In this document: positions 1 to 64,000 of the stretch, piece by piece
Layout of the letters: the number at the start of each line of letters is the position of its first letter
Numbering within the stretch: the stretch's first letter is position 1
Assembly: GCA_008501635.1 (NCBI GenBank)
Contig: QQUJ01000010.1
Location: 62,001 to 126,000 of the forward strand
Source of the DNA: Pseudomonadota bacterium
Lineage (GTDB): Bacteria; Pseudomonadota; Gammaproteobacteria; QQUJ01
Direction of reading: 5' to 3'
DNA: 64,000 nt
Made by a program: the position numbers and the translations under genes
The notes under the pieces: generated by a model
What the model saw: only the letters and a program-made list of their open reading frames with translations
What the model was told of the DNA's origin: nothing
The model's database searches: none

Positions 1-1
1 T

Positions 2-529
2 TGTGGTGCGCGCAATCCCTGTGCGGCCAATCCCTGCGCCGCCCGGTTGAGCAGCGCCGCGCTGCGCAACCAGGTGGTGCGCCCCCAGGGAACCAAACTC
101 TACACCAAGGGCAGCAGCAAGGATCTGGTCAAGGCGGGTGAGAAGCTGTGGAACGACAGCTCGCTCAGCACCAACGGTCTCTCCTGCAGCACCTGTCACA
201 GCAACTACGGCAGCTTCGGTGCCACCTTCAACCACCCCTTCCCGCACAAGGTCAACATGGCCGACGCCTCGGGGATCAGCAAAATCGATCTCGATGAGAT
301 GGTGCAGTTGTGCCTGGTGGTACCCATGAAAGGCACGCCGCTGGCGTGGAACTCCAGGGAGTTGGGCGCCCTGACCGCTTACACCGCCGAGGTGCAGAAG
401 GGCTTCCGTAAGGTTGCGATGAACCCCTGTGCCGCCAAGAACCCCTGTGCGGGCAACCCGTGCGCCGCAAAAAATCCATGTGCCGCCAGGAACCCTTGTG
501 CGGCGAAAAACCCCTGTCGTGCTTATTGA
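2..529 (+). CDS. Cytochrome c-like protein flanked by NPC cysteine repeats (5' end outside window)
   Basis: The frame is open from base 2, so the start lies upstream of the window. The visible N-terminal part reads CGARNPCAANPCAAR. A single-heme cytochrome c-like domain follows, with a CSTCH heme-binding motif (about bases 184-198) and a downstream VVPMKGTPL segment whose Met could be the distal ligand. The C-terminal tail after about base 418 carries six NPC units in short steps (NPCAAK, NPCAG, NPCAAK, NPCAAR, NPCAAK, NPCRAY). Heme attachment implies a periplasmic location, although the signal peptide cannot be seen. The next gene is built from the same repeats and follows after 61 bases, so the two are probably functional partners. 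Being a heme protein is well supported; the role of the repeats is unknown. A metal- or thiol-binding tail is inference. Confidence 0.82.
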   Translation, partial: CGARNPCAANPCAARLSSAALRNQVVRPQGTKLYTKGSSKDLVKAGEKLWNDSSLSTNGLSCSTCHSNYGSFGATFNHPFPHKVNMADASGISKIDLDEMVQLCLVVPMKGTPLAWNSRELGALTAYTAEVQKGFRKVAMNPCAAKNPCAGNPCAAKNPCAARNPCAAKNPCRAY

Positions 530-590
530 TCAGGGACCAGGCCGGACCGGCACTTCGGTGCCGACCCTTGTTAAATCAGGAGGAACCACC

Positions 591-875
591 ATGAAAAACC
601 CCCGTGCCCGTAAACTGCTGATCGCCGGCGCCGCCGCCCTCGCCATGGGCGCCGCATTGCCGATGGCCGCGCAGGCCAATCCCTGTGCCGGGAAGAGCCC
701 CTGTGGCGCACAGGCGATGACCCACACCTGCGGCGCCAAGAATCCGTGTGCCGCCGCCAATCCTTGCGTGGCCAATCCGTGTGCAGCGAAGAAAGTGATG
801 CACACCTGCGGTGCCAAGAACCCGTGTGGGGCGGCCAATCCGTGTGCCGCCGCGAATCCCTGCAAGGCGCAGTAA
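591..875 (+). CDS. Small secreted Cys-rich NPC-repeat protein
   Basis: The ATG is preceded by a strong AGGAGG at about 580-585, which fixes the start and gives 94 residues. Residues 1-28 form a Sec signal peptide (basic MKNPRARK, then an Ala-rich hydrophobic core, cleavage likely after AQA). The mature part of about 66 residues holds ten cysteines and almost no other complexity. It has an NPC-SPC lead and then two copies of a block HTCGAKNPC followed by two further NPC units. There is no aromatic core typical of an enzyme. I do not recognise a named family. The shared repeat with the preceding cytochrome suggests a periplasmic thiol, metal or heme partner. Signal-bearing Cys-repeat peptides also recall copper-buffering RiPP precursors, but no modifying enzyme of that type is visible here. 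Confidence 0.85.
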   Translation: MKNPRARKLLIAGAAALAMGAALPMAAQANPCAGKSPCGAQAMTHTCGAKNPCAAANPCVANPCAAKKVMHTCGAKNPCGAANPCAAANPCKAQ

Positions 876-881
876 CTTGAG

Positions 882-1247
882 ATGATCCCGGGGCGCGCCA
901 GTGTTCGCCTGCGGGGGCCAGGAGGGCCGATAGCCCTTCTGGCACTGCTGGGTGCGGGTGCCGCTTTCGGCCAAGCGCTACCAGAGCTTATTACCATTCC
1001 CGCGGGCCCCTTCGACACCGTTCCGGTCGGCCGTTACCCGCGGGGCGCCAGTCCCTTCGGGCTGTCGGGTGTGGCAGGACAGGTCTACGAATGGACCGCC
1101 ATGCCGGCGGGCCCGGGGCGGGCGCTGGTCAAGGGCGGTTCGTGGGACGATCGCGGCTGCGGGGTGTGCCGCCCGGCAGCCGGACACGGCCGGCCGGTCG
1201 CCTTGAAGCACGTCCTGATCGGCTTTCGCCTGGTGCGCGAGGAGTGA
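882..1247 (+). CDS. Miniature FGE/SUMF1-like secreted protein
   Basis: The protein has 121 residues, with a hydrophobic leader (ALLALLGAGAAFGQ) consistent with export. The body matches the two ends of a formylglycine-generating-enzyme (sulfatase-modifying-factor) fold joined directly: an ITIPAGPF start motif, then FGLSGVAGQVYEWT, LVKGGSWDD and a closing LIGFRLV. Full-length family members are usually well over 200 residues, so much of the central domain is absent. A Cys pair, GCGVC, sits just after GGSW, close to where true FGE enzymes carry their copper-binding cysteines. The gene starts 6 bases after the NPC-repeat gene and is followed closely by the next CDS, so it is almost surely in the same operon. 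Catalysis is doubtful given the compact size; a binding or structural role is equally possible. Confidence 0.75.
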   Translation: MIPGRASVRLRGPGGPIALLALLGAGAAFGQALPELITIPAGPFDTVPVGRYPRGASPFGLSGVAGQVYEWTAMPAGPGRALVKGGSWDDRGCGVCRPAAGHGRPVALKHVLIGFRLVREE

Positions 1248-1252
1248 GTGAG

Positions 1253-2047
1253 ATGCCGTCGGTCGACTATCGGGAACCTGGTTGGAACACGCTCTCCACC
1301 GAGCGCCTGCAACGCATGGCGCACGCCGCGGAGGAGATCGAGGAGTGTTACCGGGTATTGAAGCGAGGTGGCATCAACATCGTCGGCGAGATCCTCAAGG
1401 GTGCGGGCACCTTCTACGAGATGGAGCACTACCCGGCCGACGACGTCTACGACAACGCGACGCATGCTCAGTACTACTACCATGCGCACCGCCACGAGGC
1501 TGGCGAGCACGGCCACTTCCACACCTTCGTGCGCGCCAAAGGGCTGCCCGAGGGGATGCAACCGGCGTCCGATGCCGGCGACGGGGAGCGCCCGTTGGGT
1601 GACGCGGCGATCGCCCATCTGATCGCCATCGCCATGGATGACTACGGCTATCCCTTGCAGCTGTTCGCGGTCAATCGCTGGGTCACGGGCGAGACCTGGT
1701 ACAGCGCTGCGGATGCCATTGCCCTGTTGGATCGTTTCGTTATCGATCACGCGTTCCCCTCGTGGCCGGTCAATCGCTGGATCGGTGCCATGATCCAGCT
1801 CTTCCACCCGCAGATCGCGGCCTTGCTCGAACAACGTGACCGCGTCGTCGCCGATTGGCGGGAGCGCCACCCGGAGCGCGATGTCTACGAAGACCGCGAT
1901 CTGGAGGTGACCGGCAGTTTGCCGATCGACGTACCCCGGCAAATGCGTCGCATACGCGAATCGCTGGCGGTGCGCCATCCATCGGTGCAGGCGCCAAATC
2001 CCAATACGCTCGTGCACAGCAAGGAGGTCGGAGATGAAATCCATTGA
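1253..2047 (+). CDS. Conserved protein of unknown function with His-rich segment (DUF6969-like)
   Basis: I chose the ATG at 1253, 5 bases after the previous stop and behind GAGGAGTGAG, which gives 264 residues. A longer open frame upstream overlaps the FGE-like gene and is not needed. No signal peptide is evident, so the protein is probably cytoplasmic. Residues 71-90 hold seven histidines (H71, 77, 79, 81, 86, 88, 90) in a YYYHAHRHEAGEHGHFHTF context, which looks like a metal site or metal-sensitive loop. The rest is a mainly helical Trp/Arg-rich protein without a recognisable catalytic motif. I associate the sequence loosely with the DUF6969 family, from memory only. It overlaps the next gene by 14 bases, so translation is probably coupled. 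Confidence 0.72.
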   Translation: MPSVDYREPGWNTLSTERLQRMAHAAEEIEECYRVLKRGGINIVGEILKGAGTFYEMEHYPADDVYDNATHAQYYYHAHRHEAGEHGHFHTFVRAKGLPEGMQPASDAGDGERPLGDAAIAHLIAIAMDDYGYPLQLFAVNRWVTGETWYSAADAIALLDRFVIDHAFPSWPVNRWIGAMIQLFHPQIAALLEQRDRVVADWRERHPERDVYEDRDLEVTGSLPIDVPRQMRRIRESLAVRHPSVQAPNPNTLVHSKEVGDEIH

Positions 2048-2510
2048 CTATTCAAGGGCCGTGGTGACCACACTGCTGATCGTCGCCGCGTTGGGGGGTG
2101 GCCAGATTGCTGCGGCTGCCGGAGGGCAGGTGATCGAGTTCACCCAGACCGGGTGTCAGTTCATTGAGAGCGAGGGCGGGAAGGAACTCGGCTACCGCAC
2201 CACCCGCGCCGCGGATTGCGAGGCCATCAACGAGCGCACCGCCGAGCAGCGCCTGCAGCAGGCGCAGCCGTTGCGCCTGAAACCGGGCAAGTACACCTTC
2301 CGTGTCGCCAATCGCGACGTGCCCTATCAGTTGGGATTCTGGTTGCGCGCCGCGAGCCTCATCGACCGGGTGCGTCTGCCCAGTGTTTCGGGCGGCGGGC
2401 TGGTCACCGGCAAGAGCCGGGACTACGAGATCGAACTCAAACCGGGCGAGTACGTCTACTCCTGCCCGCTCAACCCGACGCCGGACTACCGGTTGATCGT
2501 CGAGGGCTGA
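2034..2510 (+). CDS. Periplasmic cupredoxin-like protein
   Basis: The protein has 158 residues. A clear Sec signal peptide (about residues 1-29, MKSIDYSRAVVTTLLIVAAL... ending AAAA) is followed by a beta-rich domain. The segment PLRLKPGKYTFRVANRDVPY resembles the N-terminal strands of cupredoxins, and the closing ELKPGEYVYSCPLNPTPDY resembles the loop where blue-copper proteins keep their Cys and His ligands. Only the Cys is present there, with no downstream His/Met pair, so type 1 copper binding is not assured. Two further Cys occur near residues 43 and 62. A GGAG Shine-Dalgarno-like stretch precedes the ATG, which lies inside the end of the previous CDS. It is most likely an envelope electron-transfer or metal-binding partner of the neighbouring cytochrome. 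Confidence 0.72.
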   Translation: MKSIDYSRAVVTTLLIVAALGGGQIAAAAGGQVIEFTQTGCQFIESEGGKELGYRTTRAADCEAINERTAEQRLQQAQPLRLKPGKYTFRVANRDVPYQLGFWLRAASLIDRVRLPSVSGGGLVTGKSRDYEIELKPGEYVYSCPLNPTPDYRLIVEG

Positions 2511-2514
2511 AGCG

Positions 2515-2967
2515 ATGCACACCGGATTGTGGGTCGGACTGCTGCTGGCGATGACAGGCGGCGTCCTGGCGGCATCCCCGAGCATGGAGACCCTGACATC
2601 GCGTCATGATTTCGCGACGCTGGAGCAGCGCCTGGTCACGGCGATCGCCGATCAGGGTATGGGCCTGGTCGCCCAGGCCAGCGCCAGCCGGGGGGCTGCC
2701 TCACGCGGCGTGACCATCCCCGGCAACGCGGTGTTGATGGTCTTTCGCAACGATTACGCGCTGCGCATGCTGGCGGCCAGCGTATCCGCGGGCTTCGAAG
2801 CCCCGTTGCGCTTTTACCTGACCGAGAATCCTGACGGCACGGCCACACTGCGCTACCGACGCCCGAGCGCGGTGTTCGCCCCATATGCACATTCCGACCT
2901 CGACGCCATGGCCGCAGAACTCGATCCCATCTTTGCGCGTATCGCCCGCTATGCCGTTGGCGAGTGA
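2515..2967 (+). CDS. Secreted DUF302-family protein
   Basis: The protein has 150 residues with a signal peptide at about 1-20 (GLWVGLLLAMTGGVLAA). The mature domain has the DUF302 pattern: an N-terminal strand around SRHDFATLEQRLVTAIADQGMG, a central hydrophobic VLMVFRNDYALRMLAA, and an acidic and Arg-containing half, FYLTENPDGTATLRYRRPS. DUF302 proteins are small alpha/beta proteins of unresolved function that often sit beside sulfur-oxidation or heavy-metal genes. It begins 4 bases after the cupredoxin-like gene and overlaps the transporter gene that follows by 17 bases. No catalytic residue can be named, and the function is unknown. Confidence 0.78.
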   Translation: MHTGLWVGLLLAMTGGVLAASPSMETLTSRHDFATLEQRLVTAIADQGMGLVAQASASRGAASRGVTIPGNAVLMVFRNDYALRMLAASVSAGFEAPLRFYLTENPDGTATLRYRRPSAVFAPYAHSDLDAMAAELDPIFARIARYAVGE

Positions 2968-4147
2968 TGCCGGATCGCTGGCTCGGACTCCCGGTGCGGC
3001 GCCCCGCACCCAGTGGTGGGGATTGGGCATCGCCGCCCTTGCCGCGCACGGTCTGTTCGCCCAGGCCATCTCCGGCGGCGGACGCCTGGCGCTGCTGTTG
3101 ACGATTGGCCTGCTGCTCGGATTCACGCTCTATCACGCCGCCTTTGGTTTTACCGGCGCCTACCACCGCCTGTTTACCCAGCGCGACACGCGCGGCGTCG
3201 AGGCGCAACTGGTGATGGTGGCCGCGGCATCGTTGCTGTTCGCACCCCTGCTGGCACAGGGCGAACTGTTCGGCCAGGCGCTCGGCGGCGCGGTGGCGCC
3301 CGTCGGGTGGCAGGTGGCTGTCGGTGCCTTGCTCTTTGGTGTCGGGATGCAACTGGGCGGCGGCTGTGGTTCGGGAACCCTGTTTGCTGTCGGTGGCGGA
3401 GGCGCGCGGCAGATCGTCACCCTGGCGGCGTTTATCGCCGGGTCGTTCTGGGCGAGTCTGCACATGGGCTGGTGGCAGCAGTTGCCGGGCTGGGGTGTCA
3501 TCGCGCTGGGCCAGGCCTGGGGATGGCCGCGGGCGGTTGCGTTTCAACTGAGTGTACTCGGGGTGTGCTGGTGGCTGTTGCGGCGTTGGAGGCGAGTCCC
3601 CCCGGGTGCTGATGCACCGCCGAGTTCCAGGCATCGCTGGCTCCGCGGCCCCTGGCCGCTGCTGGCGGGTGCACTGGTCCTGGCAGCGCTTAATGCGGTC
3701 ACCCTGGTGGTGGCCGGTCATCCCTGGACCATCACCTGGGCATTCAGTCTGTGGGGCGCGAAACTGGCGGCCCTCGCCGGCTGGGATCCCAGCGCCAGCG
3801 TCTTCTGGAGCGGCGGGTTCCCCGCCTACGCTCTGGGGCGCGGCGTGCTGGAGGATGTTACCTCGGTGATGGATCTGGGGATCATGGTCGGCGCACTGGC
3901 CGCGGCGGCGCTCGCCGGCCGCTTCGCCCGGGGACAGACGGTGACACCGGCGCGGGTATGGGCAGCGGCGCTGCTCGGTGGATTGCTGATGGGTTACGGC
4001 GCACGCATCGCGTTTGGCTGCAATATCGGTGCGTTCTTCTCCGGGGTGGCGTCCACCAGTCTGCACGGCTGGCTGTGGATCGCCGCCGCGCTGGTGGGGA
4101 ACTGGTTGGGAGTCAGGCTCAGACCGGGGTTCGGTTTAGGCCGCTGA
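2951..4147 (+). CDS. YeeE/YedE (TsuA-like) thiosulfate or sulfur-compound permease
   Basis: I chose the ATG at 2951, inside the end of the DUF302 gene; this removes a non-conserved upstream extension and gives 398 residues. The protein is strongly hydrophobic with about ten membrane segments in two related halves. Each half carries the family's cysteine signature: LGGGCGSGTLFAVGGGG in the first and RIAFGCNIGAFFSGVAS in the second. In TsuA these cysteines line the thiosulfate path. The protein sits in the inner membrane and probably imports thiosulfate or a related sulfane compound. It is the last gene of the plus-strand cassette and ends 5 bases before a convergent gene. Family assignment is secure; the exact substrate is inferred. 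Confidence 0.88.
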   Translation: MPLASDAGSLARTPGAAPRTQWWGLGIAALAAHGLFAQAISGGGRLALLLTIGLLLGFTLYHAAFGFTGAYHRLFTQRDTRGVEAQLVMVAAASLLFAPLLAQGELFGQALGGAVAPVGWQVAVGALLFGVGMQLGGGCGSGTLFAVGGGGARQIVTLAAFIAGSFWASLHMGWWQQLPGWGVIALGQAWGWPRAVAFQLSVLGVCWWLLRRWRRVPPGADAPPSSRHRWLRGPWPLLAGALVLAALNAVTLVVAGHPWTITWAFSLWGAKLAALAGWDPSASVFWSGGFPAYALGRGVLEDVTSVMDLGIMVGALAAAALAGRFARGQTVTPARVWAAALLGGLLMGYGARIAFGCNIGAFFSGVASTSLHGWLWIAAALVGNWLGVRLRPGFGLGR

Positions 4148-4152
4148 GCGGG

Positions 4153-4989
4153 TCAAACCTGCTCCAGCACCGCCATCTGGGGCAGCCATTTGCTGCCGTC
4201 CTGGCGCCAGTAGAAGCGCCGGATCTTGTCGCGCTCCTGGGTTTGGACGCACTTGGTCTCGATATGGGCGCAGCCCTGGCACTGGAAGCCGGTGATGCGC
4301 GTGTTGTTGCCGTAGCGGTGTTTGGCGCAGTAGCAACGCAGATCGGCGACCTTGAACAGGTAGCGTTGCAGGCGCGAGACCATGGTCTCGATGACGTCGG
4401 CGCGGTTGTAGCTCTCGCCATGGATTGTATCTATGCGCCCGTTCTCCAGATCGATGTCGGCCATCAGCTCCTCGACGCCCTCTTCATTGGAAACGGCAAC
4501 CCCGCACGATGCGGTCAGTGTGATCGGCGGGTCGAAGGGTGTCTGGCGAATGGCGCGCAGCACCTTTTTGCCCACTACCTCGGCGCGCGCGGCGTCGGTG
4601 TTGGGCAGGATGATGCAGAATTCGTCGCCGCCCCAGCGGATCGGGACGTCGTACTCGCGCAGCACCGAGCCTATCTGTTTGGAGACACGCGCCAGGAGGG
4701 CATCGCCGCGATCGTGCCCGAGGCGGTCGTTGACCTGTTTGAATTCGTCGAGATCCAGCACCAGCAGTGCGGTGGGTGTGCCTTCGCGCAGCCCGCGCCC
4801 CAGTTCCACATGAAAGCTGGCAGCGCCGGCGCGACGATTGATCATGCCGGATAGTTCGTCGCGGGTGGAGTTGCGCAGCGCCATTTCCAGCGATTGATCG
4901 AGGCGCCGCGCCAGGCGTCGCGCCTCGTCACGCTCGCGCGTCAGGCGGACCACCTCCATGCTCAGGCGCTGTAGTTCGATATCCGACAT
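4153..4989 (-). CDS. GGDEF-domain diguanylate cyclase with C-terminal cysteine cluster
   Basis: The protein has 278 residues. Residues 1-40 form a charged helix, probably a dimerising coiled coil. The GGDEF domain spans about 43-175, with TRDELSGMINRRA, DLDEFKQVNDRLGHD, the active motif RWGGDEF (GGDEF at 120-124) and an inhibitory-site RxxD at 111-114, five residues upstream. It should make cyclic di-GMP. The usual end of the domain (an AD-ALY-AK-GRN pattern) is missing and replaced by unrelated sequence. Residues 219-247 hold five cysteines (C219, C221, C237, C240, C247) with a CQGC pair, which may bind zinc or an Fe-S centre. There is no membrane segment or receiver domain, so the Cys tail is the likely input module. 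Confidence 0.88.
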   Translation of the reverse strand: MSDIELQRLSMEVVRLTRERDEARRLARRLDQSLEMALRNSTRDELSGMINRRAGAASFHVELGRGLREGTPTALLVLDLDEFKQVNDRLGHDRGDALLARVSKQIGSVLREYDVPIRWGGDEFCIILPNTDAARAEVVGKKVLRAIRQTPFDPPITLTASCGVAVSNEEGVEELMADIDLENGRIDTIHGESYNRADVIETMVSRLQRYLFKVADLRCYCAKHRYGNNTRITGFQCQGCAHIETKCVQTQERDKIRRFYWRQDGSKWLPQMAVLEQV

Positions 4990-5068
4990 GCGCTCCTCGT
5001 TTTATTATTCTGAGATCAACAAGACTGGTACAGATTATCAGAAACTTCTGTTAACGCCTTCGCGTTTT

Positions 5069-5956
5069 CTACCTTAGTTCCGCTGTCAGCCGCTCGATCA
5101 GGGTCTCAGCCTGTCGCTGGTAGCCGCCGCCAAACAGATTGAGGTGATTGAGAACGTGGTAAAGGTTGTAGAGCTGTTTGCGCACCGAGTAGCCTGAATC
5201 CAACGGCCAGCTCGATTTGTAAGCCGCATAGAAGGTGGGTGGGAAACCGCCGAACAGCTCGGTCATGGCGAGATCGGTCTCGCGGTCACCGAAATAGACC
5301 GCTGGATCGAACAGCACGGGCTCGCCGCCTGCGGTCGTCGCCCAGTTGCCACCCCACAGATCGCCGTGCAGCAGCGACGGTTGGGGGGCGTAGTCTGCAA
5401 ACAGGCCAGGCACCAACTCCTTGAGCCGGTTGCCGCGGTCAATCAGGCGTGCGCCCGACCCGTTTCTGGCCGCCAGCCGCAGTTGATAGCCAAGACGATG
5501 CTCGCGCCAGAAGTCGATCCAGTCGGTGGAGGGCGTGTTGATCTGCGGCGTGCTGCCGATGGTGTTGTCGCGCTGCCAGCCGAAGCAATCACTGCTCGAG
5601 CGGTGCAATGCCGCCAGTTGGTGGCCCAGGCGTTCGGCGCTGCCCCGGCCATTGCCGTCCAGCTGCAGGAATTCCATCGCCAGAAAGGCGTGATCGCCGG
5701 AGGTGCCCGCGCAGATGGGGGCGGGGACACGTACCGTCTGCGTTGCTGCCAACTCCGCCAATCCGGCCAGCTCGGCCTCGAACATGGCGAGCCGCTGCGC
5801 GCGGTTTATCTTGACGAAAAAGCGCCGTTCACCGGCATCGACGGCGTAGGCGCTATTGATGCACCCGCCGCCGATGCTGCGCGGGTTCGCCAGCGTGCAG
5901 GGATGCCCGGTGGCAGCGCCAATCGCTGTGGCGACGTCCTCTACCCAGTCACTCAT
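5069..5956 (-). CDS. Fructosamine/ketosamine-3-kinase family protein
   Basis: The protein has 295 residues, the usual size of bacterial YniA-type kinases. The N-lobe shows SIGGGCINSAY (about 27-37) and FFVKI with the ATP-binding Lys near 49. The catalytic loop is HGDLWGGN (197-204) and the metal-binding part is DPAVYFGDRETDLAM (217-231). Family members phosphorylate sugar adducts on amines, leading to deglycation of proteins; some act on other small molecules. The start codon overlaps the stop of the upstream methyltransferase by 4 bases (ATGA type), so the two genes form an operon. Cytoplasmic. The fold is certain, the natural substrate is not. Confidence 0.9.
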   Translation of the reverse strand: MSDWVEDVATAIGAATGHPCTLANPRSIGGGCINSAYAVDAGERRFFVKINRAQRLAMFEAELAGLAELAATQTVRVPAPICAGTSGDHAFLAMEFLQLDGNGRGSAERLGHQLAALHRSSSDCFGWQRDNTIGSTPQINTPSTDWIDFWREHRLGYQLRLAARNGSGARLIDRGNRLKELVPGLFADYAPQPSLLHGDLWGGNWATTAGGEPVLFDPAVYFGDRETDLAMTELFGGFPPTFYAAYKSSWPLDSGYSVRKQLYNLYHVLNHLNLFGGGYQRQAETLIERLTAELR

Positions 5957-6576
5957 TCAGCATCCGGCTGATACTGGAAGCGGCAAAAGACGAAGTTCTG
6001 TGCCGACTCCCAAGGGGTGCGATGGGCAACATGGCGGCTCTCCTTGAGCGCGTAGTGCTCGCCCAGCAGCGCCGCCAGCGAATGGGGGCTGTAACGCACC
6101 ACGGGCAGCCCGCTGCACTGGTCGGGTCCGTCGAGGGCAAAGGCGCCGATGATGACCTGCCCGCCGGGGGCTACAGCCTCTTTCAATACGCTGCGATAGC
6201 GGGCGCGGTCATCGGCGTCGGTGAGAAAATGCAAAACGGCGCGATCGTGCCAGAGGCGGTAGCGTTGGGGTGGTGCGAAAGCGGTGACATCGGCGTCGAT
6301 CCAGGTGACCCGGTCAGCTTTGGATCCCAGTCGCTCCCCGGCCAGGCGCAGCGCGGCCGCGGATAGATCGAGCACCGTCACCGCCTCCCAGCCCGAAGCG
6401 AGCAGATGATCCACCAGGTTGGAGGCGCCGCCGCCGACATCGATGATCGCCTCAGCGGGACGAATCCCGCTGTGCTCGATCATCGACCACGAGGGTTGCG
6501 GGTGGGTCTGATACCAACTGACCTGCTCGGGCGTGCGTTCGTTGTAGACCTGATCCCAATGCTCTTTGCGCTGCAT
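5953..6576 (-). CDS. Class I SAM-dependent methyltransferase
   Basis: I chose the ATG at 6576 because it has a GGAGGG site 6-11 bases upstream, which gives 207 residues; an in-frame upstream start adds 11 residues without support. The opening MQRKEHWDQVYNERTPEQVSWYQ is typical of a widespread small methyltransferase group. Motif I is IDVGGGASNL (about 45-54), the acidic loop is TVLDLSAAAL, and motif IV is around WHDRAVLHFL. Cytoplasmic and soluble. The substrate is unknown. It is translationally coupled to the fructosamine kinase-like gene and divergent from uvrD. Confidence 0.85.
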   Translation of the reverse strand: MQRKEHWDQVYNERTPEQVSWYQTHPQPSWSMIEHSGIRPAEAIIDVGGGASNLVDHLLASGWEAVTVLDLSAAALRLAGERLGSKADRVTWIDADVTAFAPPQRYRLWHDRAVLHFLTDADDRARYRSVLKEAVAPGGQVIIGAFALDGPDQCSGLPVVRYSPHSLAALLGEHYALKESRHVAHRTPWESAQNFVFCRFQYQPDAE

Positions 6577-6674
6577 GGTGATTTCCCTCCATAAAGTCCC
6601 CAGCGTCATTGTAGGCGTTCTCCCGGGCCGTGTTTATGGCCGGAACGCAGTGGCGCTTCTGTTAGAATTCGCCC

Positions 6675-8837
6675 ATGGATGTTTCCCCTCTTCTCGACCC
6701 TCTCAACGATGCCCAACGCGAAGCGGTCACCACCCCTACCGGCCAGACACTGGTGCTGGCAGGCGCCGGCAGCGGCAAGACCCGGGTATTGATCCACCGC
6801 TTGGCCTGGCTCATCCAGGTCGAGCATGTCTCGCCCCACGGGATTCTCGCGGTCACCTTTACCAACAAGGCCGCCGGCGAGATGCGTGCCCGCGCCGAGG
6901 GGCTGCTCGGGATTCCGGTGCGCGGCCTGTGGATCGGCACCTTCCACAGCCTCGCCCATCGCCTGCTGCGCGCCCATTATAAAGAGGCGAAGCTGCCCGA
7001 GAGTTTTCAGATTCTCGATTCCGACGATCAGTACCGGCTGATCCGAAGAGTGTTGAAGAACCTCAACGTGGATGAGGCCCATTGGAAACCGAAACGCCTG
7101 CAGTGGTATATCAACGCCAAAAAAGACGAGGGGCTGCGTCCCGAGCACATCGACCCTGGGCACGATGCGGTAGAGAAGCAGTTGGTGCGCCTGTATCAGG
7201 CCTACGAAGAGGCGTGTCAGCGCGCCGGTCTGGTCGACTTCGCCGAACTGCTGCTGCGCGCCCATGAGCTGTGGCTGCACAATCCCGCTCTGTTGGCGCA
7301 CTACCAGGAACGGTTCCGCCACGTGCTGGTCGACGAGTTCCAGGACACCAACACCATCCAGTACGCCTGGCTGCGCCTGTTGGGCGGCGAACAGGGCAAC
7401 CTCTTCGTGGTGGGTGACGATGATCAATCCATCTACGGTTGGCGCGGCGCCAACATCGCCAACATCCAGCGCTTCCACCACGACTATCCCCGGACGCGCA
7501 TGGTGCGCCTGGAACAGAACTATCGCTCAACCGCCACCATACTCGCCGCCGCCAACGCCATGATCGCCAGCAACAGCGGGCGGCTGGGCAAGAACCTCTG
7601 GACCGAAGACGAGGAAGGCGATCCGATCCGCCGCTACCGCGCGTTGAGCGAGTTGGAGGAGGCGCAGTACGTCATCGACACCATGGCCGCGGCGCGCGAT
7701 CGCGGCGAGGCGCTGTCGGGCATGGCGGTGCTCTATCGCTCCAACGCGCAATCCCGGGTCTTTGAAGAGGCGCTGCTGCGCGCGGGGATGCCGTATCGCG
7801 TCTATGGCGGACCGCGCTTCTTCGAGCGCATGGAGATCAAGGATGCCCTTGGGTATCTGCGCCTGGTGGCCTATCGTGACGATGACACTTCCTTCGAGCG
7901 GGTGGTGAACACGCCGACGCGTGGCGTCGGTCAACGCACCGTCGAGGTGCTGCGCGAGCAGGCGCGTAAACAGAATGTCTCATTGTGGCAGGCGGCGCAG
8001 ACGGTATGCCAACAGGGGACGCTGGCGGCGCGGGCGCGCAATGCGGTGCAGGCGTTTCTCGATCTCATCGACGAACTCGCAGCGGCCACTGCCGAGTTTG
8101 ACCTGGCCGAGCGCGTCAATCATGTGATTCACGCCAGCGGACTGCTGGAACACTATCGGATGGAGAAGGGCGAAAAGGCCGAGGCGCGGGTGGAGAACCT
8201 GGAAGAGCTGGTCACCGCTGCGCGCCAGTTCGTCCCCGACGAAGCGGTGGAGATGGGTGAGCTCGAAGGCTTTCTCGCGCATGCTGCGCTGGAGTCGGGC
8301 GAGGCGCAGGGCGAGGCGTGGGAGGACTGTGTTCAATTGATGACGCTGCATTCGGCGAAGGGGTTGGAGTTCAACACGGTCTTTTTGTGCGGGCTGGAGG
8401 AGGGGCTGTTTCCCCACGAGCGCTCGCTGGAGGAGAGCGACTCATTGGAAGAGGAGCGCCGGCTCTGTTATGTCGGCATGACGCGCGCCAAAAAGCGCCT
8501 CTTTCTCTGTCACGCCGAGACGCGACGCATGCGCGGCCTGGAACGTTACTCGCGGCCGTCGCGTTTCATTCAGGAGATTCCCACCGAATTGATCGAAGAG
8601 GTCAGGATGCAGCAGGCGGCACCCTTCCTGTCGCAATCCTCGGTCGTGCACGAGTTCTTCAACGCGCCGCCGGATGGGTATCGACTGGGGCAGCGGGTAC
8701 GGCATACGAAATTTGGCGAGGGGATCGTGCTCAATCATGAAGGCGCCGGGAGCAATGCGCGGTTGCAGGTGAACTTTGAGGAGGTGGGGGCGAAGTGGTT
8801 GGTGGTGGCGTATGCCAAGTTGGAGGCGTTGAATTAG
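6675..8837 (+). CDS. uvrD: DNA helicase II (UvrD)
   Basis: The protein has 720 residues, the same length as E. coli UvrD. Superfamily 1A helicase motifs appear in order: Walker A AGAGSGKT (29-36), motif Ia AVTFTNKAAGEM, motif II DEFQDTN (220-226), motif III GDDDQSIYGWRGA (247-259), motif IV around QNYRSTATIL, motif V TLHSAKGLEF, and motif VI VGMTRAKKRLFL. The C-terminal GYRLGQRVRHTKFGEGIV is the Tudor-like tail that separates UvrD from Rep. It unwinds DNA 3'-5' in nucleotide excision and mismatch repair. The promoter region of about 98 bases shows no convincing LexA box by eye. A strong hairpin terminator follows. Confidence 0.95.
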   Translation: MDVSPLLDPLNDAQREAVTTPTGQTLVLAGAGSGKTRVLIHRLAWLIQVEHVSPHGILAVTFTNKAAGEMRARAEGLLGIPVRGLWIGTFHSLAHRLLRAHYKEAKLPESFQILDSDDQYRLIRRVLKNLNVDEAHWKPKRLQWYINAKKDEGLRPEHIDPGHDAVEKQLVRLYQAYEEACQRAGLVDFAELLLRAHELWLHNPALLAHYQERFRHVLVDEFQDTNTIQYAWLRLLGGEQGNLFVVGDDDQSIYGWRGANIANIQRFHHDYPRTRMVRLEQNYRSTATILAAANAMIASNSGRLGKNLWTEDEEGDPIRRYRALSELEEAQYVIDTMAAARDRGEALSGMAVLYRSNAQSRVFEEALLRAGMPYRVYGGPRFFERMEIKDALGYLRLVAYRDDDTSFERVVNTPTRGVGQRTVEVLREQARKQNVSLWQAAQTVCQQGTLAARARNAVQAFLDLIDELAAATAEFDLAERVNHVIHASGLLEHYRMEKGEKAEARVENLEELVTAARQFVPDEAVEMGELEGFLAHAALESGEAQGEAWEDCVQLMTLHSAKGLEFNTVFLCGLEEGLFPHERSLEESDSLEEERRLCYVGMTRAKKRLFLCHAETRRMRGLERYSRPSRFIQEIPTELIEEVRMQQAAPFLSQSSVVHEFFNAPPDGYRLGQRVRHTKFGEGIVLNHEGAGSNARLQVNFEEVGAKWLVVAYAKLEALN

Positions 8838-8859
8838 AGGTTTGATCGTTATGAATTAG

Positions 8860-8884
8860 GGCCCGCTTCGGCGGGCCTTTTTTG
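8860..8884 (+). terminator. Rho-independent terminator of uvrD
   Basis: A 7-base-pair GC stem GGCCCGC / GCGGGCC with a TTCG tetraloop is followed by six T residues. It lies 22 bases after the uvrD stop codon. Confidence 0.92.
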
Positions 8885-8942
8885 TGGGGCTGTGCCACGG
8901 TGTATTGAATCGGGGAGTCTGCCCCCGAACCCCCTTTTCGTC

Positions 8943-8962
8943 ATGCCGGCGAAAGCCGGCAT
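8943..8962. repeat. REP-like palindrome
   Basis: A perfect 8-base inverted repeat ATGCCGGC / GCCGGCAT around GAAA, preceded by CGTC and followed by CCAG. This is the common proteobacterial REP-like form CGTCATGCCGGCGAAAGCCG; such elements are typically dispersed through the chromosome. Confidence 0.8.
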
Positions 8963-9024
8963 CCAGCGTCTTGTGCGGCTTTACCGCGTTTTATTGAAAG
9001 CGGGGATTCCGTCCCCGCGGCCGG

Positions 9025-9054
9025 GTGACTTTCTTGTGACGACAAGAAAGTCAC
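9025..9054. repeat. Hairpin repeat element
   Basis: A perfect 13-base inverted repeat GTGACTTTCTTGT / ACAAGAAAGTCAC with a 4-base loop. It opens module b of the left composite repeat. There is no T-run after it, so a terminator role is unlikely. Confidence 0.75.
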
Positions 9055-9132
9055 CAAAGAAGCGTTCCCAACGGCCGCGCCCCTCTGGCGAGGGGTTCCC
9101 TGCGTTGCTCGGTCTGTGAGGGGTTTCATCGA

Positions 9133-9623
<491 letters not shown>

Positions 9624-9680
9624 AATGCGTATTACCCGTACTACGGTTTTCGTGTGCAACTCTTCGTTTGATTGGTGTCG

Positions 9681-9713
9681 TAGGGCGCAACAACCGAAGG
9701 GCATTGCGCCCTA
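9681..9713. repeat. Hairpin repeat (TAGGGCGCAA type)
   Basis: A perfect 10-base inverted repeat TAGGGCGCAA / TTGCGCCCTA with a 13-base loop containing ACCGAAGGGC. This form is common between genes in many proteobacteria, often in multiple copies. Confidence 0.8.
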
Positions 9714-9934
9714 TGAATTGAAGCTCATAGCACTGTGGTAGTCGGTGCCGCCTTCGAGGGGGTAACCACCCATTTCCCCTCCAGCGCAGCTGAGCACCGG
9801 AGCAAACAGCGGAATAGAGCGAGCGCATGTCTGAGCGATCCTGAATGGATCGCGAGTTCGCGAGCGCCGTTGTTTGTGGAGGCGCGTAGGATACCCACCG
9901 GAGGTGGGCTGCGATGTAGGGTGTCATTTCTTTT

Positions 9935-9970
9935 GACTACTTTTCTTTGGACAAGCAAAGAAAAGTAGTC
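9935..9970. repeat. Long perfect hairpin repeat
   Basis: A 15-base perfect inverted repeat GACTACTTTTCTTTG / CAAAGAAAAGTAGTC around GACAAG. It is related in form to the hairpin at 9025-9054 and to the degenerate one near 10140-10170, and belongs to the same dispersed repeat family. Confidence 0.8.
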
Positions 9971-9973
9971 CGA

Positions 9974-10234
9974 GTTCGGGGGCGGACTCCCCGATTCAAA
10001 TTACCGTGGCGCAGCCACACAAGACTTCAGCCCGCGTGAGGCGCAATCGCATTGCGCCGCATGTCGGTGTCGAAGTTAACCCCTCACAGACTGAGCAACG
10101 CAGGGAACCGGCAAAGCCGGCGCGGGCGTTGGGCGCACTTTCTTTCGTCTCTTTCTTTGGGCGAGCAAAGAATAGGGACCTGCGCTGCGGGCGCGGAACC
10201 CCGCCCTAAATAAAACGTGGCGTAGCCACTCAAG
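9974..10234. repeat. Composite intergenic repeat, right arm (inverted copy)
   Basis: Read on the minus strand, 10234-10195, then 10180-10076, then 10020-9974 gives modules a, b and a. The first two match the order of the left arm. The best matches are GAATCGGGGAGTC (shared with 8913-8925) and TTCCCTGCGTTGCTC plus GTCTGTGAGGGGTT (shared with about 9097-9125). Confidence 0.68.
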
Positions 10235-10352
10235 ATATGAACAAGATTGTAGTTTGAAGTGAGCGTAGGGTTAGCGGAGCTCACGCGGATCTCGCTGCGT
10301 CCCAGTTATAAGGCTGCGTCCAAGTTGCTGGTTGACCGGGTATCGCACACCA

Positions 10353-11105
10353 TCAAGCCACAAAGAACACCACCGTCATGACCGTTCCGGTGGCTATCAC
10401 GACAGTGCGTACGACCACGACGGGGAGTCGCCGTGCAATACGTGCTGCCACGTACCCGCCGATGATCGCTGAGATCATCATAACGGTGGCTTCCAGCCAA
10501 ACGATGGCACCACCATAAGCGTAGAGACAGACTGCGATCGTGGTGAGCACCGCTGAAGCCAGATTTTTCAGACCATTCATTGCGTTGAGATTTTGATGAC
10601 CGAGCAGGCTGAAGGCTGCAAGCAACACTATGCCAAGACCGCCGTTGAAGTAGCCGCCGTAAATGCTGACAGCGAACAGGCTGAGTGTCTGGGTGATCGC
10701 GTTTGCCTCGTCTTCGCGATCCATCATACGCAGCAATCGGGGTCCAATGGCGAACAAGAGGGTTGCCACCAGTAGTAGCCACGGGACAATCGCCCGGAAC
10801 GTGGCGTCGGGTGTAACGAGAAGCAGCATCGCGCCGATCGCGCCACCGCTCATGCTCGATACAATGAGCGTGCGCAGCGAAAGCGACTTGCGCGCCTGGA
10901 GGTCTTCGCGAAATCCCCAGGTGCTGGCGATGTAGCCGGGGAGCAGCGCAAGAGTGCCGGTAGCATTTGCAGCTACAGCGGGTACACCCGCATAGACCAG
11001 CGCGGGAAACGTGAAGAAACTTCCGCCGCCAGCGACCGCATTCAGACCTCCGCCGAGAAATGAGGCCCCCAGGAGCAGGCACCAAACAAATAGTGGATCA
11101 GACAC
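10353..11105 (-). CDS. TauE/SafE-family membrane permease (sulfite/organosulfonate exporter-like)
   Basis: The protein has 250 residues, normal for the family. The start is a GTG at 11105. About eight hydrophobic segments occur in two related halves; the first carries FLGGGLNAVAGGGSFFTFPAL and the second SIYGGYFNGGLGIVLLAAFSLLG, the typical paired glycine-rich motifs. Members export sulfite, sulfoacetate or similar sulfur and carbon anions across the inner membrane; many are unassigned. No sulfur-metabolic gene is directly adjacent, so the substrate cannot be inferred. The gene stands alone between the repeat region and the nitronate monooxygenase-like gene. Confidence 0.88.
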   Translation of the reverse strand: MSDPLFVWCLLLGASFLGGGLNAVAGGGSFFTFPALVYAGVPAVAANATGTLALLPGYIASTWGFREDLQARKSLSLRTLIVSSMSGGAIGAMLLLVTPDATFRAIVPWLLLVATLLFAIGPRLLRMMDREDEANAITQTLSLFAVSIYGGYFNGGLGIVLLAAFSLLGHQNLNAMNGLKNLASAVLTTIAVCLYAYGGAIVWLEATVMMISAIIGGYVAARIARRLPVVVVRTVVIATGTVMTVVFFVA

Positions 11106-11237
11106 GATTCGATAAGCCGCTCAGCGTTATTTTTACGCTACGGGGAAGGGAAACGATGCTGCTTTGCGCAAGGACGCATTGGGTTTGGGGGAACAGCGAA
11201 CGTTTCCAGCTCAAACTTGCCAGGACGCAGCTCCGTG

Positions 11238-12506
11238 TCACTTGTCGCTTGACAACTCCGGCAACATCACCTTGTGATCCTTACTGAACTGATAATCCCG
11301 AAAGATATGCTCCGCATCCAACAACTGATACGACCCATCCGCTAGCCGATGCGTCGTCTCTTTCAACTTGTAGGTGTAATGCCCGCACGTCCAACAGGCG
11401 AAATTGCGCATGTGGGTACAGAGACAGGTCTTGTCGGGCACCACCAGCTCCTTGCTCTTGACGCCCGGATTCTTCTCGATGGCGCGATTGTAAGCTTCGA
11501 TGTAGGCGCAGTTGCCTTTGCTGTCGAGCAGGTAGCCGTAGGCCTCGCAGCCGGGGCGGATGCCGGAGCCGATGGCGGGGCAGGAGCTGATCATGCGCAT
11601 CGGGTAACCGGTGGGCGAGAGGGTGTTGACCTCGATGTCTTCCTCGTTGGCTTTGAAATATTCCTGTTGCACCTTCGCCGGCAGGCCGCACTCCCTGGCG
11701 ACGGTGAAGCGGGTGGCGACCTGAACGGCGGCGGCGCCCATCTCCATGTACGCCGTCGCATCGGTTCCTGTGAAGATGCCGCCTGCCGGTATGACCGGGA
11801 TGTTCAACTCCTTCTCTTTGAGGAACGCCATCACCTCCACGGTGATGGTGTGCAGGTCGTATTTGAACCAGTCGTCGACGCCGAAGCCGAGATGTCCTCC
11901 CGCCAGGGGACCCTCGACGATGATGTAATCGGGTAGGCGATTGAGTGCGCTGTTCTTGCGCAGAAAGAGGTTCAGCGCGCGCGCGGAGGAGACGATGATG
12001 CCCAACTGGCAGTCGTGAAAGCGCGGATGATCGGCGATCAATCCGAACGAGCCGAGGTGCAGTCCGGCGCTCAGGGTGATGCCGTCGATACCCGCGTTCA
12101 TCGCCGCCTCGAGCCGCACTCTGAGGGTTTCGCGCGGATTGTTCATGGAGAGTTTCTCCATGCAGTTGACGAAGATGAGTCCCTCGCCCTGCTTGGCCTC
12201 CATGGCCTTGTTGACGTGCAGGCGTGTCGCTTCGGCGAGTTCGCCGAGATCGAAATGGATGTTGGTCTTGTCGCGATTGTCGACGTTGAGTTTGTACTTT
12301 TCGAGCTTGTCTTTGACGAAGCGGGTCTTGTAACGCCTGTCGGAGACGGTGGGCACCATGGCGTCGGAGATGTGGCCGATGCCCCCGAGGCGGGCGGCGA
12401 CCAAGGCCAGGTCCACGGTGGAGATGTCCACGCCCATTCCACCGATCATGATCGGTACGCATTCCCGGCCGCCCAGTTGCAGGCGGAAATCGTCGACACA
12501 CTTCAT
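11238..12506 (-). CDS. Nitronate monooxygenase-family flavoprotein with C-terminal Cys motif
   Basis: The protein has 422 residues. The TIM-barrel FMN domain of the 2-nitropropane dioxygenase/nitronate monooxygenase family is shown by PIMIGGMGVDIS near the start, LAGGHLGFG in the middle, and VIPAGGIFTGTDATAYMEMGAAAVQVATRF, which forms the phosphate-binding part. Family enzymes oxidise nitronates, and related members act as enoyl reductases. The last 80 residues are unusual: C361, C363, C371 and C374 form CLC and CWTC pairs that could hold zinc or an Fe-S centre. This long Cys-bearing form is larger than classical nitronate monooxygenases of about 330-360 residues, so the real activity may differ. 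Transcribed alone. Confidence 0.82.
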   Translation of the reverse strand: MKCVDDFRLQLGGRECVPIMIGGMGVDISTVDLALVAARLGGIGHISDAMVPTVSDRRYKTRFVKDKLEKYKLNVDNRDKTNIHFDLGELAEATRLHVNKAMEAKQGEGLIFVNCMEKLSMNNPRETLRVRLEAAMNAGIDGITLSAGLHLGSFGLIADHPRFHDCQLGIIVSSARALNLFLRKNSALNRLPDYIIVEGPLAGGHLGFGVDDWFKYDLHTITVEVMAFLKEKELNIPVIPAGGIFTGTDATAYMEMGAAAVQVATRFTVARECGLPAKVQQEYFKANEEDIEVNTLSPTGYPMRMISSCPAIGSGIRPGCEAYGYLLDSKGNCAYIEAYNRAIEKNPGVKSKELVVPDKTCLCTHMRNFACWTCGHYTYKLKETTHRLADGSYQLLDAEHIFRDYQFSKDHKVMLPELSSDK

Positions 12507-12771
12507 TGCAACTCCAGCATCAGGGTTGGGAATACACCGATTCTCACTAGCAGTAAGCGTCTAGTTTACCTGCATCGGGGTGACGCGTATTCCCCGGTAT
12601 GATCAATGGTATGCGTGGGATGTCACGCTCTATGGCCCGATAGTGCTTGCAGGCATGATACCCAAACAGATGGGTATCCGCCGTATCGTACCGCCCCTGG
12701 GAGGAATGGGTTATGCTTGGAACGGCACCAGACCAACCACGGATCGGCCGACTACTGAGGTGGGGGACGGC

Positions 12772-13083
12772 ATGAATCGCGACGAACGCAACTACGATGA
12801 GAAACGCGATTTCTACCGCATGGCGGTAGATTGCCCGATCAGCTTTCGGGTGACCGGCAGTCAGCAGGACGGGCACGGCATCTGCCGCAACCTGAGCGCC
12901 AGCGGCGTGCTGATGGAGCTTCAGGAGTCCCTGGAGATTGGCACCGGGCTGAACATCCGCATCGAACCGCAGAGCAGCATCACTGGCGCACTCGCGGCGC
13001 TGGCCCAGGTGTCCCGCTGCGATCCGGCACCCGACGGATCAGGGTTCACCGTTGCCGCGACGATCCTCGAAATCACGAGTTAG
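12772..13083 (+). CDS. PilZ-domain protein (cyclic di-GMP receptor)
   Basis: I start at the ATG at 12772, after a purine-rich GAGGTGGGGGAC; a longer open frame upstream is not conserved in character. The protein has 103 residues and consists of one PilZ domain. Both ligand motifs are present: RxxxR at R12-R16 (RDFYR) and N40-L-S-A-S-G45 in place of the usual (D/N)xSxxG. It should bind cyclic di-GMP and act as an adaptor. The effector is unknown. It lies 43 bases upstream of hemF on the same strand; co-transcription is likely but a functional link is not implied. A GGDEF protein is encoded about 8 kb away. Confidence 0.85.
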   Translation: MNRDERNYDEKRDFYRMAVDCPISFRVTGSQQDGHGICRNLSASGVLMELQESLEIGTGLNIRIEPQSSITGALAALAQVSRCDPAPDGSGFTVAATILEITS

Positions 13084-13093
13084 GGTGCGTTGA

Positions 13094-14050
<957 letters not shown>

Positions 14051-14065
14051 GTTCTAATCAACTGG

Positions 14066-14218
14066 TCTCGCGCAAAGCCGTCAAGACGCCAAGGGCGCAA
14101 AGAAACCGAACGCCTTGACAACCAATCGCGGGAGCAAGCTGGCTCGCTCTTACAAACAACCCTGTCTTTCACCCTTGATCCCTTAGCGATCTTGGCGTCT
14201 TGGCGGCTTTGCGCGAGA
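14066..14218. repeat. Long near-perfect inverted repeat between convergent hemF and xerC
   Basis: The left arm 14066-14093 (TCTCGCGCAAAGCCGTCAAG...) and right arm 14191-14218 are 28 bases long and complementary at 27 positions. The spacer is about 97 bases. The arms consist of the motif CGCAAAGCCG-CAAGACGCCAAG. They lie between the stop codons of two convergent genes. It could be a dispersed repeat pair, a bidirectional transcript-end structure, or a small non-autonomous element. Confidence 0.75.
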
Positions 14219-14235
14219 TGGATTCAATAAATCCC

Positions 14236-15144
14236 TCACCCCCGACGCTTCTTGGCGCGGGGATGGGCCTGGTCGTAGACTCGCGCCAGATGCTGGAAAT
14301 CCACATGGGTATAGATCTGGGTGGTGCTGATATCGGCGTGGCCCAGTAACTCCTGCACCGCACGCAGATCGCCACTCGATTCCAGCAGGTGACTGGCGAA
14401 GGAGTGGCGCAGCAGGTGGGGATGAATGCGCCCCGGCGTGCCCTGGCGGCGCGCCCAATAGCGCAGGCGCTCCTGAAAACCGCGATGGCTCAGTCGAGTG
14501 CCCCGGCGACTGAGAAACAGCGCCTGCTCCGCGGGATCGCTTTGCACACCGGCCCGCGCCTTCAGCCACTCGCGCAGCGCCTGGCGCGCCTGGCGTCCGA
14601 CCGGCAGGATCCGTGTTTTGTTTCCCTTGCCGGTGACGCGCGCGGTGGCATCGCCGAGGTCCACGTCGCCCAGGTTCAGCGACAACAGCTCCGCCAATCG
14701 CAGTCCGCAGGAATAGGTCAGTTCCAGCATCGCCCGGTCACGCACCGTCAGGGGATCATCGCCTGGAATCTCCATCAGCCCCGCCACCTGATCGACGTCG
14801 AGGGTCTGCGGCAGCTTGCGAGCGGCTTTGGGTGCAGGGATACCGATCGCCGGATTGTGTCCCACCTCCCCCTCACGCAGCAGGTAATGGTAGAAGCTGC
14901 GTATCGCCGAGAGCGCCCGCTGCAGACTGCGTGGGCCGATGCCGCGACGATGGCGGGCCGCGACGTAGCGGCGCATCAGATGCGCATCGACACCCTGCCA
15001 TTGATCGACACCCTCCTGGTCGCAATGCAGGCTCAGGGACGCAAGGTCGCGGCGGTAGTTTTCACAGGTCAGCGGTGAGAGGCGCCGTTCGTGTTGCAGG
15101 TGGTGGATGAAACGCTCCAACCACTGCCCGGCCGATGCGTTCAT
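14236..15144 (-). CDS. xerC: Tyrosine recombinase XerC
   Basis: The protein has 302 residues. An N-terminal SAM-like DNA-binding domain (about 1-95) is followed by the catalytic domain with the full residue set: R149 (CGLRLAEL), K173 (TGKGNK), H243 and R246 (HPHLLRHSFASHLL), H269 (LGHADISTTQIYTH) and nucleophile Y278. It resolves chromosome dimers at dif together with XerD. The start overlaps the stop of the DUF484 gene by 4 bases. The order dapF-DUF484-xerC is the classic chromosomal xerC operon, so this is the housekeeping recombinase rather than a phage integrase. Confidence 0.95.
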   Translation of the reverse strand: MNASAGQWLERFIHHLQHERRLSPLTCENYRRDLASLSLHCDQEGVDQWQGVDAHLMRRYVAARHRRGIGPRSLQRALSAIRSFYHYLLREGEVGHNPAIGIPAPKAARKLPQTLDVDQVAGLMEIPGDDPLTVRDRAMLELTYSCGLRLAELLSLNLGDVDLGDATARVTGKGNKTRILPVGRQARQALREWLKARAGVQSDPAEQALFLSRRGTRLSHRGFQERLRYWARRQGTPGRIHPHLLRHSFASHLLESSGDLRAVQELLGHADISTTQIYTHVDFQHLARVYDQAHPRAKKRRG

Positions 15145-15836
15145 GCCACGTGGGGTTTCAACAGATAGCCGATCAGTTCACCGAGGCGGGCGAGGAAGAT
15201 GGTGCCCATGGCGAGCAGGAAACGCTCGGCATCGCAGCTGCCCACGGCAAGGAAACCCAGGGGCTCGTCGGCGGCGAGCGGGATCAGGGCGGCCGATTTG
15301 ATTTCCGCTGCGCGATCGCCGAACAGATACTCCAGCTGGGCCGGTTTCAGCCGTCCGCATTGCGGTTTTGGGTTGCGGAAGAACTCGACGAAGGGGACCA
15401 GCGCCAGATCGTCGCGTGCCACGCGATAAGGGCCCAGCGTATCGTTGTCGGGATCGCCAAAGATGCGCAGTGTGACGGCGTCGGCACCGAAGACCTCGCG
15501 CAGACTGTCGTTCAGGGTGCCTACCGTCTCTTCGGGACCGCTGCTGCCCAGCAGTGCGACGGAAAGCCGGTGCAGGCGTTCGTTGGTGCGATCGTTATCG
15601 CGCGCCACGTCGACCAACTCCATCAGCTTGTTGCGCAGCTGGCGGTTTTGAGCGCGCAGCGCCTCAACCTGGTGTTCGATGAGCGATACCGCTGAACCGC
15701 AGTTGTGAGAAAGTTGAATTTCGGAGAGCAGGTTCGGGTGGTTGGCAAAGAAATCGGGATGGCGTGCCAGGTAACCGGCTACCAATGATTCGCTGATCTC
15801 TTCGGAGGGTTCTTCGCGCTGCTGCTGCGTGCTCAT
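15141..15836 (-). CDS. DUF484 family protein (GAF-like)
   Basis: The protein has 231 residues, similar to E. coli YigA. The N-terminus shows [22 protein letters not shown], the family hallmark, then a helical linker with [18 protein letters not shown], then a GAF-like domain (about 90-225) including [17 protein letters not shown]. The function is unknown; conserved placement between dapF and xerC is well documented. It overlaps both neighbours by 4 bases, so the three are coupled. Cytoplasmic. Confidence 0.9.
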
Positions 15837-16663
15837 AATTCGATCTGCCCCTGGAATACCCGCTCAGCCGGGCCGGTCATATGCACCGATGCGCCTTCAC
15901 CGGGCCAGCTTAACACAAGTCTGCCACCGCGCAGGTCGACCTCGACCTGCGACTGCAGCAAGCCCTGCAGATTACCGACGACCACCGCCGCGCAGGCGCC
16001 GGTACCGCAGGCGAGCGTCTCGCCAACGCCGCGTTCGAACACCCGCAGCCGAATGTGGGTGGGTGTGACGACCTGCATGAATCCGACATTGACCCGCTGC
16101 GGGAAGCGCGGATGGTGCTCGATGAGCGCGCCCAGCTCGCTGACGGGCGCGGTTTCGACGTCGCTGACCTGCAGTACCGCGTGCGGGTTACCCATCGATA
16201 CGGCGCCAATCTCGACGGCGCCGCCTTCAAGCTTGAGCGGGTAGCGTGCCTGACGCGTCGGCGCGTCGAAAGGGATGCGCGCGGGTTCGAGAACAGGCAC
16301 GCCCATATCCACCGTGACCTGGTTATCGACGGGCCGCGACAGGCGAATCAGGCGGGATGAGGTTTCGACGACAACCTCGGCCTTGTCCGTGAGACCCTGT
16401 TCGTGAATGAAGCGTGCAAAACAGCGCGCGCCGTTGCCGCACTGCTCGACCTCACCCCCGTCGGCGTTGTAGATGCGGTAGCCGAAATCGGCCGCATCGC
16501 TGCGCGGTGGCTCCACCACCAGCACCTGATCACAGCCGATACCGAAGTGGCGATCTGCGATACGACGGATCTGTTCGGGTGTGAGCCGCAGGGGTTGGCT
16601 GATCGCGTCGAAGACGACGAAATCGTTGCCCAGGCCGTGCATCTTGGTGAAATTGCGTTGCAT
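15833..16663 (-). CDS. dapF: Diaminopimelate epimerase
   Basis: I chose the ATG at 16663; an in-frame GTG two codons earlier is possible. The protein has 276 residues. It opens with [15 protein letters not shown], and the two catalytic cysteines lie in [13 protein letters not shown] (near residue 75) and in [13 protein letters not shown] in the C-terminal half. It converts LL- to meso-diaminopimelate, the precursor of lysine and of peptidoglycan. It lies upstream of DUF484 and xerC with a 4-base overlap. LysA, which uses the same product, is encoded just upstream, so both steps are clustered. Confidence 0.96.
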
Positions 16664-16724
16664 GCTCACAGATTACCGGGATGCCGGAGGGATGGGAACC
16701 GTGCGGATTGCCGGCAAGAAAACG

Positions 16725-17390
16725 CTAGATGCGACCACTGACGATCAGGTGTCGATCGTTGATGACCTCGAGTTCGAGCTGTCCCAGCGAGGCGGCCGTC
16801 AGCTGTGTTTGCACTTCGGCAGGGGTGAAGGCGGCCAACAACGAGTGGTAGAAATCACGGCGCAGAACCTCGGGTTCGCCGGCCGTGTAGTGATCCACCA
16901 ACGCTTGGGCGCGTTCGCGGCTGGCTGGGCGCATCAAATCCATGATGAAGACGATGGCGCCGGCCGCGGCATGGCGATTGACGGTAGACCACAGGGTTTG
17001 AGGGTCGGGCAGATGATGCAACAGGCTGTTGGAGATCAGTACTTCGTAACGTTCCCGTGGCAGTGTGGCGCCGGGCAGATAACCTTCGATGAGGCGAATG
17101 CGCCCGCCGAGCCCCGAATCCTGAACACGCTGCTCACCGAAACGCAGCATCGCGGCCGCGCCGTCGACCCCGTCGATCCGGCACTCGGGAATGGCGCGGG
17201 CGAAGCGGCAGGTGATGTCGGCCGGGCCGCAGCCCATGTCCAGCACTTGCGCACCCACCGGTAAGCGCGGGAAGCGTTCCAGGAACTGGGCGACGAAGTT
17301 GTCGTGGGGTTCGGCGAAATCGGCTTCCGAGTAGGCGCGGGCCTGCGCCTCCTCGCCCATCAGTTCGGGCTCGGGAATACGCTCGATCAT
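16725..17390 (-). CDS. Class I SAM-dependent methyltransferase between lysA and dapF
   Basis: I start at ATG 17390, which overlaps the lysA stop by 4 bases; the longer upstream frame is antisense-like sequence inside lysA. This gives 221 residues. Motif I is VLDMGCGPADITCRFA (about residues 46-61), followed by IDGVDGAAAMLRFGEQ and motif IV SNSLLHHLPDP. The domain is of the UbiE/Methyltransf_25 type and the substrate is unknown. In Pseudomonas-type operons lysA is followed directly by dapF, so this gene is an insertion relative to that order. Confidence 0.85.
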   Translation of the reverse strand: MIERIPEPELMGEEAQARAYSEADFAEPHDNFVAQFLERFPRLPVGAQVLDMGCGPADITCRFARAIPECRIDGVDGAAAMLRFGEQRVQDSGLGGRIRLIEGYLPGATLPRERYEVLISNSLLHHLPDPQTLWSTVNRHAAAGAIVFIMDLMRPASRERAQALVDHYTAGEPEVLRRDFYHSLLAAFTPAEVQTQLTAASLGQLELEVINDRHLIVSGRI

Positions 17391-18646
17391 GACGCGTCGC
17401 GCGGCAGCAGGTGTTCGCCGGCGTAGAGGTCTTCGATCGACTCGCGCTCGCGCACCAGATAGGTCTGATCGCCGTCCACCATCACCTCGGCCGCGCGCGG
17501 CCGCGCGTTGTAGTTGGAACTCATCACGAATCCGTAGGCGCCCGCCGAGCGTACCGCCAGCAGGTCGCCGGTGACGACGGCCAACTCGCGCTCCTTGCCC
17601 AGCCAGTCGCCGGTTTCGCATACCGGTCCGACCACGTCGTAGACACGCCTGTCACCCATGCCGTGCTCGATCACCGGCAGGATGGCTTGCCAGACCTGAT
17701 AGAGAGCGGGGCGGATGAGGTCGTTCATCGCCGCATCGACGATGGCGAAATTCTTGTGTGGCGTCTGTTTGAGGTATTCGACCCGGGTCAGCAGTATCCC
17801 GGCGTTGCCGGCGATGGCGCGCCCGGGTTCGACGATCAGCGTGTAGGGCAGGTCGCCGAGGCGTTCGTAGAGCGCCGCGCTGTACTGGGCCGGTGCCGGG
17901 GGCTGCTCGTCACGGTAGGGGATGCCAAGCCCGCCGCCGAGATCGATGTGCTTGATGGCGATGCCGCGATCGGCCAGCCGCGCGATCAACGCCAGCATCC
18001 GATCCAGCGCCTCGGTAAAGGGGCTGAGCTGCGTGAGCTGTGAGCCGATGTGACAATCCACCCCCACGATCTCGATACCCGCCATCTCCGCGGCGCGCTG
18101 GTAGACGCGCTCGGCGGTGGCGATGTCGATGCCGAACTTGTTCTCTTTGAGTCCGGTGGAAATGTAGGGGTGGGTCTGCGCGTCGACATCGGGATTGACG
18201 CGCAGCGAAACCGGGGCCCGCTTGCCCATTGCGCGCGCCAATTGGTCGAGTTGTTCCAGTTCGGCCTCGGACTCAACGTTGAAACAGTGAATGCCCACTT
18301 CCAGCGCGCGACGCATCTCGTCGACTCGTTTGCCAACGCCGGAGAAGAGGATTCTGGCAGGATCGCCCCCGGCCTTGAGCACGCGCTCCAGTTCGCCGAG
18401 CGAGACGATATCGAAGCCTGAACCGAGCCGCACGAGGACGTTGAGAACACCAAGGTTGGAGTTTGCCTTCACCGCGTAACAGATCAGGTGGTCAGTATCG
18501 GCAAAGGCGTCGTCGAAGGCCCGCCAGTGGCGCTCCAGGGTGGCGCGCGAGTAGACATAGCAGGGGGTGCCGTACTGGGCGGCGATACGGTGCAGGTCGA
18601 CATCTTCGGCGTGCAGCGTGCCGTTGCGGTATTCGAAATGATCCAT
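17387..18646 (-). CDS. lysA: Diaminopimelate decarboxylase
   Basis: I chose the ATG at 18646, giving 419 residues and removing an unsupported 22-residue extension. This is an alanine-racemase-fold PLP enzyme. K60 in CYAVKANSNLGVL binds PLP; GSGFDIVSLGEL, DCHIGSQLTQL and HIDLGGGLGIPY follow; the C-terminal GPVCETGDWLGKERELAV carries the active-site Cys from the dimer partner. It decarboxylates meso-diaminopimelate to lysine. It lies 19 bases downstream of lptM and is coupled to the methyltransferase gene. Confidence 0.96.
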   Translation of the reverse strand: MDHFEYRNGTLHAEDVDLHRIAAQYGTPCYVYSRATLERHWRAFDDAFADTDHLICYAVKANSNLGVLNVLVRLGSGFDIVSLGELERVLKAGGDPARILFSGVGKRVDEMRRALEVGIHCFNVESEAELEQLDQLARAMGKRAPVSLRVNPDVDAQTHPYISTGLKENKFGIDIATAERVYQRAAEMAGIEIVGVDCHIGSQLTQLSPFTEALDRMLALIARLADRGIAIKHIDLGGGLGIPYRDEQPPAPAQYSAALYERLGDLPYTLIVEPGRAIAGNAGILLTRVEYLKQTPHKNFAIVDAAMNDLIRPALYQVWQAILPVIEHGMGDRRVYDVVGPVCETGDWLGKERELAVVTGDLLAVRSAGAYGFVMSSNYNARPRAAEVMVDGDQTYLVRERESIEDLYAGEHLLPRDAS

Positions 18647-18665
18647 GGCGTGTCCGCGGTTAGGG

Positions 18666-18806
18666 CTACTCGGGTTGTTTCTTGTCGCGCTGAACAGTTT
18701 CGGATTGATCATCCGGCAGGTAGAGCGCGCCGGTCTGGCCGCACGCGGAAAGTGCCAGCAGGGTGGCGAGTAACAATGCGAACAGCGCGAAAGCCGGACG
18801 GGGCAT
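18666..18806 (-). CDS. lptM: LptM (YifL)-type small lipoprotein
   Basis: I chose the ATG at 18806, giving 46 residues. A hydrophobic signal (FALFALLLATLLALSAC) ends in the lipobox LSAC, and the mature start CGQTGALYLPDD is the LptM hallmark. LptM helps oxidative maturation of the LptD/LptE lipopolysaccharide translocon at the outer membrane. Position directly upstream of lysA/dapF matches known order. Only the short motif is diagnostic, but it is highly typical. Confidence 0.9.
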   Translation of the reverse strand: MPRPAFALFALLLATLLALSACGQTGALYLPDDQSETVQRDKKQPE

Positions 18807-18942
18807 AGGCTTCAGGTTCCGATGGGTGGTCGGGTGGCGGCAACGGCGGCCAGTATAAACGCCCTGCCGGTCGCTGCCTAACCACCGTCGCCGGAAGCGG
18901 CTGCTATTCTTCAGAGGTCGCCCGCCAGCCAGTGACCCTTCC

Positions 18943-19620
18943 ATGCCTGAAACACCCCTAGCGACATTGGAGCTCGACGCGCCGTGCGGTGCGGCCGTCG
19001 CCACGGTGATTCTGCTTCATGGCCTGGGTGCCGACGGCCACGACTTCGCGCCGATCGTCGCGGAGTTGGACCTGCCGTCGGATCACGGTGTGCGTTTTGT
19101 TTTCCCCCACGCGCCGGAACGGGCGGTGACCATCAATGGTGGGATGGTGATGCCGGCCTGGTACGACCTCGCTGAGGTGGATATCACGGCGCGCCAGGAT
19201 GCGGCGGGTATCCGCGCCTCCGCAGCGCGGTTGGTCGACCTGATCGATCGCGAACGCGGTCGCGGCATCGATGCGCAGCGCCTCGTGGTGGCGGGATTCT
19301 CCCAGGGTGGCGCCATTGCCCTGCATGCAGGACTGCGTTACCCGCTGCCCTTGGCCGGGATACTGGCACTCTCCACCTATCTACCTCTGGCCGGCGATCT
19401 GGCCGCAGAGGCGAGCGCGGCGAACCGGGGCACACCGATATTCATGGGGCACGGGCTTCATGATCCCGTTGTGCCCTACCTGCATGGTTCGCGTTCCTGT
19501 CGCGTGCTGGAGGATCTGGGGTATCCTGCGCGTCTGCACAGCTACCGCATGGAGCATGCGGTGTGTGCCGAAGAGATCCGTGATATCGGAACCTGGTTGC
19601 GAGAGGTGCTGGATCTATAG
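18943..19620 (+). CDS. Carboxylesterase/phospholipase-family hydrolase
   Basis: The protein has 225 residues with an alpha/beta-hydrolase fold. The oxyanion loop is LLHGLGADGHDF (24-35), the nucleophile S120 lies in GFSQGG, the acid D174 in GHGLHDPVVPY, and the base H205 in YRMEHAV. The set matches bacterial carboxylesterase II / acyl-protein thioesterase-like enzymes. No signal peptide, so cytoplasmic. The ATG lies 136 bases from the divergent lptM gene, which leaves room for two promoters. The substrate is not defined by context. Confidence 0.92.
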   Translation: MPETPLATLELDAPCGAAVATVILLHGLGADGHDFAPIVAELDLPSDHGVRFVFPHAPERAVTINGGMVMPAWYDLAEVDITARQDAAGIRASAARLVDLIDRERGRGIDAQRLVVAGFSQGGAIALHAGLRYPLPLAGILALSTYLPLAGDLAAEASAANRGTPIFMGHGLHDPVVPYLHGSRSCRVLEDLGYPARLHSYRMEHAVCAEEIRDIGTWLREVLDL

Positions 19621-19732
19621 CGTCTCTCCGGACTGTGATTCAGAGGCTCAAATCGAACTCAGAAGAAGCCAGACACTGGCCACTGCGTTTGGGGAAATCA
19701 AAACTCCCGACAGGTTGTGAAAGGATGTAAGG

Positions 19733-20920
19733 ATGAGCAATAGACGTGATGTGGTGGTGCTGAGCGGCGTGCGCACGGCGATTGGCGATTACGGCGGATC
19801 TCTGAAAGAGTTGGGCGCCACCGAGTTGGGTGCGATCGCGGTGCGCGAGGCGATCGCCCGCTCCCAGGTCAATCCTGACCAGATCAACCATGGTGTGATC
19901 GGCAATGTCATCCACGGTGAAGCGAAGGATATGTACGCCTCACGCGTGGCCTGTATCAACGGCGGCATGTCGCACCACTCGCAGGCGCTGACGGTCAATC
20001 GCCTCTGCGGTTCGGGTCTGCAGGCGATCGTATCCGCCGCGCAGCTGGTGATGCTGGGTGATGCCGACTTCGCTGTGGGCGGCGGCACCGAGTCCATGAG
20101 CCGGGCGGCCTATACATTGCCGGCGGCCCGCTGGGGTGCGCGCATGGGCGATGCCGCGATGGTCGATATGATGGTGGGTGCGCTCACCGATCCCTTCGCT
20201 ACCGTGCATATGGGTGTCACGGCCGAGAACGTCGCGGAGAAGTGGGGTCTGACCCGCGAGGCCCAGGATGAGTTTGCGGTGGAGAGTCACCGCCGTGCCA
20301 TCGCGGCCATTACCGAAGGACGCTTCAAGGAGCAGATCGTGCCGGTGGAGCTGAAAACCCGCAAAGGCACCACGATCTTCGACACCGATGAACATGCCCG
20401 CGCTGACGCCACGCTCGAAGGCATGGCCAAGCTGCGTGCGGTCTTCAAGAAGGACGGCAGCGTCACGGCGGGCAATGCTTCCGGGATCAACGACGGCGCG
20501 GCGGCGGTCGTGCTGGCCGAGGCGTCAGTGGCCGAGAAGCAGGGGCTCAAGCCCATCGCCCGGCTGGTCTCCTATGGCTTTGCCGGTGTCGATCCGGCTT
20601 ACATGGGTGAAGGCCCGATACCCGCGGTCAAGGTGGCGCTGGCGCGCGCCGGGTTGAGCGTCGCGGATCTCGATGTGATCGAGTCCAACGAAGCCTTTGC
20701 CGCCCAGGCGCTGGCGGTCTGCAAGGGCCTGGAGTTCGATCCGGCCAAGACCAACCCCAACGGCGGTGCGGTGGCGTTGGGCCATCCGGTCGGCGCGACG
20801 GGTGCCGTGCTGACCGTCAAGGCGCTCTACGAACTGCAGCGCATCGGCGGCAGGTACGGGCTGGTGACCATGTGCATCGGCGGTGGCCAGGGCATCGCCG
20901 CGGTCTACGAGCGGTTGTAA
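19733..20920 (+). CDS. Acetyl-CoA acetyltransferase (thiolase)
   Basis: The protein has 395 residues. Catalytic residues are C92 (NRLCGSGLQA), H351 (GGAVALGHPVGATG) and C381 (CIGGGQG). The length and the GEGPIPAVKVAL segment fit biosynthetic thiolases of the PhaA/AtoB type. It condenses two acetyl-CoA to acetoacetyl-CoA or runs in reverse. A GGAT-rich ribosome site (AAGGATGTAAGG) precedes the ATG. No phaB or fatty-acid partner is adjacent, so its pathway (polyhydroxybutyrate, fatty acid or amino-acid breakdown) remains open. A hairpin terminator follows. Confidence 0.93.
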   Translation: MSNRRDVVVLSGVRTAIGDYGGSLKELGATELGAIAVREAIARSQVNPDQINHGVIGNVIHGEAKDMYASRVACINGGMSHHSQALTVNRLCGSGLQAIVSAAQLVMLGDADFAVGGGTESMSRAAYTLPAARWGARMGDAAMVDMMVGALTDPFATVHMGVTAENVAEKWGLTREAQDEFAVESHRRAIAAITEGRFKEQIVPVELKTRKGTTIFDTDEHARADATLEGMAKLRAVFKKDGSVTAGNASGINDGAAAVVLAEASVAEKQGLKPIARLVSYGFAGVDPAYMGEGPIPAVKVALARAGLSVADLDVIESNEAFAAQALAVCKGLEFDPAKTNPNGGAVALGHPVGATGAVLTVKALYELQRIGGRYGLVTMCIGGGQGIAAVYERL

Positions 20921-20929
20921 ACGGAGCTG

Positions 20930-20958
20930 CAGGGGGTGGGGTTCCGCCCCCTGTTTTT
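20930..20958 (+). terminator. Probable rho-independent terminator after thiolase gene
   Basis: A 7-base stem CAGGGGG / CCCCCTG with a 10-base loop is followed by TTTTT. It sits 10 bases after the thiolase stop and only about 10 bases before the Sel1 gene start, so the Sel1 gene may be separately transcribed or read through. Confidence 0.75.
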
Positions 20959-20968
20959 CACACGTGTC

Positions 20969-21835
20969 ATGAGGGCGACCTGGCCTCGCGTTTGGATGAT
21001 TCCGTTGCTCGCGGTCTTGCTGAGCGCCTGTGCGCAGCGCAATCTCTCCTCCTCCTGGGAGAGCGAGGCATCGGCGCCGGATGCCGAGTCGCTCTATCAG
21101 CAGGCGTTGGTGCGGCTCGGCGCTCCGGAGGCCGAGCAGGATTACGCCGCCGCCAACCGTCTCTTCGAGCAGGCCGCGGAGCAGGGTCACCGCAAGGCGC
21201 AGTATTTTCTCGGCATGGCCTACCATGTGGGGCGGGGTGTGCGTCAGAGCTATCCCCGGGCCCGCTATTGGTTGGAGCAGGCGGCTTATCAGGGCGATGC
21301 CAACGCTCAGTATCATCTCGGCGATATCTACCTTAACGGCTGGGGCGTTGCGCCTGATCCGGCGTGGGCCGCCATGTGGTATGGGCGCTCTGCCCAGCAG
21401 GGTCTGGCGGCGGCTCAGTTCAGCCTGGGGGTCTGCTACTCCTCCGGGCTGGGTGTTCCGAAGCAGCCGCTGCGGGCGCGGGGCTGGCTGGGCCTGGCTG
21501 CCCGCCAGAACCACCCGCAGGCGCAGCCGCTGGAACGCAAGCTGGCGGGGCAGTCAGGGGGTGCGCCGGCGCGCGTTTTTCTCGGGAAAGACGGCTGGCA
21601 ATCGCCGCCGGCCATCACCTACGTGCAGGTGACGCTGGCACACCTCGGTTACGATCCGGGTCCCGTGGATGGGGTTTGGGGGGCGCGAAGCGCAGCGGCG
21701 CTGGCGCGTTTTCTGGGTCTGCCGGGGGACGAGGGCGAGATCGTGCTCACACCCGAGATTCTGGACCTGCTGCGCCGTGCCAACGGTACCCTGCCGTCGC
21801 CTTTTATCGACACTCTGCGACGTTGGTTCTCCTAG
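20969..21835 (+). CDS. Sel1-repeat lipoprotein
   Basis: I chose the ATG at 20969 because it leads straight into a lipoprotein signal peptide with lipobox LLSAC (about 13-17); this gives 288 residues. Three to four Sel1 repeats (about 35-180) are recognisable by A-YFLGMAYHVGRGV, AQYHLGDIYLNGWGV and AQFSLGVCYSSGLGV. The final about 70 residues contain YVQVTLAHLGYDPGPVDGVW, which looks like a peptidoglycan-binding-domain-like unit. Sel1 proteins are scaffolds for partner proteins; here an envelope location is expected. The partner is unknown. Confidence 0.88.
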   Translation: MRATWPRVWMIPLLAVLLSACAQRNLSSSWESEASAPDAESLYQQALVRLGAPEAEQDYAAANRLFEQAAEQGHRKAQYFLGMAYHVGRGVRQSYPRARYWLEQAAYQGDANAQYHLGDIYLNGWGVAPDPAWAAMWYGRSAQQGLAAAQFSLGVCYSSGLGVPKQPLRARGWLGLAARQNHPQAQPLERKLAGQSGGAPARVFLGKDGWQSPPAITYVQVTLAHLGYDPGPVDGVWGARSAAALARFLGLPGDEGEIVLTPEILDLLRRANGTLPSPFIDTLRRWFS

Positions 21836-21837
21836 GG

Positions 21838-22125
21838 CTACTCGAGGATCCCGACGATCTCCCGCGTCGCCTCGAAGCGCCGAATCAGTCCGCCCGCGAC
21901 GCGGATGGTGAGCAGGCCCTGATCATCCGCCGGCATCACCACCTGACCGACGTGATAGATCTGTGTGTCGAGGCTGGTCCCTACCGCCAGTTTCTTCTGC
22001 CGGCCCGGCGGCAGCGGTTGGCCCTCGGCCGCCTTCTTCTACAGGCCGGTAGTAAGCGGGTCGTGCTTTTTCTTCGCCCGCGCGGGTGAGGCGGCGAGGG
22101 CGCCGATGAGTGCGGCCTGTTTCAT
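21838..22125 (-). pseudogene. Small secreted RcnB/CigR-like protein interrupted by an in-frame stop
   Basis: From ATG 22125 the frame gives 28 residues including a short signal peptide (MKQAALIGALAASPARA), then an amber TAG at 22041-22039. The same frame then stays open for 67 codons and reads KKAAEGQPLPPGRQKKLAVG, ... VVMPADDQGLLTIRVAGGLI ... EIVGIL to a stop at 21838. The downstream part resembles the C-terminal domain of RcnB/CigR-type periplasmic proteins (an LPPG-KK motif, then a short beta domain). Continuation of meaningful sequence across the stop suggests a recent nonsense mutation or a sequencing error. The gene sits 22 bases after a larger secreted gene. Confidence 0.68.
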
Positions 22126-22147
22126 GCGGTTTCCCCCCGGTGTCGAG

Positions 22148-22798
22148 CTACTGGTTGGCGTCGAGACCCAGTAGGGCGTTGACCCGCCCCTGGATGGCGT
22201 CGCTGACCATGTTGCCATCCTGGTCGTCATCGGGCCCAAGGGGCGCAATGCTTTTGTTGGCGGCCGCAGCCAGGGCTTCCACTTCGGCGGTCGCCGCCTC
22301 CTCGGGTGAGGGCGGACTACTCGGGTCGAGGCCGAGCGTGGCAAGCGTTTCTCGGGCGGCATCAATCTGCGCCTGAGTGGAATCGGGATCGTTCAGGGTG
22401 GTCACCGCGGCGTTGACGCGTGCAGCCGCCTCATAGGCCGCAACGCGCCCCACGGCAGAATGGGGTGACGCGTTGGCCCGCGCGTTGGTTGAGGCATGGG
22501 CGGCGTTCAGGCGTCCCAAGGTGCTGGTGATCCTGCCCCGGCTGTTGCCAAGATTGTCGCTATGACTCCTAGCTTTGCCGTTGCCGCGGGTTTCCTGGCC
22601 CTGCCTGTCATGACCGAAGGCGTTGCCCTTGCCGTTGTTGCCGAGTCCGCCGCCGTGGCCATTGCCTCCTCCATTGCCACCCTTGGCCGCCAGCGCGACG
22701 CCGTGACTGGAGTGGCCGAGCAGATTGACGGCCAATGGCGCCGTCAAGACAGCCAGCGCCAAGGCGCAGCTCATCAAGGGGGTCGACACTGTTTTCAT
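22148..22798 (-). CDS. Secreted Gly/Asn-rich hypothetical protein
   Basis: I chose the ATG at 22798 (216 residues); a start two codons earlier is possible. A Sec signal peptide with a long hydrophobic region (about 1-38) is followed by a Gly/Asn/His-rich segment (GGNGGGNGHGGGLGNNGKGN, about 40-60), a basic low-complexity stretch, then an Ala-rich helical part with two LG-L-like helices and an acidic DDDQDGN calcium-like loop near residue 195. No known domain can be named. It is immediately upstream of the interrupted RcnB/CigR-like gene and may be its partner. Confidence 0.72.
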   Translation of the reverse strand: MKTVSTPLMSCALALAVLTAPLAVNLLGHSSHGVALAAKGGNGGGNGHGGGLGNNGKGNAFGHDRQGQETRGNGKARSHSDNLGNSRGRITSTLGRLNAAHASTNARANASPHSAVGRVAAYEAAARVNAAVTTLNDPDSTQAQIDAARETLATLGLDPSSPPSPEEAATAEVEALAAAANKSIAPLGPDDDQDGNMVSDAIQGRVNALLGLDANQ

Positions 22799-22907
22799 GG
22801 CCATCTCCTGCTATTCAGCGGTAACGCCTGGGACAGTATAGTGCCTGGCGGTGATCAGCTCCCTGGTTCCGAAGGGGTGTCGTGCTGTTACCACCCTCCT
22901 GGATCGT

Positions 22908-24203
22908 TCAGCCGCTCACCCGCTTCTCGATCGGCACGTAGTCGGTCACGGTATTGCCGGTATAGATCTGGCGCGGCCGCGCGATCTTGGTGCCCAGGGT
23001 TTCATCCTGCTCGCGCCAGTGCGCGATCCAGCCCGGCAGGCGGCCGATGGCGAAGATGACGGTAAACATATTGGTCGGGATGCCGATGGCGCGCAGAATG
23101 ATGCCGCTGTAGAAGTCGACGTTGGGATAGAGGTTGCGGTCGATGAAGTAGGGATCCTTGAGCGCGATCTCTTCGAGCTTGCGGGCGATGTCGAGCAGCG
23201 GATCGTGGACCTCCAGCTGCGGCAGCAGCTTTTCGGCGATGCGGCCCAGGATCCTGGCGCGCGGGTCGAAGTTTTTGTAAACGCGGTGTCCGAAACCCAT
23301 CAGGCGCACCTTGCTGTCCTTGGCCTTTGCCAGTTTCACGTACTCCTCGGCCGAGGTGTTGCCGCGGTGGATATCTTCCAGCATGTTGAGCACCTCGACG
23401 TTGGCGCCGCCGTGCAGCGGCCCCCACAGCGCGCAGACGCCGGCGGCGCAGGAAGCAAACAGATTGGCCTGACTGGAGCCGACCATGCGCACCGTGGAGG
23501 TAGAGCAGTTCTGTTCGTGATCGGCGTGCAGGATCAGGATCAGGTTGAGCGCATCGCGCACCGTCTCCGAGCAGAGATGCTGCGAGTAGGGCTGCGAGAA
23601 CATCATGTGCAGGAAGTTGGGCACGTAACGCAGCGCCGGGTCCGGGTAGATGTAGGGCTGGCCCTTGGAGCGGCGATAGGCGAAGGCCGCGATGGTGCGC
23701 ACTTTACTGATCAGGCGCGCGGCGGCGAGCTGAAAAAGATCATGATCCTCGAGCTCGAAAAGCTCCGGATAGAAGCAGGAGAGCGCGTTGATCATGGCCG
23801 AGAGTATGGCCATGGGGGGAGCGGTGCGCGGGAAGCCCGCGAAGTGGTGCTTCATCGACTCGTCGATGTTGGCGTGATCGGTGAGCAGCGCCGAGAAGCC
23901 TTTGTATTCGTCCTCCGTTGGGAGCCGCCCGAAGATCAACAGCCACGCCACTTCGACGAAGTTGGGCGTCGCCTCGAACTGTTCGATGGGAATGCCGCGA
24001 TAGCGCAGGATGCCCTTTTCACCATCGATGAAGGTGATGGCGCTTTCGCAGCTGCCGGTGTTGCCGTAGCCGGGATCGAGGGTGATGAGGCCGGTACGGT
24101 TGCGCAATTCCCGGATGTCGATGCCGCGTTCGCCTTCGTTGCCCTCCGTAATGGGGAATTCGAACTGCTCGTTACCAATGGTCAGCGTGGCATTCTGCGA
24201 CAT
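22908..24203 (-). CDS. gltA: Citrate synthase (type II)
   Basis: I chose the ATG at 24203 (MSQNATLTIGNEQFEFP), giving 431 residues. Catalytic segments GPLHGGANVEVLNML, MGFGHRVYKNFDPRA and NVDFYSG supply the two His and one Asp; the N-terminal GEKGILRYRGIPIEQFEA and the long insert are typical of the hexameric, NADH-sensitive gammaproteobacterial enzyme. It makes citrate from oxaloacetate and acetyl-CoA in the TCA cycle. It is transcribed alone, divergent from the BASS transporter gene. Confidence 0.97.
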   Translation of the reverse strand: MSQNATLTIGNEQFEFPITEGNEGERGIDIRELRNRTGLITLDPGYGNTGSCESAITFIDGEKGILRYRGIPIEQFEATPNFVEVAWLLIFGRLPTEDEYKGFSALLTDHANIDESMKHHFAGFPRTAPPMAILSAMINALSCFYPELFELEDHDLFQLAAARLISKVRTIAAFAYRRSKGQPYIYPDPALRYVPNFLHMMFSQPYSQHLCSETVRDALNLILILHADHEQNCSTSTVRMVGSSQANLFASCAAGVCALWGPLHGGANVEVLNMLEDIHRGNTSAEEYVKLAKAKDSKVRLMGFGHRVYKNFDPRARILGRIAEKLLPQLEVHDPLLDIARKLEEIALKDPYFIDRNLYPNVDFYSGIILRAIGIPTNMFTVIFAIGRLPGWIAHWREQDETLGTKIARPRQIYTGNTVTDYVPIEKRVSG

Positions 24204-24529
24204 GATTGAAACCTCTGGTTGCGGGTTAAGTAGAAAGTGGCGGCCCCGAGGGGATCGCCAAGGCGCCCGGGCGAACGCCCAGGAAAGTGACTCGCAGGTC
24301 ACGACGGGAAATAAGACACCGGCGAGATCTCCGCGTCAAGAGTGGAAGCCGCAGACTGGTTGGGCAGCCGCCGTGATTCGATGCTGGCGGTGGGCTTGCG
24401 ACAGGAGTGGCGGCCATGGATTCAAGCCCGGGGAAAGCTATCGCGTCGGTCATCGGCCAATCGGGTGGTGGGCCAGGGAAGAGACCGATACACTGACTGG
24501 GTTTTTTGGAAAGGGCGCGGTATTTCGGG
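24204..24529. other. Divergent intergenic region gltA / BASS transporter
   Basis: A gap of 326 bases between two divergent genes. No supported small gene. It should hold both promoters. No -35/-10 pair is clear enough to list. Confidence 0.5.
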
Positions 24530-25408
24530 ATGGAACTGGCACTGATAATTCGGATCGGCCTGCCGGTCGCCTTGTTCGCGGTGATGCTGGGCATGGGCAT
24601 GACTCTGGGGGCGGGCGATTTTCGTCGGGTGGTGAATCGGCCACGGGCTTTCGCTCTCGGGTTCTCCGCCCAACTGGTGCTGTTGCCGCTGTTGGCGCTG
24701 GTGTTGGTCGAGTTGTTCAAGCTGCCCGGGGAGTTGGCGGTAGGGCTCCTCGTGCTGAGTTTCTGTCCCAGCGGCACGACGAGCAATCTCTTTTCCTACC
24801 TGGCGCGTGCCGATGTCGCGCTGTCGATCAGCCTGACCGCGGTTGCCTCGGTAGTGACGCCGTTTACCGTTCCGTTGCTTACCCGTTGGGTGCTGGAGTG
24901 GCAGATGGGCGCCGCACAGCCGGTGCCCTTCCCGGTGGTGACGACCATGCTGCAGCTCGCCGTGGTTGTACTGCTGCCGGTTTTGATTGGCATGATCTGG
25001 AAGTCGCGCAGACCGGCGGCATGCCGACGCTGGCAGCCATCGGTGCATCGGGCGTCGGTAGTGCTGTTCGCCACAGTGATACTGTCGATGGTAATCGATC
25101 AGTGGGAACGCCTGGCCCAGTTTCTCGCTCTGTCGGGTGTAGTCTGCCTCGTGATGATCGTCTGCGCCATGGCGTTGGGTTGGGCGGTGGCGCGTATCGG
25201 CCGACTCGATACCGCGCAGACCAAGACCATCAGCATCGAGGTAGGCATGCAGCACGGCGGCATGGCGCTGGTTGTGACCCAGGGCGTGTTGGCCAACCCG
25301 ACCATGTCCATCGTACCGGTGATGTACGGCCTGTTGATGCTGATCCCCATTTTGTTGCTGGTAGCGGTCGCGCGCCTTCATGACCAACGAAACCTTGTCG
25401 CTGGTTAA
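24530..25408 (+). CDS. Bile acid:sodium symporter (BASS)-family transporter
   Basis: I chose the ATG at 24530 (292 residues); a TTG eight codons earlier is less likely. About nine to ten membrane segments are visible. Typical motifs are CPSGTTSNLFSYLARAD in the middle and EVGMQHGGMALV near the C-terminus, which form the crossing sodium and substrate sites. Bacterial members carry bile acids, pantoate, or other organic anions; the substrate is undefined here. The stop codon lies 29 bases inside the following gene. Confidence 0.88.
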   Translation: MELALIIRIGLPVALFAVMLGMGMTLGAGDFRRVVNRPRAFALGFSAQLVLLPLLALVLVELFKLPGELAVGLLVLSFCPSGTTSNLFSYLARADVALSISLTAVASVVTPFTVPLLTRWVLEWQMGAAQPVPFPVVTTMLQLAVVVLLPVLIGMIWKSRRPAACRRWQPSVHRASVVLFATVILSMVIDQWERLAQFLALSGVVCLVMIVCAMALGWAVARIGRLDTAQTKTISIEVGMQHGGMALVVTQGVLANPTMSIVPVMYGLLMLIPILLLVAVARLHDQRNLVAG

Positions 25409-26222
25409 ATCGGCGCGTCCCTTCTCCCTGGTGGTCGCGGTGGTCAGCTGTGGCCTGGGGGTTTACCTGGGACTGCGCGAAACCGTGGCGCCTCTGCTGA
25501 TCGTGGTCGGTGTGCTGGTCGCGGGATTGCTGCTGCAGATCGGCGTCAATCTCATCAACGACCGTTCGGATCTGCACCTGTTGCGGGGCGATGCGCCCGC
25601 AACGAAGACCAGGCGCGCCAGGATACGCCTGAGCTATCGCCTGGGCCTGATCTGTTTCGGCATCGCCGTCGGGATCGGCCTGGCGTTGGTGATGCTGCGT
25701 GGCTGGCCCCTGCTGACCATCGGCATCGCCGGCGTCATCGGCGCCTTCGCCTATACCCTGGAGCCCATCAATTACAAACGCCGCGGCCTGGGCGTGATGA
25801 TGGTCTTCTGGTTGATGGGCGTGATGATGGTGGAGGGCGCCTATCTGGCCGTGACGGGCACGCTTTCGTGGCAGGTCTTCTGGCATGCACTGCCGGTCAG
25901 CTGCCTGGTTTCCCTGTTGCTGCTCAGCAACGAAATCCGCGACATTGAACGCGATCGCGGCGAGGGCGTCGCCACGCTGGCGGTGAGGATAGGGCTGGCC
26001 AGGGCGCGGGGCCTCTTTTGGGCGCTGGCGTTAGCCGCGTTCGCGCTGTCGATCGTCTATTCGCTGATCGGATTGTTGTCCAATCCGCTCTGGTTGATTT
26101 TACCCGTGCCGCTACTGATACCTGTGATGCGTCACCTTTATACCGATGCGAGACAATCGCTTCCGCCCTGGACGGGTAGACTATTGCTGTTGTTTGGGAT
26201 CGGATACGCATTGGCGTTGTAG
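25380..26222 (+). CDS. UbiA-family prenyltransferase (MenA-like)
   Basis: The protein has 280 residues with about eight membrane segments. The first metal-binding motif is N57LINDRSD64 (NxxxDxxD) and the second is N184EIRDIERD192; both bind magnesium-prenyl diphosphate. The segment AYTLEPINYKRRGLG matches the short loop seen in MenA-type 1,4-dihydroxy-2-naphthoate prenyltransferases better than UbiA. It acts in the inner membrane. No other men genes are in the window, so menaquinone synthesis is only suggested. It overlaps the BASS transporter gene by 29 bases. Confidence 0.85.
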   Translation: MTNETLSLVKSARPFSLVVAVVSCGLGVYLGLRETVAPLLIVVGVLVAGLLLQIGVNLINDRSDLHLLRGDAPATKTRRARIRLSYRLGLICFGIAVGIGLALVMLRGWPLLTIGIAGVIGAFAYTLEPINYKRRGLGVMMVFWLMGVMMVEGAYLAVTGTLSWQVFWHALPVSCLVSLLLLSNEIRDIERDRGEGVATLAVRIGLARARGLFWALALAAFALSIVYSLIGLLSNPLWLILPVPLLIPVMRHLYTDARQSLPPWTGRLLLLFGIGYALAL

Positions 26223-26306
26223 AAGCGGGTTCTCTTTGCAGGGGCAGCGGCTGGTGGATGATTAAGACGAACGTGATTCGCGGTTTGGGTTCCTGGCGCG
26301 CTACTT

Positions 26307-27827
26307 ATGCCACCGGCTGAATGGCAGCAGCAGGGCTCTGTAAAACGACCTTCGCTTGGTCGCGTAGGGTTGATAGTTGGGCCCGTTGTTTTCCTGTTTG
26401 TGGTGTGGGCGCCCAGTCCGCAAGGGCTGACTGACGTGGCTCAATTCACCGCTGCAGTGGCATTGCTGATGGCCATCTGGTGGATCACCGAGGCGATCCC
26501 CATTCCGGCGACGGCGTTGTTACCCATCGTGTTGTTCCCCCTCTTGGGCGTAGGGAGTGCTGGCGCGGTGGCGGCCAACTATGCTCATCATTTGATCTTT
26601 CTTTTTCTCGGCGGCTTCTGGATAGCGGCGACGCTGGAACGTTGGAATCTGCACCGGCGTATCGCGCTGCACACCATCCGCATCGTCGGCACCAGCCCGC
26701 ACCGCGTGGTGCTGGGTTTTATGGTGGCCACGGCATTTCTCTCCATGTGGCTCAGCAATACCGCAACGACCATGATGATGCTGCCCATCGGTATGGCGGT
26801 GTTGAGTCGGATCGCGCCCGAGGCGTTGCAGCGGGATGCGGGCGAGCCGCTGGTGAACCCCTTCGGCACGGCGCTGATGTTGGGGATCGCCTATGCCGCT
26901 TCGATCGGCGGCGTGGCAACGCTGATCGGGACGCCACCCAATGCGGTGCTGGCTGGAGTGGTGGAGAAGCTCTACGGATTCAAGATCACCTTTGCCGATT
27001 GGATTGTCTTTGGTCTGCCGCTGAGTGTGGTGATGCTGGTGCTGGCGTGGTGGTATCTGACGCGGCTTTCCTTTACGCGCTTGCCGCGGGTGCGCGGTAC
27101 CGGCAAGGAGACGATCCGTAACGAGATTCAACGAATTGGGCCGCTGACCTTTCAGGAAAAAGCGGTGTTGGCAGTCTTCGTGAGCGTGGCGGCTGCCTGG
27201 ATCGGGCACGGACTGGCGCCGTGGACGTGGCTGGCGAAGTTGCAGGACTCATCCATCGCGATAGCGGGCGCCATCGCGCTGTTTCTGCTCCCCGCTAAAG
27301 ATGGTCACGGCGGGCGGCTGCTCGACTGGCCGACAGCGGTGAAGATTCCCTGGGATATCATTCTGCTCTTTGGTGGCGGGTTTGCGTTGGCCGATGGCTT
27401 TGCGCGTAGTGGCCTGGCGGAGTGGATCGCCACGCAACTGGCCGGCCTCTCGGGCGTGGGTTGGGTCGCAATCGTTGCGGCGGTCGCATTGCTTACCATC
27501 TTTCTCACCGAAGTGACCTCCAATACCGCGACCGCCACCATGCTGTTGCCGATCGTTGCGAGCATCGCGGCGGGCGCCGGTATCCATCCCCTGGGGCCGA
27601 TGGCGGCGGCCGCGCTGGCCGCTTCGTTCGCTTTTATGTTACCGGTAGCGACACCGCCCAATGCCGTGGTGTTTGCCAGTCGCTGTGTCTCGATCCCGCA
27701 GATGGCGCGTGCAGGTATCTGGCTCAACTTGCTCGGATTTGGGATGATAACGCTGTTCGTGACCGTGGTTTTGCCGGCAATCTGGGGACTCGATCTGAGC
27801 AACCTGCCCGAAGCCTGGCGCAAGTAG
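26307..27827 (+). CDS. DASS/SLC13-family sodium:anion symporter
   Basis: The protein has 506 residues with about eleven to twelve membrane segments. Two copies of the family's SNT sodium-binding motif are present: SNTATTMMMLP at about 150-160 and SNTATATMLLP at about 405-415, each next to a conserved Pro-rich helix (ATLIGTPPNAV; PVATPPNAV). This matches the divalent anion:sodium symporter family (dicarboxylates, citrate, sulfate). Adjacency to a TRAP transporter suggests organic acid uptake, but the substrate is unproven. Confidence 0.9.
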   Translation: MPPAEWQQQGSVKRPSLGRVGLIVGPVVFLFVVWAPSPQGLTDVAQFTAAVALLMAIWWITEAIPIPATALLPIVLFPLLGVGSAGAVAANYAHHLIFLFLGGFWIAATLERWNLHRRIALHTIRIVGTSPHRVVLGFMVATAFLSMWLSNTATTMMMLPIGMAVLSRIAPEALQRDAGEPLVNPFGTALMLGIAYAASIGGVATLIGTPPNAVLAGVVEKLYGFKITFADWIVFGLPLSVVMLVLAWWYLTRLSFTRLPRVRGTGKETIRNEIQRIGPLTFQEKAVLAVFVSVAAAWIGHGLAPWTWLAKLQDSSIAIAGAIALFLLPAKDGHGGRLLDWPTAVKIPWDIILLFGGGFALADGFARSGLAEWIATQLAGLSGVGWVAIVAAVALLTIFLTEVTSNTATATMLLPIVASIAAGAGIHPLGPMAAAALAASFAFMLPVATPPNAVVFASRCVSIPQMARAGIWLNLLGFGMITLFVTVVLPAIWGLDLSNLPEAWRK

Positions 27828-28025
27828 CCGGGAGGGATTGGTTTGACCGCAGCGGCGTGCTGCACTGCAAATCGTCATCGAATTCTGATTTGCGGGTTGC
27901 GAGCAGTACAACTACAGGTTGCGCTGCCCAATAGCCTCAACTACGCTCAAACATGTTTACGGGGAGGGACCGACCTTCCCCTTCTTGTGGATGATAAAAA
28001 TTAAGAGTTGAGGAGGAATGTCCCA

Positions 28026-29120
28026 ATGAAGCGTCGAGAATTCATTACAAAAAGCGCAGTCGGCCTCGGGGCCGTCGCCGGAGCGGCCACGATCGCCGCA
28101 CCTGCTATTGCCAAGGAGCGCATCGAGATCACCATGGTCACCACCTGGCCGCGGGATTTCCCAGGGCTGGGCACCGGCGCCCAGCGTTTCGCCGCGCGCC
28201 TGGCGGAAATGAGCGGTGGCCGCATGCAGGTCAATTATTTTGCCGGCGGCGAGCGCGTCAAGCCTTTCGATTCGTTTGACGAAGTGGCATCCGGTAACGC
28301 CCAGATGTACCACGGGGCCGATTACTACTGGAAAGGCAAGCACCCCAGTTGGGCCTACTTCACCGCGGTGCCATTCGGTCTGACCTATACCGAGATGAAT
28401 GCCTGGATTCGCTTCGGCGGCGGGCAGGAGTTGTGGGATGAACTCGGCGCCGAGTTCGGCATCAAGGGTGTGATGTGCGGCAATACCGGCGTGCAGATGG
28501 GGGGTTGGTTCCGCAAAGAGATCAATACCGCCGCCGATCTCAAAGGCCTCAAGATGCGCATACCCGGCCTGGGTGGCGATGTCATGGCCAAACTCGGCGC
28601 TTCACCGGTTTCACTGCCGGGCGGTCAGATCTATGAGAACCTCGTTTCGGGATCGATCGATGCCACCGAGTGGGTGGGTCCCTGGAACGACGCCTTCATG
28701 AAGTTCTACGAGGCGGCCAAGTACTACTACTATCCGGGCATGCACGAGCCGGGTGCGATGCTGGCCGTCGGGATAAACAAGAAGTTCTGGGAAGGTCTCT
28801 CCAAATCCGACAAGTTGATGGTTGAGGCGGCTGCGTCGATGGAAAACGACGTGATGATGGCCGAGTACAATGCGAAAAATGGTGAGTACCTTGCCAAACT
28901 CATAAAAGAGCAAGGCGTCAAGTTGCGTGAGTTCAGCGACGAAATCTACGACAGCTTTGGTGAAGCGGCCGAGTCGGTTTTCCAGACCGTACGCGAGCAC
29001 AGTCCGCTGGCCAAGCGCATCCACGAGAGTTTCGTACGAGCCCGCGCCGATGTCGGCGCCTGGGCGAAAATCTCCGACCAGGCGTACGTCGCACAGCGTA
29101 ACCGGGTTCTCGGACTCTGA
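28026..29120 (+). CDS. TRAP transporter substrate-binding protein (DctP-type, COG4663/FcbT1-like)
   Basis: I chose the ATG at 28026, preceded by GAGGAGG about 8 bases upstream; it has 364 residues. The N-terminus MKRREFITKSAVGLGAVAG is a twin-arginine-type signal, which is typical of the mannitol/chloroaromatic TRAP group. The mature domain has the DctP fold with FDSFDEVASGNAQMYHGADYYW and, near the middle, LKGLKMRIPGLGGDVMAKLG followed by the conserved Arg and the dimer helix. It captures an organic acid in the periplasm. A hairpin follows and then the two permease genes. Confidence 0.92.
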   Translation: MKRREFITKSAVGLGAVAGAATIAAPAIAKERIEITMVTTWPRDFPGLGTGAQRFAARLAEMSGGRMQVNYFAGGERVKPFDSFDEVASGNAQMYHGADYYWKGKHPSWAYFTAVPFGLTYTEMNAWIRFGGGQELWDELGAEFGIKGVMCGNTGVQMGGWFRKEINTAADLKGLKMRIPGLGGDVMAKLGASPVSLPGGQIYENLVSGSIDATEWVGPWNDAFMKFYEAAKYYYYPGMHEPGAMLAVGINKKFWEGLSKSDKLMVEAAASMENDVMMAEYNAKNGEYLAKLIKEQGVKLREFSDEIYDSFGEAAESVFQTVREHSPLAKRIHESFVRARADVGAWAKISDQAYVAQRNRVLGL

Positions 29121-29141
29121 CGCGAAGGTAACGATAGCAAG

Positions 29142-29177
29142 GGAAAGCGGAGTTAGCGCTCCGCTTTCCTCTTTTTT
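29142..29177 (+). terminator. Attenuator-like hairpin between TRAP binding protein and permeases
   Basis: An 11-base perfect stem GGAAAGCGGAG / CTCCGCTTTCC with loop TTAGCG is followed by TCTTTTTT. It lies 21 bases after the dctP-type stop and just before the permease gene. In TRAP operons such a structure is expected to allow more binding protein than permease. Confidence 0.85.
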
Positions 29178-29191
29178 GTGCCGCTCAATTG

Positions 29192-30247
29192 ATGCAAAAC
29201 CACACTGATATCGTCGCAACCTTGCCGCAGTCCGTTCCAGGCGCTGTCTCCGGTTTGCTATTGCGTATCCTCGCCCTCTCCATCGTCGCGGTCACTCTTC
29301 TTTTTATCGTTAACAATGTCCTTACCTACTGGTGGGAGTGGCCGGGCCCCGCCGCGTTTCTCGGCCAGCTTGGTTGGCCGGCCTTTGACAAACCCGATGA
29401 ACCGCTGACGGGTGGCGTCTACGCCCTGGGTTTGTTGCAGGCCAGTAGTTATCCCGGCTTTATCGCCGGTATCGCCGGCTACGTTTTTTTGACGCGCGAT
29501 CGCGCCTTGCGCGCCGATGCCGGGATGCTCTCGTCATTTTCCGCTTACATCATCCGCGCTGCCGTCTGGATTGTGATCGCGGTCGGAATCGTCGACATGC
29601 TGATCTCATTCCTACGGGTCGAAGGGTTTTTGGGTCCGTTCCTGAGTGAAACACGCATCAACGATCTCGGGCGTCCCTCGTTCCGCGGGCTCTACGTCCA
29701 CTATCCGCTGGTGGTGCTGGCCCTTGTTGTCGCCTTTTTCGTGCGCTCCGTGAACTTCAGCTGGCTGGCGTTTCTGGTGGTGGTTGCCGAAGCGCAGATC
29801 GTGCTGTCGCGCTTTGTTTTTTCCTATGAACAAGCCTTCATGGGAGACCTGGTCCGGTTCTGGTACGCCGCGCTGTTTCTGTTTGCCAGCGCGCATGCCC
29901 TTGTCCACGAAGCCCATGTGCGCGTGGATGTCCTCTATGTGCACTTCAGCAAGCGGGGTAAGGCGTGGTCCAATGGGCTGGGATCGCTCTTTTTGGGTAT
30001 TCCGCTGTGTTGGGTCATTCTTGGTACCGGGATGGCGGACCGGGGCAGCAGTATCACCAGCCCGCTGCTGACCTATGAAATATCGCAGAGCGGATACGGC
30101 ATGTACGTCAAGTATCTGATGGCCGGCTTCCTGGTGGTGTTTGCGGTCTCGATGGCGGTGCAGTTTGCGAGTTATTTCCTGACCTGCATGGCAGATCTTC
30201 GTGGTGAGCCGGACGGCGAGCAGGAATCAACGGATGCCGAGATCTGA
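29192..30247 (+). CDS. TRAP transporter small permease (DctQ-type), enlarged form
   Basis: The protein has 351 residues from the ATG at 29192; a TTG one codon earlier is possible. At least seven hydrophobic segments are visible, against four in ordinary DctQ proteins of about 160-200 residues. The DctQ domain is the C-terminal half (VRFWYAALFLFASAHALVHEAHVRVDVLYVHF). The N-terminal half adds extra membrane helices, including LLLRILALSIVAVTLLFIVNN. This resembles the COG4665/FcbT2-type larger subunit. It pairs with the large permease downstream in the inner membrane. Confidence 0.85.
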   Translation: MQNHTDIVATLPQSVPGAVSGLLLRILALSIVAVTLLFIVNNVLTYWWEWPGPAAFLGQLGWPAFDKPDEPLTGGVYALGLLQASSYPGFIAGIAGYVFLTRDRALRADAGMLSSFSAYIIRAAVWIVIAVGIVDMLISFLRVEGFLGPFLSETRINDLGRPSFRGLYVHYPLVVLALVVAFFVRSVNFSWLAFLVVVAEAQIVLSRFVFSYEQAFMGDLVRFWYAALFLFASAHALVHEAHVRVDVLYVHFSKRGKAWSNGLGSLFLGIPLCWVILGTGMADRGSSITSPLLTYEISQSGYGMYVKYLMAGFLVVFAVSMAVQFASYFLTCMADLRGEPDGEQESTDAEI

Positions 30248-30370
30248 CGTGCCTGCCGGATGCATCATGTTCGCGGGTTCTATGGCCCGCGCGCACCGCC
30301 GGTGCGTGTGGTACGGGTATCATCCGGCCATGGTCACTTCAGAATCATAAGGCGAGGCATACGCAAAACA

Positions 30371-33028
30371 ATGGAACTCGTCTTTCTCGCCCTCCTCGTA
30401 CTGCTGATGGTTGTAGCGCTGACCTCCGGTTTCCCCGTGGCGTTTGCGCTACCCGGTTCTGCCATCCTGACCATTACGATCGCCGCACTCTTCGGCTACT
30501 TCATCACCGGCAATCCCGATGCCTACTTCGCGCAGGGGGGGCCGGTACAGTGGTTGACGGCGGGTGTTACCAACTTTCGCAGCCTCTACTGGGATGTGGA
30601 GCGCGACACGCTGATCGCGATCCCGCTGTTTATCTTCATGGGCATCATGCTCCAGCGTTCAAAGATCGCCGAGGATCTGCTGGTCACGATGGCGCAGCTG
30701 TTCGGCCCCGTCCCCGGCGGCCTGGGTATCTCGGTGGTTTTCGTAGGCGCGTTACTCGCCGCTACAACGGGTATTGTCGGCGCGACGGTGATTGCGATGG
30801 GGCTGATCTCCCTGCCCGCGATGCTGCGTAACAACTACTCCAAGACATTGGCCACCGGCACGATCTGCGCCTCCGGGACTCTGGGGCAGATCATCCCGCC
30901 CTCGATCGTCCTGATCATTCTTGCCGATCAGCTCTCCAGCGCGGTCGATCAGGCGAGCACCATGCGCAAGGCCGATTTCAAGGAGGCGACGGGCGAGTTC
31001 TCCATGCCATCGGAGTTCGACATCACCTCCGCCAGCGCGGGCGATATGTTCATGGGCGCGTTCATCCCCGGACTGGTGCTGGTCGGCATCTACATGCTGT
31101 ATATCCTGATCTCTGCTCTGGTGCGCCCCAAAACGGCGCCCCCGGTGCATTTTGAAGGGAAGTTCGATCGTCAGTTCGCTCTCAAGGTATTCCTTGCGCT
31201 GGTACCACCGCTGACCCTGATCTTCGCCGTGTTGGGTTCGATCGTGCTCGGCATCGCGACCGTCAATCAGGCGGGGGCCATCGGCGCCATCGGTGCGATG
31301 ATCATGGGAAGCTATCGTCTCGCTGCCGGCAAGCGCAACGCCTACTACCCGGCGATACTCGCGTCTGCGTCGCTCATCGTTATTTTCTCGGCCCTGGCGT
31401 TCTTCACCATCAATGTCAAGAACATGCAAACTGCGACCGACGTGCTCGCCGTCGTGGTGGCAGGAATCGGTGTGGCCGGTCTGTCCGCCGCCATCGCCTG
31501 GAGCGCCTGGCGGGCGTACAAGGTCGAGAACACCTTGCGCGAAGTGATGATGGCCACGGCGCACACAACGTCCATGGTCTTCATTATTCTCATCGGCGCT
31601 GCCATGCTGACCTCGGCGTTCCGCGCCTTCGGCGGCGAGGAGTTGGTGCGCGATTTCCTCACCGGACTGCCCGGCGGTTTCTGGACGCAGTTCATCGTTG
31701 TCATGGCGGTCATCTTCCTGCTCGGTTTCTTTCTCGACTTCATCGAGATTGCGGTGGTCGTCGTGCCCATCGTCGCCCCCATTCTTTTGGCCGACCCCAG
31801 CGCGAACATCACGGCGGTTTGGCTGGGTGTGATGGTGGGGCTCAATATCCAGACGTCGTTTCTGACACCACCCTTCGGTTTTGCGCTGTTCTATTTGCGG
31901 GGTGTGTCACCCCCGGAGGTCAAGACGACGCACATTTACAAAGGTGCGGTGGCATTTATCGTGCTGCAACTGATCGGCTTGACGGTCGCCGGCGTCTATC
32001 CGAGTCTGGTCAACTACCTGCCCCAGCGTGCTTACCTGACATCGGACACAGCGCCGCCCCCGGTGAATCCCCGCCTGCAGGACTGCCTCGAAGACTACCT
32101 TTTCGACTACTACGATGAGCGCGGTGAAGAGCTGCGCCGCGCCACTGCCAGGATGCAGGCGCTGGATATCGGTTATCTGCCGAAGGACTATCGCGATCAA
32201 CTGGAGGCGAGCCTGGCCAAGGCGGCCGCCACGTTTGATTATGTCGCCCGGGTACGCGCGGCAACGGCGGTTGCGAGCGAATACGCCGTCGACTATCGTC
32301 CGCTGCAACGCGACGTGCGCCAGATGCAGTTCGAGATCCGCAAGATGGAGAAGAAGCTGGAGGAGCACGAGCGTAATCTCAACTGGTTCTCCAGCAGCGG
32401 CGACGAGGAACGGGCGCAGCGCTTGCAAAGCAGGATCGCGCGGGTCCGTGCCGAGAGGGAGGCGATTGCCGCGCGCATTCCCAGTGATTGGAAAGCGACA
32501 CACGATGGCTACTCCAAACTCTCCAAGGAGGAGAAGCTGGCTCGCCTCGCCTACCGGCGCAATGTGGATGAGGCTTACGAGGGTATCGTTGGCCTGCGCG
32601 ACCTCCTCAGCCAAAGCAGTGAACTGGCCGCCCTGGAAGGCGATATTGTTCAGCTGCAATCAGTGATCAATGAGCAAACCGCCGCGCAAGCGACCGAATC
32701 GATCCAGGCGGTTGAACGGCAGCTGGAAAGCATAGCGGGGGGCAGCGCAACCAAGTCCCTGCTCTACAAAGCGCGACGCGCGTTGCGTGGCGACTCACCC
32801 AGGGGTGCGGAAGCGCTGGAGTGGTTGGCGCAGGGAATCGCGCAGTATCGGGCCGACGTGGCCTGGCTGACCCGCGCCTCCTCGCAGCTGCTGTCCGCGC
32901 TGAATGAGTACGAGGCGGTGATTCGTCACTCGATTGGACTGCGGCAACAGAAGCGTTTGACAACCGCTGAAGCGGAGGAGATCGCAGCATGCCAGGCAGA
33001 GCATCGGGACGTCTCGCTGGCCTTCTGA
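30371..33028 (+). CDS. TRAP transporter large permease (DctM-type) with long C-terminal coiled-coil domain
   Basis: I chose the ATG at 30371, giving 885 residues. Residues 1-540 form the DctM-type channel with about twelve to fifteen membrane segments (conserved GFPVAFALPGSAIL, VERDTLIAIPLFIFMGIML, SFLTPPFGFALFYLRGV). From about 545 to 885 there is a soluble, charged region that ordinary DctM proteins of about 430-600 residues lack. It includes heptad-like helices at about 640-700 (RQMQFEIRKMEKKLEEHERN; ERAQRLQSRIARVRAEREAI) and further helices to the end. The reading frame is continuous, so this is a natural fusion rather than an artefact visible here. The tail's function is unknown. Confidence 0.88.
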   Translation: MELVFLALLVLLMVVALTSGFPVAFALPGSAILTITIAALFGYFITGNPDAYFAQGGPVQWLTAGVTNFRSLYWDVERDTLIAIPLFIFMGIMLQRSKIAEDLLVTMAQLFGPVPGGLGISVVFVGALLAATTGIVGATVIAMGLISLPAMLRNNYSKTLATGTICASGTLGQIIPPSIVLIILADQLSSAVDQASTMRKADFKEATGEFSMPSEFDITSASAGDMFMGAFIPGLVLVGIYMLYILISALVRPKTAPPVHFEGKFDRQFALKVFLALVPPLTLIFAVLGSIVLGIATVNQAGAIGAIGAMIMGSYRLAAGKRNAYYPAILASASLIVIFSALAFFTINVKNMQTATDVLAVVVAGIGVAGLSAAIAWSAWRAYKVENTLREVMMATAHTTSMVFIILIGAAMLTSAFRAFGGEELVRDFLTGLPGGFWTQFIVVMAVIFLLGFFLDFIEIAVVVVPIVAPILLADPSANITAVWLGVMVGLNIQTSFLTPPFGFALFYLRGVSPPEVKTTHIYKGAVAFIVLQLIGLTVAGVYPSLVNYLPQRAYLTSDTAPPPVNPRLQDCLEDYLFDYYDERGEELRRATARMQALDIGYLPKDYRDQLEASLAKAAATFDYVARVRAATAVASEYAVDYRPLQRDVRQMQFEIRKMEKKLEEHERNLNWFSSSGDEERAQRLQSRIARVRAEREAIAARIPSDWKATHDGYSKLSKEEKLARLAYRRNVDEAYEGIVGLRDLLSQSSELAALEGDIVQLQSVINEQTAAQATESIQAVERQLESIAGGSATKSLLYKARRALRGDSPRGAEALEWLAQGIAQYRADVAWLTRASSQLLSALNEYEAVIRHSIGLRQQKRLTTAEAEEIAACQAEHRDVSLAF

Positions 33029-33084
33029 TCGGCAACACACCGCATTGCGCCCGGTTGCCCGGTACTTTTTAATCGGCGGCAGGC

Positions 33085-34083
33085 TCACAGCGATCTATCG
33101 ATAAAAAGCCGATTCGCCGGGAGATCGCCCTCAAGCAGTAATCCTTGCGCGGTTTCGAAGTTGCTCTCTCCGATGCTGGCGTAAAGATCGCTGCGCTCGA
33201 GGTCAGGATGGTCGCTGCAGATGCATCGCGCCACCTGCGCGAGCTGCTCGGAGGGGGTGCGCCGGCGGGTCTCGTCGACCATCGGCACATAGCGGAAATT
33301 GTCGAAGGCATCTTCCCAGGAGCGGCAATAGTTGGCGAGGTAAGGTTGCCGCGCGAAGTCGCTGTCCCAGTAGAGTGTGACCGACTGGGTCAGCTCAAGG
33401 TTGAAGCACTGCTCGATCAGGCTCTTGATGGGTGCGAACCCGGTTCCACGGGCAAGAAAAATGAGGGGGCGGGTGGATTCCTCATCGAGGATAAACCGAC
33501 CTTGAGGCCCCGCAACGGTGATGCAGTCGCGGAGTCGAAGTGCTTCGAACACATGCCGGGCAAACGGGTCATCGTCGTTGCGTCGAATATGGAACTGCAG
33601 AAACATTCCGTTGCACGGGCAGCTGGCGATGGCGCGCGTGCTCGATGCCACTCCGTCGATTTCAAGGCTGGCGGTTTGTCCCGCCAGAAACCGCAGCGTC
33701 TGGCTGCGTGGCGTGCGCAACTGAATAATGCGCACCTGGGGCGTCGGTTCGTCGATTCGATCCACCCGAGTTATGACAGTCTGCCGAGGGATGTCCTCCG
33801 GCGTTCGCGCCACCAATGCCTCGACGACGAGATCCGTGGCGGGTACCGTGCGGCACAGCAGGACCACACCCTGGCGCTTGTCGACTTCGCGAATGACGAA
33901 ATCATGCTGCGCGATGGCGCCCACTTCGCCGCTGACGATGCGCGCCCGGCACTCGCCGCAGGTGCCATTGATGCATTTGTAGTCCAGCGATATCCCGGAG
34001 CGCAGCGCGGCCTCCAGTAAGGTTTCACCGTGCTCGACCAAAAAGCGTCGACCGCTGGGTTGCAGTGTGACTGTGAAGCTCAT
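33085..34083 (-). CDS. Ferredoxin-NAD(P)H reductase-type fusion (2Fe-2S plus FNR domains)
   Basis: The protein has 332 residues. Residues 1-90 form a plant-type ferredoxin domain with C37, C42, C45 and C77 (CINGTCGEC then LLC). An FAD-binding part follows (TRAIAS in place of RxYS, near 148-153) and an NAD-binding part with ARGTGFAPIKSLIE and a C-terminal SIGESNFETAQGLL. This layout matches CDP-6-deoxyglucoseen reductase/phenol hydroxylase reductase-type electron-transfer proteins. Gene order directly after ubiE suggests it may supply electrons to quinone-ring hydroxylation, which is inference. No partner oxygenase is visible next to it. Confidence 0.88.
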   Translation of the reverse strand: MSFTVTLQPSGRRFLVEHGETLLEAALRSGISLDYKCINGTCGECRARIVSGEVGAIAQHDFVIREVDKRQGVVLLCRTVPATDLVVEALVARTPEDIPRQTVITRVDRIDEPTPQVRIIQLRTPRSQTLRFLAGQTASLEIDGVASSTRAIASCPCNGMFLQFHIRRNDDDPFARHVFEALRLRDCITVAGPQGRFILDEESTRPLIFLARGTGFAPIKSLIEQCFNLELTQSVTLYWDSDFARQPYLANYCRSWEDAFDNFRYVPMVDETRRRTPSEQLAQVARCICSDHPDLERSDLYASIGESNFETAQGLLLEGDLPANRLFIDRSL

Positions 34084-34157
34084 GCGATCGAAGGGGACTC
34101 TATCGAGGGCATAATTTCAAGCTTGGCAAGCATAGCGTTGATAGTTTCGCCACCGGG

Positions 34158-34895
34158 TCAGGGTTTGGTGCCCACATGCAGGCAGGCGATACCGAAGGAG
34201 AGGTTGCGGAAAGTGACGTCGCTCAGCCCGGCCGTCTCCATGAGCGCTTTCATCTCCTCCTGGTCCGGAAACTTGCGGATCGACTCCACCAGATACGTAT
34301 AGGCCTCCGGCGCACGCGCCACCCAGGCGCCAAGCCGTGGAATAACCAGAAACGAGTAGGCGTTGTAGAAGGGACGCAGCCAGGCAGCGGGCTTGGAGAA
34401 CTCCAGGCAAAGACAGCGGCCACCCGGCTTGAGGACACGGGTGATCTCGGCAAGAGCACGGGGCATGCTGGTGACGTTGCGGATGCCGAAGGCGATGGTG
34501 AGCGCGTCGACGGAATGGTCCGCCAGGGGGATCGATTCGCCGATCCCGGCCAGATAGCTGACGCCCGCCCCGGTGCGCGCCCGCCCCGCGTTCATCATCG
34601 CGAGGCTGGGATCCACGATCACCACGCGGCGACCGGCACCGCGCAACTGACGTGCCACGTCTCCGGTGCCGCCGGCCAGATCGACGAGCAGTTCGACGGG
34701 TTGGCTGAGGGTGGTTTTCACCAGGTTTCGTTTCCACAACCGGTGGATACCGAAACTCATCAGATCGTTCATGAGATCGTAACGCGGTGCTACCTGCTCG
34801 AAGACGCGCCGAATGCGGCGGCTGCGCTCGTCGCTCGCCACGCGCTGATAACCGAAGGTTTCGTCGAGAGTGTGATGGCCTTCAGGCTGCTTCAT
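34158..34895 (-). CDS. ubiE: Demethylubiquinone/demethylmenaquinone C-methyltransferase
   Basis: The protein has 245 residues. UbiE hallmarks are FGYQRVASDERSRRIRRVFEQ, APRYDLMNDLMSFGIHRLWKR, motif I LVDLAGGTGDVARQL (about 70-84), and NVTSMPRALAEITRVLKPGGR. It methylates the quinone ring carbon in ubiquinone and menaquinone synthesis. It lies 74 bases upstream of the ferredoxin-reductase gene, probably in one transcript. The UbiA-type prenyltransferase gene at 25380 could serve the same pathway. Confidence 0.95.
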   Translation of the reverse strand: MKQPEGHHTLDETFGYQRVASDERSRRIRRVFEQVAPRYDLMNDLMSFGIHRLWKRNLVKTTLSQPVELLVDLAGGTGDVARQLRGAGRRVVIVDPSLAMMNAGRARTGAGVSYLAGIGESIPLADHSVDALTIAFGIRNVTSMPRALAEITRVLKPGGRCLCLEFSKPAAWLRPFYNAYSFLVIPRLGAWVARAPEAYTYLVESIRKFPDQEEMKALMETAGLSDVTFRNLSFGIACLHVGTKP

Positions 34896-34992
34896 GCGCT
34901 GGGCTCGATGTTGGATAGGGGAATGAGGATGTGACCCTCTCCGGTCGATTTTTCAGACGGTCCGATGGCTGACGCTGTCGCAACCGTTGAGC

Positions 34993-36003
34993 TCAGAGCG
35001 AACAGAAGACCAGACGTCCATCCTGCAGCCCATAGAGCAGTTCCAGGCGCCCGTCACTGTCGAAGTCACCGGCAAGGATCGCTGTGTTGATGGGATCGGG
35101 ATGCCGGGCCATGCGCCAGACCCGCAGCCCTTCGGAGGTCAGCCACACCTGATTTAGAATCAGACGCCCATCGGCGGGGATGATCAACTCGTGACGACCA
35201 TCGCGGTTGAGATCGGTGACCACCGCCATCGCCAGTTCGGACGATCCCGCGACGTGGTTGGAGAATCCTTCCATACGCCAGGTGGGCGTAAGCACCCCCT
35301 CGCCGTACCGGTAGATCTGCAGCACGCCACCGACGTGCGGCGTGATGACAACGGCGATCTCCGGTTTGCCATCGCCGTCCAGGTCGGGAAAACCGGCGGG
35401 ATTGAGCCAGCGAAACGGCGTACCGATGGGCGGGGTTTCAGCCAGCAGCTCGATCCTTTCACCGCGCACGCCAAATACCGCCAGGGCAGCCCCCTGGTCG
35501 AGATAGCTGCGCACCAGGACCAGCTCTTCACGGCCGTCGCCGTCCAGATCGACGATGCGCGGGTAGCGGTCTTCGAATACCGACTGTTCATCCAGGAGAT
35601 ATTCCAGGTTGCGTCCGTCGGCCATCTCAACGCGGAGCGTGGTGGCTTCGATCGCATCCCCCAATACGCCGTGACGATAGCGGTCGGTGGGCCCCGCCAG
35701 CCAGGCGCGACGGATATCGCGTTGGCCGGTGCTGATCAGGGTATCGGGGAGCGCATCGTCTGATGCCAGGGGTGGATCGGCGGGCCGCTCCATGGGCTCG
35801 AGGACCATCTGATTGCCGACTGCCTGCAAACGCCAGAACCGTCCGTCACCTTCACGCAATACTGCGCGGTTGAGTCCATCGCTGTAGAGCTGGGCTATTC
35901 CCTGAGGCAACGCGGGGCTCTCCGCACAGCTTGCCGCCGCGGCGTTGCCGCCGGCGAGTGCCAGCGCCAGAATCAACGCTCCCTGTCTTGCTGTGCTGCA
36001 CAT
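34993..36003 (-). CDS. Secreted FG-GAP/VCBS-repeat protein
   Basis: The protein has 336 residues with a signal peptide (about 1-23, LILALALAGGNAAAA). Four FG-GAP-type calcium-binding loops are visible: DLDGDGREE, DLDGDGKPE, DLNRDGRHE and DFDSDGRLE, spaced through the C-terminal two-thirds. The protein is probably a beta-propeller-like periplasmic or secreted protein binding calcium. Function unknown. It ends the minus-strand run that also holds ubiE, divergent from the gsp operon. Confidence 0.85.
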   Translation of the reverse strand: MCSTARQGALILALALAGGNAAAASCAESPALPQGIAQLYSDGLNRAVLREGDGRFWRLQAVGNQMVLEPMERPADPPLASDDALPDTLISTGQRDIRRAWLAGPTDRYRHGVLGDAIEATTLRVEMADGRNLEYLLDEQSVFEDRYPRIVDLDGDGREELVLVRSYLDQGAALAVFGVRGERIELLAETPPIGTPFRWLNPAGFPDLDGDGKPEIAVVITPHVGGVLQIYRYGEGVLTPTWRMEGFSNHVAGSSELAMAVVTDLNRDGRHELIIPADGRLILNQVWLTSEGLRVWRMARHPDPINTAILAGDFDSDGRLELLYGLQDGRLVFCSL

Positions 36004-36476
36004 GAGTTGAGCCTATCCGTCCGTCAGTAAAACCCGGTATGGGTAAGGTTTTCTTAAGTATTCAAGCCATTCTAGCGGGTTTCTAAGATGGATTCCCATT
36101 GATTCAGGGCGCAGGGCCTGTTTGCAACACCCGGACAGATTGAAGCTGGAGCAGGCGGCAGCGGAGGCGCAGAGTGGGTAGCGAAAGATGCGCGCAACTT
36201 GGTGAATCAGACCCCGATGGCGTGAAAAGCGCGGCGCCACGGCTCTACGAAACCGACCCTGATCGATCGGCCCGACGGAATCCGGCTGTGGATGCGCCCA
36301 CCAGGATCTGATGGAACCCGGCCGATTGGTAGGCGGCTGGATTCACTCCAAAAGGATTCATTGCCCAAAAAACCAATAGTTACGTGATAGACTTCCAGTA
36401 CTTATTTAGGTAAAAGTGGCACCTTAAACGAACCATATTCACCAAGAGGGAGAAGGGGCGGTCCCCGGTTGTTCCC
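36004..36476. other. Intergenic region upstream of gspC
   Basis: 473 bases between divergent genes. I found no supported small gene; short open frames are composition-driven. The gsp operon promoter must lie here. An AT-rich stretch at about 36380-36420 (TAGTTACGTG ... TTATTTAGGTAAAAG) is the most likely promoter location, but no canonical pair is present. There is a GGGAGAAGGGG purine stretch about 10-20 bases before the GTG start of gspC. Confidence 0.55.
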
Positions 36477-37373
36477 GTGGCTATCGCATTCAAATTTACT
36501 CCGGCGCTGAACGAGACGGCGGCACGGTGGACAGCCGTGCTGTTCGTAGTCGCCATTGCCGCGCTTGCCGCCGACCTCACCTGGAAGCTGATACCGGGCA
36601 CGGCCGAAACCGCAACGCAGGTATCGACTACGATTACAGGGCTGCAGCGAAACACGGGCCCTGACGCCCGACAACTCGCCGAAGAGGTGGCGGGGCGGCA
36701 TCTGTTTGGCATTGCCACCGCGCAACAGGCAACCGCCCCGGTTCGGCCCGTGCAGGCGCCGGACACGCGGTTGCGGCTGACGCTGCGCGGCGTTGTCGCT
36801 CACGATAATTCGCAACTGGCGCGCGCCATAGTTGCGGCTGCGGATGGTCAGGAGAACGCCTACGCCATCGGGCAGGAGATTCCGGGGGGGGTCACGGTCA
36901 GCGAAATCCGGGCTGACAGCATTCTTCTGGAACGCGCGGGGCGTTTCGAAGTGCTGCGTATGCCCAAGGAGAGTGTCGGTGACGTCGTTAACGAAGCGGC
37001 GAGTCCTGCGGGCGAGGCGGCTATGCTGCCGGGCAGTGATGCGCTGGGAGATTTGCGCACCCGTCCGTTGCGCGAAATACGCGATGCGCTGATCGCTGAT
37101 CCGGATGCGGTCAACCGGCTGCTGCGCGTGGTGCCGATACAGCAAGGCGACGAGTTCAAGGGTTTCAGGGTGATGGCCGGTAGTCAGACTCATCTGCTGG
37201 AGCGACTGGGTTTTCAGCGCGGGGATATCGTTACGGCCGTCAATGGCGTGCAGCTCGACAATCCCATCAAGGGCCTGGAGGCGATGCGTCAGATAACCGA
37301 GGCGCAATCCGCGTTGGAGATCACTGTGATGCGCAATGGTAATCCGCAGGTGCTGAATGTCTCATTGGATTGA
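36477..37373 (+). CDS. gspC: Type II secretion protein GspC
   Basis: The protein has 298 residues from a GTG start at 36477. One membrane anchor lies near residues 18-35 (AVLFVVAIAALAADLTWKL). The periplasmic homology-region domain follows (RGVVAHDNSQLARAIVAA, about 105-125), and the C-terminal PDZ-like domain (about 210-298) contains FQRGDIVTAVNGVQLDNP. GspC links the inner-membrane platform to the secretin GspD. It heads the gsp operon and ends 25 bases before gspD. Confidence 0.9.
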   Translation: MAIAFKFTPALNETAARWTAVLFVVAIAALAADLTWKLIPGTAETATQVSTTITGLQRNTGPDARQLAEEVAGRHLFGIATAQQATAPVRPVQAPDTRLRLTLRGVVAHDNSQLARAIVAAADGQENAYAIGQEIPGGVTVSEIRADSILLERAGRFEVLRMPKESVGDVVNEAASPAGEAAMLPGSDALGDLRTRPLREIRDALIADPDAVNRLLRVVPIQQGDEFKGFRVMAGSQTHLLERLGFQRGDIVTAVNGVQLDNPIKGLEAMRQITEAQSALEITVMRNGNPQVLNVSLD

Positions 37374-37398
37374 GAGGGCGTCGGAGCAAGTGACTGGA

Positions 37399-39387
37399 AT
37401 GTGCGTGAATCGATCGAAGGGCGTGTGGCGAGGAGTGCTCGCGTGCGTCGCTGCATGCCTGACGCTGTTGCCTCTGGTGATCTCCGCGGCGACCGTAACA
37501 CTCAACCTCAAGGATGCCGATATTCGCGCGCTGATCGGCACTGTCTCCGAAGTCACCGGCAAGAATTTCATTATTGATCCGCGCGTCAAGGGCAAGGTCA
37601 CCGTCATCTCATCCAAACCCATGGACGAGCAGGCGCTCTACCAGGCCTTCCTGTCGGTGTTGCAGGTACACGGGTTCTCAGCAGTGCCCAGCGGACGGGT
37701 CATCAAGATCATTCCCGACGTCTCCGCCCGGCAGACGGGTGTGCCGGTGGAAGGTGATGGTGACTCCGGAGGGGGTGATGAGCTGATCACGCGCATCATT
37801 CAGGTGGACAATGTGGGCGCCGCGAAACTGGTGCCGATCCTGCGGCCGTTGGTATCCCAGCAGAGCCATATTGCCGCCTATCCCGGTACCAACGTGCTGA
37901 TCATCACCGATCGGGCCACCAACATCGATCGGCTGATGAGCGTGGTGCAGCGCATTGATAAGGCCGGCGACGCCGAAATAGAGATGGTGCTGCTGAAGCA
38001 TGCTTCGGCAAGCGAGGTGGTGCGTACCCTGACCACGCTGTTGCGCAGCGAAGCCAAGGCCGGGGAGAAGGCGGGCGAGCTGCCGACGCTGGTCGCGGAC
38101 GAGCGGACCAACAGTGTGCTGGTGAGCGCCGATCAGCAGATGCGCAGGCAGCTGCGCAAGCTGATCGAAGAGCTGGACCGTCCGCTTGCCAGCGGCGGCA
38201 ACACCCAGGTTATCTATCTCCGCTACGCCAAAGCCAAGGATCTGGAGCCGGTGCTGAACGGTGTCGCCGCGGGTATCCAGGCAGAAAAGGCGGGCAAGGC
38301 GGCAACCCCCTCGAGCAATGAAGTGAAGATCCAGGCTCACGAGAGCACCAATGCATTGGTGGTGAATGCACCCCCGGACGTATTGCGGTCGTTGCGCGAC
38401 GTCATCCGGCGACTCGACATACGTCGAGCACAGGTGCTCGTTGAGGCGATCATCGCCGAGATCTCCACCGACAAATCGGAGCAGCTCGGCGTACAGTGGG
38501 TCATCGACGGATCGGGCGATGGCAGTGCGGTGGGTCTCATCAACTTTCAGGCGGCGGGGGTCTCCATCGCCGAAGCACTCACAAATCCACCAAGCATTGC
38601 CGGTGCGGCAGGAGCCAGCCTGGGGATAGGCAGTACCAGCGGCTCCAATGATTTTGCCGCCCTGCTCAGTGCGCTTTCCTCCGACGCAACGACCAACATC
38701 CTTTCGACGCCTTCCCTGGTCACGCTCGACAATGAGCAGGCCGAAATCGTCGTCGCGCAGAACGTGCCCTTTGTGACCGGTCAGTACACCAGCACCGGTT
38801 CCGGTGACAGCGCGACCAATCCTTTCCAGACCATTCAGCGCGAGGATGTGGGCATCATCCTGCGTGTCAAGCCGCAGATCAACGAAGGCAATGCGGTCAA
38901 GTTGGAGGTGGAGCAGGAGGTATCGAACGTTGCGGCCAGCTCTCAGCAGGCGTCGGATATCATTACCAACAAACGTGCGGTGAAGACCGCGGTGTTGGTC
39001 GACGATGGCCATATTCTGGTTCTGGGCGGTCTGGTCGATGACAATGTCACCGAGGTCGAGCAGAAGGTGCCGGGGCTGGGTGACATCCCGTTATTGGGGT
39101 GGCTCTTCAAGTCGAAGAAGACCACCAAGGTCAAACGCAATTTGATGGTTTTCCTCAAACCCACCATTCTCCGCAGCGCCCAGGATGGAATCCAGGCAAC
39201 AGGTGGCAAGTACACGGCGCTGCGCGACGGCCAGCTGGAGCTGCGCAAGAAAGTGGCGGGTGTGCTTGGTAACCAGGAGGTGCCGGTGCTGCCCGTGGCG
39301 GAAAGCCTGATCCTGGCTCTGCCGCCGCCTTTTGAAGAGACCGCTCCTACCGCCTTCGCCCCGCCCGCTCATGAAAGCACCCAGTGA
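37399..39387 (+). CDS. gspD: Type II secretion secretin GspD
   Basis: I chose the ATG at 37399 (662 residues); a start 14 codons earlier would overlap gspC. The signal peptide ends near AATVTLN. N0-N3 domains ([57 protein letters not shown]) are followed by the secretin domain with [11 protein letters not shown], the inner-gate VPFVTGQYT, and [17 protein letters not shown] near the end. It forms the outer-membrane channel. It overlaps gspE by 17 bases. No pilotin gene was identified in the cluster. Confidence 0.95.
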
Positions 39388-40894
39388 CAGCGCGGACAGT
39401 GTCGCCGAGATTCCGGTAGCGCAACGCTCAACCCGGTTGCCTTTCGGTTTCGCCAAGCGTTTCGGCGTCATCTGTGCCGGACTGAACGAAGAGACGGCGC
39501 TGCTTTTTCACAAACCGGGTGTCAGCGTGCAGGCGCTCAACGAGGCACGTCGTTACCTCGGCCGCCCACTCGAATTGCAGCCGCTCACCGATGAAGCCTT
39601 TGAGCGGCGTCTGCGTGAACTCTACGAGAGTGATCGCAACCAGGCGATGCTCGCCATGGAAGACATCGGCGAAGGCGACGATCTGCTGAGTATCGCCCAG
39701 CATCTGCCGGAACCCGAGGATCTTCTCGAAAGCGAAGACGACGCACCCATCATCCGTCTCATCAATGCGCTGCTGACCGAGGCGATCAAGGAGAACGCTT
39801 CCGATATTCACGTCGAACCCTACGAAGATCGACTCGTGGTGCGGATGCGTGTCGATGGCGTGCTGCGCGAAGTGCTCGCGCCGCGCCGGGTGCTGGCGCC
39901 CCTGCTGGTCTCGCGCATCAAGGTGATGGCGAAGCTCGATATCGCCGAGAAACGTTTGCCGCAGGATGGGCGCATATCGTTGCGCATCGCCGGACGGCCT
40001 GTGGATGTACGTGTTTCGACGCTGCCCACCGGACATGGTGAGCGCGTGGTGTTGCGGTTGCTCGACAAGCAGGCGGGAAGGCTTGATCTTGCGCAACTCG
40101 GCATGTCAGCCAAGGCGATGCACACCATCGATCAGTTGATTCACAAACCAAACGGCATACTGTTGGTTACCGGGCCCACCGGCAGCGGCAAGACGACCAC
40201 GCTCTACGCCGGGCTGACGCGGCTCAACGATCGCGTGCGCAACATAATGACCGTCGAGGATCCTATCGAGTACTACCTCGATGGCGTCAGCCAGACCCAC
40301 GTCAACACGCGTATCGATATGAGCTTTGCGCGCGGTTTGCGCGCCATACTGCGTCAGGATCCCGATGTGGTGATGGTGGGCGAGATCCGCGATCTCGAAA
40401 CGGCACAGATCGCGGTTCAGGCCAGTCTCACCGGGCACCTGGTGCTCTCTACGTTGCACACCAACAGCGCGGTAGGCGCGGTAACGCGACTGCGCGATAT
40501 GGGCGTTGAACCTTTCCTGCTGTCGTCGAGCCTGATCGGGGTCCTCGCGCAGCGTTTGGTGCGTCTGCTTTGCCCGCAATGCAAAGAAGCCTATGCGCCG
40601 CTGGAGTCGGAAAAACGCGCCATGGGTTTGCCGCCGGATGAACCGGCGACGCTATATCGCGCGGTGGGTTGTGACGCCTGCAACGGCCAGGGATATCGGG
40701 GCCGCACCGGCATTTATGAACTGATACCCGTGGATGACCGGTTACGCACGATGATCCATGACGGCGCCGGCGAGCAGGCGCTTGAGCAGTATGCGCGCAA
40801 GTTGTCGCCCAGCATCCGCCAGGATGGGTTGCGACGTATCGTGGCGGGCGACACCTCTACCGAAGAGGTGATCCGTGTGACGCGCGAGGAGTAG
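39371..40894 (+). CDS. gspE: Type II secretion ATPase GspE
   Basis: I chose the ATG at 39371, inside the gspD end, giving 507 residues. Walker A is GPTGSGKT (268-275), the Asp box is [12 protein letters not shown], Walker B lies around [17 protein letters not shown], and the His box is [15 protein letters not shown] zinc site follows with C401-x2-C404 (CPQC) and C435-x2-C438 (CDAC), then [14 protein letters not shown]. Cytoplasmic; it powers pseudopilus assembly through GspL and GspF. Confidence 0.96.
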
Positions 40895-40910
40895 GGCAGC
40901 AGGGTCGATC

Positions 40911-42128
40911 ATGGGCGCTTTCGAATTTGTCGCTTTGGATGAGCAGGGTCGTCAGCGCAAAGGTATGCGCGAGGCGGATACGGCGCGCCAGATCCGGCAA
41001 CAGTTGCGCGATGCGCGCTGGACACCGCTCGAAGTGCATGAGATCGCGCAGCGCGAGGGCGGTAGCCGGGAAAGGCGGTTTGTCGGGCTGCGGGGTATCA
41101 GTTCCACCGATCTCGCCTTGCTGACCCGGCAACTGGCCACGCTGGTACGTTCCGCGCTGCCGGTAGAGGAGGCGTTGCAGGCTGTGGCGCGGCAGACCGA
41201 GAAATCGCGCATCAAGGCGATACTGCTGGCGGTGCGCGCCAAGGTGACCGAGGGGCACTCGCTCGCTTCCGGTTTGCAGTCGTTCCCGCGGGTTTTCCCG
41301 GAACTGTTTCGTGCCACCGTTGCGGCCGGGGAACAATCGGGTCATCTCGATACCGTGCTCGAACGTCTCGCGGATTACACGGAAAGGCGTCAGATCCTGC
41401 GCCAAAAGATGGGGCTGGCGCTTTTCTACCCGATTCTGCTGACGGTGATGGCTTTCCTGATCACGGGTCTGTTGCTTGCTTTCGTGGTACCCGAAGTGGT
41501 GCAGGTCTTTGCCGACATCGGTCAACAGCTGCCGCCGCTCACACGTGCTTTGATTGCGATCAGTGAGTTTCTCCAGGCCAATGGTCTGTTGATGCTGGTA
41601 CTGGGTGCCGGCTTGGTGGCGCTGTGGTTCTGGTTGCTGCGTCGCGAGCCTGTGCGCCTATTTGCTCATCGTTTGTTGCTGCGCATGCCACTGCTCGCCA
41701 AGTTGGTGCGAGGTTCCAACGCGGCGCGGTTTGCGCGCACCTTCAGCATCCTCATGGGCAGCGGTGTACCGGTGCTGGAGGCGTTGCGCATTTCAGCGCA
41801 GGTGCTGGCCAATCTGCCGATGCGCCACGCCGTGCTGCAGGTCGCGGATCGTGTGCGCGAGGGAAGCAGCATCCATTCCGCTCTGGAGAAAATCGGGCAT
41901 TTCCCACCTATGGTCATTCATCTTATCGCCAGTGGTGAGGCGAGCGGTAATCTGGAGGAGATGCTGGAGCGCGCCGCCAGCAATCAGGAACGCGAACTGG
42001 AAACGTTCACTGCGGCATTGCTGGGACTTTTCGAACCCTTGCTGATCCTGTTGATGGGAGGGCTGGTGCTGCTCATTGTCGTGGCCATCCTGCTTCCTGT
42101 CTTCGATCTCAATCAGCTGGTTCGCTAA
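40911..42128 (+). CDS. gspF: Type II secretion inner-membrane protein GspF
   Basis: The protein has 405 residues. Two related GspF domains (about 70-190 and 275-395) each start with a LTRQLATLVRSALPVEEALQ- or ARTFSILMGSGVPVLEAL-type segment; three membrane helices lie at about 170-200, 220-245 and 375-400. It couples GspE movement to the pilus base. It is followed by a convergent rhombosortase gene; gspG resumes about 680 bases downstream. Confidence 0.95.
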   Translation: MGAFEFVALDEQGRQRKGMREADTARQIRQQLRDARWTPLEVHEIAQREGGSRERRFVGLRGISSTDLALLTRQLATLVRSALPVEEALQAVARQTEKSRIKAILLAVRAKVTEGHSLASGLQSFPRVFPELFRATVAAGEQSGHLDTVLERLADYTERRQILRQKMGLALFYPILLTVMAFLITGLLLAFVVPEVVQVFADIGQQLPPLTRALIAISEFLQANGLLMLVLGAGLVALWFWLLRREPVRLFAHRLLLRMPLLAKLVRGSNAARFARTFSILMGSGVPVLEALRISAQVLANLPMRHAVLQVADRVREGSSIHSALEKIGHFPPMVIHLIASGEASGNLEEMLERAASNQERELETFTAALLGLFEPLLILLMGGLVLLIVVAILLPVFDLNQLVR

Positions 42129-42135
42129 CCGACGG

Positions 42136-42744
42136 TTACCGGTGCCGCGGGCACGTGTACCAGTTCCTGACCTGGCGATAGACCAGCCAACCGAACACGC
42201 CACCGACCGCCCCATAAAGATGGGCATCGACAACCACCGCGTATCCGATCAGGTTCTGGGTCGATAACGAAGGCCCGATCAGCTGTTCGCCGAGCAGCTT
42301 GACAATGATCAGCATGCCGATAATCCCGCGCCAGCGCCTCTGATGAGACGGCAAACCCAGCGCACCTCCCAATAGCAGCCCATGGAGCACACCGGACAAT
42401 CCGCTGTACCACTGCACCTCGGGGTTGAACAGCCAAAGACCGAGACTGCAGGCCGCTGCCGCGCCGCAGAGAATGGCAACACCCTTGATACCCCGCAGGC
42501 CGGCTCCCACGAGCGGAGCGCACAGCACCAAACCGATCAGGTTCAGCGCAAGGTGAGTGCTGTTGAGGTGCACCAGGTGCCCGGTCAACCCGCGCCACCA
42601 TTCACCGTTACCGATCGCCGTGCGGTCGTAGCGCAGCAGCCCCTGCGTGACATCGCCAAAGCTGGCTAATGCCAGTACCGCTGCAGCGAGTGTCAGCGGC
42701 AGGGCATGGTCGATCAGCAGGCTGAAGTGAGCTTTTTTCCTCAT
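42136..42744 (-). CDS. rrtA: Rhombosortase-type intramembrane serine protease
   Basis: I chose the ATG at 42744 (202 residues); an upstream frame overlaps antisense sequence of gspG. About six membrane segments are present. The rhomboid catalytic pair is S117 in YSGLSGVLHG and H175 in VDAHLYGAVGG; the family hallmark EWWRGLTGHLVHLNSTHLAL is at about 48-67. Rhombosortases process GlyGly-CTERM proteins after type II secretion. The gene lies on the minus strand between gspF and gspG, ending 7 bases after gspF and overlapped by nothing on the sense strand. No GlyGly-CTERM substrate was seen in this window. Confidence 0.85.
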   Translation of the reverse strand: MRKKAHFSLLIDHALPLTLAAAVLALASFGDVTQGLLRYDRTAIGNGEWWRGLTGHLVHLNSTHLALNLIGLVLCAPLVGAGLRGIKGVAILCGAAAACSLGLWLFNPEVQWYSGLSGVLHGLLLGGALGLPSHQRRWRGIIGMLIIVKLLGEQLIGPSLSTQNLIGYAVVVDAHLYGAVGGVFGWLVYRQVRNWYTCPRHR

Positions 42745-42804
42745 TAATGGCTTTAGGGTATCTGCTAATATGCTGGGCAACGTAACCAGCCATGGATCGC
42801 GCCA

Positions 42805-43251
42805 ATGTTGTCTGATCTGCATACCTCGGATCTACACCGCAATCGCCAATGCACCGGATTCACACTGATCGAGGTGATGGTGGTGATCGTCATTCTCGGT
42901 ATTCTTGCAGCACTGGTGGTGCCGCGCATCATGGACCAGCCCGACAAGGCGCGCATCACCAAGGCGCAGGCGGATATCCGCGCTCTCGATAGCGCCTTGA
43001 AAATGTATAAACTCGACAATTTTCAGTACCCCAGCACTGACCAGGGTCTGCAGGCACTGGTGGAGAAACCGGAATCCTCTCCGGAACCCAAGAACTGGAA
43101 ACAGGGTGGATACGTTGATCGGCTGCGCGACGATCCCTGGGGTAATGCCTATCAGTTTCTGAGCCCTGGCAGCCGCAGCGAGATAGATATTTTTTCCCTG
43201 GGTCCCGATGGTCGGCCAAGTGAAGACGATATTGGCAATTGGCAGCTCTGA
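42805..43251 (+). CDS. gspG: Major pseudopilin GspG
   Basis: The protein has 148 residues. The prepilin signal is cut after the G in CTG|FTLIEVMVVIVILGILAA, with the methylated Phe at +1 and Glu5. The C-terminal part has DDPWGNAYQF and FSLGPDGRPSEDDIGNW, the calcium-binding loop of GspG. It builds the pseudopilus. The start overlaps the rhombosortase promoter region, and the RNA start for gspG-N may therefore be separate from gspC-F. Confidence 0.95.
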   Translation: MLSDLHTSDLHRNRQCTGFTLIEVMVVIVILGILAALVVPRIMDQPDKARITKAQADIRALDSALKMYKLDNFQYPSTDQGLQALVEKPESSPEPKNWKQGGYVDRLRDDPWGNAYQFLSPGSRSEIDIFSLGPDGRPSEDDIGNWQL

Positions 43252-43295
43252 CACACGCCGGTTCACCTGCGGTGGTCGATTTGCCACCTAGCCTT

Positions 43296-43817
43296 ATGCA
43301 GCGCCCCCCACCAAAAGCATCGAGTGGTTTCACCCTGATCGAGGTGCTGGTCGTTTTGCTGATCATTGGCCTGACGGTCGGCTTCGTGACGCTATCCATT
43401 GGCACGGGAGGCGCGGCGCGCCAGACCGAGGAGGAGGCGCGGCGACTCGCGGCGCTCATCGAACTGGCTCGGGAAGAGGCGGTGCTGCGGTCACAGGAAC
43501 TGGCGATCGAGTTCCGTCGCGACGGATACCGGTTTTTGCAACTTACGGAAGAGAAGTGGTTGCCGTTGGGTGATGACGAACTGTTGCGTCAACGCATGTT
43601 GCCATCCGGTGTCGAACTGGTGTTGGAGTTGGAAGACGATGAGGTGGTGCTCGGCGCGGAGCCCGAGAAGGAGACGCCCCATGTATTTCTGCTCTCCAGT
43701 GGCGAGTCGAGTCCCTTCGTCGTGACCTTGGCCACTTCGGACCAATCGGTGCTGTGGCGCGTGGCCGGCCGGGAAGACACGGCGGTGACGCTGACGCGGA
43801 TGGCGGGTGATGGTTAA
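43296..43817 (+). CDS. gspH: Minor pseudopilin GspH
   Basis: I chose the ATG at 43296 (173 residues) because it gives a normal short leader before SSG|FTLIEVLVVLLIIGL. The body is rich in acidic residues and has the EEARRLAALIELAREEAVLR helix typical of GspH. It sits near the pseudopilus tip. It ends 8 bases after gspI begins. Confidence 0.9.
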   Translation: MQRPPPKASSGFTLIEVLVVLLIIGLTVGFVTLSIGTGGAARQTEEEARRLAALIELAREEAVLRSQELAIEFRRDGYRFLQLTEEKWLPLGDDELLRQRMLPSGVELVLELEDDEVVLGAEPEKETPHVFLLSSGESSPFVVTLATSDQSVLWRVAGREDTAVTLTRMAGDG

Positions 43818-44190
43818 ACGACGGGTTGAGGGTTTTACGCTGCTTGAAGTGCTGGTTGCGTTTGCGTTGCTCGCAGTGGCGCTCGGCGCGCTGATCGCCG
43901 GCGTTGGCAAAACCACCGACAATGCAGCACGCTTGCGCGACAAGACCTTTGCCCATTGGGTGGCGCTCAACAAGATCACCGAGCAGCAGCTGAGCGGCGC
44001 CTTTCCGCGTATCGCGATTTCCAAAGGCACCGTCGTTCTGGCGGAACGCGAATGGCATTGGACGCTCACAATCGCCGGTACCCCGGATCAGGATTTGCGC
44101 CGCGCCGAAGTGGAGGTGCGCCAGGAATCGGCCGATCAACCGGTGGTGGCGACCGCGGTGGGTTTCATCGGACGCTATGGTGGCCAATGA
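43810..44190 (+). CDS. gspI: Minor pseudopilin GspI
   Basis: The protein has 126 residues from the ATG at 43810. A short leader ends in EG, followed by FTLLEVLVAFALLAVALGAL. The rest matches GspI with LRDKTFAHWVALNKITEQQL. GspI starts the tip complex with GspJ and GspK. It overlaps gspH by 8 bases and gspJ by 4. Confidence 0.92.
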   Translation: MVKRRVEGFTLLEVLVAFALLAVALGALIAGVGKTTDNAARLRDKTFAHWVALNKITEQQLSGAFPRIAISKGTVVLAEREWHWTLTIAGTPDQDLRRAEVEVRQESADQPVVATAVGFIGRYGGQ

Positions 44191-44801
44191 AGCGCGTATC
44201 ATCGCCGCAGACGACGGGATTCACGCTACTGGAGCTGCTGGTGGCCATGGCCGTCTTCGCGGTCCTGGCGCTGATCGCCTACCAGGGTTTGAATGCAGTG
44301 CTGGCCAATCGTGCCGCTATCGAACAGCATGCCGATCGCTTGCGCGCGGTCCAGACGGCGTGGCTGATCATCGGCAGAGATATCCAGCAGGCCTCCCCGC
44401 GCTGGGTGCGGGACGAACTGGGCGGCGAGTTGGGGCCGCTCAAGGGCGGCGAGGGGTTCATTCCCTTGCTGGAGTTCACGCGCGCCGGCTATCGCAACCC
44501 GGCGGGTGTGCAACGCAGCACGTTGCAGCGTGTCGCCTATCAGTTGAAGCTCAACGAATTGAGCCGCTGGCGTTGGCGGGCACTGGATCGTGCCCAGGAC
44601 AGCCAGCCGCTCGAGCGGGTGTTGCTTGCCGGGGTGCGCAACGTCGCCCTGCGTTTTCTCGATGAGTCACGCGAGTGGCAAAGCACCTGGCCACCACCCA
44701 ATCGCGACAGTGCCGATGCACGGTTGCCACGGGCCATCGAAGTGACACTGGAACTGGAGGATTGGGGGCGGATCACACGACTGTTCGCCCTGCCGGGCTG
44801 A
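44187..44801 (+). CDS. gspJ: Minor pseudopilin GspJ
   Basis: I chose the ATG at 44187 (204 residues), overlapping the gspI stop by 4 bases. The prepilin leader ends TTG|FTLLELLVAMAVFAVLALIA, followed by YQGLNAVLANRAAIEQHADR and a C-terminal beta domain with RLPRAIEVTLELEDWGRI. It forms the tip complex with GspI and GspK. Confidence 0.92.
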   Translation: MKRVSSPQTTGFTLLELLVAMAVFAVLALIAYQGLNAVLANRAAIEQHADRLRAVQTAWLIIGRDIQQASPRWVRDELGGELGPLKGGEGFIPLLEFTRAGYRNPAGVQRSTLQRVAYQLKLNELSRWRWRALDRAQDSQPLERVLLAGVRNVALRFLDESREWQSTWPPPNRDSADARLPRAIEVTLELEDWGRITRLFALPG

Positions 44802-44802
44802 T

Positions 44803-45741
44803 ATGCGACACGGGTACCTACTCAAAAACGAATCGGGGGTTGCGCTCATTACCGCACTGCTGGTCGTGGCAATGGCAGTCGCTGCCGGAGTGGCGATCGC
44901 GACCCGTCAACACATCGATATTCGGCGCAGCGAAAATCTCTTCACGACCGATCAGGCACTGCTCTATGCGCGGGGCGGTGAATCGTGGGCCATGGCGATC
45001 CTGGCGCGCGATCGCAGAGACTCCGAGATCGACCATCCGGGCGAGGATTGGGCCAGGCAGATACCTCCGTTACCGGTGGATGGGGGTAGCGTATCCGGGT
45101 ACATTGAGGATATGCAGGGGCGCTTCAACATCAACAACCTCGCCGTCAACGGTGAAAGCACGGCGATCGACCTGGATCGCCTGCGCCGCATACTGGAGAG
45201 CGTGGGGTTGGAGCCCGCGTTGGCGGGGACGATTGCCGACTGGGTGGACAGCGATATCGAGCCGCGCTTTCCCGATGGCGCCGAAGACGACAGCTATCTC
45301 GGCGGCGAAGCGCCCTACCGGGCTGCCAACCGGCCGATGATCAGCGTGAGCGAACTGCGTCTGGTCAAAGGTTTCACTGCGGAGTCCGTGGACAAGCTGC
45401 TTCCCCACGTGAGCGCGCTGCCGGTCGCCACCGCAATCAACATCAACACGGCCACCGAAGTGGTGTTGCAGTCGTTGCTGCCCGATCTCGATTCTGCGGC
45501 TGTCGAACAGTTGGTGGAAGCGCGCGAGGAAGAGGCCTTTGCCAGTGTCGAAGATTTCCTGCGTCATCCGGTATTCGAGGGGAAATCGTTGGGCAATCAG
45601 CGTCTCGGCGTCAGCAGCGAGTATTTCTCGGTGACCAGCGATGCGCAGATTGGTGCGGGGCGTTTGCAGTTGACCAGTCTGATTCAACGCACCGACGCCA
45701 GCAGTCTCGCGGTATTGGCGCGCAGTTACGGAGGGTTGTGA
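44803..45741 (+). CDS. gspK: Minor pseudopilin GspK
   Basis: The protein has 312 residues. The leader ends ESG and is followed by VALITALLVVAMAVAAGVA, as expected for GspK, which lacks Glu5. The large alpha domain shows MQGRFNINNLAV and ATAININTATEVVLQSLLPD, both hallmarks. It caps the pseudopilus tip. It starts 1 base after the gspJ stop and ends 1 base before gspL. Confidence 0.94.
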   Translation: MRHGYLLKNESGVALITALLVVAMAVAAGVAIATRQHIDIRRSENLFTTDQALLYARGGESWAMAILARDRRDSEIDHPGEDWARQIPPLPVDGGSVSGYIEDMQGRFNINNLAVNGESTAIDLDRLRRILESVGLEPALAGTIADWVDSDIEPRFPDGAEDDSYLGGEAPYRAANRPMISVSELRLVKGFTAESVDKLLPHVSALPVATAININTATEVVLQSLLPDLDSAAVEQLVEAREEEAFASVEDFLRHPVFEGKSLGNQRLGVSSEYFSVTSDAQIGAGRLQLTSLIQRTDASSLAVLARSYGGL

Positions 45742-45742
45742 G

Positions 45743-46954
45743 ATGCGCGAACGACTGGTCATCCGCTGGCCATACCGTCCCGGGCAGAACGCCAGCTGGG
45801 CACTCACCGACGCGCAGGGACGGCTGCAGGGCGGGGTCTACCGCGGTGAGCTGGAACAGTGCGCTGCGAGCGGCGCGGGGCGGCAGGTGGTGGTTCTGGT
45901 GCCGGCAGCGGAAGTGCTGCTGACCAGGGCGTCCGTCCCGACCCGCAACCGGCATCGGCTGCTGCAGGCCATTCCCTATGCGTTGGAGGAGCAGTTGGCC
46001 GACGATGTGGCGACGCTGCACTTCGCCCTCGGGCCGGAAACCGCCGACGGTGGCATCGCGGTCGCTGTCGTGGCCCGGGCGCAGATGTCGATGTGGCTCG
46101 ATCGGTTACAGGAGGCGGGCGTGCGGCCCGATCTGCTGGTGCCCGATACCTTGGGGCTGCCCCTCGCGGATAACGAGTGGTCGCTGCTGGTCGACGGCGA
46201 TGATGCCATCCTGCGCACCGCGGCCACCCAGGGTGGATACGCGGAGGCGACCCACTTGTCGTTGATGCTGGAAGCGGCGCTCAGGGAGGCGGGCGATCAC
46301 CCGCCGCAGCGACTGCGTGTCGATGTCGTCGCCGCTACCGGTTCGCCGGTTACCCCGGATGGTCTGGAGGTGGTCCGCTCGGAGGTGGCTACGGGGCTCG
46401 AAGTGCTTGCGGTGGGGTTGGACGAGACACCTGCCATCGATCTGCTGCAAGGCAGTTTCAGCCGTCACGAACAGATCGGGCGCATGTGGCGTCCGTGGCG
46501 GACCGTGGCGGCTCTGGCCGCCGCCTGGGTGGTACTGGAAAGCGGCCTCGCAGGCTACGATATCTGGCGCCTCAAGAGCGCGATTGCCACGCAGGAACAA
46601 CAGATCGGTCAACTGTTTCGCTCCGCACTCCCGGAGGTCCAAAGGATGGTCGATCCCCGAGCCCAGATGGAGCAGAAACTGCGGGCGCTGCGCGGCGGGG
46701 GCCAGAGCGGTGGCGCGTTGGCCTTGTTGGCAGGTGTCGGCGAGATTCTCCAGGAAGATGCCACGACGCGACTCAACGCAGCGAGTTTTCGCGGCGGCCG
46801 CCTGGATCTGGACCTTGAACTCAAGGACATCCAGGCGCTGGATCGCATCAAGCAGCAGGCATCACAGCGCCTTAAAACCGAAGCCGAGATCGTCTCGGCA
46901 GCCACCCAGGGCGACAAAGTGGCCGGGCGCCTGCGTGTGGGGGGCGGGTCATGA
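45743..46954 (+). CDS. gspL: Type II secretion protein GspL
   Basis: The protein has 403 residues. The N-terminal cytoplasmic domain has an actin-like fold with PTRNRHRLLQAIPYALEEQL, typical of GspL. One membrane helix occurs near residues 250-270 (TVAALAAAWVVLESGLAGYD), followed by a periplasmic ferredoxin-like domain with LDLDLELKDIQALDRI. It recruits GspE to the membrane and partners with GspM. It overlaps gspM by 4 bases. Confidence 0.92.
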   Translation: MRERLVIRWPYRPGQNASWALTDAQGRLQGGVYRGELEQCAASGAGRQVVVLVPAAEVLLTRASVPTRNRHRLLQAIPYALEEQLADDVATLHFALGPETADGGIAVAVVARAQMSMWLDRLQEAGVRPDLLVPDTLGLPLADNEWSLLVDGDDAILRTAATQGGYAEATHLSLMLEAALREAGDHPPQRLRVDVVAATGSPVTPDGLEVVRSEVATGLEVLAVGLDETPAIDLLQGSFSRHEQIGRMWRPWRTVAALAAAWVVLESGLAGYDIWRLKSAIATQEQQIGQLFRSALPEVQRMVDPRAQMEQKLRALRGGGQSGGALALLAGVGEILQEDATTRLNAASFRGGRLDLDLELKDIQALDRIKQQASQRLKTEAEIVSAATQGDKVAGRLRVGGGS

Positions 46955-47436
46955 AGGCGTGGTGGGACGGCCTGGCGCCGCGGGAACAGCAACTTATCGC
47001 AGGGGGCGCGGGACTGCTGATTCTCCTGATGCTCTATGTTGCAATCTGGTTGCCGCTGCAGAGCAGTCGCACCAGCCTCACCGAACAGTTCGAGCAGCAG
47101 CGCGAGACACTGCGCTGGATGCAGCAGAGCGCCGCTGAAATTCGCCAGTTGAGCGCGCGCACTGCGAATCGACGCCCGGCAACCGGGCAGTCGCTGCTGG
47201 GGTTGATCGATCAAACAGCGCGGGCGCAGCAGCTGTCCGACGCCGTCAAGCGGGTGCAGCCCGACGGTACCCACAGTGTTCGCGTCTGGCTGGAGAATGC
47301 CGCCTTTGACGATGTGATGCGGTGGCTGGGAACGCTGGAGCAGGGCCACGGTGTGGCGCTTGAGGCGCTCAATGTCGAGCGAGGCGAGACGGCGGGCCGG
47401 GTAAGCGCACGCCTGACGCTGGAAAGCCCCAAATGA
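46951..47436 (+). CDS. gspM: Type II secretion protein GspM
   Basis: The protein has 161 residues. A short cytoplasmic start (WWDGLAPREQQLI) leads into one membrane helix (about 15-38), then a heptad-like segment and a periplasmic domain with WLENAAFDDVMRWLGTLEQ. It partners with GspL. It overlaps both neighbours by 4 bases. Confidence 0.93.
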   Translation: MKAWWDGLAPREQQLIAGGAGLLILLMLYVAIWLPLQSSRTSLTEQFEQQRETLRWMQQSAAEIRQLSARTANRRPATGQSLLGLIDQTARAQQLSDAVKRVQPDGTHSVRVWLENAAFDDVMRWLGTLEQGHGVALEALNVERGETAGRVSARLTLESPK

Positions 47437-48191
47437 AACGCTGGTGGTTGCGCTACCTGCTGATCGGGGTGGCGGCGTACGCCATCGTGTTGTTCGCCAC
47501 GCTGCCGGCAGCGGTGGCCTACCCCTACCTGCAGGGTGCGCTGCGGCCGCTTGCTTTGAGTGGCCTGGAGGGGAGCGTCTGGTCGGGGCGTGCGGCACGG
47601 TTGAGTTATCCACCTCACACGGTGGGTTCGGTCAGCTGGTCGCTGCGGCCGCTAGCGTTGTTGACGGGCGAGCTTGGTGCCGATCTTGTTGTCGATGGCC
47701 CGTTCGGCAAGGCGCGGAGTGTTGGCGGTATGCGGATGGGCGGCCACGGATTCATGCAGGATCTCAGCGGTGATGTCTCTGCGGCAGCAGTGGCACCGCT
47801 GCTGCAACTGCAGGGGCTGCGACCCGAAGGGCGGATTGAACTCGACATCACGCGCCTCGATCTGGATGGCCGCATTCCGGTCCATGCCGAAGGTGAGGTG
47901 ATATGGCGGCAGGCCAGAATTGCGCTGCCGCAGCCGCTCGACCTTGGCACCTTCTCGGCGACGTTCAGCACCGATACCGAGGGCGTGCGTGCCGGGGTGC
48001 GTGATCGCGAAGGTCCGCTGGTGGTGGATGCCGTGCTGTCGCTGAAAAGCGATGGCAGCTATCGGGTCGGCGGGCGAGTCTCTGCCAAGGGCGATGCGCC
48101 GCCGGCTGTGCACAGTTTGTTGCGTGGGGCGGGTGTGAGACAGCAGGGAGGAGCGTTGCCGCTCAACATCACGGGGCGGCTCTCCAGATGA
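47433..48191 (+). CDS. gspN: Type II secretion protein GspN
   Basis: The protein has 252 residues. An N-terminal membrane helix (LLIGVAAYAIVLFATLPAAVAYPYL) is followed by a beta-rich periplasmic domain with GLEGSVWSGRAARLSY and GDVSAAAVAPLLQLQGLRPEGRIELD, typical of GspN (AsmA-like). Its exact role is unclear and it is dispensable in some species. It is the last gene of the cluster. No gspO (prepilin peptidase) is present in the window, so it must be encoded elsewhere. Confidence 0.9.
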   Translation: MKRWWLRYLLIGVAAYAIVLFATLPAAVAYPYLQGALRPLALSGLEGSVWSGRAARLSYPPHTVGSVSWSLRPLALLTGELGADLVVDGPFGKARSVGGMRMGGHGFMQDLSGDVSAAAVAPLLQLQGLRPEGRIELDITRLDLDGRIPVHAEGEVIWRQARIALPQPLDLGTFSATFSTDTEGVRAGVRDREGPLVVDAVLSLKSDGSYRVGGRVSAKGDAPPAVHSLLRGAGVRQQGGALPLNITGRLSR

Positions 48192-48404
48192 TCCCATAGC
48201 GGGTGTAAACGTGCCACGGAATCCAGGGCAAGCCGCCGGTTGATCGCAACGCCCCCCCAATCAGGCAGCAAGCTGCTCGAAGTTGGAGTTACAGCAGGCG
48301 CAGTCAGCGTAGGTTGAATCTTCGAACGCCGGGTCGGCTGCCTCACCGCGCTCGATACGGTGGTGCCTGTCGTGTTCTTGATCCGGCACAGCCCTGCCGA
48401 CCGA

Positions 48405-49253
48405 CTAGAAGAACATGCTGATCCGGATTCCGGCGATGTCCTGATCTGATTTTGGTTGATAGAAGTAGTCGTCTCTGATGCTGTTGTTGTTGGCATCGAG
48501 ATCACCCAGTACGCTGGGTGAATCCGAAAAACGGTGGGTGTCGTAGTAGATGGAGACGGCAAGATCCCGCTGATCGTTATCCCCGTGTCGATAAAAGGTC
48601 AGACTGACGAAACCCGACATGTTGTTGCCGGGTTCGAGTTTCATATTGAAAGGCGCGCTGATGGTTTCGTTGACCTCGATGGGGTATTTGAGACCCGCCT
48701 GGAGGTAGCGGCTCCACCGGCCCTGGCGGCGGAAGAATCCGATGCCGGCATGGACATAAAGCGCGGAATAGGTTTCGAGGTATCCCGCTACGGGATTGCT
48801 CATGGCGTCGAACCCGTCCTTGATTTCGCGTTCCCAGTAATCGAAGCCGAAGCCGCCCAGCCAGTCCCGTGAGTAGCCGTTCCAGACATCCGGGCGACGA
48901 TGGCCCAGTGTGAGCTTGGTGTTGACACCGATGTAGGAGGTCGTGGTGTCAAGGGTGACGTTGTTCAGTGTGCGTCCGCGGTAATCCACCTCGCCGAGGT
49001 GACCGTTGACGTCGATTCCGATCAATAAACCCGCTTCAGCGCGATCGTAGTCGTCATAGGAAAAGTGGCCGGTATAGCGTTGTCCTTTCTCCTCCAGGAT
49101 GCGCGTGTTGGTGCTGCTGTTGAACTCCTGCCAGGAGAGCTGCTGCACGCCGATGCCGATTCCGAATTGGCCGTCGGCGAAAGTCAGGGTGGAGGCGAGT
49201 AAAGAAAGCGCGGCAGATGACGTTAATAAAAGGTGACGAGCAGATAGCCGCAT
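48405..49253 (-). CDS. Putative outer-membrane beta-barrel protein
   Basis: I chose the ATG at 49253, which leads into a clear signal peptide (HLLLTSSAALSLLASTLTFA), giving 282 residues. The mature part alternates short polar and aromatic strands (YTGHFSYDDY, YLETYSALYVHAGIGFF, GFVSLTFYRHG) and ends in Phe (ISMFF), as expected of an outer-membrane barrel. I cannot name a family. It is convergent with gspN, with 213 non-coding bases between, and divergent from motA. Confidence 0.8.
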   Translation of the reverse strand: MRLSARHLLLTSSAALSLLASTLTFADGQFGIGIGVQQLSWQEFNSSTNTRILEEKGQRYTGHFSYDDYDRAEAGLLIGIDVNGHLGEVDYRGRTLNNVTLDTTTSYIGVNTKLTLGHRRPDVWNGYSRDWLGGFGFDYWEREIKDGFDAMSNPVAGYLETYSALYVHAGIGFFRRQGRWSRYLQAGLKYPIEVNETISAPFNMKLEPGNNMSGFVSLTFYRHGDNDQRDLAVSIYYDTHRFSDSPSVLGDLDANNNSIRDDYFYQPKSDQDIAGIRISMFF

Positions 49254-49480
49254 TAACCCTCCCAGGCATTCCTTGTCGGTCGTTATTGGATGAAAGCAGC
49301 GTATGAGTATACCCAGCACACCTGATGTAGGCTATTCATCGATAGAACATAAAATTATGGCTTCAAATTTATGATCTGGTTGCCTTTTTTCCCTTTTTCG
49401 GATGTTTTACCATGCCGGTTATCCAGTTTTTCATACCCGTGGGCGGGGATTAGTCCCCCAGCGCAGTTGAGTCGATAGGC

Positions 49481-50338
49481 ATGATTGTAATCATCGGATA
49501 TCTCGTGGTCATTGGTGCCGTACTGGGCGGTTTTTTGATGGCCGGCGGCCATCTCGCCATCCTCTGGCAGCCCGTGGAGGTATTGATCATCGGGGGTTCG
49601 GCGCTGGCTGCGTTCGCAATCAGCGCGGGAGGCAAAACCTTGAAGGCCACCCTGGGCTCGCTGACCAAGGTTCTGGGGGGGTCGCCCTACAACAAAGCGC
49701 TGTACATGGAGACGCTGACGCTGCTCAGCGAGATCTTCAACAAGGCGCGGCGCGACGGGCTGATGTCGATCGAAGACGATATCGAAACCCCCGCCAACAG
49801 CGCTCTGTTTCAGAAGGCCCCCAAGGTGCTCAAGGACCATCATGCCGTCGAGTTCATCACCGATTACCTGCGTTTGATGGTCAGCGGCAATCTCGATTCT
49901 CATGAACTCGATAACCTGATGGATCTGGAGATCGAGACTCATCACGATGAAGCGCTGAAGCCGGTGGATGCGATTCGCAAATTGGCCGATGGCCTGCCCG
50001 CTTTCGGTATCGTGGCGGCGGTGCTGGGCGTTGTGCATACCATGGAATCGGTGGGTGTTCCCCCGGCGGAACTCGGTAAACTGATCGCCGCGGCACTGGT
50101 GGGCACCTTTCTCGGTATTCTGCTGGCCTACGGCTTCGTGAGTCCGGTGGCGAATCTGCTGGAGGTTCACGTCCATGAGGCCACCAAATACCTGCAGACC
50201 ATCAAGTCCGGCATGATCGCCTTCGTCAATGGCTCACCACCCCCCACGGCGGTGGAGTTCGCCCGCAAAGTGGCTTACTCGACCGAGCGGCCCAGCTTCA
50301 TTGAACTGGAAGAACACTTGCGTAAAGCCAAGGGCTAG
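49481..50338 (+). CDS. motA: Flagellar motor stator protein MotA
   Basis: The protein has 285 residues, like E. coli MotA. Four membrane segments lie at about 1-22, 30-48, 170-190 and 200-220. Conserved RKLADGLPAFGIVAAVLGVVHTM (with the key Pro) and ALVGTFLGILLAYGFVSP are present. It forms the proton channel with MotB. The ribosome site before the ATG is weak. It is in an operon with motB, without flagellar or chemotaxis genes nearby. Confidence 0.95.
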   Translation: MIVIIGYLVVIGAVLGGFLMAGGHLAILWQPVEVLIIGGSALAAFAISAGGKTLKATLGSLTKVLGGSPYNKALYMETLTLLSEIFNKARRDGLMSIEDDIETPANSALFQKAPKVLKDHHAVEFITDYLRLMVSGNLDSHELDNLMDLEIETHHDEALKPVDAIRKLADGLPAFGIVAAVLGVVHTMESVGVPPAELGKLIAAALVGTFLGILLAYGFVSPVANLLEVHVHEATKYLQTIKSGMIAFVNGSPPPTAVEFARKVAYSTERPSFIELEEHLRKAKG

Positions 50339-50370
50339 CCATCCGCCTGCGCTGAGCGAGCCACGCAATC

Positions 50371-51600
50371 ATGAGCCTGGACGAAAAACGCCCCATCATC
50401 ATCAAGAAGGTCAAGAAGGCCGCCCATGGCCACCATGGTGGCGCCTGGAAGATCGCCTACGCCGACTTCGTGACTGCAATGATGGCGTTCTTTCTGCTCA
50501 TGTGGCTGTTGGGATCGACGACACAGGCGGATCGCCAGGGTATTGCCGAGTACTTCCAGAATCCGCTGAAGGTGTCGTTGATGGGTGGGTCGGGAGCGGG
50601 TGATGCCACGTCGATCATCCAGGGCGGAGGTGAGGATCTCACCCGCTCGACGGGACAGGTGAAGCGCACGCAGACCGGAACGCGCGAGATCGTCACCCGC
50701 GTGTCGGAAGAGTCCACGGGCCGGCTCAATCAACTGGGCACGGCGTTGAAAACGCTGGTCGAAGAAAGTCCGGTATTAAAGAAATTCAAGAATCAACTCA
50801 AGATCGATCTGACCAGCGAAGGGCTGCGCATTCAGATCATCGATGAGAAGGATCGCCCCATGTTTGCGGCGGGAAGTGACCGCATGGAGCCTCACGCGCG
50901 TGAGATCATTGCCGAAATCACGCCGCTCCTCAATGGCCTCCCCAACCGGATCAGTATCACCGGGCATACGGATTCCATTCCCTACGGACCCAACGAGCGC
51001 GGCTATACCAACTGGGAGCTGTCGGCCGACCGCGCCAACGCTGCGCGCAGGGAAATGGTGCGCAACGCGCTACCCGACGACAAGGTGATTCGTGTCACCG
51101 GGCTGGCATCGGCAGTGCCGCTGGTGCGCGACGATCCCACCAGCCCGGTCAACCGGCGCATCACCATCGTCGTGCTCAACAAGGCGGCGGAAGAGGAGCT
51201 GTTGAAGGAACCCGACAATGAGCTGGAGATCGGAGAGGCGTCGGTCGAGGCAACGGAGCAGGAACCCGAACTGCCGCCGCAACCGGAACCGGAATTGGCG
51301 GACCCGACCCCGGTGCGCCGTAACGAACTCAACCCTGTGCTGCCGCCGGGCCTGCCACCCGTGCCGGGCCGGGTGGAGACACCGCGGCAGAATCCATCGC
51401 CGGGTCCGGCCGCCGAGCCGTCCCGGACCCGTGGCAACGGATCCGGTGCCGCGCTGCCGCCCGCATCACGCAATACGGAGGCCCCCGCGGAGCAGGCAGC
51501 GCCGGCCGAACAACCCAAGCTGCCGCCGCTGCGCCGCAACCCGCTCAATCCCATTAGTCCACCGATCTTGCCGGCGATCCCGGGCGCGGATCAGCGTTGA
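50371..51600 (+). CDS. motB: Flagellar motor stator protein MotB with long Pro-rich tail
   Basis: The protein has 409 residues. D32 in YADFVTAMMAFFLLMWLLGS is the proton-binding residue. The OmpA-like peptidoglycan-binding domain spans about 145-270 (SITGHTDSIPYGPNERGYTN, ELSADRANAARREMV). Beyond 271, about 140 residues have no match in ordinary MotB of about 300 residues: an acidic part, then a Pro-rich stretch carrying two related units, RRNELNPVLPPGLPPVPG (316-333) and RRNPLNPISPPILPAIPG (388-405). The tail would lie in the periplasm. Confidence 0.94.
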   Translation: MSLDEKRPIIIKKVKKAAHGHHGGAWKIAYADFVTAMMAFFLLMWLLGSTTQADRQGIAEYFQNPLKVSLMGGSGAGDATSIIQGGGEDLTRSTGQVKRTQTGTREIVTRVSEESTGRLNQLGTALKTLVEESPVLKKFKNQLKIDLTSEGLRIQIIDEKDRPMFAAGSDRMEPHAREIIAEITPLLNGLPNRISITGHTDSIPYGPNERGYTNWELSADRANAARREMVRNALPDDKVIRVTGLASAVPLVRDDPTSPVNRRITIVVLNKAAEEELLKEPDNELEIGEASVEATEQEPELPPQPEPELADPTPVRRNELNPVLPPGLPPVPGRVETPRQNPSPGPAAEPSRTRGNGSGAALPPASRNTEAPAEQAAPAEQPKLPPLRRNPLNPISPPILPAIPGADQR

Positions 51601-51609
51601 GGAGCGACG

Positions 51610-52386
51610 ATGCGGGTACACACCATGCGCATTCAGGAACTCCCGCCCATCGTTCTCGCCACGGCCGCTCAACTTGCGGCGGTGACACTGATCGTGCTGG
51701 CCGCGTTGGTCGGTGCCCAGTTGTTTGGCGGCGAGCCGCGTTGGTCGGTGCTGGTATGGCCAATCGGTTGGGTGGCCATGGCTTTGGGGTCGCGTTGGGG
51801 TCTACCCGGCTGGTGGCGGTTGATTCAACTCTTCTTTGCGCCCGCCCTCTATTGGGCGCTGCAGTTGGCGCTTCCCCCGTGGATCTACCTGGCCCTGTTG
51901 ATTCTCTGCCTGCTGCTGCTGAGTAACAGTGTGGCCGATCGCGTACCGCTCTATCTCAGCAGTGCCGCGGTATGGGCGCACCTGGAGCAGCACTTACCGC
52001 ACACTCCCGGTGCGCGCGTGCTCGATCTGGGATCGGGCCTGGGTGGAGGTCTGGCGTGGCTGGCTCCGCGTCATCCGGAGATCCGGTTTGCAGGTGTGGA
52101 GAATAGTCCACTGCTGTGGCTGTTGAGTCGGCTGCGGCTGATGCGCTTCAGCAATGCCGAGATACGTTGGCGGAACCTGTGGGCGGAACCGCTGCATGAC
52201 TACGATGTGATCTATGCGTTTCTCTCGCCGGCGCCGATGCGGCGACTATGGGACAAGGCCAAGGCGGAAATGCGACCGGGGAGCCTGTTCATCAGCAATA
52301 GCTTTGACGTGCCCGGCATAGAGCCCGATGAACAGATAGTCGTGGGCGATCGGCGCGGTTCTGTCCTCCACCTCTGGCGGTTGTAA
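51610..52386 (+). CDS. Membrane-anchored class I methyltransferase
   Basis: The protein has 258 residues, starting behind GAGGAGCG at the ATG at 51610. Two or three membrane segments (about 15-36, 45-60, 70-105) precede a Rossmann-type methyltransferase domain from about 130: VLDLGSGLGGGLAWLA, then FAGVENSPLLWLLSRLRL and YDVIYAFLSPAPM. The membrane anchor suggests a lipid or quinone-like substrate, which is inference. It starts 9 bases after motB and is likely co-transcribed. Confidence 0.85.
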   Translation: MRVHTMRIQELPPIVLATAAQLAAVTLIVLAALVGAQLFGGEPRWSVLVWPIGWVAMALGSRWGLPGWWRLIQLFFAPALYWALQLALPPWIYLALLILCLLLLSNSVADRVPLYLSSAAVWAHLEQHLPHTPGARVLDLGSGLGGGLAWLAPRHPEIRFAGVENSPLLWLLSRLRLMRFSNAEIRWRNLWAEPLHDYDVIYAFLSPAPMRRLWDKAKAEMRPGSLFISNSFDVPGIEPDEQIVVGDRRGSVLHLWRL

Positions 52387-52391
52387 CCGAT

Positions 52392-53831
52392 ATGACGACG
52401 TCGAAGCATCTCGATATCTGGATCGAAAAGCTCTCGGCGCAGCCGCTGCCGGTATTGCGCAGCACGCGCAATGCACTTCGCCAGTTGATTGATCGCGGTA
52501 CCTACAATGGCGGCGAACTGACCCGGCATCTGGCGCACGATCCCCTGTTGTGCGTGCACCTGCTGCGCCGTGCCAATCAACGTTCGCCCGAAGGTCGCGT
52601 GGCCACCCTGGAGCAGGCGGTGGTGATGTGCGGCGAGGGCCTGCTCGAAGAGCTGGCGCGTTCGGTGCCGGTCATCGAGGAGGTGGTGCCGGAACCGGCG
52701 CTGCAGCCGCTGCTGCAGCTCTACCGTTTTTCATTTCATGTTGGGTATCTGGCGCGCGATCTCACCAAACAAAAACGCGACCATCACTACAGCGACTCCT
52801 ATTTCGCCGGGCTTCTGCACAACCTTGGCGAGCTGGTAACCCGCGTTTTCGTCCCGAAGTACATCCCTGCCATCGTCCGCCAGGCGCAACAACGCAAGAT
52901 AGGAAGGTCGGAAGCGGCGCAGGAGGTGCTGGGATTTGATTTTCACCAGCTATCGTGTGGGCTGGCCCGCGCCTGGCACCTCCCCGCGTTGCTGCAGGCA
53001 TCCCTGGATGACGACCATTTTCAGGACAAGCGCACCGAGTTGGTCGATCTTGCCGCGGGGATGATGCACGTTGGACCGCTGCTGCTGTTGCCGCTGAGCG
53101 AAGACCGCCTGGTGCTGCGGGTGGCGGAACTGCTGGCGGTAGGCGCGGAGGAGGTGAAGGCGATTGTTTTTCACGCCAACAGCGAGGCGGCCGCCTATCT
53201 GCAGGAGCGTCTGCCGGTGGAACCGGACGCAACGTTCGTCGAATTTTTTCCGCCCGAACCGATCGACAGTTTCGAGGGCGCCAAGCCCGCGCCGGTGCGG
53301 GCGAAACCCGAGGCGTTGCAGCGCTTACAGGCCGCTTTCGCCAGCAGCGAGACCGATCGGCTCACGCCGCAACGGATACTCGAACTGTTCACTGCGGCGC
53401 TGCGCGAGGGGTTGGGAGTCGATCGGGTGGTGTTTGCATTGTTGAGTCCCGATCATGCCATGCTGCAGGGCCGCTTCTTCGGCGGGGTCCAGGCCAATTC
53501 GCCCCTGCACCGCTTTGAATTCGAACGCCATGGCCGTACGGTGTTTGCCCGTCTGATGGACAAACCGGCAGCACTCATCCTGAACGACGCCAACCGTGAA
53601 CGCATGAAACCGCTGCTCACCGATCACGTGCACAAGGTGCTCGAGGTGGAGGAATTCATGGCGCACTCCATCTTTCTCGAGGAACGTCCCTTCGGGCTGT
53701 GCTACGCCGATCGCGGCATCTCGCGCAGGTCGATCAGCGCCGAGGAATATCAGGTTTTTCGTACCCAGTGCCAGCTGTTGGTCAAACGCCTGGCCAGCCT
53801 GACGGTGAATCGCAAGAAGGCAGTCACCTGA
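52392..53831 (+). CDS. HDOD-domain protein with C-terminal GAF-like region
   Basis: The protein has 479 residues. The N-terminal HDOD domain (about 15-240) shows LRQLIDRGTYNGGELTRHLA, DPLLCVHLLRRANQ, and an HHYSDSYFAGLLHNLGELV segment that keeps an HN rather than HD pair, so it lacks hydrolase activity. The C-terminal part from about 315 has a GAF-like pattern (LTPQRILELFTAALREGLG, RVVFALLSPDHAMLQGRFFG). HDOD proteins act in signalling. It starts 5 bases after the methyltransferase gene and ends before the convergent cyaA. Confidence 0.85.
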   Translation: MTTSKHLDIWIEKLSAQPLPVLRSTRNALRQLIDRGTYNGGELTRHLAHDPLLCVHLLRRANQRSPEGRVATLEQAVVMCGEGLLEELARSVPVIEEVVPEPALQPLLQLYRFSFHVGYLARDLTKQKRDHHYSDSYFAGLLHNLGELVTRVFVPKYIPAIVRQAQQRKIGRSEAAQEVLGFDFHQLSCGLARAWHLPALLQASLDDDHFQDKRTELVDLAAGMMHVGPLLLLPLSEDRLVLRVAELLAVGAEEVKAIVFHANSEAAAYLQERLPVEPDATFVEFFPPEPIDSFEGAKPAPVRAKPEALQRLQAAFASSETDRLTPQRILELFTAALREGLGVDRVVFALLSPDHAMLQGRFFGGVQANSPLHRFEFERHGRTVFARLMDKPAALILNDANRERMKPLLTDHVHKVLEVEEFMAHSIFLEERPFGLCYADRGISRRSISAEEYQVFRTQCQLLVKRLASLTVNRKKAVT

Positions 53832-53838
53832 CAAACCG

Positions 53839-56694
53839 TCAGAGATGTGACAGAGCCCGGTTGAGCCGTTCCTCGAAGCTCTTCTTGAAGTTCAGGTAGT
53901 GGATGGTTTGACGCTGCAACTCCCCCTCCTGGTCGTAACCCATACCCGAAATATCGATATCCGTAATGTAGATCGGATAGCGCTCGCCGCTGGAGCGTTG
54001 TTCGACGATAAAGCGCGCCACTTCACGAAACAGTTCGGTGCCGAACTGCAGGGATGAAAACTCGCGGTCGCGGCAATAGACGGTGTAGCGTGCGTGGCCA
54101 TCCGCCGTCTCTTCGCTGATGACCTGGATGCTGAGATAGTTGATCGGCGGTCCGAGCAGGCCGGGCTCCTGGACTTTCAGGCGCAACAGTCCGTTGCGAT
54201 CGCGCACGATTTCGAAATACTCCACGCGCGGCACAGCGATGCCGTTACCGTCAGGTGTGGTCATCAGATTGCGACGGCGGCGCACCGCATCGATGAACAG
54301 GCTGAGCTGGTTGAGCAGCGTCGCACTGTCGAAGTACTCGACCTCCTGGTGGAAGAGCGACGACTTCTCGTCGGCGATGTAGATATCGGCCCGCTGCGCC
54401 CTGACGTGGTAATAGACCTGGATCAGCCGTTCACGATCGGTCTCGAAGATCAACGGCACCGGGGTATCGCTGAGCGCACGGGGATCGACGACGGTGGGGC
54501 TGTACTCGCGGTGCGGTGTTGCCAGAAGCTCCAGCAGTTCGGGCAGGGTGTCCGAGCGCTGGTGATGGAAGAGGTCGTTCTCCAGGCGCAACAGCAGATA
54601 GCGATGCTCTACTTCGAACAGATAGCGCGTGGTTTCGAGACGCCTTTCGGTGTAGTAGCAGTGAATGACATCGCTGAACAACTCCTCGATGCGGCGCGCA
54701 ATGGAGGTGCCGCGGCTATGCGAGAAACTGAAGGCGGCGATCGCCGGAGGGGCTTTGCTGACCGAGGGGGGTGCCCATTTCAGGTACTGGCACAGGCAGT
54801 CGAGCAACCCGGTCAGGCCCTCGTAGCGATAGGTGAGCACCTCGCCCCAGCTGGTGATCAGAATCTGATCGAAACTGAGCGCCAGATTCTTGCGGGCGCC
54901 GCCGTAGTTGAGCGCGTCGGTCCATTCGCTTACCAGGTGATAGCCCTGGCGGGTAAGTTCGGCCATGGGGTCGATGCCGAGATTGATGTACAGCGCACTG
55001 GCAATCACGCGTGCCGGGCGCCCCAGGTCGTCCATGTCGGGTATGTAGGCCTGGCCGTCGGGGTAGAGCCGCTGCAGGGCATCGGCGACCTCGCGCAGCT
55101 CCTTGATGGTGAGTTCGTTGATGCGGGTCTGCAGATAGAGTCGGGTGTGCGGGCCGATCAGACCGTTGAAATGCGACCAGGCCAGCAGTTCCACGACGCT
55201 ATGGGCACGGCGCAGCGGCTGATTGCGCAGAGCTTCAGTGCGATCGACCTTGCCGCGATAGAGTACCCAGCTGGTCATCTCGTCGGGGCTGGCCACCTCG
55301 TGCACGCTCAGTTCGAGCTCCATCAGGCTGCGCGAAATTCCCGGATTGACCAGATCGACCTTGCCCGCCTTGCGCTCGAAGGCGGTGTAGAGCTTGCGCC
55401 CCAGGAGATTGAGATCCACGGGATCGATGAGATTGGTGGCGTCGGCGCGCGCCGCGTAATCGGACAGCAGGCGATAACTGTAGGTCACCTCGTTGACCAA
55501 GGCCTTGCGCTCGTCAAGTACGCGATGGATCTTCCAGTCGGGGCGTGAATCGAGCATGGTGAGATGGGCGTCATCCCAGTGCCAGCGTTGCGCCAGACCG
55601 GCCATCGCCTCGCGTCGCCAGTCGTATTTGCGCCGCTTGCCGGTGCTCTTGCTGAGCGGTTCACCGACTTTGTAGTAGAAGCAGCGGCGCGCCAGTTCCA
55701 GGCGATCGGTCTGCCCGCGCGAGATCAGATACTCCTCCACCTTGTTGCACATCATCACGTAGGGATCGAGCTCATCGAGCTGCAACGTACCGTCCCACAC
55801 CGCCTGCTTGTAGCGGCGGCTCAGGGTGTCGCTGGTGTCCGAGCCATCGGCATAGGATTCGAGCAGTTGGATCTTCAAAACCGATTTGTAGGGTGAGTCG
55901 ATGGCCTTGTAGATCTGCCACAATGCGGCGCTGACAAACTCGCCGGCCGGGATATCCGACAGCGGACCAAAGTCGATGAACTCAACCTCGCGCAGCTGGT
56001 TGTTGCGCACCAGGGCATCGCGCGTCGGGTAATAGAGCTCTTCGCGGTCGGGCGGGATCGTCCACCACAGCAACGGTTTGCCCGCCACCAGCACGCTGGT
56101 GCGATAGAACTCGTCGAGCAGCAGGTGGCGCTGGGCGCTGCCGCTGCTCTCCTGTGACAGGGCATCGAGTTCACCATCGCGAAAGCGGTTTGCATCCATC
56201 AGGAAGAAATGCACTTCGAGATCGAGGCTTTGCGCCCAGTCCTGCACCGCTGCTGCCTTGCGTTGCAGGTCGGCACGGCGGTTGGGCGCCATGCGCGGAC
56301 GGTGGCAGAGCCAGATGTCGAAGTCGCTGCGGTCGGTATAGGCGACGGTGCCGGTGCTGCCGATAAAGAAGATCGATTCAAGCTCGTAGGCTCGCAGTGC
56401 GCGCTTGCGATAGCGGAACCGTTTGTTCTGCTTTTTGGCGGTATCGATGGCCGCCCGGGTGGGCGAGTAGTCGGAGATCCCGAACGGGGTGTCTTTGTCG
56501 ACATAGCCCGGCAGGTGCTCACTGTTGAGATGAAAAATCAGGGGCAGCAGCTCGAGAAAGGTGCGCTGCTTGAGCTTGAGAGTCTCCTGCGCGCGATTGA
56601 GGCGATCGCGATTGACCACCAGAAAGCGGCGTCGCACATCGCGCAACGTTTTCGCATCGGGTAAGGTCGAGGCTGTGGGCCGCGTCACCGCCAT
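53839..56694 (-). CDS. cyaA: Class I adenylate cyclase
   Basis: The protein has 951 residues. The N-terminal catalytic region has FIGSTGTVAYTDRSDFDIWL (110-129), the nucleotidyltransferase GS/DxD pattern of class I cyclases, followed by VHFFLMDANRFRDGELDAL. The long C-terminal half (from about 540) is the regulatory domain. It makes cyclic AMP from ATP; in the family the C-terminus is controlled by carbon supply and phosphotransferase components. It is convergent with the HDOD gene. No CRP-binding site was identified by eye. Confidence 0.93.
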   Translation of the reverse strand: MAVTRPTASTLPDAKTLRDVRRRFLVVNRDRLNRAQETLKLKQRTFLELLPLIFHLNSEHLPGYVDKDTPFGISDYSPTRAAIDTAKKQNKRFRYRKRALRAYELESIFFIGSTGTVAYTDRSDFDIWLCHRPRMAPNRRADLQRKAAAVQDWAQSLDLEVHFFLMDANRFRDGELDALSQESSGSAQRHLLLDEFYRTSVLVAGKPLLWWTIPPDREELYYPTRDALVRNNQLREVEFIDFGPLSDIPAGEFVSAALWQIYKAIDSPYKSVLKIQLLESYADGSDTSDTLSRRYKQAVWDGTLQLDELDPYVMMCNKVEEYLISRGQTDRLELARRCFYYKVGEPLSKSTGKRRKYDWRREAMAGLAQRWHWDDAHLTMLDSRPDWKIHRVLDERKALVNEVTYSYRLLSDYAARADATNLIDPVDLNLLGRKLYTAFERKAGKVDLVNPGISRSLMELELSVHEVASPDEMTSWVLYRGKVDRTEALRNQPLRRAHSVVELLAWSHFNGLIGPHTRLYLQTRINELTIKELREVADALQRLYPDGQAYIPDMDDLGRPARVIASALYINLGIDPMAELTRQGYHLVSEWTDALNYGGARKNLALSFDQILITSWGEVLTYRYEGLTGLLDCLCQYLKWAPPSVSKAPPAIAAFSFSHSRGTSIARRIEELFSDVIHCYYTERRLETTRYLFEVEHRYLLLRLENDLFHHQRSDTLPELLELLATPHREYSPTVVDPRALSDTPVPLIFETDRERLIQVYYHVRAQRADIYIADEKSSLFHQEVEYFDSATLLNQLSLFIDAVRRRRNLMTTPDGNGIAVPRVEYFEIVRDRNGLLRLKVQEPGLLGPPINYLSIQVISEETADGHARYTVYCRDREFSSLQFGTELFREVARFIVEQRSSGERYPIYITDIDISGMGYDQEGELQRQTIHYLNFKKSFEERLNRALSHL

Positions 56695-56718
56695 CGTCTG
56701 CTCCGGTTCGCATCGCCG

Positions 56719-57117
56719 ATGCGAAATGCACCGGTGCGACTATCCTACCGGAGAGCGCAGGGTGTACCAACCAAGGCGGGCCAGGCAGTACGGATCGGAG
56801 CACCCGATCCCGAGCGGCGCAACTCGCCGATCATTGTGGAGACCGACGAGGAGTTTGAGTTTGCGGGCCAGGAGTTGGATGAAGTGCCGGTCTGTTACTT
56901 CAACGAAAATGTTTATCAGATTGGTGCCTTCGTCTGCAGCGGCTCTGAACGGCTTCGTTGTGTGCGTGGCGGTTGGGTGCAGTCGGGTTCCTGCGATTCG
57001 CACGGCGGAGGTGCCGGATCCGCTCCGTTCTGGAGCCGACAGCTGAATCAGTCGCCGTCGTCGAACTCCTCGGGATCAGGGCGGCCGAAAGCCTCCATCC
57101 ACAGCCGTGCCCGCTGA
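56719..57117 (+). CDS. Small Cys-containing protein (DUF1496-like), tentative
   Basis: The open frame has 132 residues with an ATG at 56719; its last about 25 residues overlap argH antisense and are probably not meaningful. The central part has a C-Y-N-Y-G-C-G-W-G-C pattern (C59, C73, C81, C92: [15 protein letters not shown], then [13 protein letters not shown]), resembling small DUF1496-type proteins. An internal GTG near 56836 could be the real start. It has no signal peptide in this form. Function unknown. The pattern of spaced cysteines and aromatic residues is more regular than expected by chance. Confidence 0.5.
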
Positions 57118-58478
57118 ATCGCCGCGCGCACCTGGTTGGGCGCGGTGCCGCCGAGGTGGTCGCGTGCGGCGACCGAGCCCTCGAGGGTGAGCACCTCGAA
57201 GACGTCGCCGGCGATACGCGGTTCGAAAGTCTGTAGCTCCTCGAGCGACATCTGTGACAGATCGCGCGCGGTCTCCACCCCCAGACGCACCGCGCGGCCC
57301 ACCACCTCGTGGGCATCGCGGAATGCCAATCCTTTACCGACCAGATAGTCGGCGAGATCGGTTGCGGTGGCGAAGCCTTTGCGTGCCGCCTCGCGCATGT
57401 TGTCACGTTTGACCTCGATGTGCGGCACCATATCGGCAAAGGCGCGCAGGGCGCCGCGCAGGGTGTCGACGGTGTCGTAAAGCGGCTCTTTGTCTTCCTG
57501 ATTGTCCTTGTTGTAGGCCAGCGGCTGCCCCTTCATCAGAGTGAGCAACGCCACCAGGTGGCCGCTGACCCGCCCGCTCTTGCCGCGCACCAGCTCCGGT
57601 ACATCGGGGTTCTTCTTCTGCGGCATGATCGATGAACCGGTGCAGAATTTGTCCGGCAGATCGATGAAATCGAACTGCGCGCTGGCCCACAGCACGAGTT
57701 CCTCCGAGAAGCGCGACAGGTGCATCATGATCAACGCCCCCGCAGCGGTGAACTCGATGGCGAAATCACGATCGCTCACCGCATCGAGCGAGTTCTCTGC
57801 CGGCCGGTCGAAACCGAGCAGTCGCGCGCTGTAGTCGCGGTCGATGGGATAACTCGTACCCGCCAGGGCCGCAGCCCCCAGGGGCATGACATTGACGCGT
57901 TTGCGACAATCGGCCAAGCGCTCGCGATCGCGGCGCAGCATCTCGTACCAGGCCATCAGGTGATGGCCGAAGGTGACCGGCTGCGCTACCTGCAGATGGG
58001 TGAAGCCCGGCATAACAGTATCGGATTCGCGTTCGGCGACACTGATCAGTCCGTGCTGCAGTCGCGCCAGTTCGCTATCGATGGCATCGATCTCATCGCG
58101 CAGCCACAAACGGATATCGGTGGCGACCTGATCATTGCGCGAGCGACCGGTGTGCAGCCGCTTGCCGGCCTCCCCGACACGCTCGGTAAGGCGCGCTTCG
58201 ATATTCATGTGCACATCCTCCAGCGCCACCGACCAGGCGAAATCGCCACGCTCGATATCCAGCAGGATGGCCTCCAATCCGGCGATGATCGTCTCGGCAT
58301 CCGCGGCGCTGAGTACACCGACATGCGCCAGCATCCGGGCATGCGCAATGGATCCCGCGATATCCTGGCGGTACATGCGCTGGTCGAAGTCGACCGAGGC
58401 GGTGAAGGTTTCGACGAATGCGTCGGTGCCCTCGGTGAAGCGCCCGCCCCAGGGTTTGTCTTTGCTGCTGTCGCTCAT
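57048..58478 (-). CDS. argH: Argininosuccinate lyase
   Basis: The protein has 476 residues. The N-terminal [20 protein letters not shown] and signature [20 protein letters not shown] (about 280-299), and [14 protein letters not shown], place it in the fumarase/aspartase superfamily. It cleaves argininosuccinate to arginine and fumarate. It is divergent from algZ. The order argH-algZ-algR-hemC is the one known from Pseudomonas, so the region is conserved. Confidence 0.96.
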
Positions 58479-58623
58479 CGCGTCGGTCCGGTATTCATTG
58501 GGAAATACGGGCCCGCAGTATACCAGCTCGTCCTGCCGCGACGCGCGAAGCTGTGCGCGGCATCGTTGCCAGTGTGCATGTTCATGGGGCAGACTCGACT
58601 TTGCCTACGACCCGAAGAACAAG

Positions 58624-59688
58624 ATGACAGCAAACAACACCGTGGCCAAGGAGGCCGGCAACGCAGGCGACGCGCTTTTTCTGCCCGATTTCTGCGCGAT
58701 CCGGGCAGTGTTCGGCATTGTGATCATCGCCCAGTTGCTGGCATTCGTTCTGGTGCTTGGCGGCGCCGGGAGTGGCGATGCCTGGACCAATCTCAGCCTG
58801 GTATCGCTGTTCGTGCAGTGGGTGGCGCTGACAGGCGCAGCGCTGCTTTGCGGTGTGCGGCGCTGGCTGGTTCCCCACGGCAACCTCAGGGCCGCGCTGA
58901 TCAGTTACGGACTGTTGCTGATCGTGACCCTGGCGATCAGTGAGGCAGCCTACCGGCTGGTGGGGCCGGTGGCGGCCCCCGCCGAGTGGCACCTCGATTT
59001 CGTGCTGCGCAATCTCCTCATCTCCGCCATCGTCAGCGCGCTGGTGCTGCGCTATTTCTATGTACAGTTTCAGTGGAAGCGCAATATCGAGGCGGAGACC
59101 CGTTCGCGTTTCGAGGCGTTGCAGGCGCGCATCCGGCCCCACTTCCTTTTCAACAGCATGAATACCATTGCCAGCCTGACGCGCAGCGATCCGGCGCTGG
59201 CCGAGCAGATGATCGAGGATCTTGCCGATCTGTTTCGCGTGACCTTGAGTGAAGGGCGTCGGCTGGTGAGTCTGGACGATGAGCTGTTGCACGCGCAGCG
59301 CTACCTCAACATCGAACGGATGCGGCTCGAGGAGCGCCTGCGCGTGGAGTGGTCGGTCGAGTCCCTGCCCAGGGAGTTGCCCTTGCCGGCATTGACGCTG
59401 CAACCGTTGCTGGAGAACGCCATCTATCACGGTATCGAGCCCCTGGCCGGCGGAGGCACGATCCGCATCATGGGGCGGCTGGAGGGCAATGAGGCGTGGT
59501 TGAGTATCAGCAATCCGCGCCCGCCCTCCGGCTCGCGGCTGCGTTCGCAGGGCACGCGCACCGCGCTGGAGAACGTGCGCCAGCGGCTGCAGGCGGCCTT
59601 TGGCGGCGATCGGGTCACCGTTGATGAGACGCCCGACAGCTATGCGGTGCATCTGCGCTTACCGCTGCCCAGGGGAGGTGCGACATGA
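58624..59688 (+). CDS. algZ: LytTR-linked sensor histidine kinase (AlgZ/FimS-like)
   Basis: I chose the ATG at 58624, giving 354 residues. Four membrane segments lie at about 28-50, 60-80, 90-110 and 130-150; a cytoplasmic histidine-kinase domain of the LytS/HisKA_7TM type follows with H173 in RIRPHFLFNSMN and ATP site QPLLENAIYHGIEP. It probably phosphorylates the regulator encoded directly downstream (4-base overlap), as AlgZ/FimS does with AlgR in Pseudomonas. The signal is unknown. Confidence 0.9.
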   Translation: MTANNTVAKEAGNAGDALFLPDFCAIRAVFGIVIIAQLLAFVLVLGGAGSGDAWTNLSLVSLFVQWVALTGAALLCGVRRWLVPHGNLRAALISYGLLLIVTLAISEAAYRLVGPVAAPAEWHLDFVLRNLLISAIVSALVLRYFYVQFQWKRNIEAETRSRFEALQARIRPHFLFNSMNTIASLTRSDPALAEQMIEDLADLFRVTLSEGRRLVSLDDELLHAQRYLNIERMRLEERLRVEWSVESLPRELPLPALTLQPLLENAIYHGIEPLAGGGTIRIMGRLEGNEAWLSISNPRPPSGSRLRSQGTRTALENVRQRLQAAFGGDRVTVDETPDSYAVHLRLPLPRGGAT

Positions 59689-60422
59689 AACTGCTGATCG
59701 TCGACGATGAGAGCCTGGCGCGCTCGCGCCTGCGGGGCCTGGTGGAGCAATTGGAGGGATGGGAGGTCGTCGGCGAAGCGGCCAACGGCCGCGACGCGCT
59801 GGGGATGATCGAAAGCGAGCGCCCCGACATCGTGCTGCTCGACATCCGCATGCCGGGCATGGATGGTCTGGAAGCCGCACGGCACATGGCTCAGCTGGAG
59901 GAACCGCCGGCGGTGATCTTCACCACGGCCTATGGCGATCACGCCCTGGCGGCGTTCGAGGCACAGGCGGTCGATTATCTGCTCAAGCCGATTCGACGCG
60001 AGCGGCTTGCCCAGGCCCTGGGGCGTGCCCAGCGCCCGACCCGTGCAGTGCTCGCCTCCCTGCACTCCGAGGCGGTCGAGGAGCGTGCCCGTACCCACCT
60101 CTGCGCCCGCTACCGGGGGGCGTTGGAGCTGGTGCCGGTGGCCGATGTGATCTACTTTCAGGCCGACCAGAAATACGTCACGGTGCGCCATGCCGGGGGC
60201 AGCGTGTTGATCGAGGAGTCGCTGAAATCCCTCGAGGAGGAGTTTGGCGAGCGCTTTCTGCGCATCCATCGCAATGCCCTGGTCGCTGAGGCACACATGG
60301 GTGGGCTGGAGTCGGAGAGCGGTGGCCACGCGGTGATCGCGTTTCGCGGCATCGCTGACAAACTCGAGGTGAGCCGTCGCCACCTCCCGGCGGTGCGCAG
60401 GCGCCTGCGCGATCTGCGTTGA
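59685..60422 (+). CDS. algR: LytTR-family response regulator (AlgR-like)
   Basis: The protein has 245 residues. The receiver domain has D7, D8, phosphoacceptor D53 (LLDIRMPGMDG), T80 and K101. A LytTR DNA-binding domain spans about 137-240, with VADVIYFQADQKYVTVRHAG and GERFLRIHRNALV. It is coupled to algZ. In Pseudomonas AlgR controls twitching, alginate and virulence; targets here are unknown, although type II secretion and pilus genes elsewhere would be plausible. Confidence 0.92.
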   Translation: MKLLIVDDESLARSRLRGLVEQLEGWEVVGEAANGRDALGMIESERPDIVLLDIRMPGMDGLEAARHMAQLEEPPAVIFTTAYGDHALAAFEAQAVDYLLKPIRRERLAQALGRAQRPTRAVLASLHSEAVEERARTHLCARYRGALELVPVADVIYFQADQKYVTVRHAGGSVLIEESLKSLEEEFGERFLRIHRNALVAEAHMGGLESESGGHAVIAFRGIADKLEVSRRHLPAVRRRLRDLR

Positions 60423-60668
60423 GGGAACGTCGCGGTGTGCCTCCCGTTCAAGTGATCGTCATAACCCGAACGAATCGGGTTCACTCGCTCTTCGCACGCT
60501 GCGCCTGGGCTGCGAAACCCCCACCCTGCGGGTGATGCGCCTGCGGCCCACCCCGGGCGCGGTGCTCCCTTCCCAGGGAGAGGTCTGCTAGGATGCGCCC
60601 GGTACCAGACACGGTCACCGCCGAGCAAGACGACACCTCGATTCGCCGCAGCCGCAAGACAAGACCCC

Positions 60669-61601
60669 ATGACCCGCTCACAGACTCTCCGTATCGCCAC
60701 CCGCAAAAGCCCCCTGGCGTTGTGGCAGGCAGAACACGTTGCCACACGACTGAAAACTGCCCACCCCGATCTGCTGATCGAGTTGGTCGGCATGACCACC
60801 AAGGGGGACCAGATGCTCGATAGTCCGCTGGCGAAGGTGGGCGGCAAGGGCCTGTTCGTCAAGGAGCTGGAGCAAGGCATGCTGGCGGGCAGCGCCGATA
60901 TCGCCGTGCACTCCATGAAAGATGTGCCGGTGGATCTCCCGGAAGGGTTGCATTTGCCGGTGATCCTGGCGCGTGAGGATCCGCGGGATGCCTTTGTTGC
61001 GAATCGCTACGCGCGACTCGATGAGCTGCCGCTGGGCGCGCGGGTGGGCACCTCCAGCCTGCGCCGGCAGGTGCAACTGCGCGAGCGGCGTCCCGATCTG
61101 GAGATCCTCGATCTGCGCGGCAACGTCAATACCCGCTTGGCGAAGCTGGACGCGGGGGAGTACGACGCCATCATTCTCGCCTGCGCCGGCCTCAAGCGCC
61201 TGGGTTTTGACGAACGCATCCGCAGCCACCTGAGCCCCGAGGAGAGTCTTCCCGCCATCGGCCAGGGCGCAATCGGTATCGAATGCCGCGGTGATGACGA
61301 GCGGGTCCATGGGTTGATCGCGGTGCTCGACGATACCGATACCCACGCCCGTATCGGCGCCGAGCGGGCCATGAACAGCCGGTTGATGGGGGGATGCCAG
61401 GTACCGATCGCGGGGTTCGCCGAGTTGACGGACGGTATGCTCCTGCTCCGCGGCCTGGTGGGAAGGCCCGATGGGTCGCTGGTGCTGCGCGCCGAGGGCC
61501 GCGCCCCCGTCGCCGAGGCCGAAGCTCTCGGTCGGCGGGTTGCCGAGTCCCTTCTGGATCAGGGCGCCGGCCCGATCCTCGAGTCCGTCAGGGCGGGCTG
61601 A
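60669..61601 (+). CDS. hemC: Porphobilinogen deaminase
   Basis: The protein has 310 residues. Dipyrromethane-cofactor Cys is C243 in [12 protein letters not shown]. Conserved [40 protein letters not shown] and [12 protein letters not shown] all occur in order. It polymerises four porphobilinogen to hydroxymethylbilane. It starts the hemC-hemD-hemX-hemY cluster after a 246-base gap from algR. Confidence 0.96.
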
Positions 61602-62378
61602 ATGGGCGGCCCGGCGCCATTGGCAGGGTGTGCGGTGCTGGTCACGCGCCCGCAGCATCAGGCGCAGGGTCTGCAGTCTGCGCTGCAGGCGCTCGGAGCA
61701 CGGGTGCTGCTGTATCCCACCATCGAGATCGTTCCGGTAGCGCAGAGCGAATCATTACTGGCCAAGTTCCAGCCGGGCCGCAGCGTCGATTGCCTGATTT
61801 TCGTCAGCGCCAATGCGGTCGAGCAGGGTGTAAGGCTGATCGAACAGGCGGGCGGTTGGCCGCAGGGCGTCAAGGTCGCCGCAGTCGGAAAGGCCACCGG
61901 ACGTTGCCTGGGCGAGCGGGGTATTGCGGCTGGACTGGTCCCCGCGCAGGGAGAGGACAGCGAAGCGCTGCTGGCGCTGCCGGCGCTGCAGAAGGTGGCC
62001 GGGCAGCGGATTCTGATCGTCCGCGGTGTCGGGGGGCGCGAGCTGCTGGGACAGACCCTGGCGAAGCGGGGCGCCAAGGTCGAGTACGCGGAGGTCTACC
62101 GCCGTGCCCTGCCCGCGGCAACGGATGATCGCCTGACCGACTGGTTGGTTGCCGATCAGCTCGACGTGGTCACGACCACCAGTCCGGCGGGACTGGAGAA
62201 CCTGGTGGCATTGGCAGGGCGGGAGGGCAAGGATTTGCTCCTCCGGCTGCCGCTGGTGGTGGTGAGCGAACGTATGTTACAACTGGCCAGAGGGCTGGGA
62301 TTCGAAGGACCCGTCCGGGTCGCGAGGGGCGCCGGTGAAGACGCTGTGAGTGATGCGGTGGTCGCGCTGAGGCGATAA
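61602..62378 (+). CDS. hemD: Uroporphyrinogen-III synthase
   Basis: The protein has 258 residues. The opening VLVTRPQHQAQGLQSALQALGA and ILIVRGVGGRELLGQTLAKRGA, YAEVYRRALP, and TTTSPAGLENLVAL are the usual blocks. It closes hydroxymethylbilane to uroporphyrinogen III. Its ATG directly follows the hemC stop, so the two are coupled. A TTSPAGL loop marks the substrate cleft. Confidence 0.93.
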   Translation: MGGPAPLAGCAVLVTRPQHQAQGLQSALQALGARVLLYPTIEIVPVAQSESLLAKFQPGRSVDCLIFVSANAVEQGVRLIEQAGGWPQGVKVAAVGKATGRCLGERGIAAGLVPAQGEDSEALLALPALQKVAGQRILIVRGVGGRELLGQTLAKRGAKVEYAEVYRRALPAATDDRLTDWLVADQLDVVTTTSPAGLENLVALAGREGKDLLLRLPLVVVSERMLQLARGLGFEGPVRVARGAGEDAVSDAVVALRR

Positions 62379-62394
62379 CGGAGCACAGGCACCG

Positions 62395-63531
62395 ATGAGT
62401 GAGAACGACAAACAAGACCCCGAGGTCGAGGCGGAGCGAGCGATTATCGAGGCGACCCCTGACGATTCGAAAGAGGCTCCTGTCGATACCGCCAGCGACG
62501 ATTCCGCACCCGAACCGGATGATGCGGCCCCGGTGTCGTCGCCCCCCGCCAGGCGCGGTGGCAGGGCGGCACTGATCCTCGCCGTCGTTGCCCTGCTGCT
62601 TGCAGCGGGTGTCGCCGGACTCGGCCATTACCGTTTTCAGCAGCTCGACAACCAGTTCAGCGCGCTGCCTCCCGCGATCGAACGCAATGCCGGGCGCCTC
62701 AGTAGCGAGGAACAGCGCAGCGCCGATCTGAGCAGTGCCATCGAAGAGCAGAAAGCGGCCCTGGCGCGACAGAGCGGTAATCTGGAGGAAGCCATCGGCG
62801 CCCTGCGCGCGCAGATCGGGCGGGATCAGTCCGGTTGGGTCATGGCGGAGACGGAGTATCTGATGCTGGTGGCCAACCACCGCCTGCAACTCGAGCGCGA
62901 TGTCGTTACCGCGGTGGCGGCGTTGCAGATCGCCGATGAGCGGCTGCGTGAGATCGGCGATCCGGCACTGATCGAGGTGCGGGAGAAGCTCGCCGCCGAA
63001 ATCACGGCGCTGAACACCATCGCGCGTCCCGATCTCACCGGCCTGGCTCTGCGCTTGATGGGACTCGGCGGGCAGGTCGAACGCCTGACGCTCAAGGGTG
63101 GCTACCAACCTGCGCAGGCCACCCGCGGAGGGGATGCGGTCGCCGCAGCTGAGGCGCCGGCCTGGCGCCGCCTGATCCAGGGTATCTGGAGTGATCTCAA
63201 AGGATTGGTCACGGTACGCCGCACCGAGGAGGCCGTGCGCCCCATGCTGGCCCCCGAGCAGCAGTATTTCCTGCGGCAAAACCTGCGGCTGCAGCTCGAG
63301 GCGGCCCGGCTGGCGTTGCTGCGAACCGATACCGAGCAGTTGCGCATGGCGTTGCAGACGGCGCAGGAGTGGATAGGGCTGTACTTCGATGAGCGCTCCG
63401 AGGTGGCGCGTGGCATGCAGGAGGAGATCAGCGCCATCGCGGGCGTGGAGATTCGTCCGGCGCTGCCCGATATCTCGGGCTCGCTCAATGCGCTGCGCGC
63501 CCATATGCGCCAGACGGCACGGCAGGAGTAG
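62395..63531 (+). CDS. hemX: HemX-family membrane protein
   Basis: The protein has 378 residues. An acidic cytoplasmic start (about 1-50) is followed by one membrane helix (about 58-80, AALILAVVALLLAAGVAGLG), then a long periplasmic helical domain with QYFLRQNLRLQLEAARLALL. It matches HemX of the gammaproteobacterial hemCDXY cluster, a protein of unknown exact function once proposed as a methyltransferase. It begins 16 bases after hemD. Confidence 0.9.
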   Translation: MSENDKQDPEVEAERAIIEATPDDSKEAPVDTASDDSAPEPDDAAPVSSPPARRGGRAALILAVVALLLAAGVAGLGHYRFQQLDNQFSALPPAIERNAGRLSSEEQRSADLSSAIEEQKAALARQSGNLEEAIGALRAQIGRDQSGWVMAETEYLMLVANHRLQLERDVVTAVAALQIADERLREIGDPALIEVREKLAAEITALNTIARPDLTGLALRLMGLGGQVERLTLKGGYQPAQATRGGDAVAAAEAPAWRRLIQGIWSDLKGLVTVRRTEEAVRPMLAPEQQYFLRQNLRLQLEAARLALLRTDTEQLRMALQTAQEWIGLYFDERSEVARGMQEEISAIAGVEIRPALPDISGSLNALRAHMRQTARQE

Positions 63532-63534
63532 ACG

Positions 63535-64000
63535 ATGAAGCTGCTGATCGGGATCATGGTGGTCCTGCTGGCGGCCGCGGGACTCTCGCTGCTGCTGATG
63601 GAAGATCCTGGATACCTGCTGGTCGGCTACGGTCACTGGACATTGGAGACCTCGGTTGCGGTTGCGGTGATTGTCACCGTACTGACCTTTCTCACCCTCT
63701 ACTATGCCTTGCGGACATTGGCCAACGTCCGTGGAATGCCGCGCCGCTTCCGGCACTGGCGGCAGATCAAGCGCGGCGAAAGGGCACGGCGCTATCTCTC
63801 TCAGGGCCTGGTGGAGCTGGCGGAGGGTAATTGGGGGGCGGCCGAGAAACACCTGTTGCGCCACGTGCACGACAGCGACACCAAGCTGTTGAACTATCTC
63901 GGCGCCGCGCGCGCCGCCCAACAGCGCGGCGACTCGGATCAGCGCGACGTCTATCTGCAACACGCCCATCACAGCATGCCCGAGGCGGATGTGGCGGTGG
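63535..64000 (+). CDS. hemY: HemY-family protein (3' end outside window)
   Basis: The frame is open to the end of the window; the first 155 residues are visible. Two membrane helices (about 3-22 and 40-62, IVTVLTFLTLYYALRTLA) are followed by the start of a TPR-rich domain (KRGERARRYLSQGLVELAEG). HemY in this cluster is a membrane protein with TPR repeats tied to heme synthesis, unrelated to protoporphyrinogen oxidase HemY of Gram-positive bacteria. It follows hemX after 3 bases. Confidence 0.92.
   Translation, partial: MKLLIGIMVVLLAAAGLSLLLMEDPGYLLVGYGHWTLETSVAVAVIVTVLTFLTLYYALRTLANVRGMPRRFRHWRQIKRGERARRYLSQGLVELAEGNWGAAEKHLLRHVHDSDTKLLNYLGAARAAQQRGDSDQRDVYLQHAHHSMPEADVAV

Follow-up and report, generated by a model that had tools for sequence, protein, structure and literature searches.

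This locus raises the question of why the large permease (DctM) of a TRAP transporter continues into a long soluble extension, and what that extension does. The frame lies at 30371-33028 on the plus strand of the window, the 64,000-nucleotide stretch of DNA that was analysed, and comprises 885 codons without a stop. A further in-frame ATG occurs upstream, at 30260; homologue alignments begin at the Met encoded at 30371 (consensus MEL...). The Pfam model for DctM (PF06808) matches with E 1.5e-61, scoring 208.9 bits over three stretches against a curated cut-off of 23.8. The NCBIfam model of the same name, TIGR00786, returns 250.3 bits, under its cut-off of 268.45, probably because of insertions, and the protein is filed here by its Pfam family. 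The tailed protein belongs to that family and should work as a TRAP permease.

Residues 1-555 (30371-32035) form the membrane (elevator) part, which matches SiaM, SiaQM and IseQM in sequence and fold. Its fold match is to 7qha_B (Z 13.7, with low model confidence in the membrane part); in the full-length AlphaFold2 model this part is poor, while the tail has a pLDDT near 92. Inspection shows the twin-proline motif described for the Na sites (PMC9971032) at both of them, PP 176-177 and PP 500-501, in stretches strongly conserved across 72 sequences. Hydropathy across 72 sequences and comparison with relatives locate an insertion at residues 320-385 (31328-31525) with two hydrophobic segments; it is common to relatives of 526-544 aa and absent from those of 460 aa. 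The solved SiaQM (7qe5, 7qha, 8thi, 8y4w) and IseQM (9pym) transporters share the family and, by sequence and model, the elevator fold, but they transport other substrates, end right after the last helix, and have neither a tail nor a long DctQ extension. The present protein does not stop after the last transport-domain helix but runs on for 329 residues more, making the system a variant of the TRAP transporter. Among the roughly 16 DctM frames of the source genome, no other carries a tail, in keeping with the statement of the initial annotation that DctM-type subunits ordinarily end earlier.

The fusion recurs widely. When 84,980 GTDB species genomes were scanned with the full protein, 80 loci were retained. 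They are 53-68% identical to it, in nearly all cases over residues 1-885, and come from Gamma- and Alphaproteobacteria, SAR11 (Pelagibacteraceae), SAR324 and Thermodesulfobacteriota; cultured bacteria (Sneathiella, Reinekea, Cocleimonas) also have tailed DctM proteins. In 79 of the 80 tailed loci the frame is continuous over about 885-930 codons or is interrupted solely by a contig end. This confirms the earlier claim that the frame runs on into a fused soluble module, and it excludes the frameshift joining two genes that the initial annotation had itself set against that claim. In the 67 other aligned loci the tail is present as well, at 26-45% identity to that of the window. One homologue, in L033 (5991-8531), is frameshifted into 438 + 408 codons, and its dctP into 203 + 175; the splits reflect either a low-quality assembly or real decay.

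Searches for the tail alone and in fusions, proposed in the initial annotation, were run as a tail-only protein search of 369 genomes of the class and a profile search of 398 genomes of the phylum. Full-length copies were found in 10 and 6 other genomes, respectively, always in a long permease frame of 750-903 aa, the shortest of which ends at a contig edge. Full-length tails thus occur exclusively in DctM frames: across the 369 and 398 genomes there was no stand-alone tail and none on a non-DctM protein, the remaining matches being short coiled-coil ones. None was found in viral contigs or plasmids.

The tail domain spans residues 557-885 (32039-33025). The last membrane helix (AlphaFold2 helices 519-542 and 544-557) precedes it, which puts its start near residue 557. 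The initial annotation had recognised the tail but gave it slightly wide bounds, 545-885 and 340 residues instead of 329. The structure prediction that it suggested was carried out on the tail alone, and AlphaFold2 returned a mean pLDDT of 94.2 and a pTM of 0.86; by this model the tail is a compact folded helical domain, more than a coiled coil. The long helices of the model run over residues 605-676, 679-701 and 707-747, and the hydrophobic period of 3.45-3.55 in helix 605-676 and in its part 640-676 is compatible with a heptad. The heptad-like segments noted at about 640-700 hold up, but to call the tail a coiled coil falls short of the compact fold predicted for it.

Four parts can be distinguished along the tail. 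A junction with the conserved columns TSxTAPPPxNPRLQxC (32039-32086) ends in Cys572. A long-helix stalk, residues 605-747 (32183-32611), is heptad-like and weakly conserved. A four-helix-bundle-like part, residues 746-839 (32606-32887), was recognised by VIA-align. The conserved C-terminal peptide, residues 853-885 (32927-33025), reads IGLRxQ...C874xxHRDISLxF-end, with a final Phe that is invariant among uncut sequences. Conservation is accordingly high at both ends of the tail and low in its middle.

No curated Pfam or NCBIfam family scores above its cut-off after about residue 556, and no Pfam family recurs consistently among 68 tails, which give scattered coiled-coil matches only. Foldseek identified no known fold for the tail (best E 0.3). 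VIA-align gave Z scores of about 8-10, with a maximum of 10.3, over 83-107 residues at acceptable rmsd; these fall within the generic range for helical bundles, so no claim is made of a relative or of a new fold. Neither program found a solved structure resembling the whole tail, an absence that is no proof, and no published description was found in the literature searched, which missed most subscription papers. The tail domain appears to be undescribed so far.

Several lines of evidence place the tail, very probably, in the periplasm. The cryo-EM structure of SiaM is N-out/C-out, with TM10-12 part of the transport domain (PMC9971032), and the authors of the FnSiaQM structure likewise put the C-terminus of M in the periplasm (PMC11801797). 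Residues 435-552 of the query align to residues 500-612 of the 616 in HiSiaT, up to 4 residues before its end, so the tail begins where those proteins stop; because the solved SiaM permeases are N-out/C-out, it should emerge on the periplasmic side. The hydrophobic segments in the 320-385 insertion are even in number, and so leave the side of the C-terminus unchanged. Cytoplasmic loops are expected to carry net positive charge, and the loop preceding the last helix is net positive (2.12 Lys + Arg vs 0.64 Asp + Glu).

The cysteines of the tail point the same way. None of 72 sequences lacks Cys572, and all 70 untruncated ones have Cys874; exactly two cysteines occur in each of 93 distinct complete tails, the second always 12 residues before the end. 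With tail sequences as diverged as those compared above, such constancy reflects selection and not recent descent. The membrane parts of the DctM homologues have 0-5 cysteines at scattered positions. The two-cysteine pattern looks like that of an exported disulfide protein, and Cys572 and Cys874 are probably joined. Against this, the source genome, 98% complete, gave no match to DsbB (PF02600) or VKOR (PF07884), although DsbA-family proteins were found in it; the DsbA family includes other enzymes as well. With the tail in the periplasm, a binding protein or an envelope partner is favoured over cytoplasmic regulation.

The gene order is dctP-dctQ-dctM, with three adjacent Pfam matches, and the same order is found in homologous loci. 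The first gene, dctP (28008-29120, plus strand; likely start ATG 28026), encodes a substrate-binding protein with a TAT signal (Pfam DctP, E 8.3e-56), and its best PDB match is TakP/SmoM, 2hzk (E 5e-77). The TakP residues that contact pyruvate and the cation, Tyr100, Gln156, Arg177, Glu214, Trp215 and Glu240, are identical in all six positions, which makes 2-oxo (or 2-hydroxy) acids the likely substrate, as judged from sequence. TakP is 365 residues long, and the alignment reaches its residue 352; this is within the region, 326-365, of the long C-terminal helix that is swapped in the TakP dimer. The TakP/SmoM system (2hzk/2hzl), whose dctQ and dctM genes are also adjacent in Cereibacter (Rhodobacter) sphaeroides, has the same receptor family and the same P-Q-M set. 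What sets the present system apart is the 329-residue tail on M and some 190 extra residues on Q; the close tail-less relatives that have TakP-like receptors are L144-L146 and L151.

The small permease gene, dctQ (29189-30247, plus strand), encodes 352 aa, roughly double the normal length, and matches Pfam DctQ only over residues 205-326 (E 4.1e-8). Hydropathy across 76 relatives indicates roughly 8 hydrophobic segments. About four of these are extra segments in the first 189 or so residues, a membrane extension (residues 1-189, 29189-29755) that has no Pfam match and is found in all uncut tailed loci. Of 83 tailed loci, 80 have a DctQ of at least 300 aa when counted from the first Met; two of the three shorter ones are cut by a contig start, and the third, in L055, is a 334-codon frame aligned from residue 24. 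DctQ proteins beside tail-less DctM in most cases begin to align near residue 189 (range 173-205), with the exception of L033, which is tailed and frameshifted. In the sample examined, the DctQ extension is thus found strictly with the tail. An apparent natural Q-M fusion in L059 proved to be just an overlapping open frame.

Across lineages, the homologous loci have no recurring neighbour gene besides dctP and dctQ, so the partner of the tail probably lies within the operon, in the tail itself or in the envelope. Other genes near these operons were assigned by eye. In SAR11 the flanks hold genes resembling FAD-linked lactate/glycolate dehydrogenase and 2-hydroxyacid dehydrogenase. In the window, a DASS-like anion/Na symporter (26307-27827) immediately precedes the TRAP operon, which makes two organic-acid carriers neighbours, and quinone genes resembling UbiA and UbiE stand on both sides (25380-26222 and 34158-34895).

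In a maximum-likelihood tree of the membrane parts, all tailed permeases form one clade with 100/100 support, and the single unlabelled row inside it is the frameshifted L033. The tail-less permeases L144, L145, L146 and L151 (the last from the source genome) and the second copies of L049 and L054 fall outside this clade, at 41-45% identity. Deep branches are weakly supported, and the sister tail-less group is uncertain. Both the tail and the DctQ extension arose within this one clade, so that their association amounts to a single event, not many. One genome, G630, has two tailed copies, L148 and L149, the latter being the most diverged (50% identical) and the first to branch.

The most likely function of the tail, though predicted and held tentatively, is that together with the extended DctQ it makes up a periplasmic platform on which a TakP-like binding protein, probably a dimer, docks. 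The system would be a DctPQM TRAP importer of the alpha-keto-acid (TakP-like) type; in its large permease, the final helix of the moving (elevator) domain would lead straight into a fused helical domain on the periplasmic face. A probable disulfide between the two end cysteines would close the tail into a loop, with the conserved ends close to the membrane and the variable long helices reaching into the periplasm. There the tail and the enlarged DctQ may hold or position the binding protein over the permease, raising an otherwise weak affinity and making substrate hand-over productive. TakP is a tight dimer, for which a membrane-bound dimer model has been proposed (PMC1839085), and the affinity between P and QM is weak in HiSiaP, with a KD of about 65 uM (PMC10942642). 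Against docking, the close tail-less relatives L144-L146 and L151 likewise have TakP-like binding proteins, so a receptor of this type can do without a tail. A stronger form, in which a dimeric binding protein is docked permanently by the tail, one lobe taking up substrate as the other delivers it to the channel, is improbable; if true, it would mean a TRAP transporter using the membrane-bound pathway so far only hypothesised for TakP.

Nearly as likely as the docking platform, if doubtful when taken by itself, is a structural brace. The tail would then pack against both the extended DctQ and the scaffold, or else pair with a second permease, and would stabilise the QM complex or restrict elevator travel with no contact to the binding protein. 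The strict co-occurrence of the DctQ extension with the tail suits this arrangement, as does the conservation of the tail ends, which are expected to be the most conserved part if packed on the membrane part; HiSiaQM, moreover, is able to form dimers (PMC10942642). On the other side, the co-occurrence amounts to a single evolutionary event, and by hydropathy most of the DctQ extension lies in the membrane and its loops are short, which would give a 329-residue domain little to grip.

It is unlikely, though somewhat less so than permanent docking, that the tail serves as an envelope anchor or clustering device that binds, for example, peptidoglycan, a lipoprotein or other transporters. Its predicted periplasmic location and its long-helix stalk and bundle, which are of the spacer kind, would fit such a role, but no cell-wall-binding or other known family was matched in the tail and the neighbourhood offers no extra conserved gene. 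A cytoplasmic regulatory or partner-binding module is very unlikely. The tail is charged, helical and soluble, and regulatory C-terminal tails of such a kind exist on other transporters; the C-out orientation of SiaM, the parity kept by the two inserted hydrophobic segments, the positive loop before the last helix and the invariant cysteine pair all speak against it. The initial annotation had proposed a regulatory, clustering or partner-binding module, and of these three partner binding is plausible, while no evidence was found for regulation or clustering. An assembly artefact, frameshift or chance read-through, of the sort that the frameshifted L033 homologue proves can occur, is refuted by the homologues, since 80 loci in many lineages preserve the tail with constant length and end motif, and has practically no probability left.

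The tail gives a handle on two questions, how TRAP binding proteins engage the permease and why TakP-type receptors dimerise, and its added extramembrane size should be of help to cryo-EM; its occurrence in SAR11 and in cultured bacteria makes it accessible to experiment. A tail-less sister Tak-type TRAP system, L144 of genome G380, has an M protein that is 45% identical and ends at 526 aa, and a TakP-like P protein. Its DctQ (ORF from base 771, plus strand) instead contains, between the first two membrane segments, an Ala/Glu-rich coiled coil some 90 residues long, in a loop predicted to be periplasmic; this single case hints that a helical arm in the periplasm may be needed repeatedly.
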